Positions 1-64,000 of a DNA stretch of 64,000 nucleotides are shown piece by piece. Made by a program: the position numbers and the translations under genes. The notes below the pieces were generated by a model. The model was not told the DNA's origin and did not search any database. It saw only the letters and a list, made by a program, of their open reading frames with translations. The stretch's first letter is position 1. Each line of letters begins with the position of its first letter. This DNA comes from Acholeplasma sp. Its GTDB lineage: Bacteria; Bacillota_I; Bacilli_A; Acholeplasmatales; UBA5453. The stretch spans positions 1 through 64,000 of the forward strand of contig DUNK01000015.1 in the NCBI GenBank assembly GCA_012839355.1, written 5' to 3'.

Positions 1-159
1 AGCCACAAGTTTACCTTCTTCGACTTCTACAGCAGCGATTGCTGGAGTTCCGCCGTTTACATCAAAAGTAACTTTGTGTTTCTTTGTTGTCTCACCACAT
101 GCTGCAAGTAATACTACAGCAAGAATAAGACCTAAAAATGCAAATAATCTTTTTCTCAT
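1..159 (-). CDS. N-terminus of an OppA-like/InlB-repeat lipoprotein (partial, runs off the window start)
   Basis: Reverse complement from CAT at 157-159 reads MRKRLFAFLGLILAVVLLAACGETTKKHKVTFDVNGGTPAIAAVEVEEGKLVA: lipobox LAAC plus start of an InlB-type repeat. 139 of the first 140 nt are identical to 60120-60259. Confidence 0.85.
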   Translation of the reverse strand, partial: MRKRLFAFLGLILAVVLLAACGETTKKHKVTFDVNGGTPAIAAVEVEEGKLVA

Positions 160-551
160 ACTTCCTCCTTAATATTATGAAATATTTTTTTTGTTTTTTT
201 GAATCCTTGAAACCATTTGAATGTTGTGAATCTTAGTGTAGCTTTTTTTATTTCAAAATCACCACCCCATGTACTGCAAACTTTTATCATAGATAACTAT
301 AAGGCTTACTATAACGCAAACGCTTACAGAAAAACAATAATTTTAATGCGAGTCGATACTAAAAAATCTAACAATTTAGAAGTTTCAATAAAGTACACGC
401 ATTACATATGCCCATTTTTATTATACCACTTTTTTTTATAAATGCGAGATGTTTATTATAAACTATAATAATTAAAGGCTTATATTGTGCTCTTTTATTC
501 TCGCAAACTAATTATAACACACAAAAAAGGTCTTGTATAGATTTTTGAAGA

Positions 552-2138
552 TTATAGTCTTATAATATCGTTAATTGTCACATATATTAAAAGTCCCATC
601 AACAAGAAAAAGAAAATATTATTAACAAGATTGTCGACTTTTTTCGGTATTTTCTTTCTTGTAACTGCCTCGATAGTGATAAAAAGCATTCTTCCACCAT
701 CTAATGCTGGTATTGGCAGCAAATTAAGTACGCCTACGTTAACACTTAAAAAAGCTGTAAATGCAAGCAATGTTAAAAAACCTTGACTCATCATTTTCCC
801 AATAACATTAAAAATGCCTACCGGACCACTTAGATCACTAACACCTACCTGTTTAGAACCACCAAATAAAAATCCTACGATTGTTATTACTTGGTAAAAT
901 GAATTCCATGCACTAACAAAAGGTTGTGTTAATGAATATCCTAAAGAAAACTTAGTTTGTGGATCAACACCTAACATAACATTGTATGAAGGATAACCTT
1001 GACTATTTAAAAACTTGTCTTCCCACGCCTGAATGGTTTTAGTCATTGTTTTATTTGTTCCATCAACTTCTCGTAAGAATATTACTTCTGCCGTTCCACC
1101 ATCCATAGTTTTCACAAGTTCAACTAAATCGTGCCAACTTGTAATAGTTGTTGTAACATCATTATATTTAACTTGTTGAATTATATCGCCTTTTTTTAAG
1201 ATGTCTTTTGTTTTACCGTAGCCAGTGCCAACAACAATTCCTTCTTCAAGAGTCTCATTTTTTATAACTTTTGAATCTGCAAAGTTAGCAATACCTATTC
1301 TAATAAGATCAATCGCAAAATCAACATATTCAACAATAGTCTCTTCGCCTCTTTTAATCTCAACTTTAACATTCTCATAACTATTTAAATTACCATAAAC
1401 CACACTTAAATCAGACCATTTTTCAACTAAATTATCATCAATAGATATTATTTTATCGCCCTTTTTAATGCCTACAACACTAGCAGGAAAATCTTTTGCG
1501 ACTTTACCAACAACATTATTATTTTGTGGTTTGCCTTGGATTGCCGCAACAACAAAAAACAAAAAGATTGCTAAAACAAAATTCATTAACGGACCCGCTA
1601 AAAGTGTTAAAAACTTTTGTAGATATGTTTTTGATTCAAAGCTACGATTGTAAGGTGCAATTTGCATCTTTCTTTTTTCGCCTAAAATATAAAACGCTTC
1701 TTCCATTACCTCATAACGTTTTTCTTCACCATCAACTATTCCTTCAATAAAAAGATGATTCGTTTCTTCTTCATCATAAATTTCGTGTTTAGTAACCTTT
1801 ATTAATATTTCTGATTTAACTTTATCCGTTAAAATGATTTCTTTTACTTTTCCATCTTCTAAGTTAAGACCAATTATTTCCCCATCTTTAATAAACTCAT
1901 CGCCAAACTCGCCTGCCATTGAAACAAATCCGCCAAGCGGAATAGCTCTTATTGAAAACTCAGTCTCTTCACCTTTTTTACTATAGATTTTCGGTCCAAA
2001 ACCGAGCGAATATTCAAAACATAAAATCTTAGCTTTTTTCGCAAAAATCAAATGTCCTAATTCATGAATCGCAATAATTGAACCTAAAATTATTACAAAC
2101 ACTAATAAATTAAGTATAATCATCCCAAATTCTAACAT
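552..2138 (-). CDS. rseP: RseP/RasP-type site-2 intramembrane zinc metalloprotease (M50, PDZ)
   Basis: HELGH motif near N-terminus, PDZ-like segments, NLLPIPALDGGR C-terminal motif; downstream of dxr. Confidence 0.95.
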   Translation of the reverse strand: MLEFGMIILNLLVFVIILGSIIAIHELGHLIFAKKAKILCFEYSLGFGPKIYSKKGEETEFSIRAIPLGGFVSMAGEFGDEFIKDGEIIGLNLEDGKVKEIILTDKVKSEILIKVTKHEIYDEEETNHLFIEGIVDGEEKRYEVMEEAFYILGEKRKMQIAPYNRSFESKTYLQKFLTLLAGPLMNFVLAIFLFFVVAAIQGKPQNNNVVGKVAKDFPASVVGIKKGDKIISIDDNLVEKWSDLSVVYGNLNSYENVKVEIKRGEETIVEYVDFAIDLIRIGIANFADSKVIKNETLEEGIVVGTGYGKTKDILKKGDIIQQVKYNDVTTTITSWHDLVELVKTMDGGTAEVIFLREVDGTNKTMTKTIQAWEDKFLNSQGYPSYNVMLGVDPQTKFSLGYSLTQPFVSAWNSFYQVITIVGFLFGGSKQVGVSDLSGPVGIFNVIGKMMSQGFLTLLAFTAFLSVNVGVLNLLPIPALDGGRMLFITIEAVTRKKIPKKVDNLVNNIFFFLLMGLLIYVTINDIIRL

Positions 2139-3268
2139 AAACTATATACCTCTTCTTTTATCTTCTTGTCAGTTTCAATGATTTCTTCTAATGTTGGGTT
2201 AGATACATTATCTTTAAACTCTTTCAAAACCTTTATGACAATCTCTTCTATTTCTAAAAAACTTATCTTTTCTTTAATGAATAAATTAACAGCGGCCTCG
2301 TTTGCTGCATTTAAGACTGTTGGATATAATCCTCCCTTTTTGCCTGCATCATACGCCGCTTTTAAAAGCGGATATTTTTCAAAACTTAAAGGATAAAACG
2401 ATAAATTTAAGTTTGTAAAATCTATCTCTTCTATTCCACTTTCTAATCTTTTTGGATAACTTAACGCTCCTAAAATAGGCATTCTCATATCAGGTTTTGC
2501 AAGAACCGCCTTAACTGAGCCATCATTAAATGTAACTATCCCATGAACAATTGATTCTTTATGTAAGACTGCTTTTATCTTATCGTAATCCATATCAAAC
2601 AAATAATGTGCTTCAATAACTTCTAAACCTTTATTCATCATCGTCGCAGAATCAACCGTAATCTTCGGTCCCATTTGCCAGTTAGGATGTTTTAAAGCAT
2701 CTTTTACTGTCACATTTTTTAGTTCTTCTTTATTATAATCCCTAAACGCTCCTCCACTTGCAGTAATAATTAGAGATTTAACATTTTTTATATCTTCACC
2801 TATTAATGCATTCATTAAAGCGTTATGTTCAGAATCAATTGGAATTAACTTAACTTCATATTCTTTTATGAGTTTCTTTATAAGGTGTCCTGCAGTAACT
2901 AATGTTTCTTTATTCGCTAAGGCAATATCTTTTTTACTTTTAATTGCTGCAACAGTCGGAACTAAACCAGCACTTCCACTAATCCCATTAACAACTATTC
3001 CTTTTTTAGGATAATTAACTAAACTAATTAAACCTTCATCACCACTAACAAATTTAACCCTAGGAAAGTCTTTTTCATATTTTAAGTCCTTTTCTCTTAG
3101 GCAAACAATCTCAGGTTTTAATGAATCTATTATTTCATAATGTTTATCTTTATTGCTAAAACCTAACGATATCCCTACAACTTTAAACTTATCAGTGTGC
3201 TTTAAGATAACATCTATCGTTTGAAGACCAATTGAACCAGTTGCGCCTAAAATATAAACATTTTTCAT
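2132..3268 (-). CDS. dxr: 1-deoxy-D-xylulose 5-phosphate reductoisomerase
   Basis: GATGSIGLQT, ALANKETLV, SEHNA and GPKITVDSATMMNKGLEVIEAH motifs. Confidence 0.97.
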   Translation of the reverse strand: MKNVYILGATGSIGLQTIDVILKHTDKFKVVGISLGFSNKDKHYEIIDSLKPEIVCLREKDLKYEKDFPRVKFVSGDEGLISLVNYPKKGIVVNGISGSAGLVPTVAAIKSKKDIALANKETLVTAGHLIKKLIKEYEVKLIPIDSEHNALMNALIGEDIKNVKSLIITASGGAFRDYNKEELKNVTVKDALKHPNWQMGPKITVDSATMMNKGLEVIEAHYLFDMDYDKIKAVLHKESIVHGIVTFNDGSVKAVLAKPDMRMPILGALSYPKRLESGIEEIDFTNLNLSFYPLSFEKYPLLKAAYDAGKKGGLYPTVLNAANEAAVNLFIKEKISFLEIEEIVIKVLKEFKDNVSNPTLEEIIETDKKIKEEVYSLC

Positions 3269-4182
3269 ACTGGAAACACCACAATTAAAATTGTTAGTAA
3301 GAATACTAAAAAGACACTTGTTAGCATGGATGAATCAAATCTATCAACAACGCCGCCATGACCTGGGAAGATGTTGCCAAAATCTTTTATCTCATAGTTT
3401 CTTTTAAACTTTGAAGCGACTAAATCCCCTATTTGGCTAACGATAGTCGCAACAAATGTTATTGGTACAATAACTAGTGCTTGTAAACCTCTAGATAGTT
3501 CTCCTAGTTTTGAAAAACCTGTAAAAATCGTTTGTAAGTTCTCTGGGTTTAACGCCTCAGGATAAATATCGTAAAATAATACAAACAAACTCGCAAAGAT
3601 TGTGCCTGCGATACTACCAGCAATCGCTCCTTCAACACTCTTTTTAGGACTAATTACCGGTGCTAATCTTCTTTTTCCAAACTTTATACCGATAAAATAT
3701 GCAAACATATCAGTCATAATTGTAATTAAAAACAGGTAGATGATAAATCTTACACCCATCAACCTTAATATCGTGATTGAGGCAAAACTTAAACCAATAT
3801 AAAAAATCGTAATAAATGCACTACAAAGCAGTGACATATTATGATTCGGCATAAAAACGATACTCGCAAAAAGAATTAAAAATATTAATAGTAATATGGC
3901 GGTTAAATCAACTGCATAAAAATACTCTTCAACAACTTCAAATGTTATTACATCTGAAGCAAAAATCATCGCATAGTAAAAAAGTAGTGTCAGCAACATT
4001 ACAACAAACATAAAAGGCTTCGGAATTGTTTCTTTATTGCTAAACATTTTTAACATCTCATAACTACCACAAATAGTTAATAACGCCATTACGACTAAAA
4101 AGACCGGCAATAAATAACTAACAGTAAAAACCGGGATTAAAACTGCTAATAAAATTAAGCCTGTAATAACTCTTTTTTTCAT
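3265..4182 (-). CDS. cdsA: Phosphatidate cytidylyltransferase
   Basis: Multi-TM protein ending with a CDP-alcohol signature (SQIGDLVASKFKRNYEIKDFGNIFPGHGGVVDRFDS). Confidence 0.96.
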   Translation of the reverse strand: MKKRVITGLILLAVLIPVFTVSYLLPVFLVVMALLTICGSYEMLKMFSNKETIPKPFMFVVMLLTLLFYYAMIFASDVITFEVVEEYFYAVDLTAILLLIFLILFASIVFMPNHNMSLLCSAFITIFYIGLSFASITILRLMGVRFIIYLFLITIMTDMFAYFIGIKFGKRRLAPVISPKKSVEGAIAGSIAGTIFASLFVLFYDIYPEALNPENLQTIFTGFSKLGELSRGLQALVIVPITFVATIVSQIGDLVASKFKRNYEIKDFGNIFPGHGGVVDRFDSSMLTSVFLVFLLTILIVVFPV

Positions 4183-4922
4183 CTCTTTAATCCCCCAAAT
4201 CTTCTTTCTCTTTTTTGATACTCTTTAATTGCTTTAATTAATTCTTGCTTATTAAATGCAGGCCAATGTTTTTTAGTAAAATAAAACTCAGCATAGCTGC
4301 ATTGTAGTAATAAAAAGTTAGATAATCGTTGTTCGCCTGATGTTCTAATTAAAAAATCAACAGGTTCTTTAACATATAGATACGGTAATACGTCTTCAAT
4401 TAAAAATGAATCTTTTTGATCTTTAATCATCTTTTTAATTGCCTCATCAATTTCCACCGATGATCCGTAATCAAACGCTAAGTTGAGTGTTAAACCCGTA
4501 TGATGCTTAGTTTCATTATAAAACTTATCAAATAGTTCGTTTAACTCTTTAGAAAACTTGCTTCTTCTACCTACTTGCTTAATAACGATGTTATGCTCAT
4601 CGCTTAACAATGTTTTTTTATTTCTTTCGTATAATTCAAAAGGTAACTTCATCAAATAATCTACTTCTTCTTTTGGTCTAGACCAATTTTCTGTAGAAAA
4701 AGCATAAAGCGTTAAATATTTGATGCCTAAAGAATCAGCTAAACGGGCAATCTTTAAGATATTATTAGCACCTACTTGATGTCCATAAGTTCGTGGCATC
4801 CCTCTTTTTCTTGCCCATCTACCATTTCCATCTAAAATAATTGCTAGATGTTTAGGCACTCCACCTTTTTTTAATTTTTCTATTTTTTTGTTAGCGTGTT
4901 TCTTTTCCATCTTTTTTATCAC
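4179..4922 (-). CDS. uppS: Isoprenyl (undecaprenyl diphosphate) transferase
   Basis: HLAIILDGNGRWARKRG and TLYAFSTENWSRP motifs. Confidence 0.96.
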   Translation of the reverse strand: MIKKMEKKHANKKIEKLKKGGVPKHLAIILDGNGRWARKRGMPRTYGHQVGANNILKIARLADSLGIKYLTLYAFSTENWSRPKEEVDYLMKLPFELYERNKKTLLSDEHNIVIKQVGRRSKFSKELNELFDKFYNETKHHTGLTLNLAFDYGSSVEIDEAIKKMIKDQKDSFLIEDVLPYLYVKEPVDFLIRTSGEQRLSNFLLLQCSYAEFYFTKKHWPAFNKQELIKAIKEYQKRERRFGGLKR

Positions 4923-4972
4923 TCGTTTGTAATACTAAAGAATATTATACTAAATATTCATTAGTTTGTAAA

Positions 4973-5000
4973 AGAAAAAAGATGAGTTGCCCCATCTTTC
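4973..5000 (-). terminator. Intrinsic terminator (AAGATGGG-GCAA-CTCATCTT-TTTT)
   Basis: Perfect/wobble 8-bp stem with GNRA loop and T-run on minus strand. Confidence 0.8.
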
Positions 5001-5020
5001 CTTCTTTCATAATCTTTTGA

Positions 5021-5077
5021 CTAGAACCAAAGTACTTTATTAGCTACTAATATCGTGATAATGTCAATTAACCACAT
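5021..5077 (-). CDS. Possible micro-ORF, 18 aa hydrophobic peptide MWLIDIITILVANKVLWF
   Basis: ATG...TAG on minus strand inside a unit with its own promoter, RBS and terminator; overlaps the 11-codon ORF at 5064-5099. Confidence 0.3.
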   Translation of the reverse strand: MWLIDIITILVANKVLWF

Positions 5078-5099
5078 AAATATCCATCCATTTTACCAT
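5064..5099 (-). CDS. Possible micro-ORF, 11 aa MVKWMDIYVVN
   Basis: Preceded by AAAGGAG Shine-Dalgarno-like sequence; ends in TGA. Confidence 0.3.
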   Translation of the reverse strand: MVKWMDIYVVN

Positions 5100-5123
5100 C
5101 TAAACTCACTCTCCTTTAATTAA

Positions 5124-5152
5124 ATAATATATTATTTTTAATTATTTTACAA
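5124..5152 (-). promoter_or_regulatory. Sigma-A-like promoter TTGTAA-N17-TATTAT
   Basis: Read on minus strand in frr-uppS intergenic region. Confidence 0.55.
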
Positions 5153-5171
5153 GTAAGTAAGACTTCTTAAC

Positions 5172-5726
5172 TTAAATTGCCGTTATTTCTTCAATCTTCT
5201 TTTTGCCGCTTTCATCAACTTTTTCTACGTATTTATTAGTTAATTCTTGAATCTCATCTAAATTCGCATACTCAGCATCTTCTCTTAACTCTAATGCTTT
5301 TAACATTTCGTTGCCTTCACGGCGAATATTTCTAATCAAAACTTTTCCGCTTTCAACCAGTTTATCTACTTCCTTAGAAAGGTTTTTTCTTCTTTCTTCT
5401 GTCAATGCTGGTAATATTAAACGAATACCAACACCATCGTTTTGCGGATTTAAACCAATGTTTGCTGCTGAAATTGATCTTTCAATCTCTTTTAATATTC
5501 CTTTATCGTAAGGTTTAATATACAATTGGTTACCTTCAGGAATAGTAATGTTCGCAATTTGATTTAATGGTGTAGCAACACCATAATATTCAACTGTAAC
5601 TACATCTAAAAGCGCAGGGTTCGCTCTTCCTGTTCTAATTTTTGAGAATTCGCGCTCTGTTTGTTTAACAGCCTCTTCCATTCTCATTTCTAATTCTACA
5701 AATAATTCTGCTACACGCTCTTCCAT
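5172..5726 (-). CDS. frr: Ribosome recycling factor
   Basis: FSKIRTGRANPALLDVVTVEYYG...PLNQIANI and LTEERRKNLSKEV motifs. Confidence 0.97.
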   Translation of the reverse strand: MEERVAELFVELEMRMEEAVKQTEREFSKIRTGRANPALLDVVTVEYYGVATPLNQIANITIPEGNQLYIKPYDKGILKEIERSISAANIGLNPQNDGVGIRLILPALTEERRKNLSKEVDKLVESGKVLIRNIRREGNEMLKALELREDAEYANLDEIQELTNKYVEKVDESGKKKIEEITAI

Positions 5727-5740
5727 TATAAAAGCCTCCT

Positions 5741-6445
5741 TTAAACTATCTTAGTTCCTACTCTTTCACCTAAAATTGCTTTTTTAATATTTCCTTCTTC
5801 TAACATATCAAAAACTATAATATCAACTTTATTATCTTTACATAACGAAGCTGCTGTAGAATCCATAACTTCTAAACCTTTTTCTAAAACAATTTTATGA
5901 GTCATTTCAGTATATTTTTTCGCATCATTATATTTTCTCGGGTCTTTATCATAAACGCCATCAACACCATTTTTGCCCATTAAGATAACATCAGCATCTA
6001 ATTCTAACGCTCGAAGCGATGCTGCACTATCAGTTGAAAAATAAGGTAGGCCTGTACCACCAACAAAAATCATTACAACTTTCTCACTTAAAGCTTTTAA
6101 TGCTTTTCTTCTGATATATGGTTCAGCGACTTGTTTAATTTCAATTGAACTAGCAACTCTAACCGGTACATTTAACTTCTCAAGCGCGTCTTGTAAGGCT
6201 AGACCGTTCATCATCGTCCCAAGCATTCCCATATAGTCTGCTTGAGCACGACCCATACCAAGAGCTTCAGCTTGTTTGCCTCTCCAAAAGTTTCCACCAC
6301 CGACTACAATCCCAATTTCAACACCTAACTCATGGGCTTTCTTAATTTGTTTGGCGTATTGATTAACCATTTTTGGTTCAATCCCTAAGTCTGAACTACC
6401 TTTTAGGGCTTCACCACTCATTTTAATAATAACGCGTTTATACAT
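5741..6445 (-). CDS. pyrH: UMP kinase
   Basis: [31 protein letters not shown]. Confidence 0.97.
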
Positions 6446-6460
6446 AGTTTTACCCCTTAC

Positions 6461-7351
6461 TTAAGCTTTAATTTGTCCACTTACTTCTGCTGCAAAATCC
6501 TCTTGACGCTTCTCAATTCCTTCACCAACCGCAAGTCTATAGTAGTTAGTGATTGTTGCATTTTCATTTTTAACATATTGTTTAACTTTTAAGTCTCCAT
6601 CTTTAACATAAGCCTGTTCTAAAAGACAGATTTCTTCTAGTTGCTTATTTAATCTACCTTCAACGATTCTTTCAATGATGTTTTCAGGTTTTGGTTTAGC
6701 TTCATGTTTGTTTTGTTCTAAAGCTTGATTTAATAAGATTTGTTTTTCTGAATCGATAAATGATTGTTCAACATCTTCTCTTGATAAATATCTAGGGTTT
6801 AATGCTGCGACATGCATTGCAATATTTTTCGCAACTTCTTCATCACCTTTAACAATAGTTAATGCTACAATGCTTCCACCCATATGAATATAATATCCAA
6901 ATGTTTCATCATCCTTCTTAACTACTTTTGTTACTCTTCTTAATTGAATATTTTCACCAATTGATGCTGTTGCTTCTTTTAATGTTTCTTCAATAGTTTT
7001 ACCTTTATAAGTGCCAGCTAGCGCTGCTTCAGTACTTTCAGGCATTAATTTTAGTAATGCTTCACCAATTGATTCTACTAAAGTTAAAAATCTTTCATTT
7101 TTTGCAACAAAGTCTGTTTCACTATTTACCTCATAAAGAATTGCAATATTGCCTTCAAATACAACGTTAACTAAACCTTCCGCAGCAATTCTTGATACTT
7201 TTTTAGCTGCTGAAGCAATTCCTTTTTCTCTTAAATAAACTACGGCTTTTTCCATATCACCGTTTGTTTCTACTAACGCTTTTTTACAATCCATCATTCC
7301 CGCGCCAGTTAATTCTCTTAATTCTTTTACTTGTTTTGCTGTTATTTCCAT
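6461..7351 (-). CDS. tsf: Translation elongation factor Ts
   Basis: VKELRELTGAGMMDCKKALVE and NSETDFVAKN. Confidence 0.98.
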   Translation of the reverse strand: MEITAKQVKELRELTGAGMMDCKKALVETNGDMEKAVVYLREKGIASAAKKVSRIAAEGLVNVVFEGNIAILYEVNSETDFVAKNERFLTLVESIGEALLKLMPESTEAALAGTYKGKTIEETLKEATASIGENIQLRRVTKVVKKDDETFGYYIHMGGSIVALTIVKGDEEVAKNIAMHVAALNPRYLSREDVEQSFIDSEKQILLNQALEQNKHEAKPKPENIIERIVEGRLNKQLEEICLLEQAYVKDGDLKVKQYVKNENATITNYYRLAVGEGIEKRQEDFAAEVSGQIKA

Positions 7352-7424
7352 TTTATTAATAATCCTCCTATTTTTAATTTATTATATCCTATTGAATCTT
7401 ATAATTCAATTTGTAAACCTTTTC

Positions 7425-7449
7425 TACAAAAAAGGGATATTTTAACCCC
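7425..7449 (-). terminator. Hairpin with T-run after rpsB stop
   Basis: Minus strand AAGGGGTTAAAATATCCCTTTTTT; possibly attenuates rpsB-tsf. Confidence 0.5.
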
Positions 7450-8424
7450 TTATTGTTTTAATAATTCAATTAACTCTGCTTTCTTTAAAGCGCTATATCC
7501 GCTTAATCCGCGTTCTTTAGCAAGAGCTTTTAATTCAGCAACAGTTAACTCTTCATAGTTGATTTCTTCTTTGACTGGTTTTGCTTCTTCTTTAACTTCT
7601 TCTTTTTCAACAACTTTTTTAACTTCTTTGATTTCTTCTTTTAACTCATCATCTTCATCATGAGTATGATATGAAGTCATCGGCGCTTTATCTAACATTT
7701 CTTCTTGTGATACAAATTCATCACTAAAGACATGTACAACTTCTCCACCTTGACCTTCAATAATTGCTTTTTCAAATGTGCTAACAATTAACTTAACTGC
7801 TCTAATTGCATCATCATTAGCAGGAATTACATAATCGACTTCATCTGGATCACAATTTGTGTCAACGATTCCAAACACAGGAATATCTAAAATTCTTGCT
7901 TCTTTAATTGCGTTAGCTTCTTTTTTAGGATCAATAATGAAAATTGCTTGTGGTAATTCACGCATTTCTTTAATTCCGCCTAAAAGTTTTTCTAAACGTT
8001 CTCTTTTTCTAACTAAACCAACAACTTCTTTCTTAGTTAGTTTGGCAAAGATTCCTTTTTCTTCCATTTCATAGAGTTCATTTAAGTAATTGATTCTTCT
8101 TCTAATTGTATGGAAGTTTGTAAGGGTTCCACCTAACCATCTTTGATCAACATAATATTGACCTGTATTTGTTGCAGTTTCTTTAACTGCTTCTTGGGCT
8201 TGTTTTTTTGTACCAACAAATAAAACCTTACCACCATCTTGAACGATTTCTAACATAGCTTGATATGCTTTTTCAATTTCTTCTACCGTTCTTTTTAAGT
8301 CGATTATATATATACCATTTCTTGCAGTATAAATATACTCTTTCATTTTTGGGTTCCATCTTCTAGTCGTATGACCAAAGTGAACTCCCGCTTCTAATAA
8401 ATCTTTCATTGAAACTACTGACAT
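7450..8424 (-). CDS. rpsB: 30S ribosomal protein S2 with C-terminal Rho-N/SAP-like extension
   Basis: [22 protein letters not shown]..., [15 protein letters not shown]; extra tail ends [36 protein letters not shown]. Confidence 0.97.
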
Positions 8425-8466
8425 TCTTTTTCCTCCATTTTTTGTTTTTACCTCTGTTTAAATTAC

Positions 8467-8505
8467 ATTAACACTCCACCTTGGCTAAGGCACTAGAAGG
8501 TTAAC
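8467..8505 (-). promoter_or_regulatory. Structured leader hairpin upstream of rpsB (candidate ribosomal-protein leader)
   Basis: Minus strand GTTAACCTTC...TGCCTT-AGCC-AAGGTGGAGTGTTAAT forms an extended hairpin in the 5' UTR. Confidence 0.5.
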
Positions 8506-8583
8506 TGTTTAAACATGTGTATTTTTATGCCTTTATTAATATAACATATCTAAATTTTATTTGCAATACGAAAGAACCTTTTT

Positions 8584-9024
8584 TTAATCACTTGAGCCAA
8601 AACCACCAAAACGTTCATTTTCTTCTTCTATATCATCATCCGTCTTAAAATACTTAATAAAAATGCCTTGCGCTACTCTTTCACCTTTTTCTAAAGTAAC
8701 TACTTCCTTACCAAAATTAAGTAACGGCATCATAATATGTCCTTCATTATTTGGGTTATCAAAATAATCGGCATCAATAACACCAACATTGTTCGCTAAA
8801 GTCAAACTTCTTTTAATTCCTAAACTGCTTCTAGGAAAAACCAACAAAACTTCATCTTTAGGAATCTGTACTTTTAAACCTGTGTTAATTAGTACTATTT
8901 CTCCAGGCTTAATTGTCACTTCTTCACAGGTTGCTAAATCATAACCTGCAGAATGTTTAGTTTGCCTTTTCGGTAATTCTATATTCAAATGTTTATACTT
9001 TTCAATTACATAAAATTTTCTCAT
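8584..9024 (-). CDS. dut: dUTP diphosphatase
   Basis: HSAGYDLATCEE, PRSSLGIKRSLTLANNVGVIDADY, GERVAQGIF, RFGGFGSSD. Confidence 0.95.
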   Translation of the reverse strand: MRKFYVIEKYKHLNIELPKRQTKHSAGYDLATCEEVTIKPGEIVLINTGLKVQIPKDEVLLVFPRSSLGIKRSLTLANNVGVIDADYFDNPNNEGHIMMPLLNFGKEVVTLEKGERVAQGIFIKYFKTDDDIEEENERFGGFGSSD

Positions 9025-9026
9025 CT

Positions 9027-9947
9027 TTATTCCCTTTCCTTTTTCGCTCTTGGATGATGAGCTTCATATTCTCTTTTTATTTTTTCATTACTAACATGTG
9101 TATATATTTGTGTAGTCTTTAAATGCTCATGTCCCAACAGCTCTTGAACGACTCTCAAGTCGGCTCCACCATTTAAAAGTGCTGTAGCAAAACTATGTCT
9201 TAACATATGGGGACTAACCTTAATATATTCACCTGCATCTTTGAATAATTTGTCAATAATTTTTCTTAGCCCTCTAGTAGATAAAGGCTCTCCCCGATAA
9301 TTTAAAATTAGTTTGTTTGTATTAGGGTCTTCACTCTTCGCTAATATTTTCACACGCGTATATGTTATATAGTCTTTTAACTCTCTTAAAAGTTCACCAT
9401 GAAGTATCCCAATTCGCTCTTTTTTACCTTTGCCTTTTATTTTAATTTGACGGTTGTTAAAATCAATCTGATTTAACTCTAAGTCACACAACTCTTCCGC
9501 CCTTAAACCAAGACTGAAAAGCATATCAAAAATAAGGTAATTTCTCTTTCCTAAATCTGTCGAACGATCAATCGAATCATAGACTAATTTTATCTCGTTT
9601 TTTGATAAAACTTTAGGAAGTTTTTTAGGCTGTTTTGGAGCCTTGATTCTCAGTGCGATATTAGCATCAATTAAACCCTCCATTTTTAAGAAACTATAAA
9701 AGGTTCTTAATGAAGATAATTTTCTAGAGATTGTTTTACTACTTAAACCCTTACTAGATAGATGATTTAAGAAATAGCCGAAGATTCTTTCTCTTTCCAC
9801 AATAAAAGAATCTCCAAATCCCTCACCTATCACAAATCCCCTAAATTCGTTCACGTCATAAATATAGCCGTTTACAGTGTTTGGAGAGTAATGTTTTTCA
9901 TAAACTAAATAGTCATTAAATTTCTCTAAAATTTGCTCATCAGACAC
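9027..9947 (-). CDS. XerC/XerD-type tyrosine recombinase
   Basis: SAM-like N-terminus; R...HMLRHSFAT..LGHEHLKTTQIYTHV catalytic motif. Confidence 0.93.
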   Translation of the reverse strand: MSDEQILEKFNDYLVYEKHYSPNTVNGYIYDVNEFRGFVIGEGFGDSFIVERERIFGYFLNHLSSKGLSSKTISRKLSSLRTFYSFLKMEGLIDANIALRIKAPKQPKKLPKVLSKNEIKLVYDSIDRSTDLGKRNYLIFDMLFSLGLRAEELCDLELNQIDFNNRQIKIKGKGKKERIGILHGELLRELKDYITYTRVKILAKSEDPNTNKLILNYRGEPLSTRGLRKIIDKLFKDAGEYIKVSPHMLRHSFATALLNGGADLRVVQELLGHEHLKTTQIYTHVSNEKIKREYEAHHPRAKKERE

Positions 9948-11237
9948 TTAATTTAATACCTCATCTATATACTCTAAAAGATACTTTTCACTACGTTCTT
10001 TATACAACTTTTTTCGTTCGCTTTTCTTATGTTTTTCTAGCAATGGCAATAGCCCAAAATTAGCATTCATAGGATTGAATTTATTATTAGGTTGTGCGAT
10101 ATAATTTGCAAGAGATCCAATGACTGTTTCTGGTGCTATTGGAACTATTTTTTTATTAGTCAAATATTGCTCCATATATATCCCCGAAAGTAATCCGCTA
10201 GAGGCACTTTCTAAATACCCTTCTACGCCAGTAATTTGCCCAGCGATAAAGATGTTAGGAAACTCCTTTGATTGATAAAAATTGTTAAGGATATTAGGCG
10301 AGTTAAAGTATGTGTTTTTGTGCATTACACCATACCTTAAAATTTCTGCTTTTTCTAGTCCTGGAATTAAAGATAATAACTTTTTCTGTTCAGAAAATTT
10401 AAGGTTTGTTTGAAAACCAACTAAGTTATACATACTCTTAATTGCATCATCTTGTCTTAACTGAACTACCGCAAAAGGTCTATTGCCGTTATATTCTAAA
10501 CCAACAGGTTTTAGTGGCCCATAAAGAAGTGTTTCAAACCCTCTTTTGGCTGAAACTTCTACTGGCAAACATGCCTCAAAAACTCCTACTTCAAATTCCT
10601 TTAAAGGAACAGTTTCAGCAGTAATTAAAAACTCATAAAACTTCTTATATTCTTCTTCTGTCATCGGACAATTATAATAAGCTGCCTCGCCTTTATCGTA
10701 TCTGCTTTTTAAATAACAGATATCTTTATTAATTGACTTTTCAGATATTATCGGGGCAACCGCATCAAAGAAGTTTAACTCTTCTTCGCCAAAAAGTTTT
10801 AATAAATTGTCTTTTAATCCATTAGAAACTAATGGCCCTGCCGCTATTATGATTGGTTCATTAACATCTATTTCTATCACTTCTTCATTAATAATCTCAA
10901 TGTTAGGATGTGCTTTAATTACATCTGTAATATAACTAGCAAAAAGTGTTCTATCAACTGCTAAACTTGAGCCCGCTTCAACTTCATGAAGATAAGCTGA
11001 CCTCATAACGATTGAGTTAAGTTTTTCCATTTCGCTTTTTAAAATCCCTATCGCATTTAGTGGGTCTTTACTCCTAAAAGAATTTGAACAGACAAGTTCA
11101 GCAAAAAGCCCAGTTTGATGGGCTGGTGTTGTTGTTTTAGGTCGCATTTCATATAACTTAACTTTGATGCCTTTATTTGCTAAATAGTGTGCTGCTTCAA
11201 CTCCTGCCAAACCAGCACCAATTACTTTTACTACCAT
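9948..11237 (-). CDS. trmFO: Methylenetetrahydrofolate-tRNA-(uracil-5-)-methyltransferase
   Basis: VIGAGLAGVEAAHYLA..., CSNSFRS, GQITGVEGYLESASSGLL. Confidence 0.96.
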   Translation of the reverse strand: MVVKVIGAGLAGVEAAHYLANKGIKVKLYEMRPKTTTPAHQTGLFAELVCSNSFRSKDPLNAIGILKSEMEKLNSIVMRSAYLHEVEAGSSLAVDRTLFASYITDVIKAHPNIEIINEEVIEIDVNEPIIIAAGPLVSNGLKDNLLKLFGEEELNFFDAVAPIISEKSINKDICYLKSRYDKGEAAYYNCPMTEEEYKKFYEFLITAETVPLKEFEVGVFEACLPVEVSAKRGFETLLYGPLKPVGLEYNGNRPFAVVQLRQDDAIKSMYNLVGFQTNLKFSEQKKLLSLIPGLEKAEILRYGVMHKNTYFNSPNILNNFYQSKEFPNIFIAGQITGVEGYLESASSGLLSGIYMEQYLTNKKIVPIAPETVIGSLANYIAQPNNKFNPMNANFGLLPLLEKHKKSERKKLYKERSEKYLLEYIDEVLN

Positions 11238-11759
11238 CTAATCTCTATCCTCAAAAAAGAGTCTCGTATCTTTAAGTCTGGTAAAAATATAACTTGTAAC
11301 AAGTGCAATCAATAGTGAGAATGCCGGCAATACTGCGAGTCTTGTTGTTAGACTACCAGTTGCTCCACCCCAAGAAAAATGAACCCATATCGCAAATGTA
11401 TTACAAATAGTTGCAACTAAATATGTTAAAAAGATTACGACCCACCATTTAACTCCTTTTGCTTCTCTTGTTAATAAACAAGGAATTAGTGCCCAAGCAA
11501 TTGTTGAGAAAACAAACATCGGTAAATATCCTAAAACTATTCCACTAACAGTATCTGCAACTAACGCAATTAAAAAAGCATAGTATGGACCTAAAAATAA
11601 TCCTGAAAGAATTAAAGGAATACTATAAAAAGGAAAACCGAAAAAATCGGTTTGAATCCATAAGTCAAATGCTAATTTTATTACAACACTTAAGGCTGCA
11701 AGAACAGCGCTTAGTGTTAATTTATAAACTGCTTCTCTATTTTTTGTCAACTCAAGCAC
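11238..11759 (-). CDS. ECF transporter S component, probably folate-family
   Basis: Small integral membrane protein with FolT-like pattern (SIPLILSGLFLGPYYAFLIALVADTVSG); next to folate-dependent trmFO. Confidence 0.7.
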   Translation of the reverse strand: MLELTKNREAVYKLTLSAVLAALSVVIKLAFDLWIQTDFFGFPFYSIPLILSGLFLGPYYAFLIALVADTVSGIVLGYLPMFVFSTIAWALIPCLLTREAKGVKWWVVIFLTYLVATICNTFAIWVHFSWGGATGSLTTRLAVLPAFSLLIALVTSYIFTRLKDTRLFFEDRD

Positions 11760-11771
11760 CTCTTTGGAAAG

Positions 11772-12941
11772 TTATATTATTTTCATTTCCTTAGCAACAT
11801 TATAAATTATGTTTGCTGCTTTATCAAGTTGTTCTTTTGTATGTAATGCAGTAGGCATTAATCTTAGTCTTGCTGTATTAAGTGGAACAGTTGGGAAAAC
11901 AATCGCCGATGTAAAGACACCATTATCAAGTAGTTTTTTAGAAAACTCTATCGCAAGTGCTTCATCTTTAACGATTAAAGGTGTGATAGGTGTTTGACTA
12001 TTGCCTAAATCAAAACCTCTATCTTTTAACACCTTTTTAAAATAATTAGCATTGTCCCATAACTTATTAGTATACTCATCTGAACTTTCTAATAATTCAA
12101 AAGCTTTAATGATTGCTGCTGCTGCACTTGGCATAATTGTAGTTGAAAATAGTTGTGGTCTGCCTCTATTTAATAGGTAGTCTCTTGCTTCTTTACTACA
12201 AGCAATATAACCACCAACTACACCTATCGCTTTTGATAATGTTCCCATCACAAAATCAACTTGACCATTTAAACCAAAATGATCAACAGTCCCGCGACCA
12301 TTTTTACCCAAGACACCACTACCATGTGCATCATCAACATATGTATATGCTTTATACTTTTTAGCTAGTCTAACTATCTCTTTTAAATTAGCTAAATCTC
12401 CATCCATAGAAAATACTCCGTCAGTAATAATTAAGACATTATTATATTCCTTTCTTTTCTCTTTCAAGATTCTTTCTAAGTCTTCCATATCGCTATGTTT
12501 ATAGATTGCTTTATCGGCTCTAGAAAGTCTCACTCCATCAATGATTGAAGCGTGATTTAATTCATCAGAAATGATTAAGTCTCCGCGTTCAACAACTGCT
12601 TGAATAACCCCCAGGTTAGCCATATACCCGCTTTGGAACGTTAACGCAGCCTCTTCTTTTTTAAACTCGGCAATCTTCTTGTCTAACTCTTCATGGATAG
12701 TCATATTGCCGATAATTGTACGAACTGCTCCAGCTCCCACACCATACTTATCTAATGCTTCTTTTGCACTCTTAATTAACTCTGGATGATTCGCAAATCC
12801 TAAATAGTTATTTGATGATAAATTAATAACTTTTTTACCATTTAAAATTAACTCTGCTTCACATGGCCCATCACTAACTGGCGGCAGTTTAAATATCTTA
12901 TCATCTTTAAGCTTTTTTAATTTATCTTTAATCATTTTCAC
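11772..12941 (-). CDS. kbl: Glycine C-acetyltransferase (2-amino-3-ketobutyrate CoA ligase)
   Basis: PLP alpha-oxoamine synthase motifs ([38 protein letters not shown]); adjacent to tdh. Confidence 0.92.
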
Positions 12942-13977
12942 TTACCTTTATTACTATTTTCCCACAGTCTTTTTGACTGAACACTTTAAAGGCTTTATCC
13001 ATTTCATGAAACTTAAATTCATGTGTAACTATTTTATGTAATTTGAATCTTGGACTCTTTAAAATGCTTCTAATTTGATCCCAGTTTTCATACATCTTTC
13101 TACCTGTCACACCATATAATGTTAAGCCTTTAAATACTATTTCATTAAAGTCAATGTTTGTTCTTTCATCAAAGATGCCTAAAAGGGAAATTGCTCCACC
13201 TTTTTTAATGTACTGTAACGATTGATTTAACGCTACATTGTTTCCTGAAAATTCACAAACAACATCAACACCTAAACCACCAGTCTCTTCTAAAACTCTT
13301 TTAACCACATCTTCATTTATTGGATCAATCGCAACATCTGCGCCCATCTTTAAACTTAATTTTCTTCTGCTATCAACAGGTTCAATTGCAATAATTTTAC
13401 TTGCACCCATAATCTCTAAAACATTAGTCCCCATTAAGCCAATTGGTCCACAACCAACAACTGCAACAGTTTTTAAACTAACATCAAAGTGAGTTACTGT
13501 ATGAACCGCATTTCCAAGAGGTTCTAAAACAGATAAATATTTTGGGTCTAAACCACTATCATCTACATATAGATTATCTTCTGGCATAATAATATATTCA
13601 CTAAAAGCTCCATCGATATCTACACCGATAATTTTTGTATTAACACAAATATGGCCTTGGCCTTTTCTACAAAACTCACACTTACCGCAAACAACATGTG
13701 TTTCGCTAGCGACTATATCACCTACTTCTACTCTTGACACTTCGCTACCAACTTTTTCAACTCTTCCAGAAAACTCATGACCAACAACTAGCGGAGGTTT
13801 AATTCTCTGTTGTGCCCACTCATCCCAATTATAAATATGTAAATCTGTACCGCATAAAGAAACATTTAAAACTTTAATTAAAACTTCATGCGACTTTAAC
13901 GTTTCATCAAACTCCTTTTCGATAAATGTTAAGCCCTTTTCTTTTTTTAATTTTGAATATGTTTTTATCTTTCTCAT
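12928..13977 (-). CDS. tdh: L-threonine 3-dehydrogenase, zinc-dependent
   Basis: MDR family: [32 protein letters not shown]; partner kbl downstream. Confidence 0.92.
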
Positions 13978-14032
13978 GCTATCCCCCTCTTCAACTTTAA
14001 TTATACACTATATAATTAATTATTTAACTTTT

Positions 14033-15166
14033 TCACAACAAATACCAATTTATTTTCTTTTTACCTTCTAAGTCCAACAACTTATTAGTTTTACTAAAAA
14101 TACCAGAACCATTAAAGCCTCTAAAACATGATAAAGGGGAAGGATGACTAGTCTTTAAAATTACATGATTTTGATTAGTGATTTTCTTTTCATATTGTTG
14201 AGCAGGACCACCTAACAATAAATAGATAACAAAATCTTTTTCTTGCAGTAATTTTATTACTTCATCGGTAAATATTTCCCACCCAAAGCCTTTATGGCTC
14301 ATCGGTCTCCCTTCACTTACAGTTAAAATGGTATTTAATAATAGTACTCCTTGTTTAGCCCAACCAGTTAAATCTCCATGATTAGGCATTGGTTTTTTAT
14401 ATTCTCTTTCAATCTCTTTATAAATATTAACTAAGCTTGGTGGCATCTTCACATCTTTATTTACACTAAAACAAAGACCCATCGCCTGATGTTCGTTATA
14501 GTACGGATCTTGACCAATTATAACTACATTAACATCATCAAAACTAATTAATTCTAATGCTTTAAACCAGTTTTCTTTTTGAGGAAATATTTTGTTTGTT
14601 TTAGCTTCTTCTTTTATTTTTTCTAATAACTTTTTAAAATAAGGTTTTTCACTTTCTTGTCTAATTAAATCTTGAAAACCAAATTTTCTTTCCATAATAT
14701 AATCATCCATATAATAACCTTCTCCAATTGGACTTTTATCTTCTTTTGTTTCTTTAAAGCCCAATCTTTTATAAGCGTTTATCGCTATCTCATTTTCTTT
14801 ATTTACTCTAAGTGTGATTGTTTTCTTTTTATTTATTAAGTAATTAATCACCTTACTTAAATAGCCTTTTTGTCTATAGTCTTTTAAAATATAAACTTTT
14901 GATAAAAAGATTTCTTCACCTTCTAAAAAAGAGAAAAAACCAACTTCCTTATTTTCCTCACAAATTAAAAAATAATCATATCGGTCTATAGTTATTTGCG
15001 TATAAACAGATTCATAAGATTGAAACTTCTCAACCATATAGTTGATTTGTTCCGGAGAAAGAGTGTTCTTATATGCTTCATGCCAAATTATATTAGCAAG
15101 TTCTGCAACTTTTTTGATTGTTTCATCACTATTAACAACTTTGAACACTTTCCTCACCTTCTTCAT
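14033..15166 (-). CDS. Fusion: N-terminal GNAT acetyltransferase + C-terminal uracil-DNA glycosylase
   Basis: aa ~1-165 GNAT (YILKDYRQKGYLSKVINYLI, RVNKENEIAINAYKRLGF); aa ~168-377 family-1 UNG (GQDPYYNEHQAMGLCFSV, HPSPLSCFRGF). Confidence 0.92.
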   Translation of the reverse strand: MKKVRKVFKVVNSDETIKKVAELANIIWHEAYKNTLSPEQINYMVEKFQSYESVYTQITIDRYDYFLICEENKEVGFFSFLEGEEIFLSKVYILKDYRQKGYLSKVINYLINKKKTITLRVNKENEIAINAYKRLGFKETKEDKSPIGEGYYMDDYIMERKFGFQDLIRQESEKPYFKKLLEKIKEEAKTNKIFPQKENWFKALELISFDDVNVVIIGQDPYYNEHQAMGLCFSVNKDVKMPPSLVNIYKEIEREYKKPMPNHGDLTGWAKQGVLLLNTILTVSEGRPMSHKGFGWEIFTDEVIKLLQEKDFVIYLLLGGPAQQYEKKITNQNHVILKTSHPSPLSCFRGFNGSGIFSKTNKLLDLEGKKKINWYLL

Positions 15167-15249
15167 ATCTATTATACTATAATTTAAACTATTAACTTAT
15201 AAAAAAAGACCTAATCCTTAAATTTTGAAGTGCTCCCCATTTAGTATAA

Positions 15250-15281
15250 ACAAGAAAAAAGGTTGCACGAGGCAACCCTTT
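15250..15281 (-). terminator. Terminator downstream of gap
   Basis: Minus strand AAGGGTTGCC-TCGT-GCAACCTTTTTTC hairpin with T-run. Confidence 0.8.
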
Positions 15282-15294
15282 AATTATTTAATGC

Positions 15295-16299
15295 TTATTT
15301 TAAATGAGTCATATAAGTTAAAGTTCTAATTAATTGTGCTGTGTATGCCATTTCGTTATCATACCAAGCCATAACTTTAACCATTTGTTTACCATTTGCA
15401 TCAATTAATTGTGTAGTACCAGCATCAAATACTGCACCTAATAAACCAATTACGTCGCTGCTTGCGATTGGATCTTCAGTATATACTAAAGTTTCATTAG
15501 AAGCTTTTTTGAATGCTGCGTTAATTTCTTCTACAGTAGCTTTTTTGCTTAATTCAACTGTTAAGTCAACAATTGATCCTGTGATAACTGGAACTCTTAA
15601 AGCTTGACCAGTTAATTTTCCGTTTAAGTGAGGTAATACTTTACCAACAGCTTTTGCTGCTCCTGTTGAAGCAGGGATAATGTTTGCTGCTGCAGCTCTT
15701 CCTCTTCTTGACATATATCCACTCTTGTGAGTGCCGTCTAATACTGCTTGGTTATTTGTATAAGCATGAACTGTTGTCATAAGACCATGTTCAACTCCAA
15801 AGTTTTCATCTAATACTTTAACCATTGGTGCTAAACAGTTTGTTGTACAACTTGCTGCTGAAACGATTTTTTCAGATCCATCTAAAGTGTTTTCGTTTAC
15901 TCCATAAACAACCATTTTAATGTCGCCTTTACCAGGTGCGCTTAATAATACTTTTTTAGCACCCGCTTTAAGGTGTTTGCCAGCTTTATCTTCTGATAAG
16001 AAGAAACCTGTACATTCTAAAACAACATCTACTCCTAATTCTTTCCATGGTAAATTTTCAGGGTCTGCTTCTGCAAAGATAAGAGATTCCTTACCATCAA
16101 CCACTAACTTACCATCAACCACTTTAATATCGCGGTCAAATCTTCCTTGAGCTGTATCGTATTTTAATAAATACGCTAACTCATCAGCATTAGATAAATC
16201 ATTTAATGCTACAACATCGTAATTAGCATCATCATGCATTAAGCGATATGCTAAACGACCAATACGTCCAAATCCATTAATTGCTACTTTAATAGCCAT
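15295..16299 (-). CDS. gap: Glyceraldehyde-3-phosphate dehydrogenase
   Basis: INGFGRIGRLAYR, SAASCTTNCLAP, WYDNEMAYTAQLIRT. Confidence 0.98.
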   Translation of the reverse strand: MAIKVAINGFGRIGRLAYRLMHDDANYDVVALNDLSNADELAYLLKYDTAQGRFDRDIKVVDGKLVVDGKESLIFAEADPENLPWKELGVDVVLECTGFFLSEDKAGKHLKAGAKKVLLSAPGKGDIKMVVYGVNENTLDGSEKIVSAASCTTNCLAPMVKVLDENFGVEHGLMTTVHAYTNNQAVLDGTHKSGYMSRRGRAAAANIIPASTGAAKAVGKVLPHLNGKLTGQALRVPVITGSIVDLTVELSKKATVEEINAAFKKASNETLVYTEDPIASSDVIGLLGAVFDAGTTQLIDANGKQMVKVMAWYDNEMAYTAQLIRTLTYMTHLK

Positions 16300-16395
16300 A
16301 TTAAAAATCCTCCTTCATTTGATTTTACCATTATTATTTTATCATTAAATAATAAATATTCAATATTATTTATAACAATATTCTAATGTAAGCGT

Positions 16396-17157
16396 TTAAG
16401 TTCTAGAAATAAATTTTTCTTTCAGTCTTTTTGGGAAATTTTGGGTGCTTTTTCTTAAAAATTTAACCTTTTTTTCACTAACTCTTACTTTAATTTCATC
16501 AACCTTTTGATATGTTACAAAAGTTCTATCAACTGAAATATCAAAGTATTTACTTTGAGGTTTGATTAAAACTTCTCGATCCTTGTTTAAAATTAATGGT
16601 GTAATTACTCTTTTATCTATTGTTTCAAATGGAGCCATTAATACTAGTTGCATCAACTCTAAATCTCGATCAACCACTGCCCCCTTTAAACTTTTGTTGT
16701 AGGCTGTTGAACCAGAAGGTGTAGATATACAAACGCCATCAGCTCTTATATCCATTAACTCAGTCCCATCAACGAAAATCTTCCCTTCAAACAAATGATG
16801 GTTAACAAACACAACAACCTCATTTAAGGCATAATCAACTTTGCCATCTATTTCAACTTCAAGTACTGGATATTTTATTATATTAGTTTTATCATCTAAC
16901 ATCTTAATTAATTCATTAAGTTCTTCTGGTAAAAACTCTGTATAAAAACCTATGTTACCTGTATTAATCGCAACTAACGTAATCTCATTTAATAAATAAA
17001 TATATTTTCTAACCGCATCTAAAACAGTGCCATCGCCACCAACACTAAAAACTATGCTCGGCTTAGCCTCATCATATGTTCCATTTATAGTTTCTTTTAT
17101 TTTTTTAGTTAATTCTTTAGATACATAATCATCTTTCGCTACAATACTATATCGCAT
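16396..17157 (-). CDS. nadK: NAD kinase
   Basis: SVGGDGTVLDAVR, NTGNIGFYTEF, DGVCISTPSGSTAYNKSLKGAV. Confidence 0.95.
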   Translation of the reverse strand: MRYSIVAKDDYVSKELTKKIKETINGTYDEAKPSIVFSVGGDGTVLDAVRKYIYLLNEITLVAINTGNIGFYTEFLPEELNELIKMLDDKTNIIKYPVLEVEIDGKVDYALNEVVVFVNHHLFEGKIFVDGTELMDIRADGVCISTPSGSTAYNKSLKGAVVDRDLELMQLVLMAPFETIDKRVITPLILNKDREVLIKPQSKYFDISVDRTFVTYQKVDEIKVRVSEKKVKFLRKSTQNFPKRLKEKFISRT

Positions 17158-17239
17158 AAATTCTTCTCCTATATTCTAAATATACCATAAATTTACTGGA
17201 TATGATAAAATTATATTAATAATTTGAAGGAGTTTACTA

Positions 17240-17803
17240 ATGCAACTAGAAAGAGAAATTGAATTTAAAACTGAGATTAATGAAAGAGAATATAATGCTC
17301 TTATTAAACAATTTAATCTTCAAAATAACATCTATAAACTAACTAATCATTATTTTGAAACTGCTACAAAAACCTTAAAGAAGGAAGGTAAAACTTTAAG
17401 AATTAGAGTTAAAGATGATGAAGAATATCAACTAACGTTAAAATCCAGCAAAAGAAACATCGCCAACGAGGCTCATTTTACATTAAAAAAAGATGAAGCA
17501 ATTAAAATGATTTTAGAGGGCTTCAACTTAAAACATTTATTTGATAAAGATATCAATGTTTATCCTTATGGAAAACTAACAACCTATAGATGTCAAATGC
17601 CTTATAAGGATGGTGAACTCTTTTTTGATAAAATAGAATATTACGGCATTACTAAATATGAAATAGAATATGAAGCTAAGTATTATGGTTTAGGATATAA
17701 AATATTTATGAACTTCCTTAAAGAACATAATATTAAATATATATCAACAATTAAAAAATCAGGAAGAGTATTTAATTATTTAGAACGAAATCAAACAAAA
17801 TAA
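17240..17803 (+). CDS. CYTH domain protein (YjbK-like)
   Basis: EREIEFKTEINEREY; LRIRVKDDEEYQLTLKS pattern. Confidence 0.88.
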   Translation: MQLEREIEFKTEINEREYNALIKQFNLQNNIYKLTNHYFETATKTLKKEGKTLRIRVKDDEEYQLTLKSSKRNIANEAHFTLKKDEAIKMILEGFNLKHLFDKDINVYPYGKLTTYRCQMPYKDGELFFDKIEYYGITKYEIEYEAKYYGLGYKIFMNFLKEHNIKYISTIKKSGRVFNYLERNQTK

Positions 17804-17828
17804 AAGCCCTATGAAAAGGGCTTTTATA
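17804..17828. terminator. Bidirectional hairpin AAAAGCCC-TATGAA-AAGGGCTTTT
   Basis: Symmetric stem between convergent genes with T-run on both strands. Confidence 0.75.
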
Positions 17829-17832
17829 TTGC

Positions 17833-18309
17833 TTACTGTTTATTTTTTTCTGCTTGCAACTCTAGTCTAATTTCTTCGAAATAGCGTTTTAATTGTGTTT
17901 GATAGTCACATGGCCCACCGTCTAACGGTAAGTTTTTGCACATTACGTATTCACGAAGTCGTTTCGGTACGAATATTCTAATCTCTTCGTCGTTATAACC
18001 GACTTGCATTCTTTTATCATCAACAATAATCGGTCGTTTTAAGACACTCGGATTATCTAATATAAAATTCATTAACTCTTTGACAGTCATTTCATCTGGA
18101 TTTAAGTTTTCATCTTGATACACTTTTGAACGTGTTGAGATAATATCATCAAACCCATTTTCTGCATTTTTAAGCATCTTATAAATGTCTTCATAAGTTA
18201 TGCTGTTAGATAATAGATTCTTTTCTGTATATGGCAATCTATGATCTTCAAGCCATTTTTTCGCTTTTCGACAAGATGAACAACTAGGTGTTGTATAAAT
18301 AGTAATCAT
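17833..18309 (-). CDS. spx: Spx/ArsC-family transcriptional regulator
   Basis: MITIYTTPSCSSCRKAKKWL CxxC motif; RPIIVDDKRMQVGYNDEEIRIFVP; ATG at 18309 preceded by AAGGAGG (ORF track starts upstream at 18375). Confidence 0.92.
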   Translation of the reverse strand: MITIYTTPSCSSCRKAKKWLEDHRLPYTEKNLLSNSITYEDIYKMLKNAENGFDDIISTRSKVYQDENLNPDEMTVKELMNFILDNPSVLKRPIIVDDKRMQVGYNDEEIRIFVPKRLREYVMCKNLPLDGGPCDYQTQLKRYFEEIRLELQAEKNKQ

Positions 18310-18512
18310 GTCAACGCCTCCTTCTTTGGCACAGATATTCTTCTGCAGCTTTTCTAGCCACATTATATTATACACATTTTAAATAAATAATACAATATGT
18401 TTTTAAATTTAATATATTTATACCTTAATTCTTTCTTTTATCTACATAGCTAGATAATTGTTAATTGTTGTTAAATTTGTTATACTTATTACATTATGAA
18501 GGGATGATGAAA

Positions 18513-20270
18513 ATGAATAAATGGAATTTAGATGGATTTTATACTAATGTTGAAGATTATGAAAAAGATTTAAAAGTCTTCGAACAAGAAATGGAAAAAA
18601 TCAAAGAATATCAAGGTAAACTTCACGAATATGAATCCTTTAAAAGTTATCATGTTTATGAAGAAGAGTTAGTAAAATTATTATATCGTTTAGCTGGCTA
18701 TGCAAACCTTTCTAATTCTTTAGATTTAAAAGACACAGAAAAAACTTCAAGAATGCGACAACTATCTTTAATTTTAAACAAGTATTCAAATTATAGTTCT
18801 TATGTTGCACCTGAACTTATTTCAATTGGCGAAGAAAAAGTTTTAGCTTTTTGTGAAAAAGATGAACTACTTAAACCTTATAAGTTTTCTTATGAAAAAC
18901 TATTTAGACGCCAACAACATATTTTATCTTCAGATGAAGAAAAGTTAATTAGCAATTATGGCCCTGTTACTTCTGTCGCTAGTCAGTTATATAACGCCTT
19001 ATCTTTAACTGATAGAGTTGATGAAGAAGTTACATTAACTGATGGTACAAAAGTAACTGTTAATACTTCTAACTGGAGAAGTTTAATTGCTAATGCGAAA
19101 GATGCTAAAGATCGTGCAACTATTTTTGAAGCGGCTTTCAAACGTTATAAAGATAATAAGGATGCTTTCGCAAGCACTTATAACTTAGTCTTACAATCAC
19201 TAGCTGCAAGTTATAAAAACAGAGGCTATAATAGTGCATTAGAAGCGAAACTCTTTAACGATAATATTCCTTTAGAAGTTTTTACAACTCTAAAAGATAC
19301 AGTTTATGAAAGCACAGAACCAATAAAAAGATATTTAAAGATTCGCAAAAAACATTTAGGTCTTGAAACATATAGAACATATGACCGTTTTTTAGATTTA
19401 ATTAGTACTGACAAAAAATATACATATGAAGAAGGTAAGGCTATGTTTTTCGAATCTATTAAAGACTTTGATGAAGAGTTTAGAGATGCTCAACATGAAG
19501 CTTTAAGAGATGGGTATGTTGATGTAGAACCTAAAGATGGTAAAAGAACCGGTGCTTTTTCAAGCAGTTTATATGGATTTCATCCTTACATTCTTTTAAA
19601 TCACGAAAAAACTTTAAGTGATGTTTTTACAATTGTTCACGAAGCAGGCCACAGCGCACACTCGATCTTATCAAATGCGAACCAACCTCTTGCGACTCAT
19701 AGCTATACTATCTTTGTTGCTGAGATCGCATCAACATTTAACGAAAGAGTTTTAGCAGATTATTTACTAAAGACTGCTAAGACTAAAGAAGAAAAAATCG
19801 CAATTATTGAAAGTGAAATTAATGGTATTATGTCAACGTTCTACCGTCAAACATTATTTGCGACATATGAGTATGAAGCAAACAAATTAGTTGAACAAGG
19901 TATCCCACTTAACGCAACTAATTTAAGTGGCATAATGATAGATCTATATAAACACTATTATGATATTGATATTAAAGAGGAAAATGGAAAAGAATATGTT
20001 TGGGCATATATCCCACACTTATTTAGAACACCATTTTATGTTTATCAATACGCTTCAAGTTATAGTGCTTCATTAAAGATTTATCAAGACATTAAAGATG
20101 GTAAAAAAGATGCAATGGAAAAATATCTTAATATGTTAAAATCTGGCGGCTCAGATTATCCGGTTAATCAAGCCAAAGCTGCTGGTGCTGACTTAACAGA
20201 TAAAACGACATTCACCTCTGTTGTTAGACGCTTTAATGAATTAATTGATCAACTTGAAAAGTTATTATAA
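18513..20270 (+). CDS. pepF: Oligoendopeptidase F (M3B)
   Basis: HEAGHS zinc motif (IVHEAGHSAHSIL); start placed at MNKWNLDGFY (ORF track start 18465). Confidence 0.94.
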   Translation: MNKWNLDGFYTNVEDYEKDLKVFEQEMEKIKEYQGKLHEYESFKSYHVYEEELVKLLYRLAGYANLSNSLDLKDTEKTSRMRQLSLILNKYSNYSSYVAPELISIGEEKVLAFCEKDELLKPYKFSYEKLFRRQQHILSSDEEKLISNYGPVTSVASQLYNALSLTDRVDEEVTLTDGTKVTVNTSNWRSLIANAKDAKDRATIFEAAFKRYKDNKDAFASTYNLVLQSLAASYKNRGYNSALEAKLFNDNIPLEVFTTLKDTVYESTEPIKRYLKIRKKHLGLETYRTYDRFLDLISTDKKYTYEEGKAMFFESIKDFDEEFRDAQHEALRDGYVDVEPKDGKRTGAFSSSLYGFHPYILLNHEKTLSDVFTIVHEAGHSAHSILSNANQPLATHSYTIFVAEIASTFNERVLADYLLKTAKTKEEKIAIIESEINGIMSTFYRQTLFATYEYEANKLVEQGIPLNATNLSGIMIDLYKHYYDIDIKEENGKEYVWAYIPHLFRTPFYVYQYASSYSASLKIYQDIKDGKKDAMEKYLNMLKSGGSDYPVNQAKAAGADLTDKTTFTSVVRRFNELIDQLEKLL

Positions 20271-20275
20271 TCAAG

Positions 20276-20881
20276 ATGGAAAAACTAACAAAAAGCGACA
20301 AGAAAACAGATAAGTTTTTAAACATTAAAACAACCGGCACTAGAAACAATAAAGATAAGCATCATTTTCGTTATGAAGCTACACCCTATAGCGACTTATA
20401 TTTACTCTTTCAAAAAGTAACATTAAATGAGTCTGATCACTTCGTTGATTTTGGTTCGGGAAGAGGACGTGTTTGTTTTTATGTGCACCATTTATTTAAC
20501 TGTTATACTTATGGAATTGAAATCAATTTATCAACTTATCATGAGGCGCTTTTAAACTTAGAAAGTTATAGTGTAAAACATGATAGCAATGATAAAATCC
20601 AATTCTTAATGGAGTATGCAGAAAATTATGAAATAAAAGAATTCCAAAATGTGTTTTTCTTCTTTAATCCCTTTACAGTTCAAATCTTTAAAAAGGTAAT
20701 TTATAACATTATTGAATCAGTCAATAAACATCCTAGAGAAATAACAATCATTCTAACTTATCCTATCCTTGATTATGTTAGTTTTATACTCCAAGAAACA
20801 GACTTTGTTGTCGTTGATTATATTGAGTTTAACCATATCAATAAAGATAGAAATAAATTTATAATTTTACAGAACCTATAA
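20276..20881 (+). CDS. Class I SAM-dependent methyltransferase
   Basis: FVDFGSGRGRVCFYV motif I, GIEINLSTY motif II. Confidence 0.8.
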   Translation: MEKLTKSDKKTDKFLNIKTTGTRNNKDKHHFRYEATPYSDLYLLFQKVTLNESDHFVDFGSGRGRVCFYVHHLFNCYTYGIEINLSTYHEALLNLESYSVKHDSNDKIQFLMEYAENYEIKEFQNVFFFFNPFTVQIFKKVIYNIIESVNKHPREITIILTYPILDYVSFILQETDFVVVDYIEFNHINKDRNKFIILQNL

Positions 20882-20882
20882 A

Positions 20883-20921
20883 AAGAAAAAAGATGATTTT
20901 CGCAATCATCTTTTTTTATCT
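20883..20921. terminator. Bidirectional terminator AAAAAGATGATT-TTCGC-AATCATCTTTTTTT
   Basis: Perfect stem with T-runs on both strands between convergent genes. Confidence 0.85.
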
Positions 20922-20931
20922 TTAATTTTAA

Positions 20932-22029
20932 TTATCGAATATAATATCTAACTACATCTTCTAATTCTACTTCACCTTCAACAAATTTATAGATATTTGA
21001 ATTAGCTACATTATATCCTAAACTAAATCCTTTAGTTCCAGTAACTTTAAATAGTTCGTTAAGTCCTGTAATGTTTTGGCCAAAACTATAAATTGCTTTT
21101 AACTTTCCTTGGTCGTTCGTATAGGCAAATAAACCTTCTTGAACTTGTTGAACTACTACTTCGCCTGTTACTTCTAACTCTAATTCCATACTTGCTAAAA
21201 CTCCTTCACCGTACGAATAGAATGTATAAACATCTTCTTCACCAACTGTTTCTTTTAAAGCGTAGATTATAATAGTTGGATGTGTTTCTTGTGGAAGATC
21301 AGAGTTTAGTGTAACTTTTATTCTTTCTCTCTGGCCTTCAATACGTACAATAATGTAAAATGAACCTGTTAAGAATAATGTATTAAAGTCAAAGTCACTT
21401 AACATTTCTCTTGAGAGAGGAATTTCTACAACTGATTCATCATTATATGTAACCTCTGCAACAATATTTTCAAGTCTAAAATTATCTAAATCAAATGTTA
21501 AATCCCTGCCACCTTTAAAGTTAACTGCTTCTGCTTCAATAGCATTCCAATGTGCTAATAACTGAATATCTGCTGTAATTAAAGTATCAAAATCATATAA
21601 TGAATTACCTAAATACCAACCAGCAAATATATAGCCTTCTCTTTCTGGGTCTGCTGGTCTTTCTAACTTTGCGCCTTCATAAACTGTTTTAGTTTCAAGT
21701 ATATTATCATAACCATAGTCTATTATAGCAGCGTATTCTGTGCTCGCTTCCCATTGTGCAACAAGAGTGATATTAGTTTTTACTTCAGTACTAAAACTAA
21801 AACTTTCTCCATCTAAATACCAACCAACAAACTTATAACCTTCTCTCGTTGGGTTATTAGGTAAAGTTATTAAACTTTTATAATCTATTGTTTGCGCAGC
21901 GATGGTTTCATTTCCGCCATTTACATCAAATGTAACTGTAACGCTTTTAGGTGTTTTATCGCCAAAACATGATACTAAGCCAAAACTAACGAACAATAAT
22001 GTTAATAATATAAATATTTTTCTTTTCAT
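20932..22029 (-). CDS. Lipoprotein with two InlB-type (Listeria-Bacteroides) repeats
   Basis: Lipobox LVSC; VTVTFDVNGGNE...REGYKFVGWYLDGE...ITLVAQW and second copy REGYIFAGWYLGNSLYDFDT..QLLAHW. Confidence 0.88.
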   Translation of the reverse strand: MKRKIFILLTLLFVSFGLVSCFGDKTPKSVTVTFDVNGGNETIAAQTIDYKSLITLPNNPTREGYKFVGWYLDGESFSFSTEVKTNITLVAQWEASTEYAAIIDYGYDNILETKTVYEGAKLERPADPEREGYIFAGWYLGNSLYDFDTLITADIQLLAHWNAIEAEAVNFKGGRDLTFDLDNFRLENIVAEVTYNDESVVEIPLSREMLSDFDFNTLFLTGSFYIIVRIEGQRERIKVTLNSDLPQETHPTIIIYALKETVGEEDVYTFYSYGEGVLASMELELEVTGEVVVQQVQEGLFAYTNDQGKLKAIYSFGQNITGLNELFKVTGTKGFSLGYNVANSNIYKFVEGEVELEDVVRYYIR

Positions 22030-22039
22030 CGTCTTTCAC

Positions 22040-24197
22040 CTATCTTAATATAATCGGTCTGACTTCTAAATCAGCACTAACATTATTTAAGTTTTTATCC
22101 CAACCAATGAAGATGATATCACCTTCTAATACATAATCAGGTGGGATAACATCACTTCCCCTAACAACTTCTATTGTTTCCATTAATGTTCCTGTTTCGT
22201 CATAAAACTTAACCGTATATGTTTCTTTAGTAAGTATATCGCTATTACCATTTGCATATAAATGTACATATGTTAAATCGATGATTGTTATTTCACCATC
22301 ATTGTCAATATCCAACATTGCTTTTTGTCGTGCGTTTAAAATAAGATCTCCGTTTAAATACGCAAGAATTATTATCGCATCACCTTCATTAACTAATCCA
22401 TCAAAGTTACCATCAGCCATTTCATTATATCTAACATTGTAATAAGCATTCGTACTAGTAAGTGATGATTTAATTGTAAATACTGAATCTAAATCGTATC
22501 TTTCTATTACTAAACTTTTTTCATTAACGCCTACTTCACCAACAAGAACATCTTCATTAAAGACATATAGATTAAAATCTTTTACACCATTATATTCCCA
22601 AGATAATTCTAAATCTATTCCTCTTAAATCTACTCTTACATTTTCTAAACAATAGTAACTATCGTCAGATGCTAAAGCTGTCTCGCCTGTCGTTCCATCC
22701 ATAAACTTAACTACAGCCTTTAAGTTATTTAGATCTGGTTGTGTTAGTTTGTATGATGTATCTTTTAATTGGTAAAAATAGTTTGTTCCTACTAAATCAT
22801 CATTATTATAATATTCAATTCTTTCAACAAACTTAATTCCTTCAGCAGGCGCATAAATTACTTTATCATCATTAACGCTATATGTTTCAAATGAATTTAA
22901 AAATGCCTCTTTATCAAACTCATAATTTGCATATCTAGATGTGAATGAACTTTCTGCTATAACATTAGAATTATTATCTATGAGTTGATGTGAAATACCT
23001 TCAGGTGTAACATCCATTATGATAGCTCCGATTGTTTTTGTACCTTGACTCCACATTTCTTCAATGATGTGTCCATTATACTGAATATCACCATGTTGAA
23101 CTCCTCTTTCACCATCACTTGAAGGTGCTTGCATATAAACTGTTCCTTGATTCGTTCCAGTTGAAGCATCATTATAAATTCTACCTTTAGTTCTTAAATA
23201 AACGTGGTTGTTCCCAGCCATCGCTAAGTCAACATTATTTTCATCAAAAAATGTTCTCCAGTCAGTATACTGAGCACTTGTTTTTCCTGTTCTACCATCA
23301 AACCACTGATAGTGCATTGCCACAAAGATGTATTGTGATGGGTTTTGTTCAATAACTTCTTTTGTCCATGCTTTCGCTTTAGCAAGTCCTGTCTCCTTAT
23401 TGCCGTGCCCATAATTAATATCTTCATTATTTAATACTATAAATAGAGCTGGTCCATATTTAAAGTAATATGACGCTCCTTCTTGTCCAGCATAGCCATT
23501 TTGCGGATGGCGATGCGTTTTTTTGAAAAACTCATCTGTGTTTGGATAATCTTTTCTAGTAGGTTTATAGATAACATGCATAACATCATGGTTTCCTACC
23601 GTTGTCGCAAATAGATGTGTCTTATAATATGGCTTATTATAAACATATAATTGTGCATCATGATCTGAACCATAAGCCAAATCATCACCAGTAGAGAAGA
23701 TAAAATCAATCCCTGGTTCTTTAGCTAAACACTTACTAACTACAGATGCATGAGAGTCTGTTCTAGCAGGTAGCGGTCCATAAGCATGCCAGTCACTCAC
23801 CCATAAAAACTTAAATGAGTCTCCACCGGCAGTTTTAAAATAATACGTTTCACTCATAACATCTTGACCAACTTGATACATATACTCCGTACCTGGCTCA
23901 AGGTCTTTTAATTCAACATAGTAATGATAAAAAATTATCTATGTCTGTATAAAGTGTAACTAACTCTTTTTCTCCCATAACTGATTTAGCTTTTTGCCAA
24001 TTAGTATCAGTCTTTTTCGTGTATTTTACTTTCCCATATGCTTTTGAAGCATCCATTATCCAAGAAATATTAATCATACTTGAAGCATCTTCTCCTGGAT
24101 TAGCAGTAATAACTCTAGATTCGGCTGCCGCTTCAGTTCTTACTGGCATAATGAAAAGTCCTAACACTAACATCAATCCAATAAATATTTTTTTCAT
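22040..24197 (-). pseudogene. Secreted calcineurin-like/purple acid phosphatase-type phosphoesterase with dockerin and C-terminal InlB-like region; broken by a +1 frame change at T6
   Basis: ORF 23913-24197 carries the signal peptide and start of an FN3-like domain; ORF 22040-23881 carries WVSDWHAYG, STGDDLAYGSDHD, VGNHDV, AMHYQW, AGNNHVY. Removing one base from the minus-strand T6 (23929-23934) joins them as ...TDIDNFYHYYVELKDLEPGTEYMYQVGQDV... Confidence 0.85.
22244..22420 (-). other. Dockerin type I-like domain (two Ca-binding repeats) within the phosphoesterase
   Basis: MADGNFDGLVNEGDAIIILAYLNGDLILNARQKAMLDIDNDGEITIIDLTYVHLYANG. Confidence 0.8.
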
Positions 24198-24305
24198 ATA
24201 TTAGATTTGCCTCCTTTATTATTTATAATTACATTATAACCTATCTTACATGAATTTTACCATTTTAAACATTTTTATCTTTTTTAAAAAAATATGAGAT
24301 TTTGA

Positions 24306-24334
24306 TTGACAAACAAATAATTAAATATTACAAT
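24306..24334 (+). promoter_or_regulatory. Promoter of trpS T-box transcript: TTGACA-N17-TACAAT
   Basis: Near-consensus -35/-10 with 17-bp spacing. Confidence 0.8.
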
Positions 24335-24344
24335 AAAGTATACG

Positions 24345-24535
24345 TTGATGAAAGAATAGTAGCAGTTAACACTTTCGTATTACAGAGACTTGGGAGAGGT
24401 GAGAGCCTAAGATATGAAAAAATTGTGAATGGACTTTCGGAGTATAAACACTGAATGAGAGCCAGCTGATGGGCTGGAACTAAGGTGGCACCGCGAGAAA
24501 TTCGTCCTTAGATTTTTTGTCTAAGGATTTTTTGT
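24345..24535 (+). promoter_or_regulatory. T-box riboswitch (tRNA-Trp-sensing) leader of trpS
   Basis: T-box core AAGGTGGCACCGCGAGAAATTCGTCCTT; candidate specifier TGG at 24430-24432 (GTGAATGGAC); terminator CCTTAGA-TTTTTTG-TCTAAGGATTTTTT. Confidence 0.93.
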
Positions 24536-24564
24536 TTATATAGGAAATATTTGAGGTGGATTAA

Positions 24565-25557
24565 ATGAGATTAGTATCAGGCATTCAGCCAACTGGCTTA
24601 TTAACTTTAGGTAATTATTTAGGAGCTATTAAACAGTTTGTTGAATTACAAGATGAATTAAAAGATTATGAGTTTTTCATCTTCATTGCTGATTTACATA
24701 GTTTAACTGTTTACAATGAACCAGCAGAATTAAGAAAAAATGTTAAAACATTAGCCGCACTTTATATCGCTTGTGGACTAGACCCAAAAAGAGTTAATCT
24801 TTTCGTGCAATCAGAAGTGCAAGAACATAGTCAGTTAGGTTTTATTATGGAAACTGTTGCGTATGTTCCAGAATTAGAAAGAATGACTCAATACAAAGAT
24901 AAGGCTCGCGCTCAAAAAACAGGCATTAGATCAGCATTATTAACTTATCCTGCATTAATGGCTGCGGACATCTTATTATATGATGCGAATATCGTTCCAA
25001 TTGGCGATGACCAAACACAACACTTAGAACTAACAAGAACGTTAGCAGAAAGATTTAATAGTCTCTATGGTGAAACATTTGTAGTACCTAAAGCTTACTA
25101 CTCAAAAACAGCCAAAAGAGTTATGAGTCTTCAGGATCCATCTAAAAAGATGAGCAAAAGCGATGACAACGCAAAAAGTTCAATTTACTTGTTAGATGAT
25201 ATCAATGCTGCTAAAAATAAAATTAGAAGCGCTGTAACAGACTCTGCCACAAAGATTAAGTATGATTTAAAAAACAAACCAGGAATATCTAACTTGCTTG
25301 AAATTTATTCTGGTTTAACTAATAAACCTATTAAAGAGATTGAAGAACAGTATAAAGATTCAACTTACAAAGTGTTTAAAGAAGATCTTGCGAATATCGT
25401 TGGTGATGTTCTTTCTGTTATTCAAGAAAAATATAAAGTTCTCTATAACTCAAAAGAGTTAAAAGAAATCTTAGATGCTGGCGCTAATAGAGCCAGAGAA
25501 ATTGCCCAAAGAAAAATATCTAGAGTTTATCACCGTTTAGGTGTTTTACGCAAATAA
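24565..25557 (+). CDS. trpS: Tryptophanyl-tRNA synthetase
   Basis: SGIQPTGLLTLGNYLGAI; KMSKS motif. Confidence 0.97.
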   Translation: MRLVSGIQPTGLLTLGNYLGAIKQFVELQDELKDYEFFIFIADLHSLTVYNEPAELRKNVKTLAALYIACGLDPKRVNLFVQSEVQEHSQLGFIMETVAYVPELERMTQYKDKARAQKTGIRSALLTYPALMAADILLYDANIVPIGDDQTQHLELTRTLAERFNSLYGETFVVPKAYYSKTAKRVMSLQDPSKKMSKSDDNAKSSIYLLDDINAAKNKIRSAVTDSATKIKYDLKNKPGISNLLEIYSGLTNKPIKEIEEQYKDSTYKVFKEDLANIVGDVLSVIQEKYKVLYNSKELKEILDAGANRAREIAQRKISRVYHRLGVLRK

Positions 25558-25585
25558 AAACTTTCCTCACTCTTTCTCAGTAAAA

Positions 25586-25618
25586 AAACAATCTTAACTC
25601 CGAGATTGTTTTTTTTTC
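25586..25618. terminator. Terminator AACAATCT-TAACTCCG-AGATTGTTTTTTTT
   Basis: Stem plus T8 downstream of trpS; A-rich flank also permits minus use. Confidence 0.8.
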
Positions 25619-25622
25619 TTTA

Positions 25623-26471
25623 CTATCTATATATGTGTAGTTTTCTTCTTGGATATTCTGTCTCACCATCATACTGAACATATTTGTCAGTTTCTGAATT
25701 GATTTTTATTTCTTTTCCTTCGTAGTGCTTAACGAATCGTTTTATTCTTAAGTGCCAACCTAGATAGATTAACGGGAAGACAAGTAATAGTAAAAGTCTT
25801 GGCATGCCATGAACAACAATTATTTCTAATTTATCATCAAGTCTAACTGACTTTGGTGAGATTTTCATCCCTTTTCCTAAATAAGCGCTATTTGCGACAA
25901 CTGTTAACCATACTTTCTTAAATTGTTTTTCTTCTCCATCAATTGTAATGGTTAAGTCTTCTGGTTTATATTTTGTAAAACCACGATATGTTGATTTAAA
26001 ATAACTCCATCGCCCTTTTGAGTTTTCAAGAGTATTAACTAAATAGGCAATATAAGCATCCACTCCAATACCAACAGAATTTATGAAATATCTTCTTTGG
26101 TTGTTGTTTTCTTCTGCCAAATCATACGGTATATCACAAATATAATCATTAATTCTCACTAATTTTTCTTTGCTTTTTAAACTTCTTACAAAATCATTGC
26201 CCGTCCCAGCACTCATCGCATAAACATCATTTTTAACTTCATAATCAATTAAAGTGTTCGCTAAATGATGAAGCGTGCCATCTCCGCCTATTACAAGAAT
26301 CTTAGTAGCTGGATTTAATTTATTAATAAACTCTTTAACATCAACGATATCAAGGAAAGAACCTACAGTTACTGTATTACCTTTTTTCTGTAGTTTCTTT
26401 TTAATTTTATTGATTTTCTTTTTGTTGCCGCCACTTTTACTTAAGGGATTGTAAAGGATTATGTAATCCAT
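25623..26471 (-). CDS. Diacylglycerol/lipid kinase family protein
   Basis: NPLSKSGG; ILVIGGDGTLHHLANTLI; SAGTGNDFVRSL. Confidence 0.88.
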   Translation of the reverse strand: MDYIILYNPLSKSGGNKKKINKIKKKLQKKGNTVTVGSFLDIVDVKEFINKLNPATKILVIGGDGTLHHLANTLIDYEVKNDVYAMSAGTGNDFVRSLKSKEKLVRINDYICDIPYDLAEENNNQRRYFINSVGIGVDAYIAYLVNTLENSKGRWSYFKSTYRGFTKYKPEDLTITIDGEEKQFKKVWLTVVANSAYLGKGMKISPKSVRLDDKLEIIVVHGMPRLLLLLVFPLIYLGWHLRIKRFVKHYEGKEIKINSETDKYVQYDGETEYPRRKLHIYR

Positions 26472-26479
26472 TTTTTCAC

Positions 26480-27721
26480 CTACTTAAACTTAATTAAACT
26501 ATATCTTTTTCTTCCTCGTCTTAAAATGACATATTTTCCATAATAAGCGATATCTTTTTTTACAACATGTTGAAAATCATCAACCTTTTCATCATTAACA
26601 AAGATTGCACCACTCTTAACAAAGTTTCTCGCTTCAGTATTGCTTTTCGCTAGACTAGTTTCTCTTAACGCATCTAAAACACCAATCTCATCTGCTGTTT
26701 CAAATGTATCTAAACTTCTACCAACCATCTTAAACTCTTCTAAAGTTAAATAAGTAAATGAACCAGAAAATAAAGAGTTAGTAACATTTAAAGCAGCTGC
26801 GAGTGCTGTTTCTCCATGAACCAATTTTGTTACTTCGCTTGCTAATATTTTTTGTGCATGTCTTAACTCTGGCTGTTCTAAATGTGTCTTAATAATACCA
26901 TCTATCTCATCTTTTTCCAGTAGCGTTAACATCTTAAGAAATGTTTCTACATCATCATCAGCAGTGTTTAAAAAGAATTGATAAAGTTCGTATGGAGTAG
27001 TTAAGTTCTCATCCAGCCAAATCGCACCTCTTTCACTTTTCCCAAACTTTGTCCCATCGCTTTTCAAGAGTAGTGGAGAACTCATACCAACCGCTTCATG
27101 ATTAACATCAAATGTCTTTCTAATTAACTCTAAACCTGATGTGATATTACCCCATTGATCAGAACCACCAAACTGGATTTTCACATCCATATTTTCATAC
27201 ATATGTAACCAGTCCATTGACTGTAAAATCATATAAGAAAACTCTGTATATGAAATCCCTGTTTCTAATCTCGCTTGAACAGTTTCTTTAGCTAACATAT
27301 AGTTTACATTAAAATGTTTGCCGTAGTCTCTTAAAAAAGTAATTAAATCTATTTTACCTAACCAATCATAGTTATTAACATATATAGCATTTGGTAAAAA
27401 TCTTTTAATTTGATTTTTAATTTTTTCTGCATTGTGAAGTGAATCTTCTAACGCTAATAATTTTCTTTCTGCCGTTGCGCGTGGATCGCCAATTAAACCT
27501 GTTGCACCGCCAATTAAGACGACAGGAGTATGTCCGTGTTTTTCAAGATACATCATTCTAACTATTTGAACTAAGTGTCCAATAGTTAAAGATTCACCAG
27601 TTGGATCATAACCGATATAAAACTTTACTGGTTTTTTATCATCAATAAGCTTCTTCGCTTTATCAGCATCAGAAACATCTTTAATCATTCCACGCCACAT
27701 TAACTTTTCATACAAACTCAT
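26480..27721 (-). CDS. tyrS: Tyrosyl-tRNA synthetase
   Basis: [30 protein letters not shown]-terminal S4 domain. Confidence 0.96.
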
Positions 27722-27741
27722 ATTTACCTTCTTCTTTCGTT

Positions 27742-27771
27742 AAAATCCCTTAGCCTCAACTAAGGGATTCT
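27742..27771 (-). terminator. Hairpin AATCCCTTAG-TTGAGG-CTAAGGGATTTT between ccpA-like gene and tyrS
   Basis: Strong stem, short T-tract on minus strand. Confidence 0.5.
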
Positions 27772-27801
27772 AATTTATACCTTATTATTTTATTTTAAAA
27801 A

Positions 27802-28803
27802 CTACATTGACTGTCTCTTAATGATTCTATGGTTTAATGTTACCTTGACTTGTGAGATTTCTTCACCATTCATTAGTTTTGTTAAAAATCTCATTGAGAC
27901 AGCACCAATATCATAAACTGGAATATCAATTGAAGTTAAAGTTGGGCTCGCAAGTGTTGCATATTTAGTGTTTTGAAACCCAGCTACCGCAACTTCTTCA
28001 GGAACTTTTTTACCGCTTTCTCTCGCAAAGTTCATAAACGATACTGCAATTGAATCTCTAACACCAATCGCCCCATCATATTTTTGATTTTTAAAATGTT
28101 CTGCAAAGTGTCTACGATTAACTTCAGTATTACCACTAGTTCTTAATACTCTAGGTACTAACCCTGCTTCTTCCATAGCAGTTTTATAACCTAATTCTTT
28201 TTTCTCATTAACATTATACTGACGAACTGTTGATAAAATATAAATATCTTTTTTACCACTTTCAATCATAGCTTTAGTAAGTTCATAACTCGCTTTTTCA
28301 TAATCAATGGAAACAGAAGGAACTTCAGGATCATCATATAGTACATTCGCTAAAACTACTGGAATACCATTCTTTCCGCAAATGTCTAGTAACTTTTCAA
28401 TTTGTCCATGATCTAACTCATCATTTAACTGTAAAATCCCATCAACTCTTTCAGAGATGATTGTTTTTAATAGTTCGTCATAATCAATTCCTTCAGGAAC
28501 AGTAAATAGTTTAATCGCATATTTATATTTTATGGCAATATCACTTATTCCCCCAAACATTTCCGCTACCGAAGCTCTTGTAACATCACTCACTAGAATA
28601 CCTACTGTTGTAGTTCTTCTGCTTGCTAATCCGCGAGCTATTGCATCAGGACGATATCCTAACTCATCAATTACTTTTAAAACTCTGTCGCGCGTTTCTT
28701 TTTTAACTCTTTCAGGATGGTTCATTACTCGAGAAACTGTCGCAAGTGAAACACCTGCCTTGTAGGCGACACTATAAATTGTAACTTTATCATCTTTTGC
28801 CAT
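27802..28803 (-). CDS. ccpA: LacI-family regulator, CcpA-like
   Basis: TIYSVAYKAGVSLATVSRVMNHPERVKKETRDRVLKVIDELGYRPDAIARGLASRRTTTVGILVSDV closely resembles the CcpA N-terminus. Confidence 0.8.
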   Translation of the reverse strand: MAKDDKVTIYSVAYKAGVSLATVSRVMNHPERVKKETRDRVLKVIDELGYRPDAIARGLASRRTTTVGILVSDVTRASVAEMFGGISDIAIKYKYAIKLFTVPEGIDYDELLKTIISERVDGILQLNDELDHGQIEKLLDICGKNGIPVVLANVLYDDPEVPSVSIDYEKASYELTKAMIESGKKDIYILSTVRQYNVNEKKELGYKTAMEEAGLVPRVLRTSGNTEVNRRHFAEHFKNQKYDGAIGVRDSIAVSFMNFARESGKKVPEEVAVAGFQNTKYATLASPTLTSIDIPVYDIGAVSMRFLTKLMNGEEISQVKVTLNHRIIKRQSM

Positions 28804-28828
28804 TTTCTCACCCCTCGTGATAGTTCAT

Positions 28829-28857
28829 ATTATATCATAGCTTGTAAGTGCTTTCAA
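28829..28857 (-). promoter_or_regulatory. ccpA-like promoter TTGAAA-N17-TATAAT with overlapping cre-like operator (28842-28857)
   Basis: Minus strand TTGAAAGCACTTACAAGCTATGATATAAT; TTGAAAGCACTTACAA resembles the cre consensus with CA in place of the central CG. Confidence 0.65.
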
Positions 28858-28903
28858 TATTTTATGAAAATATTTTCATTATTGTGTGATTTTTAATTTT
28901 TTC

Positions 28904-30316
28904 TTACTGAATAACATTGAAGTTTTCGTTAGTAAAACTAATCTCTAAATCCACTAAATTTCCGTCTCTTATTACTCTAATTGTAATCGTGTCGTTTCTC
29001 CTTACTTTAAAGAGCAAATCGCCTACCTGATATAATCTGGTGATTTCATATGTTTTGCCGTGAATCGTAATACTAACAAATTCATCATCTAATTCAAAAT
29101 GTTGGCTTGCAAGGGAACCTTCAGCAATCTCGCTTGCCTTTAATACATCTTTAACTGTTATTTTGTCGTTAACTTCATCATAACTTACAACTCTATCTAC
29201 AATTTTCATTGTAACTCCCATTAAAACTTTTTCACCTTTTTCTTGAAGCCTATTATCGCAATAATAAATGATATTATCTGCTAAATTAAAAACTGTGTTG
29301 GCTGGTAGCGCATAACCAATGCTGTCGACCTCTTCAGAAATGGTTTTTGCATTTATAATTCCAATCACTTCACCCCTACTATTAAAGAGTCCGCCACCTG
29401 AGTTTCCTTTATTAACTGCAGCATCAACTCTCATCACGCGAAAATCAACAATCCCGTGATTGCTTGTGTTTAACATTATGTATTCACTCGTAACCGAGAT
29501 AATCCCTTTGGTAACACTTATTCCACCGCCCTGAGCATTCCCAATTGCAACTACATTATCGCCAACTTCAACTATGTCTGAATCAGCAACTGTAACCACT
29601 TCTGCAATGCTGTTTCTAATAATATCTGAGTCGGTTATTTTTAATACTGCAACATCGTTTTTCTCTGATCCTCCAACATAAGTTGCAGCAATTTTAAAGT
29701 CTTCTAATTCTAATCCATATAAATAGATTTCAATATCGCCACTTACACCATTTCTACTATCACTTTCAGCATCATAAACAACGTGATGATTCGTAACAAT
29801 ATAAGCTGTACCCGACTCTTTATCTAACTTATAAATAACACCGCTGCCAGCACTTAAATAATCTTCGGTTTCTGCTTGTGGTAAACCAATGATTGGTACT
29901 GTTCTTGTTGTCTTAGTAAATTTAGCAAAAACACTTACACTACTTTTTAAACCTTTAATTATTCCTTCTTTAGAATCAACGGCAGTATCACTTATATATT
30001 CAGCAATAAAATCGCTCATCGTTCCACTATAACCATCTTCCACTGCAGCTTCATATAAATCTAAAATTGTTATTTCATTAACAACTGGTGCCACTTCATC
30101 AGTTATATGGATGATTTGAGTAGAGCCATCATTAAAGATCATCAAATATTCTTTTTTATTATCAGTTATACCAATATATTTTATTTCTTTAATTGTTGGT
30201 GCTTCCTTTTTTTCTTCAACTGGTGGTTTTTCATCTATAGTAAGATCTAAAAAATTACATCCCACTAATGTAAAACTTAATAGAAACACCATTAGAATTT
30301 TAAATAATCTTTTCAT
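28904..30316 (-). CDS. HtrA/DegP-like S1C serine protease, lipoprotein
   Basis: Lipobox LVGC; VTNHHVV, NDVAVLKI, VNKGNSGGGLFN triad; C-terminal PDZ-like region. Confidence 0.9.
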   Translation of the reverse strand: MKRLFKILMVFLLSFTLVGCNFLDLTIDEKPPVEEKKEAPTIKEIKYIGITDNKKEYLMIFNDGSTQIIHITDEVAPVVNEITILDLYEAAVEDGYSGTMSDFIAEYISDTAVDSKEGIIKGLKSSVSVFAKFTKTTRTVPIIGLPQAETEDYLSAGSGVIYKLDKESGTAYIVTNHHVVYDAESDSRNGVSGDIEIYLYGLELEDFKIAATYVGGSEKNDVAVLKITDSDIIRNSIAEVVTVADSDIVEVGDNVVAIGNAQGGGISVTKGIISVTSEYIMLNTSNHGIVDFRVMRVDAAVNKGNSGGGLFNSRGEVIGIINAKTISEEVDSIGYALPANTVFNLADNIIYYCDNRLQEKGEKVLMGVTMKIVDRVVSYDEVNDKITVKDVLKASEIAEGSLASQHFELDDEFVSITIHGKTYEITRLYQVGDLLFKVRRNDTITIRVIRDGNLVDLEISFTNENFNVIQ

Positions 30317-30374
30317 TGTTAGTCACTCCTTTTAACAATATCATTATAACACTATTACTATTTTATTTGTAATA

Positions 30375-30402
30375 AAAAAAGATGACTTTTCATCTTTTTT
30401 TG
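30375..30402. terminator. AAAAAAGATGA-CTTT-TCATCTTTTTTT hairpin downstream of rplS
   Basis: Stem with T-run. Confidence 0.75.
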
Positions 30403-30423
30403 TTTGTTAATTTAAAATGTTTC

Positions 30424-30786
30424 TTAAACTGTTCTTTTCTCAGTAATACGAGAAGCTTTAGTAGAAAGATTTCTAATATAGTGAAGTTTAGCTCTTCTAA
30501 CTTTACCAACTCTTGTTACTTCTATTCTATCAATAACTGGTGAATGTACAGGAAAAGTTCTTTCTACTCCAACACCATAAGACACTTTTCTTACAGTAAA
30601 TGTTTCAGAAATACCTCCACCTTGTCTTTTAATCACTAAACCTTCGAAGATCTGAATTCTTTCTCTTGTACCTTCTCTAATTTTAACGTGTACTTTAACA
30701 GAATCACCAGCTTTAAATTCTGGTATTTCTTTTAAATATGTTTCTGTTAATTCTCTTATTAATTCTTGTCCTTTTGCTCGTGCCAC
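30424..30786 (-). CDS. rplS: 50S ribosomal protein L19
   Basis: [45 protein letters not shown] start at 30786 after TAGGAG. Confidence 0.97.
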
Positions 30787-30842
30787 AATAATCGCTCCTA
30801 TCATTATCAACTAGGTTGTATTTATCTTATAAACGCTTTTGT

Positions 30843-30871
30843 ATTATAACATACAAAAACTACTCTTTCAA
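30843..30871 (-). promoter_or_regulatory. rplS promoter TTGAAA-N17-TATAAT
   Basis: Read on minus strand between trmD and rplS. Confidence 0.65.
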
Positions 30872-30929
30872 CCTTTTTTAACATAACCTTTTATATAATA
30901 TCATATTTTATTAAAAAGTCCAATAACTT

Positions 30930-31652
30930 TTAATCTTTCTCTTTTTTTATTATTTCTAATAATTCTTTCTCTTCTAAAGTTAAATCCTTCGTCTTAAGCA
31001 GGTCTGGTCTCTTCAAATAAGTTTCTTTTAAAGCTATATATTTACGCCATTTTGAGATTTTCTCGTGATTTCCAGACACTAACACTTCTGGAACTGTAAA
31101 ACCTTCGTATTCTTGCGGTTTTGTATATTGAGGATATTCTAATAATCCTTCAGTAAAAGATTCTTCTTCATGTGATTTTTCGCTTAAAACGCCTTCTGTA
31201 AGTCTTGTTAAGCCATCAATTAATATTAGTGCTGGTAATTCTCCACCAGTCAAAATATAATCGCCAACGCTTATCTCTTCATCGACAAAATGTTCGATTC
31301 TTGCATCAATACCTTCGTAATGCCCACACAAAACAATTAAATGTTCTTCGCTTGCTAACTCTTTTAATTTTTCTTGAGTTAGTTTTTTCCCTTTTGGTGA
31401 AGGTAATATTACTTTCGTGTTTTCTTTCATTCTTTCTTTTAAAACACGATGAAACGGAGGAAACATCAATAACATTCCCGCCCCGCCTCCATAAACTGTA
31501 TCATCAACTTGATGATGTTTTAAATCAGTATAGTGGCGTAGGTTAATAACATTTATTTCTATTTTCCCATCACTCATCGCTCTTTTGATAATCGATTCAC
31601 CAACATATGAATCAATTAAATTTGGAAAGATTGTTACTACATCAATTTTCAT
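30930..31652 (-). CDS. trmD: tRNA (guanine-N1)-methyltransferase
   Basis: VTIFPNLIDSYVGESIIKRA; LCGHYEGIDARI; SVGDYILTGGELPAL. Confidence 0.97.
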   Translation of the reverse strand: MKIDVVTIFPNLIDSYVGESIIKRAMSDGKIEINVINLRHYTDLKHHQVDDTVYGGGAGMLLMFPPFHRVLKERMKENTKVILPSPKGKKLTQEKLKELASEEHLIVLCGHYEGIDARIEHFVDEEISVGDYILTGGELPALILIDGLTRLTEGVLSEKSHEEESFTEGLLEYPQYTKPQEYEGFTVPEVLVSGNHEKISKWRKYIALKETYLKRPDLLKTKDLTLEEKELLEIIKKEKD

Positions 31653-32134
31653 ATTAAACCTTCAATCTCATTAATAACTATCTTATCTTCATCCACACTA
31701 ATTATAAAGTATTCATTAAAAGGGACTAACGCTTTCTTTTCTTCTTTTGTTAGTATTCTTATAATGTGTCCCTGAGGTACATCCATCACATTAATAACTT
31801 TACCGATGTATTCACCATTTTGATTATAAACTTCTTTATCTATTATATCTTCTTGATGAAATTCGCCTTCTTCTAATTCTGGTCTTTCGTCAGTATATAA
31901 CTCTTTACCTTTAAACTTTAAAACTAAATTAATATCATCATAATCAAAAAATGATACTAGTAAGCCTTTTTTACTTTCAGTTACTTTTTTTATTTTTAAA
32001 TAAACTTTTTTGTTTCCTTCATAAAAGTAAATTGTTTTGTTTGGTAGAAAACGTTCAAAATCCGTTCTTACACCAACAACTACTGCCCCTTTTATTCCGT
32101 GAGTGTTTTTAATAAATCCTATTTTATAACTCAT
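31649..32134 (-). CDS. rimM: Ribosome maturation factor
   Basis: IGFIKNTHGIKGAVVV; position in rpsP-rimM-trmD-rplS. Confidence 0.93.
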   Translation of the reverse strand: MSYKIGFIKNTHGIKGAVVVGVRTDFERFLPNKTIYFYEGNKKVYLKIKKVTESKKGLLVSFFDYDDINLVLKFKGKELYTDERPELEEGEFHQEDIIDKEVYNQNGEYIGKVINVMDVPQGHIIRILTKEEKKALVPFNEYFIISVDEDKIVINEIEGLI

Positions 32135-32157
32135 CTTTAAATACCTCTAACTCTCTT

Positions 32158-32184
32158 AAAAAAATACACCAAAGGGCGTATTTT
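32158..32184 (-). terminator. Intra-operon terminator AATACGCC-TTT-GGTGTATTTTTTT between khpA and rimM
   Basis: 8-bp stem with T7 on minus strand. Confidence 0.65.
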
Positions 32185-32185
32185 C

Positions 32186-32434
32186 TTAAAAAGCGTCAAT
32201 ATCAATACGTACGCGTTTACCTTCCTTTGATGCGCCTGCGTAAACGATAGTTCTAATTGCAGAGGCGATTCTTCCGCCCTTGCCAATAACTCTGCCTAAA
32301 TCTTCTTCACTAACAAGCACTTGAATAGTTATTTCATTTTCTTCTTCTGCGATAGTTTTAACTACGATATCTTCAGGGTGCATCACTAATGGTGTAACAA
32401 TGCTTTTAATTAATTTTTCAAAATCTACAGCCAT
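32186..32434 (-). CDS. khpA: KH-domain RNA-binding protein
   Basis: EEDLGRVIGKGGRIASAIRTIV. Confidence 0.93.
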   Translation of the reverse strand: MAVDFEKLIKSIVTPLVMHPEDIVVKTIAEEENEITIQVLVSEEDLGRVIGKGGRIASAIRTIVYAGASKEGKRVRIDIDAF

Positions 32435-32455
32435 TTTTCTTCGCTCCTTCAGATA

Positions 32456-32701
32456 TTAAATAATTTTTTGATTTTTAAAAATGTTTTTAACTGTTTGTGT
32501 CATTTGTGCTCCATCATTTAACCATTTTAAAGCTTTTTCTTTGTTAACTTCGATTGTTGCTGGTTCTGTTAATGGATTATAAGTACCGATGATGTCTAAA
32601 AATTTGCCATCTCTAGGTGCTCTGACATCAGCAGCAACTATACGGTAGAATGGGCGTTTTTTAGCACCAAATCTTTGTAATCTAATTTTTACCATCTTTA
32701 A
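32456..32701 (-). CDS. rpsP: 30S ribosomal protein S16
   Basis: [40 protein letters not shown] (ORF track start 32725; likely start at MVKIRL). Confidence 0.97.
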
Positions 32702-32778
32702 TCTCTCCTTGACAATATTATTCAACCATTACCATTATACACTTAAAATATGAGGTGTCAAGTCTTTTTCCTTAACAC

Positions 32779-33015
32779 TTATAAATTAATATCCATCTCT
32801 GCTTGATCAAGGCGAGTTGGTCCAAACTCAGTGATGCCTTTAATTTCTTTTAATTCTTTTAAAATTCTTTCTTTATCGGCAGTATCAAAATAAGCTGTAA
32901 TATATTTTTGTTTCTTTGATGAATAATATATTTCCAACCCTTTTATTTGGCTTATGCTTTTATATGCTTTGTTTTGTTTATATGTAATAATATAACATTC
33001 TCTACTCAATTTCAT
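32779..33015 (-). CDS. YlbG-like (DUF2129) protein
   Basis: Small protein downstream of and overlapping a YlbF-like gene, as in Bacillus; ATG at 33015. Confidence 0.7.
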   Translation of the reverse strand: MKLSRECYIITYKQNKAYKSISQIKGLEIYYSSKKQKYITAYFDTADKERILKELKEIKGITEFGPTRLDQAEMDINL

Positions 33016-33379
33016 TACATATTCCCCCTTTAAATTCTTGATAATTAGAAGCATTACTAGTTATCTCTTGGCTTATTTCTTTTAATAATTCATTCATCTT
33101 ACCTTCAAGAATAAAATACTCTTTAACCTCTTCTTTACTAAAAAGCAGTTCTTTTTTCTCTTTATATGCTAAACTTACCCTTTTAAAATCAGGATGATAA
33201 ATACCACCAACATTATAAACTTCTTCAAACTTAATAAAAGTCTCATGATATTCTTTTAATTCACGCTCATATTTTCTTTTAATCAATTCATCTAAACGTT
33301 TCATTTCTTGATAAATCTCTGTTTCTTTCAATTCATCAGCTAAATCATACGCTTTATTTATTATCTTTGTATATGCCAC
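33002..33379 (-). CDS. YlbF/YmcA (RicA/RicF-like) family protein
   Basis: All-helical small protein with YlbF-like organisation, immediately upstream of ylbG-like. Confidence 0.65.
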   Translation of the reverse strand: MAYTKIINKAYDLADELKETEIYQEMKRLDELIKRKYERELKEYHETFIKFEEVYNVGGIYHPDFKRVSLAYKEKKELLFSKEEVKEYFILEGKMNELLKEISQEITSNASNYQEFKGGICNEIE

Positions 33380-33429
33380 TTTATTACTTTTTTCCCCTTT
33401 TTATGTTATTATTATTTCGGAGTGATTAT

Positions 33430-33990
33430 ATGCTTACAATGAAAGACATTATTTTTGAAGGGCATCCCAATTTATACAAAACTTCTAAAGAAATTAAAAT
33501 CCCCGCATCTAAAGAAGATATTAGTTTAGGTTTAGATCTTTTAAAGTTTTGTTTAGTCTCTCAAAATAAAGAGTTAAACGAACAATTTAATCTAAGACCG
33601 GCTGTTGGTTTATCTGCTGTCCAAGTTAATATCTTAAAACGGATGTTTGCGATATACATTAAGATGGAAGATGAAATCATCTCATTAATTATCGCTAACC
33701 CTGTTATCCTTTCTAAATCAAAAGAAATGACTTACTTAAATGGCGGAGAAGGGTGTTTGTCTGTAGAAAGAGAAACTGAAGGCCTAACTCCTCGCCATAA
33801 AGAAATAACTTTTGAAGCCTGGATTTATGATTTTAAAATAAAGAAGTTTCTAAAAAAAAGAATGACTTTTTCTGGCTTTCCAGCTATTGTTTTCCAACAT
33901 GAATACGACCATTTAGAAGGTATTTTATATGTTAGCAAACTTTATCCAACTTTAGAAGGGATAGATCCCGTCTTTCCTGAAGAAGATTAA
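33430..33990 (+). CDS. def: Peptide deformylase
   Basis: VGLSAVQVN, EGCLSVERE, QHEYDHLEG; ATG at 33430 after GGAGTG. Confidence 0.95.
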   Translation: MLTMKDIIFEGHPNLYKTSKEIKIPASKEDISLGLDLLKFCLVSQNKELNEQFNLRPAVGLSAVQVNILKRMFAIYIKMEDEIISLIIANPVILSKSKEMTYLNGGEGCLSVERETEGLTPRHKEITFEAWIYDFKIKKFLKKRMTFSGFPAIVFQHEYDHLEGILYVSKLYPTLEGIDPVFPEED

Positions 33991-34841
33991 CTTTTTTGAT
34001 ATTTACTAAGAAGTTTTAACTGACTCTTAAGTAAAGGAATAAAATCAACCTCTTCGTTTTCATCAACACGCAATTTTTCATCAATCATTTGGTGAGACTT
34101 GCGTTTTTTTCTTGAAAATAAGCGCTTAAAGAAACCTTCTTGCGTTTCCTCGTTTTTATATCTAACATAATCGCCTAAGTTAGAATCATAATATAAGTCT
34201 CCTTTAAACTTATCATTGTTAAGTTTATCAATAATATCTAGAACTAATGCCTTGCCATAACCAATCAATGTTGGTTTTTTATCTTTATCTATGTCAAAAA
34301 CTATTGCATTAGAAATATTGTTTCTTAATAGTCTATAATAAGTCGTAATTGATTTATCATTGCTATAGCACTCTCCTGGATTATAAACAAATTGTAAATG
34401 TTTAAATTCCTTTAAGATTGCCGCAATATAAGCACTTTCTATCTCATAATCTACATGAAAATTTAAATCCATCTTTTCTTTTCTAAAACTTGTAATAAGG
34501 TCATTATAAACGATAGATATTTGTTTCTTTTCTGCTTCAAAATCAAAGAATTTAGGCATTCTTATTACAACATTTCTACAACCAAACGCTTTAGCAAGGT
34601 TACTAATCTTTACTACATCAATTGGACTATAGATATCATGTGCAACATCAATATCAATCATACTTATTCTTATCTTATTTTTTCTTAATGCTTCTTTAAT
34701 TTCTTCTATCTCTTTTTCTTTCAAGAAATAAATATTTTTCTCATTAATATTTCTTAATGGTATTCTCTTTAAAGAGAGTTTGTTAGCGGCTTTATAGATG
34801 CCTTCCATTGTTTTAAATTCATCTAAATATGCACTAATCAT
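33987..34841 (-). CDS. Xylose isomerase-like TIM barrel protein
   Basis: AP endonuclease/sugar isomerase family pattern (KAFGCRNVVIRMPKFFDFEAEKKQ). Confidence 0.6.
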   Translation of the reverse strand: MISAYLDEFKTMEGIYKAANKLSLKRIPLRNINEKNIYFLKEKEIEEIKEALRKNKIRISMIDIDVAHDIYSPIDVVKISNLAKAFGCRNVVIRMPKFFDFEAEKKQISIVYNDLITSFRKEKMDLNFHVDYEIESAYIAAILKEFKHLQFVYNPGECYSNDKSITTYYRLLRNNISNAIVFDIDKDKKPTLIGYGKALVLDIIDKLNNDKFKGDLYYDSNLGDYVRYKNEETQEGFFKRLFSRKKRKSHQMIDEKLRVDENEEVDFIPLLKSQLKLLSKYQKS

Positions 34842-35547
34842 TCTTACTATTCACCTCATACATAATAATTGATCCAGCAACGCTGACATTTAACGATTCA
34901 ATAATACTCGTTTCTATTTTAACAAATTCATCGGCTAATTTGTATATTTCTTCTTTAATTCCGACACCTTCATTACCTAATATTAAACCCATTTTAACAT
35001 TTTTGTTAAGTGATTTAATCTTTTTTCCCTTATCTACATCAGTGCCAATAATTTTATAACCTTTTTTCTTTAATTCTTTTATTTCTTCTACTAAGTCTTT
35101 TCTAATTAAATTAGCATAAAACAAATTGCCCTGAGCTGCACTAACTACTTTATCATTATAAAAATCAACAGTATCTTCGCTTGCAATAATTGATGAAAAT
35201 CCAAAACCAACAGCGCTTCTGATTAATGTACCTAAATTGCCTGGGTCTTGAATGCCATCAATTATTAAAACTTTATCACTATACGGCTTTACTGAAGGTT
35301 TTTTAACAATCGCAACTCTTTCAGTTGGTGAAGATAATGGTGCTAATTCTTTAATAATTTTTTTATCAATTAATACACCTTTTTTACTATTGTTTACTGT
35401 ATATATTTCAACAATATTATTAGTCTTTTCAGCTTCTAAAATTCCATGCTCGCCAAAAACCAAAAACATTCCTGTTTTATCACGATGTTTTTTTTGAAGT
35501 AATTTAAATAACTCTTTTACTTTCTCATTTTGACGAGATACTATCAT
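34834..35547 (-). CDS. TrmH/SpoU-family RNA 2'-O-methyltransferase
   Basis: IQDPGNLGTLIRSAVGFG; LILGNEGVGI; SLNVSVAGSIIMYE. Confidence 0.93.
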   Translation of the reverse strand: MIVSRQNEKVKELFKLLQKKHRDKTGMFLVFGEHGILEAEKTNNIVEIYTVNNSKKGVLIDKKIIKELAPLSSPTERVAIVKKPSVKPYSDKVLIIDGIQDPGNLGTLIRSAVGFGFSSIIASEDTVDFYNDKVVSAAQGNLFYANLIRKDLVEEIKELKKKGYKIIGTDVDKGKKIKSLNKNVKMGLILGNEGVGIKEEIYKLADEFVKIETSIIESLNVSVAGSIIMYEVNSKND

Positions 35548-36784
35548 CTTTAATCGCTTCCCATGCTTCTAAGGTTGTAAAACCATAGTTAGTAATATCT
35601 AAATCAGAGTCTGCTTTAATAACCCACTTATATGTGTGTTCTACGGCATCACTAACAAGTTTATCTATGTCTAAATTTGCTTCATACTCTTCAGCCCTAC
35701 GAATCGTTGGTTTGGTAGTAGGGTTTTTAGGTAAATATATCGCACAACAATCCTCAAAAGGTCTAATTGATATATTATATAAATCTAACTCGTGAGCGAT
35801 ATTGACAATTTCTTGTTTATCATATGTTAATACAGGTCTTAATATTGGGATATTAGTTACATTTTCAATAGTGTGAAAACTCTCTATTGTTTGACTTGCT
35901 ACTTGACCAATCGATTCACCTGTAATGAGCGCTAATATTCCTAGTTTCTTCGCTAATTCTTCTGCAATTCTAAACATTATTCTTCTCATAACTGTAATTA
36001 AATATGGGTCAGGAACTTTTTTTAGTATTTCCATATGAATATTATGAAACGGAACCATATGAATAACAAATTCATGGTTAGGTGTGTATAACGCTAATTT
36101 TTTTGACAAATCAATAACTTTTTGAGCACTTTCAACCGGCGTTAACGGGCTTGAATCAAAATGAATCCCTTCCGCAAGCACACCTTGTTTCATCGCTAAA
36201 AATGTCGCTACGGGCGAATCAATCCCACCTGAGAGCAAAGATATACCTTTACCTCCAACACCAACCGGAAAGCCTCCTAAACCTTTAATAGAATCCATAA
36301 ATAAGTATGTTTCCTCATCTCTTATTTCTATATGAAGTGTTTGTTTAGGATTTCTAACATCAACTTTAAAGTTTTTAGTTAGTTGCGGTAAAACTTTTTT
36401 AGCCACTTCTTGAGATGTTTCTAATGAAGTTAATGGAAATCTTTTATTGGCTCTTTTCGTTTCTATTTTAAATGTTGAATCTTCTTCTAACGTATTATTA
36501 AGCATAAAAACTGCCGCTTCTACAATCTTGTCAAGGTCGTTTTCTGCAACTTTTACAAAACTAAAAGAACCCAAACCGCTAACTCTTTTTAATCTATTGG
36601 TAATAAGGTCTAAACAGACATCATTTATCGTTATATACACTCTATCGTGCGTTTTTCTCATCTTCACATTTAAATCTTTAATGTTTTGACGGATTAAGTT
36701 TACAGTCCTATCAATAAAAATATTCCTATTTTTACCTTTTAACATTAAATCTCCAAATCTAACTAAAACTTGATCATACTTCAT
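35525..36784 (-). CDS. thiI: tRNA 4-thiouridine synthase
   Basis: LRFGDLMLKGKNR-type N-terminus, SGGIDSPVATF PP-loop, RPFEDCCAIYLPKNPTTKP. Confidence 0.95.
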   Translation of the reverse strand: MKYDQVLVRFGDLMLKGKNRNIFIDRTVNLIRQNIKDLNVKMRKTHDRVYITINDVCLDLITNRLKRVSGLGSFSFVKVAENDLDKIVEAAVFMLNNTLEEDSTFKIETKRANKRFPLTSLETSQEVAKKVLPQLTKNFKVDVRNPKQTLHIEIRDEETYLFMDSIKGLGGFPVGVGGKGISLLSGGIDSPVATFLAMKQGVLAEGIHFDSSPLTPVESAQKVIDLSKKLALYTPNHEFVIHMVPFHNIHMEILKKVPDPYLITVMRRIMFRIAEELAKKLGILALITGESIGQVASQTIESFHTIENVTNIPILRPVLTYDKQEIVNIAHELDLYNISIRPFEDCCAIYLPKNPTTKPTIRRAEEYEANLDIDKLVSDAVEHTYKWVIKADSDLDITNYGFTTLEAWEAIKDDSISSK

Positions 36785-36869
36785 CTAATCACCATAATCT
36801 ATTTTATCATACTAATGATTAAAATATCTGTTAATTATATTATATTTCAATATTCGCGACTTTTAACAT

Positions 36870-36897
36870 TTGACAAGTAAAATAAACATGCTATAAT
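36870..36897 (+). promoter_or_regulatory. rpsD promoter TTGACA-N16-TATAAT
   Basis: Consensus hexamers. Confidence 0.88.
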
Positions 36898-36903
36898 AAG
36901 TTA

Positions 36904-37058
36904 GTCATGTAAAAAGCAGGCAATAATTCGTTTAATCACAATCCCTTACCCGTAGGGGTGTTAGTAACTCTTATTCTGCTTAGGGGGAAAGCAAAAAGGT
37001 CATTGCTTAAATGGGTTAGTGCATTTTTACAGCCAAAATATACAAGGAGGTAAAAATA
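36904..37058 (+). promoter_or_regulatory. Structured 5' leader of rpsD, candidate S4 autoregulatory RNA
   Basis: About 155-nt leader; AAGCAG (36914-36919)/CTGCTT (36976-36981) long-range stem and GCAAT (36920-36924)/ATTGC (37002-37006) pseudoknot potential. Confidence 0.7.
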
Positions 37059-37658
37059 ATGAGTCGTTACACAGGTCCAACATGGAAAGTTTCAAGACGT
37101 TTAAACTATTCGATTAGCGAAACTGGCAAGGAATTACAAAAACGTCCTTATCCACCAGGACAACACGGACAAAGACGTTCAAAATTAAGTGACTATGCGA
37201 CACAGCTTCAAGAAAAACAAAAACTTCGTTTCACATATGGCCTAAGCGAAAAACAATTCAAAAAAACATTTATTGAAGCTCGTAAATTGGGTGGCGTTCA
37301 CGGTGAAGACTTTATTAAGTTATTAGAATCTAGATTAGATAACGTTGTTTATCGTATCGGTTTTGCTAGAACACGCGCACAAGCTAGACAATTAGTTAAC
37401 CATGGTCATGTCTTAGTTGATGGACAAAAAGTTGATATTCCATCTTATAGACTTCAACCAGGCCAAAAAGTCACTTTAAGCGAAAAAGCTAGAGGCTTTA
37501 GAATTGTTAGTGAAGCTCTAGAAGCGATGATTACTCGTAAAGAATTCATTGGATACGACGAAGAAACAAAAACTGGTACTTTTGCAAGATATCCAGAACG
37601 TGATGAAGTCGCTCCAGAAATTCAAGAACACTTAATCGTTGAGTTCTACAGCAGATAA
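37059..37658 (+). CDS. rpsD: 30S ribosomal protein S4
   Basis: [13 protein letters not shown]...[10 protein letters not shown]...[30 protein letters not shown]. Confidence 0.98.
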
Positions 37659-37685
37659 TCGTTGTTTGTCAATTTTGAAAAGAGA

Positions 37686-37709
37686 AAAGCACTATAATGT
37701 GCTTTTTTT
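37686..37709 (+). terminator. rpsD terminator AAAGCAC-TATAAT-GTGCTTTTTTT
   Basis: Stem plus T7. Confidence 0.8.
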
Positions 37710-37792
37710 GTTTATTATACATATTTTATTTATGAATATTGTAATTATTAGTAATATTTTAACAACGAATATTAGCGGGTGTTTTTTTAAAA

Positions 37793-37816
37793 AGATGTTA
37801 GCATTATCTAACATCT
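37793..37816 (-). terminator. tpiA terminator AGATGTTAG-ATAATG-CTAACATCTTTTT
   Basis: 9-bp stem overlapping the tpiA stop codon. Confidence 0.75.
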
Positions 37817-38593
37817 ATTATTTTTTTGCTTTTTTAACGCTGCATCGACTAATTGTAAGTAACTTGCAGGATCTAGCGACGCTCCACCAACTAATGCTCC
37901 ATCAATGTTTTCTTTAGCAAGTAAACTTTCAATGTTGCCTGGGTTTACTGAACCACCATATAATATACGAATATTTTCAGCAATCGAATCGTTGTATAGC
38001 TCTCTTACTACATCTCTAATCGCTTTAATCGTCTCTTCTGCTTGTTCAGGCGTAGCCGTTCTTCCCGTACCTATCGCCCAAATCGGCTCATAAGCAATTA
38101 TAATTTTTTCTATTTCTTCATGTGATATATTGTAAAGAGCTGCGACTACTTGTCTTTTTACCCACTCATTAGTTGTACCAGCTTCTCTAATATCCAAACT
38201 TTCTCCAACACATAAAATTGGTGTTAATTCAAATTTTAATGCTGCGTGAACTTTTTTGTTAACCGACTCATCAGTTTCCGCAAACATTTCTCTGCGTTCA
38301 CTATGACCGATAATTACATATGTAACTCCGGTGTTTTCTAAAACTCTTGGTGATGTTTCACCTGTAAATGCTCCTTTTTCTTCAAAATGCATGTTTTGAG
38401 CGCCTATTTTTAAGTTGTCGCCTTGCCTTTTAACCAAGCATCTCAATAAAACATCACTTGCACATATAACCGTTTCTACTAAATCATTTGAAGGAACTTC
38501 TTCATTTACCTTATAAATAAATTGTAAAGCCTCATCACGATCTTTGTGCATCTTCCAATTACCAGCAATTACTGGTGTTCTACCTTGTTTCAT
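37808..38593 (-). CDS. tpiA: Triosephosphate isomerase
   Basis: VIAGNWKMHK, IGHSERRE, IAYEPIWAIGTGRTAT, GGSVNPGN. Confidence 0.98.
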   Translation of the reverse strand: MKQGRTPVIAGNWKMHKDRDEALQFIYKVNEEVPSNDLVETVICASDVLLRCLVKRQGDNLKIGAQNMHFEEKGAFTGETSPRVLENTGVTYVIIGHSERREMFAETDESVNKKVHAALKFELTPILCVGESLDIREAGTTNEWVKRQVVAALYNISHEEIEKIIIAYEPIWAIGTGRTATPEQAEETIKAIRDVVRELYNDSIAENIRILYGGSVNPGNIESLLAKENIDGALVGGASLDPASYLQLVDAALKKQKNNRC

Positions 38594-38606
38594 ATTTACC
38601 TTCCTT

Positions 38607-38852
38607 TTATTTTAATAATGATTCTATTTCTTTTAAGGCCAATGTAGCATCTTTCCCTTCAGAAGCAACTTTTACACTTTCTCCTTTAGGAATCGCTAAA
38701 CTCATCAATCCTAAAATTGATTTTAAGTTTGCGACCTTATCTTTATAATATAATTTTACATCAGCATCATATTTAGAAGTTTCTTCAACCAACTTCGCCG
38801 CCAATGATGCATCTAAACTTTTAATGTTTTCAATTGTTTTTTCTTTTCTCAT
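38607..38852 (-). CDS. HPr-family protein, Crh-like: Asp at the His15-equivalent, Ser46-equivalent kept
   Basis: IKSLDASLAAKLVEETSKYDADVKLYYKDKVANLKSILGLMSLAIPKGESVKV aligns with HPr ...GIHARPAT..LV..ASKYDADV.LEY..K.VNLKSIMG.MSL.I.KG. Confidence 0.9.
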   Translation of the reverse strand: MRKEKTIENIKSLDASLAAKLVEETSKYDADVKLYYKDKVANLKSILGLMSLAIPKGESVKVASEGKDATLALKEIESLLK

Positions 38853-38862
38853 ATTTTCACTC

Positions 38863-39402
38863 CTAAAACATAGGTGGGGTTGAAATCCACAAAATTTTAG
38901 CTATTTTATTTGTATTATTCACTAAATAATGCTCTCTATTTGCTCGGTAATAAAAGGTTTGTCCTTTTTTAACAATATGCTTTGTTTTATTTAAAACCAG
39001 CGTTATTTCCCCTTCTAAACAATAGCCAAACTCTTCACCTTCGTGTGGATTGTCTGTTTTTGATTTACCACCCGGCTCTAATTCAATAATTATTGGCTCC
39101 ATTTCAAATTTTAATGCATTAGGGACTATCCATTTAATTAAATGCTTTAATTCTTCATCCTCTTGCCAATAAAAATCTTCTTCAGTGTGAACAACTTGTT
39201 CATCTTTTAGCCTTGAGAAAAAAGCCGTTGGATCAGTTCCTAAAACTTCTAATATTGAAAAGAACGTTTCTAACGAGGGGGAGGATATATTTCTTTCTAT
39301 TTGGGAAATATACCCCTTTGTTAATTCTAACCTGTTAGCTAGTTCTTGTTGAGTTAAGCCGTTTTCTAAGCGCAACTGCTTAATCTTTGAACCTATATCC
39401 AT
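38863..39402 (-). CDS. XRE-family HTH + C-terminal cupin regulator
   Basis: [35 protein letters not shown]; cupin core [14 protein letters not shown]. Confidence 0.93.
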
Positions 39403-40595
39403 TATTTATCTGATAATGCAGCTACTCCTGGAAGCACTTTTCCTTCTAAATATTCTAAAGAAGCGCCGCCACCTGTAGAAATATGTGTTATTTTATCTTC
39501 ATAACCAAATTGAATTGCTGCTGCAGCAGAATCTCCGCCACCAACAATTGTAATAGCGTCTTTTAAGTTAGCTAACGCTTCACAAACACCTATAGTTCCT
39601 TTTCTATAGTTGTCCATTTCAAATACTCCCATTGGCCCATTCCATACAACTGTTTTTGCATTTTTAATTTCTTTTGCAAATAATTCAAGTGTTTTTGGCC
39701 CGATATCTAAGCTCATTTCACCCTCTTTAATGTCAGTAATTGGTCCAACATGTGTAGGTGCTTTATCTTCAAACTTATCAGTAAATGCAAAATCAACTGG
39801 TAAAATAATTTTGCCTTTTCCTTTTTCTAACAAGTTTTTAGCTAATTCAACTTTATCTGCTTCAAATAAAGATGTACCGATATCATAACCTTGTGCATTT
39901 AAGAATGTGTATGCCATTCCGCCGCCGATAATAACTTTGTCTGCTTTTTCAAGCAAGTTTTCTATAACTGAAATTTTATCAGAAACTTTTGCTCCACCTA
40001 AAATAGCCACAAATGGACGTTTAGGGTTGTCAACTGCACCGCCGATAAACTTAATTTCTTTTTCTAATAAAAAGCCTGCAACTGAATCTTTAATATTGCT
40101 AGCAATACCAACATTTGATGCGTGTGCTCTATGAGCTGTACCAAATGCATCGTTTACGAATACATCACCTAAACTAGCCCAATATTTGCCTAATTCAGGG
40201 TTGTTTTTAGATTCTTTATTGCCATCTAAATCTTCAAATCTAGTGTTTTCAAACATTAATATTTCGCCATCTTTAAGATTTGAAATTGCAACTTCTAACT
40301 CACTACCTCTTGTAACAGGAACGAACTTAACCTCTTTGCCTAATAACTCCTCTAATCTTTCACTAACAACTTTAAGTGATTTACTAGCTTTATCTTCTTC
40401 AGTTTTAACTCTTCCTAAATGAGAGAAAACAATCGCTCTTCCACCTTGATCTAAAATATATTTTAGTGTCGGAATCGCTTGAACAATCCTATTATCATCA
40501 GTAATATTACCATTTTGAATAGGTACGTTAAAGTCTACTCTTACTAATACTTTTTTACCTTTTAATTTTAAATCTCTAACTGTCTTTTTTGCCAT
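39402..40595 (-). CDS. pgk: Phosphoglycerate kinase
   Basis: [57 protein letters not shown]. Confidence 0.98.
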
Positions 40596-40748
40596 AATTA
40601 TTCTCCTTTTATAATTATCATAATTCCAAATAACATTATATCATTTATATATCCATTTATCCAATAAAAACGGCGGATATTCTACAATTTTAAAAAAACA
40701 AGACAACTAAGCCTTATCTTTTCTTAATTTAATTATTAAATTAACATT

Positions 40749-41168
40749 TTATATTGATGAGTTTAAACCCCTTTTATCCATGTATTCTTTAACTCTTTTT
40801 GCTTTATCCATCATTATAGTAAAACTATTTACTGTTACACTAACTTCTAACTCTTTTAAATTAGTAAATAATATTAGTGTTTTATCAAAATGCTTTTGAT
40901 AAGAAAAAACTTCAAAATAATTAATCCAATATGTCTCATATCTTTTGGGTGACTTTGTAGGCATCAATAATATCTCTTTATTGATATATATTGGAACCTT
41001 TGTATTAATATTTAAATATAGTTTAGTGAGTTTTATTCTTGAATCATAGCTAAACAGTTCTCTCTCACATAATCCTTTTACAACAGAAAAAGCCGTCTTT
41101 TCAGCCTTTTGAATCTTTTCTTTACATGCAATGTTTGCCAAGTTGTTTTGATTGTAAATATATAACAT
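40749..41168 (-). CDS. Probable ComK-family transcription factor
   Basis: GLCERELFSYDSRIKLTKLYLNINTKVPIYINKEILLMPTKSPKRYETYWINYFEVFSYQ...ILFTNLKELEVSVTVNSF mirrors ComK (SSYAGRK..T.....K.PI.V.....I..FPT.S.....C.WI....V..F....V.FSNG......S.NSF). Confidence 0.7.
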   Translation of the reverse strand: MLYIYNQNNLANIACKEKIQKAEKTAFSVVKGLCERELFSYDSRIKLTKLYLNINTKVPIYINKEILLMPTKSPKRYETYWINYFEVFSYQKHFDKTLILFTNLKELEVSVTVNSFTIMMDKAKRVKEYMDKRGLNSSI

Positions 41169-41228
41169 ATTAATCTTTCCTTTATATTAATATATACAAC
41201 CAAACATCTTATTTTACTTTTACAAACA

Positions 41229-41258
41229 AAAAAGCCGAAACATTAATTTCGGCTTTAA
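41229..41258 (-). terminator. AAGCCGAAA-TTAATG-TTTCGGCTTTTTT hairpin downstream of the sugar ABC ATPase gene
   Basis: Strong stem with T-run on minus strand. Confidence 0.85.
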
Positions 41259-41272
41259 GTTAATTATTTAAA

Positions 41273-42715
41273 TTATTTTTTTGGCGTTTCTTTCTTTGGA
41301 GCTGCTGCCTTCTTAGGTGCCGCCTTAGGTGCTGCTTTCGGAGCCGCTTTCTTAGGTTCAGCCTTTACAGTTTCTTTTTTAGGTTCCTCTTTTTTCGGTT
41401 CTTCCTTAGCCTCTTCAGTTTCTTTTAAGTATTGTTCGTAATCTTCATCAGCTCTACCACGTTTAAAGAGACGTTTAAAGAGACCTTTAATCTTATCTAA
41501 GAATCCTACTTTTTCCTCTTCTTCGTATTCTAAACCTTCATCAAGTCCAAGTCCTTGATAGTCACTTGGAATAATTTGTGGATTTTCAACACCCTCTGGA
41601 GGTAAGTTGTAGTCATATACAAGTCTAAATTCTGTTTTTGCATCAAAGAAGTGTGTTTTATCCATATCAAGTTCTAATACAACTTCATCACCTAAACGTA
41701 AATCGTCTCTTGCAGATACACTTGCACAAATTTGATAACCATTAACATCTGTATAAATGTTTGTTTCTGAACCTAATAACTCAGCAACATCAACAATTAA
41801 TTTAACTGTTTCTTTATTTTTAAGGTTAACATCTGCTAAATCATCATAAATGTCTTCTGGTCTAATACCCATTACAACTGGTTTTTTGAAAAATCTATTT
41901 TGTTTAATAACCTTTAATTTTTCTTCTGGAAGTTTAAATTTATAATCACCACTTACAAAAACTCCATCAGGTTCAACAATACCTTCAATAAAGTTCATTG
42001 GAGGTGTACCAATGAATCCGCCAACGAAGATATTAACTGGTGTATCATAAATTTCTTTTGGTGTACCAACTTGTTGAATAACACCATCGTTTTGAACAAC
42101 TATTCTAGTTGCCATCGTCATCGCTTCAACCTGGTCGTGTGTAACATATAGCGTTGTTGTTTTTAAACGGTCGTGAAGTTTAATCAACTCTCCTCTTGTT
42201 TGAACACGCAACTTAGCGTCTAAGTTTGATAAAGGCTCGTCCATTAAGAATACTTTCGCATCTCTAACGATAGCTCTACCTAATGCAACACGCTGACGCT
42301 GACCACCTGATAGAGCTCTAGGCTTTCTATCTAAGTAAGGTAATAAACCTAAAATTTCTGCCGCTTCTTTAACTTTCTTGTCAATTTCGTTTTTAGGCAT
42401 TTTTCTAATTTTTAATCCAAACGCCATATTGTCATAAACAGACATATGTGGATATAAAGCGTATGATTGGAAAACCATCGCAATATCTCTGTCTTTTGGT
42501 GCCACGTCATTAACTAGTAAATCATCAATATATAATTCCCCGTGTGAAATCTCTTCTAAACCTGCCACCATTCTTAAAGTTGTTGACTTTCCGCAACCAG
42601 AAGGTCCTACTAAAACGATAAATTCGCGGTCTTTAACTTCTAAACTAAAGTTTTTAACGGCTCTAACGCCACCCGGATAAACTTTGTTTAATTTTCTAAA
42701 CGTAATCGTTGCCAT
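41273..42715 (-). CDS. UgpC/MsmK-type ABC transporter ATPase with Lys/Ala/Pro-rich C-terminal tail
   Basis: GPSGCGKSTTLRMVAGLE, LSGGQRQRVALGRA, MDEPLSNLDAKLR; tail PKKAAPKAAPKAAPKKAAAPKKETPKK. Confidence 0.93.
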   Translation of the reverse strand: MATITFRKLNKVYPGGVRAVKNFSLEVKDREFIVLVGPSGCGKSTTLRMVAGLEEISHGELYIDDLLVNDVAPKDRDIAMVFQSYALYPHMSVYDNMAFGLKIRKMPKNEIDKKVKEAAEILGLLPYLDRKPRALSGGQRQRVALGRAIVRDAKVFLMDEPLSNLDAKLRVQTRGELIKLHDRLKTTTLYVTHDQVEAMTMATRIVVQNDGVIQQVGTPKEIYDTPVNIFVGGFIGTPPMNFIEGIVEPDGVFVSGDYKFKLPEEKLKVIKQNRFFKKPVVMGIRPEDIYDDLADVNLKNKETVKLIVDVAELLGSETNIYTDVNGYQICASVSARDDLRLGDEVVLELDMDKTHFFDAKTEFRLVYDYNLPPEGVENPQIIPSDYQGLGLDEGLEYEEEEKVGFLDKIKGLFKRLFKRGRADEDYEQYLKETEEAKEEPKKEEPKKETVKAEPKKAAPKAAPKAAPKKAAAPKKETPKK

Positions 42716-42797
42716 AAAATCTCTCCTTTAAATTCAATATTACTTTTATTATATAAAACTAATCATTACTTTTGAATGTGCAAATTGCACATACTTT

Positions 42798-43376
42798 TTA
42801 TAAATCTTTGAGTAACATATAAATGAAGACTGAATCATCAAAATCTTTTAAATTATATCCTGTGATATTAGTGAACTTTTCTAATCTATTATCAAGTGTG
42901 TTTCTATGAAGATTTGCATGTTTACTTGCAAGTGTTGTATTCTTATCATTTTCTAAATAAATTTTAATAGTTCTTAAAAACTCTTTATCATTATATAAAC
43001 TTTTAAATACTTCCTTTTTTAAGTTTTCATCAACATGTTTTCTTGTCTCATAATAAAATAATGTTTTATCACTATTATAGGTTTCTTTAAATAATTCTTT
43101 CTTTACATTTTTACTAACACTTTCTTTGAGTGCTACTTTACTATGAAACATAACTGATTCATATAACTTTAGATCAGAATAAAAATCACCATTTACTGCA
43201 ATAATAAATGATTCCCAACTCATCTCTGCTTCAACAACATCAGTCGCTATTAAAACATCATCTTTAATTTTAATTGTTGGTTTAACCATAACGCCTTCTA
43301 ATAATTCGCTTAAAGTGTTTCTTTCTAAACTCGTTAAGGCATCTAAACCCTTTATTATAATATAATAACCGTACAA
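42798..43376 (-). CDS. PucR/CdaR-type helix-turn-helix regulator
   Basis: C-terminal TLASKHANLHRNTLDNRLEKFTNITGYNLKDFDDSVFIYMLL. Confidence 0.75.
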   Translation of the reverse strand: MYGYYIIIKGLDALTSLERNTLSELLEGVMVKPTIKIKDDVLIATDVVEAEMSWESFIIAVNGDFYSDLKLYESVMFHSKVALKESVSKNVKKELFKETYNSDKTLFYYETRKHVDENLKKEVFKSLYNDKEFLRTIKIYLENDKNTTLASKHANLHRNTLDNRLEKFTNITGYNLKDFDDSVFIYMLLKDL

Positions 43377-43461
43377 CTAAATCACCGCTTATATTATACC
43401 CTATTTTAAACAAGAATACTAATTGATAGTTATGTTATAATCAATTAAAGGAGTGATTTTA

Positions 43462-44478
43462 ATGAAACTACCAAAATTTTTAAAACCTGGCGATACTATT
43501 GGACTAGTTGCCCCGTCTTTCGGAGCCAACACAGAACCTTACCATACAAGACTAAAAAGCGCCATTAACTATTTACACGAAGAAGGCTTTAAAACAAAAG
43601 TTTTCGGTGACATCTTTGGTTATTACATGGGAGCATCCGAATCAAAAGAAAAAAGAGCCAAGGCCTTTATGGATGCTTATACTGATAAAGATGTTAATGC
43701 TATCTTTAGTGTAAGCGGTGGTGAAATGATGTTTGAAATCTTACCTTTAATTGATTTTGAAGAATTAAAGAAACACGAGCCTAAATTTTTCATCGGTTAT
43801 TCGGATAATACAAACCTAACTTTTTTACTCCCAACATTAATTGATGTAGTAAGTGTTTACGCTCCATGCCTAACAACATTTGGGATGAAACCATTAGATC
43901 CTTTTTTAGTTCAAATAATGGGCCTCTTAAAAGGTAAAAAAATCACTCAACACGCATCAAAATTTTACGAGCCCATAGATACACCAGAAAGAGAGCCACT
44001 CGCCCCTTATTCGCTCATAGAAAAAACAAAATGGATTAACTTATTTGGCGAAGAAAATCTCACGTTAAAAGGTAGAGTTATCGGCGGTTGTTTAGAAGTC
44101 TTAGTATCATTAGTTGGAACTCCATATGATAATGTAAAAAACTTTATCAAGAAGTATAAAGATGATAATATAATTTGGTTTTTAGAAGTGGCTGAATTTA
44201 ATCTTTTTGGATATAAAAAAGCACTTTGGCAATTAAAAGAAGCTGGTTGGTTTAATAATACAAAAGCAATTTTGTTTGGTAGATCCGCCGGGACAAAAAC
44301 ATTTATAGACATGAACCTTTATGATGTTACAAAAGACATTTTAAAAGACTTAAATATACCAGTAATTATGGATATGGATATCGGTCACGTTAGTCCAGTT
44401 CACGCAATCTTTACTGGCGCAAAAATCGAGGTGGAAAACACACCTCGAAATAGTTTTGTAAAGTTTAATTTAACTTAA
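43462..44478 (+). CDS. S66 LD-carboxypeptidase/MccF-like peptidase
   Basis: LKPGDTIGLVAPSFG; FSVSGGEMMFEILPLIDFEELKKHEPKFFIGYSDNTNLTF; start at ATG 43462 after AAAGGAG. Confidence 0.9.
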   Translation: MKLPKFLKPGDTIGLVAPSFGANTEPYHTRLKSAINYLHEEGFKTKVFGDIFGYYMGASESKEKRAKAFMDAYTDKDVNAIFSVSGGEMMFEILPLIDFEELKKHEPKFFIGYSDNTNLTFLLPTLIDVVSVYAPCLTTFGMKPLDPFLVQIMGLLKGKKITQHASKFYEPIDTPEREPLAPYSLIEKTKWINLFGEENLTLKGRVIGGCLEVLVSLVGTPYDNVKNFIKKYKDDNIIWFLEVAEFNLFGYKKALWQLKEAGWFNNTKAILFGRSAGTKTFIDMNLYDVTKDILKDLNIPVIMDMDIGHVSPVHAIFTGAKIEVENTPRNSFVKFNLT

Positions 44479-44510
44479 ATTTTTATATAGTAAATCAGTT
44501 TTTATCTGTG

Positions 44511-45098
44511 TTATGTTTCTTCTGTAAACGGCTTAGATATAGCAATATCCGGTTTTGGTTTAAAGTTGTAAAACATGAAATTGAAGAATAGCGGAAACGC
44601 ACTAACGATTAGCACAAAAGCCCCCTGAGCAATCATATTTTTGATTAGTAACATAATTCCAATAATAGCGAAAAGCACATAAAGAATTGTTGTAAAAACA
44701 AAGAATCTAAAGTGTGCTTTTTTGTTTTTTCTAAAGAGGTTTGTAACGCTTGAAACACACATAAGTAAACTTAAAAAAACAATCGGCACAAAATAGTTTT
44801 CACCATGATGGATATGTTCACTAATTAATAGCAACAACAACATCCCTAACAACATTGTGTGAACTGTTGTAAAACGCAAAAAACCATATCTTCTTTCTTT
44901 GCTATTAATTCTTTCTTTTTCTTTCATCGGAATTATTTTCAAGATTGAACCATCACTCTTTTTTAGAACCTTTAAACACATTCCGATTTGTGGTTTAAAC
45001 ACGAAAAGATCTTTACTAATTTTATAGTAAGATTTCCCTTCTTGAACATATATATTTTTGTTAGTAATATTAAATATTGTTCCCAAGTTCTCCACCAC
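44511..45098 (-). CDS. Hypothetical multi-TM membrane protein
   Basis: Open ORF with several hydrophobic segments. Confidence 0.6.
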   Translation of the reverse strand: MVENLGTIFNITNKNIYVQEGKSYYKISKDLFVFKPQIGMCLKVLKKSDGSILKIIPMKEKERINSKERRYGFLRFTTVHTMLLGMLLLLLISEHIHHGENYFVPIVFLSLLMCVSSVTNLFRKNKKAHFRFFVFTTILYVLFAIIGIMLLIKNMIAQGAFVLIVSAFPLFFNFMFYNFKPKPDIAISKPFTEET

Positions 45099-45124
45099 AA
45101 TCTTTCATTGTAATACTATATTTT

Positions 45125-46537
45125 TTAACCAATCGAACCTTCCATTTCTAATTTAATTAATTGGTTTAATTCTACTGCGTATTCCATCGGTAATTCTTTC
45201 GTAAACGGTTCAATGAAACCCATAACAATCATCTCTGTTGCTTCTTCTTCAGTGAGTCCTCTACTCATTAGATAAAAGAGTTGATCTTCACTAATTTTTG
45301 AGACTGTCGCTTCGTGTTCTAAGAAGCCTTCAGAGTTATTAATAATGTTAATTGGAATTGTATCACTGTAAGATATATCATCTAAAATAATCGTATCACA
45401 CTCAACATGTGCTTTAGCTTTTTTGGCATCTTTACCAAAATATACTTTGCCGCGATAATTAACTTTACCACCACCACGAGAGATTGATTTAGAAATAATT
45501 GTTGATTGCGTGTGCGGAGCTAAATGAATCATCTTCGCGCCCGCATCTTGAATTTGATTTTTACCTGCAAAAGCGATTGAGATTGTATTTCCTTTTGCAT
45601 AAGGTTCTAATAACACACAAGAAGGATATTTCATATTGATTAATGAACCCATATTACCATCAATCCATTCCATTAATCCATTTTCATACACATGCGCTCT
45701 TTTTGTTACAAGGTTGTTGACATTACTTGACCAGTTTTGAATCGTTGTATATCTACAATATGCATTCTTTTTAACAATAATTTCAACCGTAGCAGCATGT
45801 AGTGACTCTGTTGAGTAAATCGGCGCTGTACATCCCTCAATATAATGAACACTTGCGCCTTCATCAACAATAATTAATGTTCTTTCAAACTGTCCCGTTC
45901 TCTCACTATTAATCCGAAAATACGAATGTAGTGGTTTATCTATTTTAACACCTTTTGGAACATAAATAAAGGTCCCACCACTCCAAACCGCTCCATTTAA
46001 ACCTGCGTATTTATTATCTTTATAAGGAACTACTGTTCCAAAATACTCTTTAACTAACTCAGGATATTCTCTTAATGCTGTATCAGTATCTACAAATATA
46101 ACACCCGTTTCTTCTAAATTTTTAGCGGTTGCATTATAAACTACTTCGCTTTCAAATTGCGTCGAAACACCAGCTAAAAACTTCTTTTCAGCCTCAGGTA
46201 TACCTAACTTTTCAAATGTTTCTTTAATCTCTTTTGGTACATCTTCCCAACTTGTACTAACTTTATCTGATGAACGGATAAAATATGTTAAGTCTTGAAT
46301 ATTAATGTTAGATAAATCCGGACCCCAAGTTGGGTTTTCTTTATTTATAAAATACTCATAACTTTTTAATCTATAATCTAACATCCATTTAGGTTCGTTT
46401 TTGTAAGCAGAGATTTTCTTAACAATGTCTTCGTTTAAGCCCTTTTCAGTTTTAATAACTGGTTTTGACTCGGTTTTAAAACCATACTTGTAATCACCAA
46501 TTATCTCATCATACTTTTTCTTAGTATTTTCATCCAT
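45125..46537 (-). CDS. sufB: Fe-S cluster assembly protein SufB
   Basis: [47 protein letters not shown]. Confidence 0.97.
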
Positions 46538-46973
46538 TGTTCTCCTCCTTCTCTTTTAAAACGCCTTCTTTAGCAGCATGCCAAGCTAAATTAGCGCATC
46601 TAATTCTCGCAGGAAACTTGCTAACCCCCATATATGCTAGGGCCTCACCCTTTAATATTTCATCGTTAAAATCTTTTCCCGTCAATAAAAGATTAAAAGC
46701 GTCAATCTTCTCTAGTGCAACATCAACGTTTTCACCTTTTAATTCTTCACTCATCACCGATGCACTTGAACAGCAGATTGAACAACCAGTGCCTGTGTGT
46801 CTAACATCTTTAATCATGCCGTTTTCAATTAGTAATTGAACTGTAACATCATCGCCGCAAGAAGGGTTTACTAAATTAATCGTTCGATAATTTTCATCGT
46901 TTTTTAAACCTTTATTTCTTGGGTCTTTATAATGATCCATAATAATTTGTCTATATAAACTATCTATACTCAT
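46530..46973 (-). CDS. sufU: SufU Fe-S scaffold/sulfur relay protein
   Basis: [38 protein letters not shown]. Confidence 0.96.
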
Positions 46974-46982
46974 CTTAATCTC

Positions 46983-48188
46983 CTAAAACTTTTTAAAGAA
47001 CCTGACCGCTTCTTTGACGGTTTCAATAAATTTATCAATATCTTCTTCGCTGTTATAAATATAAAATGACGCCCTTAAAGTTGCCGTTTCACCTAACCAT
47101 CTAACAATAAGTTGCGCACAATGTTCTCCAGCTCTTATACAAATATTTTTATTATCAAAGATTGTTGCTGCATCATGTGGATGAACCCCCTCTAAATTAA
47201 AGGTTATAATGCCTGTATCACTTTTGTTATATACAACAACACCATCAATCTCTTTTAATTTTTTTAATGTGTATTCATTTAACTTTTTAATATGTTTTTT
47301 AATCTTTGTAAAACCAATTTCATTAATGAGTTCTACCGCTTGTTTTAGCGCAATTGCACCAGCTATAATTGGTGTGCCTGCCTCATACTTAATTGGGGCT
47401 TCTCTATACTCCGCTTTATCTTTATAAACATAATTAACCATCTCGCCGCCAAACTCAAACGGTTCTACAATATTATGATGTTTTTTATTTATATATAAAA
47501 CACCAATCCCGCTTGGTCCCATCATCTTATGACCTGAAAAGGCTAAAAAATCACACCCTAAGTCTTTTACATCAATCTTCAAATGTCCCGCAGCTTGTGC
47601 AGCATCAATAACCGTTAACGCCCCAACACTTTTCGCAATTTCAACAAACTCTTTAACTTTTTGAATTCTTCCCATTACATTAGATACATATGTTAAAGCG
47701 ATTATTTTCGTATTCTTATTAACAATCTTTTTAAGATATTCTAAATCAATATCTCCGTTTTCATCTAATTTAGCAAATACTAATTTAGCACCAGTTTTTT
47801 TACTTACATTTAACCAAGGTAAAAATGATGAATGGTGTTCTAACTCAGAAGTGATAATTTCATCGCCTGGTTTTAATTTAAATAAATAACTTTGCGCAAG
47901 CATATTTAAACTATTAGTCGTCCCTTTAGTAAAGATAACTTCTTCATAGTCTGCATTAATAAACTCCGCAACAGCACGTCTTGAGGCCTCATATAACTCT
48001 GTTGCTTCATAAGAGAGATTATAAACGCCTCTATGGATATTCACCCCATAATTGTTATAATAATCGTTTAAAGACGAAATAACAGCCTTCGGCTTTAGTG
48101 CTGAAGCTGTTGTATCTAAATAGATTAAACTTGGATTGTTTGAGAAGATTGGAAACATCTCTTTAATCTTTTTTACGTCTAAACTCAT
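46983..48188 (-). CDS. sufS: Cysteine desulfurase
   Basis: HRGVYNLSYEAT; FSGHKMMGPSGIGVLY; RAGEHCAQ. Confidence 0.97.
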   Translation of the reverse strand: MSLDVKKIKEMFPIFSNNPSLIYLDTTASALKPKAVISSLNDYYNNYGVNIHRGVYNLSYEATELYEASRRAVAEFINADYEEVIFTKGTTNSLNMLAQSYLFKLKPGDEIITSELEHHSSFLPWLNVSKKTGAKLVFAKLDENGDIDLEYLKKIVNKNTKIIALTYVSNVMGRIQKVKEFVEIAKSVGALTVIDAAQAAGHLKIDVKDLGCDFLAFSGHKMMGPSGIGVLYINKKHHNIVEPFEFGGEMVNYVYKDKAEYREAPIKYEAGTPIIAGAIALKQAVELINEIGFTKIKKHIKKLNEYTLKKLKEIDGVVVYNKSDTGIITFNLEGVHPHDAATIFDNKNICIRAGEHCAQLIVRWLGETATLRASFYIYNSEEDIDKFIETVKEAVRFFKKF

Positions 48189-49063
48189 AAGCGTTTATTC
48201 ACCACATTGATAAACCTTTCTTTAATGTCTTTATCTGTAATCTCATCAACTACCGGTCTAATTAAGCCGTTTATCATCAGTTTTTCTGCTTCCTTTTTAG
48301 TTAAACCGCGACTCATTAAATAATAAATGCTTTCTTCATCAAGTTGGCCAACCGTCGCTCCATGACCAGCAGTCACATCGTATTCATCAATTAAAAGGAT
48401 TGGGTTAACTTCAATAAATGCATCGTTTGAAGTTGTTATCCCTTGAAGATTTTGATAAGCATCAGACTTACTATTACCTTTTAAGATTTTTTCTATCCCG
48501 TTTAATACAATTCTACCATTAGCACTCGCAATAGCAACATTATACATTAAACCTTTACTATTTTTAGCTTCATGATTAATTATTACATCAACAGTTTGAC
48601 TATTATCTCTTCCAGAAATAGTAACTACTCTAACATTAACATTTGAACCTATCCCAATAAGTCTATTATTTAAGTTAGCCTTTACTTTATTATTTAAAAA
48701 ACCTACCATTAAATTTAATGATGCATCTTTTTCAATTATAACGTTTTGATTAATTGTTGCATCATCGCTTAAAAGTTCTGTAACTAATAAATAAGTTATG
48801 TTGCTGTTAGGCTTTAAAATTAAATCCACATCATATTTTAAACTTTCTTTTAGGTTGTTGTTTATTTCAATAATTATTTTCGCTTCGCTAGAGTCTTGTG
48901 CTTCAATTACTAATGGTTCATTATTACTTAACGCAAAAACAACCGGCTCTATTATTTGCCCGCTAATTTTTAATGTTTTTCCGTTATATTCAACACCCTT
49001 AGGTAATTTTTTTTCCTTTATATTAACAACCTCTTGTGGCATCTTACCTAACCTCAAAATCAA
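48185..49063 (-). CDS. sufD: Fe-S cluster assembly protein SufD
   Basis: [41 protein letters not shown]. Confidence 0.95.
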   Translation of the reverse strand: MILRLGKMPQEVVNIKEKKLPKGVEYNGKTLKISGQIIEPVVFALSNNEPLVIEAQDSSEAKIIIEINNNLKESLKYDVDLILKPNSNITYLLVTELLSDDATINQNVIIEKDASLNLMVGFLNNKVKANLNNRLIGIGSNVNVRVVTISGRDNSQTVDVIINHEAKNSKGLMYNVAIASANGRIVLNGIEKILKGNSKSDAYQNLQGITTSNDAFIEVNPILLIDEYDVTAGHGATVGQLDEESIYYLMSRGLTKKEAEKLMINGLIRPVVDEITDKDIKERFINVVNKRL

Positions 49064-49811
49064 TATTTAAATCTTTCTTCAGCCACTCATAGCCTTGTTT
49101 TTCAATTTTTTCTATTAACTCTATCCCGCCACTTTTAACGATTTTACCATCAATCATTATGTGAACATGTGTTGGTTTAATATAGTCTAAAATTCTTTGA
49201 TAATGCGTAATTAAAAGGCACCCAAAGTTTTCTGAAACCATCTCATTTACAGCTTCGCCAACAATTTTTACATTATCAATATCAAGCCCTGAATCAATCT
49301 CATCTAATATAGCAATCTTAGGCTTTAACATTTTCATTTGTAAAATTTCATTGCGCTTTTTTTCTCCGCCAGAAAAGCCTTCATTTAAATATCTATGCGC
49401 TAAACTTGAAGCCATCTTTAATTCTTTAATCGCTGCTTCATACTCTTTAAATACTTTAAATACAGAAATCTTTTCTTCCCCTCTATGACTTCTCAAAGCC
49501 GTATTAATAAACTCATAGTTTGTCACTCCTGTAACTTCAGCCGGATATTGCATCGCTAAAAAGATCCCATTACGAGACCTTTCATAAACTTCCATTTCTA
49601 AAACATCTTTATCATCTAAAAAGATTTCACCTTTTGTAACTTCATAAATAGGGTTTCCCATTATTACACTAGCTAATGTGCTTTTACCAGTACCATTTGG
49701 CCCCATAATCGCATGAACCTCACCAGTTCCTAATTCTAAATTAACTCCTTTTAAAATTTCTAACCCGTCAACTTGTGCATGAAGATTTTTGATTTTTAAT
49801 TTGCTCATCAA
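49044..49811 (-). CDS. sufC: Fe-S cluster assembly ATPase SufC
   Basis: MGPNGTGKSTLASVIMG; FSGGEKKRNEILQM; DEIDSGLDID. Confidence 0.97.
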   Translation of the reverse strand: MMSKLKIKNLHAQVDGLEILKGVNLELGTGEVHAIMGPNGTGKSTLASVIMGNPIYEVTKGEIFLDDKDVLEMEVYERSRNGIFLAMQYPAEVTGVTNYEFINTALRSHRGEEKISVFKVFKEYEAAIKELKMASSLAHRYLNEGFSGGEKKRNEILQMKMLKPKIAILDEIDSGLDIDNVKIVGEAVNEMVSENFGCLLITHYQRILDYIKPTHVHIMIDGKIVKSGGIELIEKIEKQGYEWLKKDLNIDFEVR

Positions 49812-49970
49812 AATTGCCTCCTTTAAATTGCCAATGTTATTATATAATATTTAATAGTCTATTGCTAATAAATAGACAGAAAAAATACTTATAAAAAACA
49901 TTGTTAAGCGTTTTCATTTAAAATAAAAGCCCTTTCATATTTTTTTCCTTGATTTTTGTTATATAATAAA

Positions 49971-50127
49971 GGTGATTAAAAGAAACCTTTATGTCTTTTA
50001 ATCACCCTCGTGTTTTTCTCCCAAAAAAAATACACTATTACGTTGACCGCGTTTAGATCTATTCTAAAAAAGGTCTGCAATCTCCCTTTTGGGCAAAGGA
50101 ACATCGATTATTTCGATGTTTTTTTTC
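49971..50127 (+). ncRNA. Candidate unassigned structured sRNA with intrinsic terminator
   Basis: TATAAT at 49962-49967; 12-bp 5' hairpin GGTGATTAAAAG/CTTTTAATCACC; GACC..TTTAGA-TCTAT-TCTAAA..GGTC hairpin; CCC-TTTT-GGG; terminator ACATCGA-TTATT-TCGATGT-T7. Confidence 0.6.
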
Positions 50128-50128
50128 G

Positions 50129-50578
50129 CTATAATGCTAATATTGTTAGAATAATTGTTATTACAAGCAAAATAGCAGAATAGATAAACGAAACAGCCAT
50201 ATATCTTTTAGGTATCTGATTTTCTTCAACCTGGACTTTTACTTCATAATAACTTTTTTTTGGTCTCTTGCCAACAATCATTAAACCAAACACTTTAAAA
50301 CCGTGGGTAAATATGGAGATAATGTTTTTATTGTATATAAACATAATCCAACCAATAAAAAAAATCATAATTAAAGTAAGCAACATCGCGTTTGACCAGG
50401 CTAATATAGTTAGTGACTTCTGCCAAAGTAAACCTAAAGCTGTAATTAAAAGCGAAACTGCAACATTTATAAATATTGTGATATAAATGCTTTTTTTAAT
50501 TCTTTTTCTTTCAGCTTTTTCTCTTTCTATTGCGGCTTGTTCATTATTCTTTTTTTCTTGTTTTATTTCTTTTTCCAT
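50129..50578 (-). CDS. Hypothetical membrane protein
   Basis: Charged N-terminus followed by several TM segments. Confidence 0.6.
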   Translation of the reverse strand: MEKEIKQEKKNNEQAAIEREKAERKRIKKSIYITIFINVAVSLLITALGLLWQKSLTILAWSNAMLLTLIMIFFIGWIMFIYNKNIISIFTHGFKVFGLMIVGKRPKKSYYEVKVQVEENQIPKRYMAVSFIYSAILLVITIILTILAL

Positions 50579-50581
50579 ATT

Positions 50582-51322
50582 TCATATATATCTCTTTATT
50601 AAATTACATGCTAAAAAATATTGCTTATTAGGATATCTATTTGCCGGTCTTAAATAATAGACTTTTTTAATTTTTGGAAAGTATCCAACCGATATATTAA
50701 TAAGTGCGAATGTATCTTGTTTAAAGTTAAGAACTTTTTGTAGTTCTTTTTTACTCTCATCATCAAATCTTTCATATTCTTTAAAGTGAATAACAACTTC
50801 TTTTTTTAACCTTGGATATTCATGCTCAATCTTTTCATAAATGCCTTTAATTTGATTTTGAATTGTTCCGCCATACAAATCTAATTTAAGATCTTTATTA
50901 ACAACAATACAAACAAGTGTCTTTCCAAACTGACGATAAATGCTATCTTTTTTAGGTATTTGATAGTATATAGCAAACTTAGATGTGTTTATGTGTTCGG
51001 TAAATCCATCTTTAACGAATTGTTGTTGCCAATCATCAGATAATATTGCTTTTTTCGTTTTAACTGGTGGTAAGTTTTCTTCTAACATCAATAAATAATT
51101 ATATTTATAAACAATATAATGAAGTGAATTTTTAAACTTCATAATTAAAACAAAAACAACAATAACTACAACTAAATAAATACCATCTAATATGTTACTA
51201 TCAATAAATTTATAACGATGAGCAAGAAAATAAAATACTGCCAAAGTTATAAGGGAAAAAAGAACAGTATATATTATAGTGTTCTTTTTTATCCTTAATT
51301 TTCTTATTTCTTCTTTATACAT
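50582..51322 (-). CDS. Hypothetical protein with two N-terminal TM helices
   Basis: Open ORF tightly linked to neighbours. Confidence 0.6.
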   Translation of the reverse strand: MYKEEIRKLRIKKNTIIYTVLFSLITLAVFYFLAHRYKFIDSNILDGIYLVVVIVVFVLIMKFKNSLHYIVYKYNYLLMLEENLPPVKTKKAILSDDWQQQFVKDGFTEHINTSKFAIYYQIPKKDSIYRQFGKTLVCIVVNKDLKLDLYGGTIQNQIKGIYEKIEHEYPRLKKEVVIHFKEYERFDDESKKELQKVLNFKQDTFALINISVGYFPKIKKVYYLRPANRYPNKQYFLACNLIKRYI

Positions 51323-51323
51323 T

Positions 51324-52163
51324 TTACTTTAAAATCCATTGAGCATAAACTCTTGTAGTTTGTTGTTGCTCCAATGGTTCACCATTAACTAACATAACAC
51401 CTGAACCGTCTCTTCTAGTGTTCCAACCAACAAACTCATAAATTCCAGATGTATCTTCTAATACTGGGAAATCTATTGTTTGTCCATAATCATATACTCT
51501 TATTGGCACTGTAGCAGGTTCTGGTACTGGTTTAGGTTCAGCTTCTAAGTTAACATCGAATCTAATCGTTATTCGTAACGCTTTCCAGTGAGCATAGTAT
51601 GTTACATCTGAAGAAATGTTTCTATCAACACTTGTGATAGGTCTATCACCAGGCCTATATTCTTCTCTTGTAAACCAACCTAAAAATTCAAAACCTGTTC
51701 TAACTGGATTGTGTAGTCCTTGTGCTACACCTGATGTAAACATATAATATGGAATGCCATCTTCATCATATTCACCGTTAAAATTTGTGTTTGGTGGAAA
51801 TACACCACCGTTTAATTCTAAGCTTACTTTATAGATTGCTGGGTCCCATTTTGCATATAAGATAAGATTTCTATCAATTATATCTTCAGCAAAATTCCAT
51901 TCTTCTCTCAAAGTAAGTTCTTTACACCAACCTCCAAAAATATAACCAGCTCTTGTTGGTTCTTCTGGTTCTTCAATTAACTCGCCTTTTTTGTATGTTT
52001 GTTGTCTAAGTATATCAGGACGTAATTCTTCTTTCTTATAAGCATTTCTGTATTCATAAAAATAAACTTTTACTTCATCGTTATTAGCTGTAGTACCACC
52101 ATTACATGATACAAGAGTTAGTCCTACTATTATAACAAAAATTAAATTAAATATTTTTTTCAT
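51324..52163 (-). CDS. Lipoprotein composed mainly of InlB-type repeats
   Basis: Lipobox LVSC; RAGYIFGGWCKE..LILYAKW, RTGFEFLGWFTRE..TYYAHW, YEFVGWNTRRDGSG..RVYAQW. Confidence 0.85.
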   Translation of the reverse strand: MKKIFNLIFVIIVGLTLVSCNGGTTANNDEVKVYFYEYRNAYKKEELRPDILRQQTYKKGELIEEPEEPTRAGYIFGGWCKELTLREEWNFAEDIIDRNLILYAKWDPAIYKVSLELNGGVFPPNTNFNGEYDEDGIPYYMFTSGVAQGLHNPVRTGFEFLGWFTREEYRPGDRPITSVDRNISSDVTYYAHWKALRITIRFDVNLEAEPKPVPEPATVPIRVYDYGQTIDFPVLEDTSGIYEFVGWNTRRDGSGVMLVNGEPLEQQQTTRVYAQWILK

Positions 52164-52186
52164 AAAAACACCTCAGTCTTTGGTTC

Positions 52187-54022
52187 TTATTTTTCTTTTT
52201 TATACTCTTTTTGCATCAATTCAAATTCTTTATCGTTTGCTAAAACGTAATGATCTTCACCAATTTGTCTAAATGTAGGTTTATCAAACCTATAATCATG
52301 TTGTCTAGGGTCATAAAATATTCTTTTACGTCCTTTTTCATAATCAGGATCTGGTTGTGGAACAGCTGATAAAAGTGATTTTGTATATGGGTGCATCGGA
52401 TTTTTAAATAAATCTTCACTTGTTGCTAATTCAACAATGTGACCATAATACATAACCGCAATTCTATCGCAAAAGAACTCAATAATTGATAAATCATGAG
52501 CAATAAATAAAATTGTTAATCCAAGATCTTCTTTTAAATTTGTTAGAAGGTTAATAACTTGTGCTCTAACAGAAACATCTAACGCTGAAACTGGTTCATC
52601 GGCAATAACTAAATCCGGATTCATAATTAAAGCTCTCGCAACACCGATTCTTTGACGTTGACCACCACTAAACTCGTGTGGATATCTCGCCATAAACTCA
52701 GGTGCTAAACCAACTAACTCTAAAGCTGTTCTTACTCGTTTATCGATTTCAGCTTTTGTTAATTCTCCTTGAATTACTAATCCTTCTGCAACAATTTCTC
52801 TAACTGTCATTCTTGGGTTGAGTGAAGAGATTGGGTCTTGGAAGATCATTTGCATTTTTCTAACTTCTTTTTTAGCTTCAGGAGATCTGTTAATCTCTTT
52901 TGCTTCTCTAATATGATCTTTTTCTAATTCAATATCTTCTTTTGCTTTTGCTTTTAAAGCAGCAATACCTTCTTTTAATTTTGCTTTTTCTTCTTCATTT
53001 AAAACAACAGTTTTTGTAAGACTTATTATTTTTTCTTTTGTTTCTATTTTGCTTTCTTTTGCTTGTGCGTTTAATTTTTGTCTGTCTTCTTGATATTTTT
53101 CTTTAATTAGACGCACTTTTTCCTTCATTGCTTCATAATCAGGAAGAGGAATTTCTTCTAGTTTTTGCTTATATGCTTCTTTTTCAGCAAGTTTTCTTTC
53201 TTTTAATTCTGCTTTTAACACATTTAAGTCATCTTTAATATCTCTTTTATGCTTACGTGTTTCTTCCTCTTTTTTAATTAAAGGGTTATATTGTTCTTCT
53301 AATGCTAATAAGTTCGCTTCATATTCTTCTTTAAGTTCATCTAATCTTTTTTTAATTTCATCTTTTTCTAAAGCAGCTGAACTCTTAAGTCCATCAGCAG
53401 ATCTTTGATAAGCAAGCTTAGCCATTCTAACTTCTTTTTCGTATTGAATCTTAGAGTTATTAACTGTTGTTTCAACTAATGCTTTTCTTCTTTCGTTAAT
53501 ATCATATTCAAGACCCTCAACTGCTAACATATGTGCATTTTTAGTTTCATATCTGGCAGTTCTATATTCGATTTTTGGTTGTTTTGCTTCTTTTAAATCT
53601 GCATTATATTGTTCTTTTAAAGCTTTTAATTCAAATTCAATTTCTAAAAGTCTTCTTGCTAATTTGTTTTCTTCTTCTATTATTTTCTCTCCATTAGGCT
53701 TTAAGACTTTAATTTCATTTTTTAATCTAAGTTTAATTTTTTTAATATTTTCAAGATGCGTTTCATAACCAGCCGAAATATCAACACCATTAAACTTCAC
53801 GCGTCCATCTGTTGGATTGTAAATCTTAATAAGTGTTCTACCGATTGTTGTCTTACCACAGCCTGATTCGCCAACCAAGCCTAAAACTTCTCTTTTATAA
53901 ATATCAAAAGAGACTCCATTTACTGCTGGTACTACTAATCTTTTTTTCCCGACACCACTGTAAAAATACTTTTTCAAGTTTTTTACTTCTAATACTTTTT
54001 CTGTCTTATCTATAATACTCAT
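52187..54022 (-). CDS. oppF: Oligopeptide ABC transporter ATPase OppF with ~300-aa coiled-coil insertion
   Basis: Walker [24 protein letters not shown]-loop; [32 protein letters not shown]; insertion about aa 84-385. Confidence 0.95.
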
Positions 54023-55065
54023 TGGTTAATCTTCCCTCTGTTTTTTCTTAATCTTTGTACAGCCTTAGGAGGTTCAACCTTAGGCGCATTTGGATGTAAC
54101 AACCACGTTGCTGCATAATGCGTGTCTGACACTTTAAAAAGTGGCGGTTCTTCTTCAAAATCTATTTTCATTGCGTATTTGTTTCTTGCCGCAAACGCAT
54201 CACCTTTCGGTGGATAAATCATATTTGGTGGAGCGCCTGGAATTGCATCTAACTGTTTAGAAACAGCTAAGTTAGGCATACTTGATAATAACGCCCAAGT
54301 ATATGGATGTTGTGGATTATAAAATATTTCTTCTGTTGTTCCAATTTCAACAACCTTACCTGCATACATAACTGCAATCCTATCAGCCATATTAGCAACA
54401 ACGCCTAAATCATGTGTAATAAAAATTACAGTTAATCCACGCTCTTCTTTTAATCTGTTTATTAATTCTAATATTTGACCTTGAATAGTCACATCAAGTG
54501 CCGTAGTCGGCTCATCGCAAATCAATATCTCAGCGTTATTTGCTAAAGCGATGGAAATAACTATACGTTGTCTCATTCCACCAGAAAACTGGAAAGGATA
54601 TTGATGATATCTTTTTTCTGCTTCTGGTATTCCCACAGCTTCCATTAATTCAATAGCTCTTAATCTTGCCATTTTTTTTGGCATATCTAATTTAAATATT
54701 AAAGCTTCTGCTATTTGTTTTCCAACTGTCATAATTGGATTTAATGAGCTCATTGGGTCTTGGAATATCATTGAAATTTTACTTCCTCTAATTTCATGAA
54801 AATCTTCTTCTGGAACTTGCATTAGGTCTTGTCCTTGATACATAATGCTACCACCTTCATAAATAGCATTACCAGCAGAAAGCCCTAAAATAGCACGTGA
54901 AGTAACGCTCTTACCTGAGCCTGACTCACCAACAATCGCTAAAGTTTCTCCTCTATATAAATCAAAAGATACACCTCTAACGGCCTTTAAGATACCATAT
55001 TGTGTCTTAAACGACAGTCTTAAATCATTTACACTTAATATTTTTTCTTGTTTGTTATTTGCCAT
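54019..55065 (-). CDS. oppD: Oligopeptide ABC transporter ATPase OppD
   Basis: [55 protein letters not shown]. Confidence 0.95.
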
Positions 55066-55066
55066 C

Positions 55067-56506
55067 TTATTCTGCTCCTCTCAAGGATGGATTAAACGCA
55101 TCTCTTAAACCATTACCAAATAAGTTAAAGGCGATCATTAATATCGCAATATATAGGGATGGATACAAGAGCAAGTGTGGATGGTTTTGCATTTCAACTT
55201 GTCCTTCTTGAATTAACATACCAACACTTGTAGCATTTGAATATCTAATAATTCCTAAAAACGAGTATGAAGCTTCAGTAAAGACAAAAGCCGGAATTGA
55301 TAAAGCCATACCTGTAATGATTAAACCTAATGTATTTGGGAAAATATGTTTAAACATAATCCTTCTATCGGAAGCACCTAATGTTTTAGCAGCTAGTGCA
55401 TATTCACGGTTTTTAAATCTATAAAATTGCATTCGGCCAGTTCTATACATACTGACCCAACCGGTCAGAGTAAACGCGAGAACTACAACCCATGTAGCTG
55501 TTCCATATCTTAATGTTAGTAGTGTTAAAACTGGTAAAAATGGAATAGAAGAAATTACTTCTACGAATCTATCAAATATTAAGTCCACTAAACCGCCATA
55601 ATAACCAGCAATAGCTCCTAATATCAAACCAATTGTAGAGTTAACTATTAAAACTGATATAGCCATAATAAGTGAAATTCTAGCACCTTTCCAGATTTCT
55701 GTAAATAAATCATTACCTCTACTAGTTGTCCCAAACCAAAAATATGTTTGATCTGGCGTTTTTTGAAGCCCCGCCATAAAAGCGTCAAATCTAACATCAT
55801 ATGTATATTGAATTTCTTCATATTCATAATACATCGTTCCATCAACCAAAATACCTGCCGGAGCTTGTTTCATAACTCTCTCACTACGAATATTAATAAC
55901 ATCTAAAATATAACCTTTTCTTAAATATTCTTCATATGTTTTTGAGTTAATAGTTCTTATTACCCCAGCTAAAGCATCAGGATCATCAATTTTTGAAAAG
56001 TAATCTTCTGGAACATAAGACTGTGAAAAGTTTGTATATTTGTAATAGTCAACTTTAACAGTAAGATTACTAACATTGGCGTAATCAGGATGGTTAACAT
56101 CATCAATTAATTCCTGTGGCATACCGGAAAGAATAATTCCTTCACCATACTCAGAGTTGGCAATTAAGTTTAAATACCTTTTACCAACAGTTATTGTTTT
56201 TGAACCGTCAAATATACCAAGTTTTTCTAAACCAGGAATCTTTGGCGGCAAATATTTAAACCTTAAAGCATCAGTATGACTTCTTTGTGGAAGGTCATAT
56301 CTTTTCATGTAAGGGCCAAAGATAACAAAAAACATCATTATACAAATAATAATGAACGCAGTAAAAGAGGCGCGATTACTCTTAAATCTATTCCATGAGT
56401 CTTTGTAGTAACCTACTTCTTTACTCTCAAATAACTCATCAACAATTACATCATCTTCCTCATGAACGAATACGAGTTTACTTTTATCAATATCTTTTAT
56501 TTTCAT
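55067..56506 (-). CDS. oppC: Oligopeptide ABC transporter permease OppC (large extracytoplasmic insertion)
   Basis: NRASFTAFIII N-terminus; FWFGTTSRGNDLFTEIWKGARISL; EYALAAKTLGASDRRIMFKHIFPNTLG EAA motif. Confidence 0.92.
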   Translation of the reverse strand: MKIKDIDKSKLVFVHEEDDVIVDELFESKEVGYYKDSWNRFKSNRASFTAFIIICIMMFFVIFGPYMKRYDLPQRSHTDALRFKYLPPKIPGLEKLGIFDGSKTITVGKRYLNLIANSEYGEGIILSGMPQELIDDVNHPDYANVSNLTVKVDYYKYTNFSQSYVPEDYFSKIDDPDALAGVIRTINSKTYEEYLRKGYILDVINIRSERVMKQAPAGILVDGTMYYEYEEIQYTYDVRFDAFMAGLQKTPDQTYFWFGTTSRGNDLFTEIWKGARISLIMAISVLIVNSTIGLILGAIAGYYGGLVDLIFDRFVEVISSIPFLPVLTLLTLRYGTATWVVVLAFTLTGWVSMYRTGRMQFYRFKNREYALAAKTLGASDRRIMFKHIFPNTLGLIITGMALSIPAFVFTEASYSFLGIIRYSNATSVGMLIQEGQVEMQNHPHLLLYPSLYIAILMIAFNLFGNGLRDAFNPSLRGAE

Positions 56507-57522
56507 GCTTCTATCTTCCTGCTTCCATATCTAATTCTTGGATCAAATAAAGTATATGATATATCAACTAAAATAGATGTTATTAATGATAAAAACTGTG
56601 TGAACACTGTAACTAACATTAAAACTGGATAATCTCTTGAATTAAAAGCATCCAAATAAATTCTTCCGGTACCATCTACTCTAAAAATGCTTTCTGTAAT
56701 AATACCACCACTCATAACACCAACAATACCGATTATCATTCCTGGTAAAAATGGTACAATAGCATTCTTAAGTGCATGCTTGTAAGTGGCTTCTTGTTTA
56801 GATAAACCTTTTGATCTAGCTAATAACATATAATCAGCTGTCAATTGTTCAGTTAACTCAGCCCTTATACTTCTGGTTGTCCCTGGAACAGAAGTTATTG
56901 TTAATACCGCAACAGGTAAAATATAACTTTTTATTCCAAACCAAGTATCCTGAGCGAACTGTGTGGGCGTGGCAATAACGTGAGAAGGTGCCCATCCTAA
57001 CTTAAAGAAAAATAAATACTGTGACAATACCGCTACAACAAAATAAGGAACTGAAATAAAGATAATTACAAACACCGATATCGCGGTGTCCACGGGCTTA
57101 TCTTTGTATAATGCAGCCGTAACACCTAAAAATATAGCGATTGGAATCGATAAAATATAAGGAATTATATTTATTTTAATAGATGCTGGAATCTTACTGA
57201 AATACAATGATGCTGCGTCTCTTCTATTAATCTGAGAAAAACCAAAAGAACCATCTTCAAAAATATTCCTTACCCAATATCCAAACTGTACAACTATTGG
57301 TTTATCCCAACCTTCCCTTTCCATATGTTTTTCTAAATATCGATTATCTTCCCCAATTTGTGGAGGTGTATTATCTGGCATCATTTTTATAAATACAAAA
57401 AAAATAAAAACAGTAATTACAAATGTGACTATCATTAAACCTATACGTTTCATTAAATACTTGCCCAATTGATTCATCTCCTTCGTTATTAAATAACATA
57501 AACAAAGTCCTTTTAAAACCAA
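56503..57522 (-). CDS. oppB: Oligopeptide ABC transporter permease OppB
   Basis: MKRIGLMIVTFVITVFIFF; EQLTADYMLLARSKGLSKQEATYKHALKNAIVPFL; exact start uncertain. Confidence 0.92.
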   Translation of the reverse strand: MVLKGLCLCYLITKEMNQLGKYLMKRIGLMIVTFVITVFIFFVFIKMMPDNTPPQIGEDNRYLEKHMEREGWDKPIVVQFGYWVRNIFEDGSFGFSQINRRDAASLYFSKIPASIKINIIPYILSIPIAIFLGVTAALYKDKPVDTAISVFVIIFISVPYFVVAVLSQYLFFFKLGWAPSHVIATPTQFAQDTWFGIKSYILPVAVLTITSVPGTTRSIRAELTEQLTADYMLLARSKGLSKQEATYKHALKNAIVPFLPGMIIGIVGVMSGGIITESIFRVDGTGRIYLDAFNSRDYPVLMLVTVFTQFLSLITSILVDISYTLFDPRIRYGSRKIEA

Positions 57523-57573
57523 AAGTGACTTTCTTTATATTATTAATTATGTTAATAATTATTATAATAGTAT

Positions 57574-57602
57574 AACAAGCCCAAGAAGCTCTTGGGCTTG
57601 TT
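57574..57602 (-). promoter_or_regulatory. 13-bp perfect stem-loop between oppA and oppB
   Basis: AACAAGCCCAAGA-AGC-TCTTGGGCTTGTT. Confidence 0.75.
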
Positions 57603-57641
57603 AATACTTATTTTGTTTTTAAATCTTAACTGTTTTTTTTC

Positions 57642-60275
57642 TTAATTAGCACGATCTGTAAAGTCAGGATCCGTTGTTAAATATCTGTATCTTGCAGAAC
57701 CCCATCCAAATACGTTCGAATATTTTGGCCATTCGATATGGACATAGTCAGCGTATATTGTTGAACTTGAGCGTGTTACTGTTGGAATAACAGGAACATA
57801 TTTGAAGAACACTTTTTCAAATGCTGCTGTTAAGTTATGTAAGTCTTCTCTTGCACCAACAAACGGTTCTTTTGGTTGGGTAGTAAATAAAGTTGGAGTT
57901 GACAAGATATATAAAGCCATGTCTTTAACAGGACCTTTATAAATACCATTTTCATCAAGCATTTCTAATAGCGTTATATCTTTTTCACTTAAATCTTCTG
58001 GATCTTGAGCACTTAAGTGAGCAAATGTGTTAGAAAAATCAACTTCAATTTCCCAATCAATATATTCAGCTTGCTCATAAACTCCGTCTTCATCCGGATC
58101 ACCAATGTTTGGATAATATAATCCAAAGCCTGATGCACCAATATTACCTGGGAATAAAGCTATAGCGGCATATTGCCAGTAAGCATTATTAGGGTGTCCA
58201 AAACCTAGAGATGTTAATGTTAAGTCAAAGTTATGGTTTTCAATTTGGTGTTGTAATCCAGTACCAGAATAATTTTTAATATCAATTATTAGTCTCTTAC
58301 TACCATTATCATCTGCGAACAGATTTTCATAAGATTCTTTAATATATTCATCTAAACTAATTGAAAAGTCAGAATCATCAGAAACATATTTAAGAGTAAT
58401 AGGACCAGAATTACCTTTAGCTAGCCAATCTTCATAAGCATCATTAAATAATGCTTTTGCTCTTTCTGGACCAAATAGATAGTCATCTAATTCAAAACCT
58501 AACCCCTCAATAACTTCTCTATGTTGTTCTGTTTCAGAATAGAATAATGGGTCATGTTGATAGTGAACACCATTTGCAGGAATTGGTGATGCTGCAGGAG
58601 TGTTAGGTGCATAAATATTATATGCAAACTCTTTTCTATTAAATCCGAATAATAAAGCTTGTCTAAATCTTTCATCCCCCATAATTTCTGGATGTTCATG
58701 TCTTTGTTCACCAGTTAATTTGGAGCCTGATTGGTTAATAATCATATACTGTGGGTATCCTCCCCATGAGTCTTTAACTCTTGGATCTTCAGCATATTCT
58801 GCATAATAATCTTTTGTTAAACCTAATACTGATGTATCTCCATTTTTAAAGAGGTTATATGCTTCAGCAGTATCTGCAACTATTTCAACAACATATGATT
58901 TATAATTAATAGTTTCTCTTGCAACGTATTCATAGTTTTTATTGAAAACTAATCTTGCGTTTTCATCCCAACTAACAAGTACGTATCCACCATAAGATGC
59001 AAAGGGGTGACTTGGATTTCCATATTGTGATAATCCTGATGCACTATCAATAGATGCAAGATATTTTTCAGGATGGACTAAACGAATATCATTGGCCATA
59101 CCTACAGCGGATTGAAGTGTTATTTCTTCTGTAGTATAAATAGTGAATGTATAAATGTTTCCATTTTCATCTGGTTCGCCTAATTTAAATCCAACCTCAT
59201 CCCATGTAACTTCACCATTTAAGTAGGCTTCAGTATTAACAACTGGTCTACCGTTTTTGTTATCTTCATTTTTATACCACATGTTTGCGCGATATGTGTT
59301 TTGATCTGGATCTAACCATTGTTGTAATGTAAATTCAAATGTTCTAGCGTCAATTGGTGTGCCGTCTTCAAACTTTAAGTCTTTACGGATAGTGTAAGTC
59401 CACTCTTTACCTTTAATTTCATCTGCTAAATCTCTATCATATTCTCCATCAACAATCGCGCTTTCACCATGTTCATTAACTGGGAATTCTGCTCCGCCCA
59501 CCAATATATAACGGTAGTCAAAAGCATCAATAGAATATTCTTCAGATTCGATTTTTGAGAAATCCCCTGGATAGTCAGCAATACCTTCTGCTATAGCTTT
59601 AGCCCAATCTACTTCTGTAGTATAAATAGGGGTAACAAGCATATCGATAAAGTCATCTTCATGAGACCATCTATACTCTAATGGGTTAATAATAATTCTA
59701 TCAGGTCTTACCATTGTAGTAACATAAGTTTCTGCATCTGACCACTCAATGGTTGAAGAATTTAAAGGTTCCCAATAAGCATATAGTTCAATACTCTCTT
59801 CACCTACAATTGTAAGTGGGAACTGTTGTGGTTCAATTTCATTCCAAACTCTGCCAGCTTTTGTAGTATACCAACCACCAAACCTAAAGCCTGCTCTAGT
59901 TGGTGCCTCTGGTGCAGGGACTTGATCTCCAGCTGCAACTTCAACTATTTTCTCTGTTCCTTGTCTGTGGTCAATAAATCTAACAGCTTGTCCTATTTCT
60001 TCCCACTTAGCTACTAAAGTAATTGGTTTAGTAACTTTATCTGTTTCAAAATTCCAAACTGCATCCCCTAAATACCAACCAACAAATTTATAGCCAGCTT
60101 TTGTAGGATCAGCAGGTTCAGCCACAAGTTTACCTTCTTCGACTTCTACAGCAGCGATTGCTGGAGTTCCGCCGTTTACATCAAAAGTAACTTTGTGTTT
60201 CTTTGTTGTCTCACCACATGCTGCAAGTAATACTACAGCAAGAACAAGACCTAAAAATGTAAATATTCTTTTCAT
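57642..60275 (-). CDS. oppA: Oligopeptide-binding lipoprotein (SBP family 5) with two N-terminal InlB-type repeats
   Basis: Lipobox LAAC; VTFDVNGGTPAIAAVEV...AGYKFVGWYLGD..ITLVAKW; SBP_bac_5 body (WTYTIRKDLKFEDGTPIDARTFEFTLQQWLDP); upstream of oppBCDF. Confidence 0.92.
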   Translation of the reverse strand: MKRIFTFLGLVLAVVLLAACGETTKKHKVTFDVNGGTPAIAAVEVEEGKLVAEPADPTKAGYKFVGWYLGDAVWNFETDKVTKPITLVAKWEEIGQAVRFIDHRQGTEKIVEVAAGDQVPAPEAPTRAGFRFGGWYTTKAGRVWNEIEPQQFPLTIVGEESIELYAYWEPLNSSTIEWSDAETYVTTMVRPDRIIINPLEYRWSHEDDFIDMLVTPIYTTEVDWAKAIAEGIADYPGDFSKIESEEYSIDAFDYRYILVGGAEFPVNEHGESAIVDGEYDRDLADEIKGKEWTYTIRKDLKFEDGTPIDARTFEFTLQQWLDPDQNTYRANMWYKNEDNKNGRPVVNTEAYLNGEVTWDEVGFKLGEPDENGNIYTFTIYTTEEITLQSAVGMANDIRLVHPEKYLASIDSASGLSQYGNPSHPFASYGGYVLVSWDENARLVFNKNYEYVARETINYKSYVVEIVADTAEAYNLFKNGDTSVLGLTKDYYAEYAEDPRVKDSWGGYPQYMIINQSGSKLTGEQRHEHPEIMGDERFRQALLFGFNRKEFAYNIYAPNTPAASPIPANGVHYQHDPLFYSETEQHREVIEGLGFELDDYLFGPERAKALFNDAYEDWLAKGNSGPITLKYVSDDSDFSISLDEYIKESYENLFADDNGSKRLIIDIKNYSGTGLQHQIENHNFDLTLTSLGFGHPNNAYWQYAAIALFPGNIGASGFGLYYPNIGDPDEDGVYEQAEYIDWEIEVDFSNTFAHLSAQDPEDLSEKDITLLEMLDENGIYKGPVKDMALYILSTPTLFTTQPKEPFVGAREDLHNLTAAFEKVFFKYVPVIPTVTRSSSTIYADYVHIEWPKYSNVFGWGSARYRYLTTDPDFTDRAN

Positions 60276-60587
60276 TTTATCTCTCCTTTTCTACCTTTAA
60301 CTCAGGTTTTCATTCATTTTACACCAATAATTACACGATGTCAAGTTTTTTTTACATTTTTTTTCGACATTGAAACTTAATCTTTTAGCCCTGTAAACGC
60401 ATTCATTATTTTACTTATATTTATATTTGTCTATTTGTGTAGTATAATAAAGTACACTTATTTCTCGACATGCATTTTATATTATGGTAACAAAGGTTTA
60501 ACTCTATCCTTTATATATACGCATGCGCGCAATAAAAAAAGGAAGTGTGTTTAGTATTAATGTTTTAAATTATTACTAAGCAAGCAT

Positions 60588-63194
60588 ATGAAAAAAAGAT
60601 TATTTGGTTTATTTAGTGTTATTTTTGCGCTAGTTTTATTAGTTGCCTGTTTTGGTGACGGCAGTAAGTCATTTACTGTTACTTTTAATTTAAACGAAGG
60701 TACATCAACAGCTATTGAAGCGCAAACAATCAAAAATGGTGGTTTAGTAGATAAACCAGCAGACCCAACTAGAGAGGGTTATAACTTTAATTATTGGGTC
60801 TATGAAAATGAAGAATGGAACTTTGAAACAAACAAGGTTGAAGAAAATATGACTTTAGTTGCCAACTGGCAAATAAAAGAATATCAAGTTTCATTTAATG
60901 CTGGTGGTGGTACACCTGCTCCAGATGCTCAAACAGTAGCTCACGGCAGCAAAGCAACCGAACCCGTGGTTGACCCAGAATTAGAAAACAATGAGTTTGT
61001 TGGTTGGTTTGTAGGTAATGATGAATACGACTTTGATACTATCGTTACAGACAACCTAACAATTACTGCAAAATGGAATTTACTCTATGTTGTTACATTC
61101 AACCCTAACAATGATACTTTAGTGTTTACACGTACAGCCTCAGCAAACACGCCTGTCCTTAAGCCTTTAAACCCAGGTAAACAAGGTCATGTTTTTGCTG
61201 GTTGGTATTATCTTGATGAAAACGAAGAGGCTCAACTATGGGACTTTAGCACTCCTGTCACCGAAGATATGGAACTCTTTGCTGATTGGAATACAGCTGA
61301 AGAACATGTCAATTTAGATTTTGATGCGATTGAACTTACTATAGTTGATGATATGATTGAGTTGCCTAATAGAGGCCCAATCAATAACATTAGACTAACT
61401 TGGCAAACAGATAATCCAGCAGTTGTTACTTCTAAAGGGATTGTTATCCCACCATTAAAAGGTAAGGGAGATGCAACAGCTACATTAACTGCAACTACTA
61501 CTTTTGCTGGTATAACATATAGCAGAGATTATCCTATAAATGTTCCTGCAAAAGGAGACCCAGTAGTTACTAGCGAATTAGATGTTTCATTTACAAACCT
61601 CACTAACGAGTTCACTGTTGCAGATGCTAACATTACTGCATACTTTGTAGATGATGGAAATCTTCCATATTTAGATATCCAATCATTTATGCTACTACTC
61701 AATGGTTTATTTTATTCAGATGAATTAACATTCACACCTAATGGAGATCTTTTAGTGATTTCTTATGAAGTTACCGATGAAGAATCAAACGAAACTTATT
61801 ACTATAGTGCGACAGTAGATTTTCATGAAAAGACTGTCTACACTGAAAAAATGTCTTTCTTCAACAACTATATTCAATCTACCGCTACTGACTATAGCGC
61901 AGGTATAAACTATGTTGATTATTATATTGAACCAGGTTCTTCAGTGACATTTTATCTTGATGATTATAATGTGGAAATGATTGTTCATGAAGTTGGCGAA
62001 CAAGTTTATTACTTAATGCCTTATAACTTCTTAAGCACTCTTTTCACACTAGAAACATATTATAGTTTCTATTATAATGGCGACGGCTTTTATGGTTTCT
62101 ATTCAATACCAAAAGCTAGTGACCCTGATGATGAATATGCTACATTTGAAACAATTAAAACATCTTCTTACAATAACACACAAATACCTAAAGATGTTGC
62201 CTTATCAGCCTTTAATCAAACAGCGTTTATTTTTGATTACTTCTTTGGGTTAAGAAATAAACCTAGATATGCAGTTCAAAACTCATTCTATGAAAAAATA
62301 ACGCCAAACATTAATAGTTTCTTAGGCACAACTAAAAACTTTAATGTTGCAGTAAGAAGTTTCATCTTAAAAACATTAGATGAACTACACTCAAGTTATC
62401 ACTTCCCTGGTTACTATAATATGACTTATTTTAATTACCCTTTATCACTTTCAGATTTAGGTCCAAAAGTTACTTCTTGGTACGAAGATGGTGTTTGGGA
62501 GGTTCAAGCTTCAATTTCTAGTTACCATAATGATGATAGAGAAGGTTATAAGTTCTTAGATACTGCCAAAGAAACTGCTGTAATCTACTTAGATGGCTTT
62601 AGTACAGCGAGCGTTGATGAAGAAAAAACTGCAGAAACCGACTCAGATGTCTTTATGAGCGAAACATTAGCTGCAATCTTTGCGGAAAATCCAAACGTTA
62701 AAAACATCGGTATCGATTTATCTTATAATACCGGCGGAAACATTGGAGCATTATTAAGAGTATTAGGTTATATTACTGAAAAGCCAATTGAAATGAGTTA
62801 CCAAGACCCATTAACTGGTCAAAAACAAACATACTTTGTAACACTTGATCAAGAAGCTTATGAAACTGTTAATTGGTTCTTTATTACTTCGCCAGTAACA
62901 TTTAGTGCTGCTAACTTAATGACTGCAATCGTTAAAAACCAAAAATTGGGGCCAATCTTTGGAACTACTTCTGGTGGTGGTGCAGCATCAATTAATCCAT
63001 TTATCTTGGCTGAAGGTACATTAATTAGTATTAGTAGTAATAACTTAATTAGTATTAGAACTAAAAACCCTGATAATTCATATACTTACACAGATGTTGA
63101 AGACGGTATTGAACCTGATTTAATACTTTCGCCAAGAAACACGCAAAACCCTGTGAAGATTTTAGAGTTAATTGAAGAATATTTTGGTGGTTAA
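60588..63194 (+). CDS. Lipoprotein with three InlB-type repeats and a C-terminal S41-like protease domain
   Basis: Lipobox LVAC; three GW...W repeats; VKNIGIDLSYNTGGNIGALLRVLGYIT and TSPVTFSAANLMTAIVKNQKLGPIFGTTSGGG. Confidence 0.85.
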   Translation: MKKRLFGLFSVIFALVLLVACFGDGSKSFTVTFNLNEGTSTAIEAQTIKNGGLVDKPADPTREGYNFNYWVYENEEWNFETNKVEENMTLVANWQIKEYQVSFNAGGGTPAPDAQTVAHGSKATEPVVDPELENNEFVGWFVGNDEYDFDTIVTDNLTITAKWNLLYVVTFNPNNDTLVFTRTASANTPVLKPLNPGKQGHVFAGWYYLDENEEAQLWDFSTPVTEDMELFADWNTAEEHVNLDFDAIELTIVDDMIELPNRGPINNIRLTWQTDNPAVVTSKGIVIPPLKGKGDATATLTATTTFAGITYSRDYPINVPAKGDPVVTSELDVSFTNLTNEFTVADANITAYFVDDGNLPYLDIQSFMLLLNGLFYSDELTFTPNGDLLVISYEVTDEESNETYYYSATVDFHEKTVYTEKMSFFNNYIQSTATDYSAGINYVDYYIEPGSSVTFYLDDYNVEMIVHEVGEQVYYLMPYNFLSTLFTLETYYSFYYNGDGFYGFYSIPKASDPDDEYATFETIKTSSYNNTQIPKDVALSAFNQTAFIFDYFFGLRNKPRYAVQNSFYEKITPNINSFLGTTKNFNVAVRSFILKTLDELHSSYHFPGYYNMTYFNYPLSLSDLGPKVTSWYEDGVWEVQASISSYHNDDREGYKFLDTAKETAVIYLDGFSTASVDEEKTAETDSDVFMSETLAAIFAENPNVKNIGIDLSYNTGGNIGALLRVLGYITEKPIEMSYQDPLTGQKQTYFVTLDQEAYETVNWFFITSPVTFSAANLMTAIVKNQKLGPIFGTTSGGGAASINPFILAEGTLISISSNNLISIRTKNPDNSYTYTDVEDGIEPDLILSPRNTQNPVKILELIEEYFGG

Positions 63195-63207
63195 TTAATT
63201 AATTTTA

Positions 63208-63245
63208 AAAAAAAGCATTTTAACTTTTCGTTAAGATGCTTTTTC
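63208..63245 (+). terminator. GCATTTTAAC-TTTTC-GTTAAGATGCTTTTT hairpin
   Basis: Stem plus T-run downstream of the S41-like gene. Confidence 0.8.
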
Positions 63246-63265
63246 TTTTTCTTATCTAAGTAAAA

Positions 63266-63290
63266 AAGAAGCCGCACGGCTTCTTTCTTG
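63266..63290 (-). terminator. AAGAAGCCG-TG-CGGCTTCTTTTTT hairpin
   Basis: Stem plus T-run on minus strand, downstream of PFOR. Confidence 0.8.
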
Positions 63291-63296
63291 TTTATC

Positions 63297-64000
63297 TTAT
63301 TTTTGGTAATTTGAATAATCCATACTAAGCATTCTTTGATAGTAATTCCATCTGTTCATAGCATCCTTCAAGTTCTTATCTAAAAGTGATTTCGCTTCAG
63401 TTGGGTTTACTTGTCTTAATCTTGCATAACGGTTTTCACTTAGTAGGAATTCTTCATATTTATCCCAACTTGGCTCTTTCGAATCTACCACTAATGGATT
63501 TTCACCATTTTCTAAGCGTCTTGGGTCAAATCTAAATGTTGGCCAGTATCCACACTCTGTCGCAAGTTTAGCTTGACTAGCTGAGTTTGTTAATCCGCCT
63601 TTTATACCGTGTTCAATACATGGCGAATAAGCAATTACTAGTGATGGTCCGTTATAACTTTCAGCTTCTTTTAACGCTCTTACTACTTGAGCCGGACTAG
63701 CACCATGTGAGATTTGCGCAACATAAACATGTTCATAAGTCATCGCTAATGCTGCTAAGTCTTTTTTCTTAGTTGGTTTACCTGAGGCGGTAAACTTAGC
63801 GATAGAACCTTTTGGTGCAGCTTTACTTGATTGTCCGCCAGTGTTTGAATAAACTTCTGTATCTAATACTAAGATATTAACATCTTCGCTGTTTGCGAGA
63901 ACGTGGTCAATACCACCATAACCAATATCATATGCCCAACCATCTCCACCAAAGATCCATTGACTGATTTTGATAAAGTATTGTTTTAAGTCTAATAATT
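63297..64000 (-). CDS. nifJ: Pyruvate:ferredoxin (flavodoxin) oxidoreductase, C-terminal part (partial)
   Basis: Minus strand from 64000 reads WIFGGDGWAYDIGYGGIDHVLANSEDVNILVLDTEVYSNTGGQSSKAAPKGSIAKFTASGKPTKKKDLAALAMTYEHVYVAQISHGASPAQ; the ORF track lists only the internal Met ORF. Confidence 0.95.
   Translation of the reverse strand, partial: LLDLKQYFIKISQWIFGGDGWAYDIGYGGIDHVLANSEDVNILVLDTEVYSNTGGQSSKAAPKGSIAKFTASGKPTKKKDLAALAMTYEHVYVAQISHGASPAQVVRALKEAESYNGPSLVIAYSPCIEHGIKGGLTNSASQAKLATECGYWPTFRFDPRRLENGENPLVVDSKEPSWDKYEEFLLSENRYARLRQVNPTEAKSLLDKNLKDAMNRWNYYQRMLSMDYSNYQK

Follow-up and report, generated by a model that had tools for sequence, protein, structure and literature searches.

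We describe a conserved family of structured RNAs encoded next to the iron-sulfur assembly gene sufC in Acholeplasmatales. The family is real and uncatalogued: RNAs of this kind are known, while the family itself is found neither in Rfam nor in the literature that we searched. The member studied here lies in a 64,000-nucleotide stretch of an Acholeplasma sp. contig (the window), where its predicted transcript occupies positions 49972-50127 of the plus strand. Sequence comparison among relatives shows a family with its own structure and promoter architecture that is independent of the downstream gene. On balance, we favor the view that the RNA is a trans-acting sRNA of about 155 nt, activated by CcpA and independent of Hfq, whose C-rich loops would block ribosome-binding sites. 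A preliminary description of the locus, made from the sequence alone, had proposed a stand-alone structured sRNA. That interpretation proved largely right, being supported by covarying helices, a fixed promoter layout, a terminator in most members, the lack of an Rfam match and unrelated downstream genes.

The sRNA gene lies where it had been placed, between two genes on the minus strand. On its left is the divergent sufC (49044-49811, Pfam ABC_tran), the first gene of the suf operon, followed by ORFs that we assign by inspection to sufD, sufS, sufU and sufB. On its right is a convergent gene for a DUF3899 membrane protein (50129-50578, Pfam PF13038). In the sRNA-bearing relatives, sufC identity is 65-69% and the DUF3899 gene is not kept as a neighbor. 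No ORF accounts for the conserved stretch: the 57-aa ORF with a GTG start that spans the sRNA has no visible Shine-Dalgarno sequence, and across relatives the locus keeps its helices and not a reading frame.

All sequence elements named in the preliminary description were found again, each in its place, when the sequence was re-read (plus strand throughout). A TATAAT -10 box (49962-49967) sits immediately 5′ of H1, a 5′ hairpin (49971-50006) with arms GGTGATTAAAAG(A) and (T)CTTTTAATCACC (49971-49983 and 49994-50006) and a loop containing CCUUU, which is of the CCUUUU type in the RNA family. Next comes H2 (50010-50033/35), a hairpin kept in relatives that exposes a CUCCC loop. Based on RNA-model alignment and fold comparison, positions 50040-50090 are the diverged equivalent of the GCCAUCC hairpin (P4) and of the outer pseudoknot helix; here GACC (50045-50048) and GGTC (50072-50075) enclose TTTAGA/TCTAAA. 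A second CUCCC motif (50082-50086) matches either the ACUCCC tail of the family or the edge of its GCCAUCC loop, and an intrinsic terminator made of a hairpin and a T-run (50100-50127) ends the gene.

The stretch from 49968 to 50135 has a minimum free energy of -49.6 kcal/mol, compared to -24.9 +/- 3.5 in dinucleotide shuffles (z -7.15; none of 200 shuffles is as good). H1, H2, the small CCC-TTTT-GGG hairpin and the terminator are all in this fold as originally drawn. The 12-bp H1 hairpin is present with one refinement: assuming that transcription starts 6 nt beyond the -10 box, its outer 1-3 bp may precede the start. The two-tier hairpin is also part of the lowest-energy fold, in which GACC at 50045 pairs with GGUC at 50072, but CTGCAATC (50075-50082) aligns to the GCCAUCC loop of relatives, so that this hairpin is best read as a derived or alternative form of their GCCAUCC arm. 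The homologous alternative in the window, AAAAGG/CCUUUU, is about 5 kcal/mol costlier, and in the RNA-model alignment the P4 loop reads CUGCAAUC in the window and CUGCCAUCC in relatives.

The window member retains H1, H2, both CUCCC motifs, the promoter and the terminator, and its GCCAUCC motif has decayed to TGCAATC. Because this motif is lost, the window member may be diverging in function. Another genome of the window's own family (G005) has CUUUU in the H2 loop, and retains GCCAUCC and ACUCCC. The H2-loop and GCCAUCC recognition motifs can thus decay separately.

Searches for known RNAs returned nothing for this locus. No Rfam family, including 6S, SRP, RNase P, tmRNA, the riboswitches, RsaE and RsaOG, reaches its gathering score anywhere in the window, and at an E value of 10 the plus strand of the window has no near-threshold match. 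Rfam also gave no match in the loci of six relatives, and DNA similarity searches against plasmids and phages gave none. Our literature searches found no report of an sRNA for this locus; the Mollicutes work that they returned concerned Mycoplasma, Mesoplasma or promoters.

Related loci were found by several routes. In a DNA search of relatives, the corresponding position ahead of sufC in G003 gave a match, and inspection of the spacers that precede sufC in 30 relatives revealed the same layout in many: H1 with a CCUUUU-type loop, H2, P4 with a (U)GCCAUCC loop, the outer helix and an ACUCCC tail, with a terminator in most members. H2 takes the form GUAUUUUU-CUCCC-AAAAAUAC in relatives. A scan for this hairpin pattern in 84,980 species genomes (257 Gb) matched 22 contigs, 18 of which carry Acholeplasmat-, Tenericutes- or Bacillota-type labels; all 18 have the match beside sufC. 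The four other matches (Nostoc, Spirochaetota, Omnitrophica) are chance hits, none of them beside sufC. The constancy of CUCCC in H2 partly reflects ascertainment by these searches.

A covariance model (R1), built from 22 members with the window sequence left out, detects the sRNA in 38 of the 160 Acholeplasmatales genomes, spread over nine of 28 genera and two families. Within the window, the sRNA locus scores highest with R1 (29.7 bits, E 1.7e-4; runner-up 16.9 bits). Drawing 395 genomes class-wide, with stricter filters, yielded no further taxa with the sRNA. Carriers include the cultured Paracholeplasma vituli and Peloplasma aerotolerans. Nearly all members lie upstream of and divergent from sufC, an arrangement held across the two families; many relatives have suf without the sRNA, and A. 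laidlawii-type genomes have sufC and no sRNA at that place. One contig (G056:C1) carries two sRNA copies about 99 kb apart with the same model score (L067 at 1601230 and L153 at 1700160), each beside its own sufC copy, either by segmental duplication or as an assembly artefact (contamination 7%).

MAFFT and RNAalifold recovered only H2 from the first alignment, since the helix arms do not line up from one family to the other. Consequently, H2 is the sole structure in R1, and we replaced the alignment-based test of covariation by partner-swap tests, in which the pairing of each 5′ arm with its own 3′ arm is compared to its pairing with the 3′ arms of other species. Among 26 non-redundant members, window excluded, own partners pair far better for H1 (z 10.0) and for the large hairpin P4 (z 12.5), with none of 5000 permutations reaching either value; kinship of the sequences inflates these z scores, as it does those for the outer helix. 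For the latter, 25 members with hand-anchored 3′ windows give z 5.9 (0 of 20000 permutations), and wide unanchored windows give z 3.4. Its pairs co-vary as CACC/GGUG, AACC/GGUU, UUACC/GGUAA, GACC/GGUC, UAACUU/AAGUUA, GCUC/GAGC and AAUCA/UGAUU. In most members a GCG/CGC mini-hairpin carries the 5′ strand of the outer helix in its loop, and the result is a pseudoknot; in three loci (L007, L047, L052) the mini-hairpin is absent and the outer helix is longer. Compensatory changes are thereby found in three helices (H1, P4 and the outer helix), and such swaps of whole arms between divergent species would be hard to explain without a selected structure.

The genes downstream of the sRNA in relatives fall into eight unrelated clusters on either strand. 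Together with the divergent orientation to sufC, this argues for a stand-alone sRNA and not a leader. The preliminary description had drawn the same conclusion from the convergent next gene of the window, and it is borne out by the terminator, which precedes the downstream genes, and by the divergence of suf. Beyond the DUF3899 gene, the window encodes a membrane protein (50582-51322, minus strand) that weakly matches Pfam 8xMP; proteins akin to it are encoded downstream of the sRNA in five loci of other genomes (L064, L069, L071, L081, L084).

In all members the -10 box lies immediately 5′ of H1. Comparison of the promoters agrees with the earlier remark that the -35 element is weak, and reveals a feature that had been overlooked: the weak -35 is accompanied by a cre-like box (CcpA/LacI-type) 63-65 nt upstream of the start. 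In the window this putative operator is GTTAAGCGTTTTCA (49903-49916, plus strand), with its center 64 nt upstream of the predicted start; in the RNA family it also occurs as GGGAAACGTTTTCA and GGTAATCGTTTTCA. Of the 33 promoters scored, nearly all have the center at -63 to -65: 30 were placed there automatically, L068 and L152 also have the box at its usual place although the pattern first matched an unrelated site, and in L076 the pattern match falls within the RNA. The distance from the box to sufC is variable (about 97 to 140). A regular expression for cre matches 33 of 39 loci with the sRNA compared to 2 of 19 without it (Fisher 6e-8); several of the six misses show CGGAAACGTTTTCA or CGTAAACGTTTTCA by eye, and L151 (G005), tallied as without, has a diverged RNA and a diverged box. 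From position 4 onward the box agrees with the cre consensus of B. subtilis, from which it departs at the first positions.

The promoter holds a second conserved element, AAAAGCCCTTTCAT (49925-49938, plus strand, near -43), possibly a second operator, which in the window's family reads AAAAGC[AC][CT]TTTCA. In the other family (L056-L071), a perfect palindrome, TGTAAATTTACA, is found near -40, at a comparable place between the cre box and the -10 box. The promoter region of sufC itself has a conserved direct repeat of the TGCTATTTATATGCTAAT type (TGCTA-N6-TGCTA) in many relatives (L035-L063). This repeat is a possible suf operator; positions 49840-49880 of the window have a single TTGCTA copy.

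A candidate regulator is encoded in the window. The gene at 27805-28788 (minus strand) specifies a CcpA-like protein of the LacI family (NCBIfam ccpA, E 2.5e-81, at a score under the curated cut-off; Pfam LacI and Peripla_BP_3). It is the single match to the ccpA model in the genome (27808-28788) and the only LacI-type regulator detected there, and the genome also has an HPr kinase; several relatives have additional LacI-type regulators that could bind the cre-like box. CcpA has been retained in Acholeplasmatales among Mollicutes (PMC5138195), and in B. subtilis cre boxes upstream of the -35 generally lead to activation (PMC3463425). Given the placement of the box, the CcpA-like protein, the HPr kinase and these published results, CcpA-dependent activation is the simplest reading: CcpA would be the regulator, and it would activate rather than repress.

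Accordingly, we propose the following mode of action. With preferred sugars in good supply, CcpA together with HPr-Ser-P would bind the cre box and activate the promoter with the weak -35. The 5′ hairpin and the terminator hairpin would protect the sRNA, which would expose short single-stranded C-rich motifs, namely the CUCCC loop, the ACUCCC tail and the CCUUUU loop. These would pair with Shine-Dalgarno regions rich in G (GGGAG, AAGG) on metabolic mRNAs and block their translation without Hfq. The GCCAUCC loop, held up by the pseudoknotted arm, probably serves as a second module for recognition or for binding a protein. That the gene is transcribed, that the RNA pairs at Shine-Dalgarno sites and that it has any connection to iron-sulfur metabolism are inferences. 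CUCCC and CCUUUU are complementary to Shine-Dalgarno-type sequences, and pairing of C-rich regions with Shine-Dalgarno regions is known from Firmicutes sRNAs (PMC9410917). The CUCCC loop and the ACUCCC tail are present in most members, the H2 loop of G005 being an exception. An Hfq model found nothing in 11 genomes but was positive in controls.

The search for targets yielded one weak lead. The complement of the H2 loop followed by a start codon (TTTTGGGAG plus ATG) occurs at few places per genome in 11 genomes, near the level of the reversed-pattern control and before a mixture of genes. We rejected gcvT, as the GGGAG at this gene is not conserved. The Shine-Dalgarno sequence of fhs contains GGGAG in all seven genomes of the other family that we inspected; fhs is a candidate target, but shared ancestry could explain this conservation. 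About 60 nt upstream of fhs in these genomes (L197-L203), we also observed a conserved hairpin, AAAGTATCTT...AAGATACTTTT, with a U-run after it. It lies directly 5′ of the GGGAG Shine-Dalgarno sequence, at a point where the fhs mRNA seems to start, and looks like a 5′ stabilizer or an attenuator. Gene starts are not marked by sequences complementary to the GCCAUCC loop: of the 30 places examined, nearly all are within ORFs or in the sRNA itself. Accordingly, this loop may bind a protein or serve the structure.

That observation bears on a different reading, in which the structured RNA acts mainly by binding a protein, or serves as a scaffold or a sponge, by way of the GCCAUCC loop on the pseudoknotted arm, with CUCCC secondary. 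We consider it unlikely, even though GCCAUCC and the pseudoknot are more constant in relatives than the sequences of the flanking helices, 5′ UTRs are not marked by the complement of the loop, and G005 has GCCAUCC without CUCCC in H2. The window member shows the opposite loss, having kept H1, H2, both CUCCC motifs, the promoter and the terminator but not GCCAUCC, and the known pairing modules of Firmicutes sRNAs are C-rich motifs. Another reading would make this a new Acholeplasmatales RNA family in which the pseudoknotted arm presents an almost invariant GCCAUCC to a protein or RNA partner, with activation by CcpA giving these bacteria, which lack Hfq, a dedicated RNA branch of carbon control coupled to Fe-S assembly; we regard this as speculative and only slightly less doubtful. 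An sRNA concerned with iron-sulfur metabolism or iron sparing, like IsrR or FsrA, might instead sit beside suf for co-regulation, its box being read by another LacI-type or an unrelated regulator. The sufC neighborhood kept in two families fits such a role, as does the precedent of IsrR, an iron-regulated sRNA with C-rich loops and Fe-S enzyme targets (PMC9410917). We nonetheless give it a lower probability still, as the conserved putative operator is cre-like and in phase with the sRNA promoter, visual inspection of the intergenic region showed no Fur-type box, no Fe-S gene was found as a target and many relatives carry suf without the sRNA.

The remaining explanations fare much worse. A pseudoknot, conserved loops and a terminator are riboswitch-like architecture, and in many relatives the sRNA shares its strand with the gene that follows, as would suit an RNA acting in cis, as leader or attenuator, on that gene or on suf. 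This is very improbable given the convergent gene of the window, the eight unrelated downstream clusters on either strand, the absence of suf from the sRNA transcript due to its divergence and the lack of an Rfam riboswitch match. Chance palindromes in an AT-rich spacer, with no functional RNA at all, are the least credible. The genome is indeed AT-rich and a promoter scan yields no more sites than in shuffles, but in our view this idea is refuted by the fold z of -7.15, by the covariation and by conservation over nine genera with fixed promoter geometry.

Our preferred reading, the CcpA-activated trans-acting sRNA, suggests that a suf-adjacent sRNA tunes metabolism in wall-less bacteria with small genomes. 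Regulatory sRNAs of Acholeplasmatales seem to have been little studied, and the family defined here offers strong covariation, a fixed promoter layout, cultured hosts and a clear candidate regulator. In small genomes, post-transcriptional control that does without Hfq becomes directly testable, as does a link between sugar sensing and suf, and the covariance model should widen RNA annotation in the order.

Several characterized sRNAs of Firmicutes resemble the proposed system, and RoxS, FsrA and IsrR act through C-rich regions (PMC8216469, PMC9410917). RoxS/RsaE of Bacillus and Staphylococcus is likewise a stand-alone structured sRNA that uses exposed C-rich motifs on mRNAs and is linked to carbon metabolism (PMC8216469). 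It differs in control, as RoxS responds to Rex and ResDE whereas the operator here is cre-like, and in form, as our family has another hairpin order, a pseudoknotted GCCAUCC arm and no Rfam match. IsrR of Staphylococcus and FsrA of Bacillus share hairpins, several single-stranded C-rich regions and a terminator with the sRNA described here, which adjoins Fe-S assembly genes and is thus akin in theme to these iron-sparing RNAs. IsrR, however, is controlled by Fur through Fur boxes (PMC9410917), none of which was seen by eye here, and neither IsrR nor FsrA matches in sequence. RsaI/RsaOG of Staphylococcus and RosA of Bacillus are sRNAs under carbon catabolite control by CcpA, a likeness that rests on the cre-like box (PMC8216469). 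Both have G-rich sponge regions, which we do not see in our sRNA, and neither matches it in sequence. In RosA the CcpA site lies across the start (-1 to +12) and mediates repression, while the box here lies 63-65 nt upstream, in a position for activation. RsaI also uses a C-rich region on mRNAs (PMC8216469), as we propose for the sRNA beside sufC.
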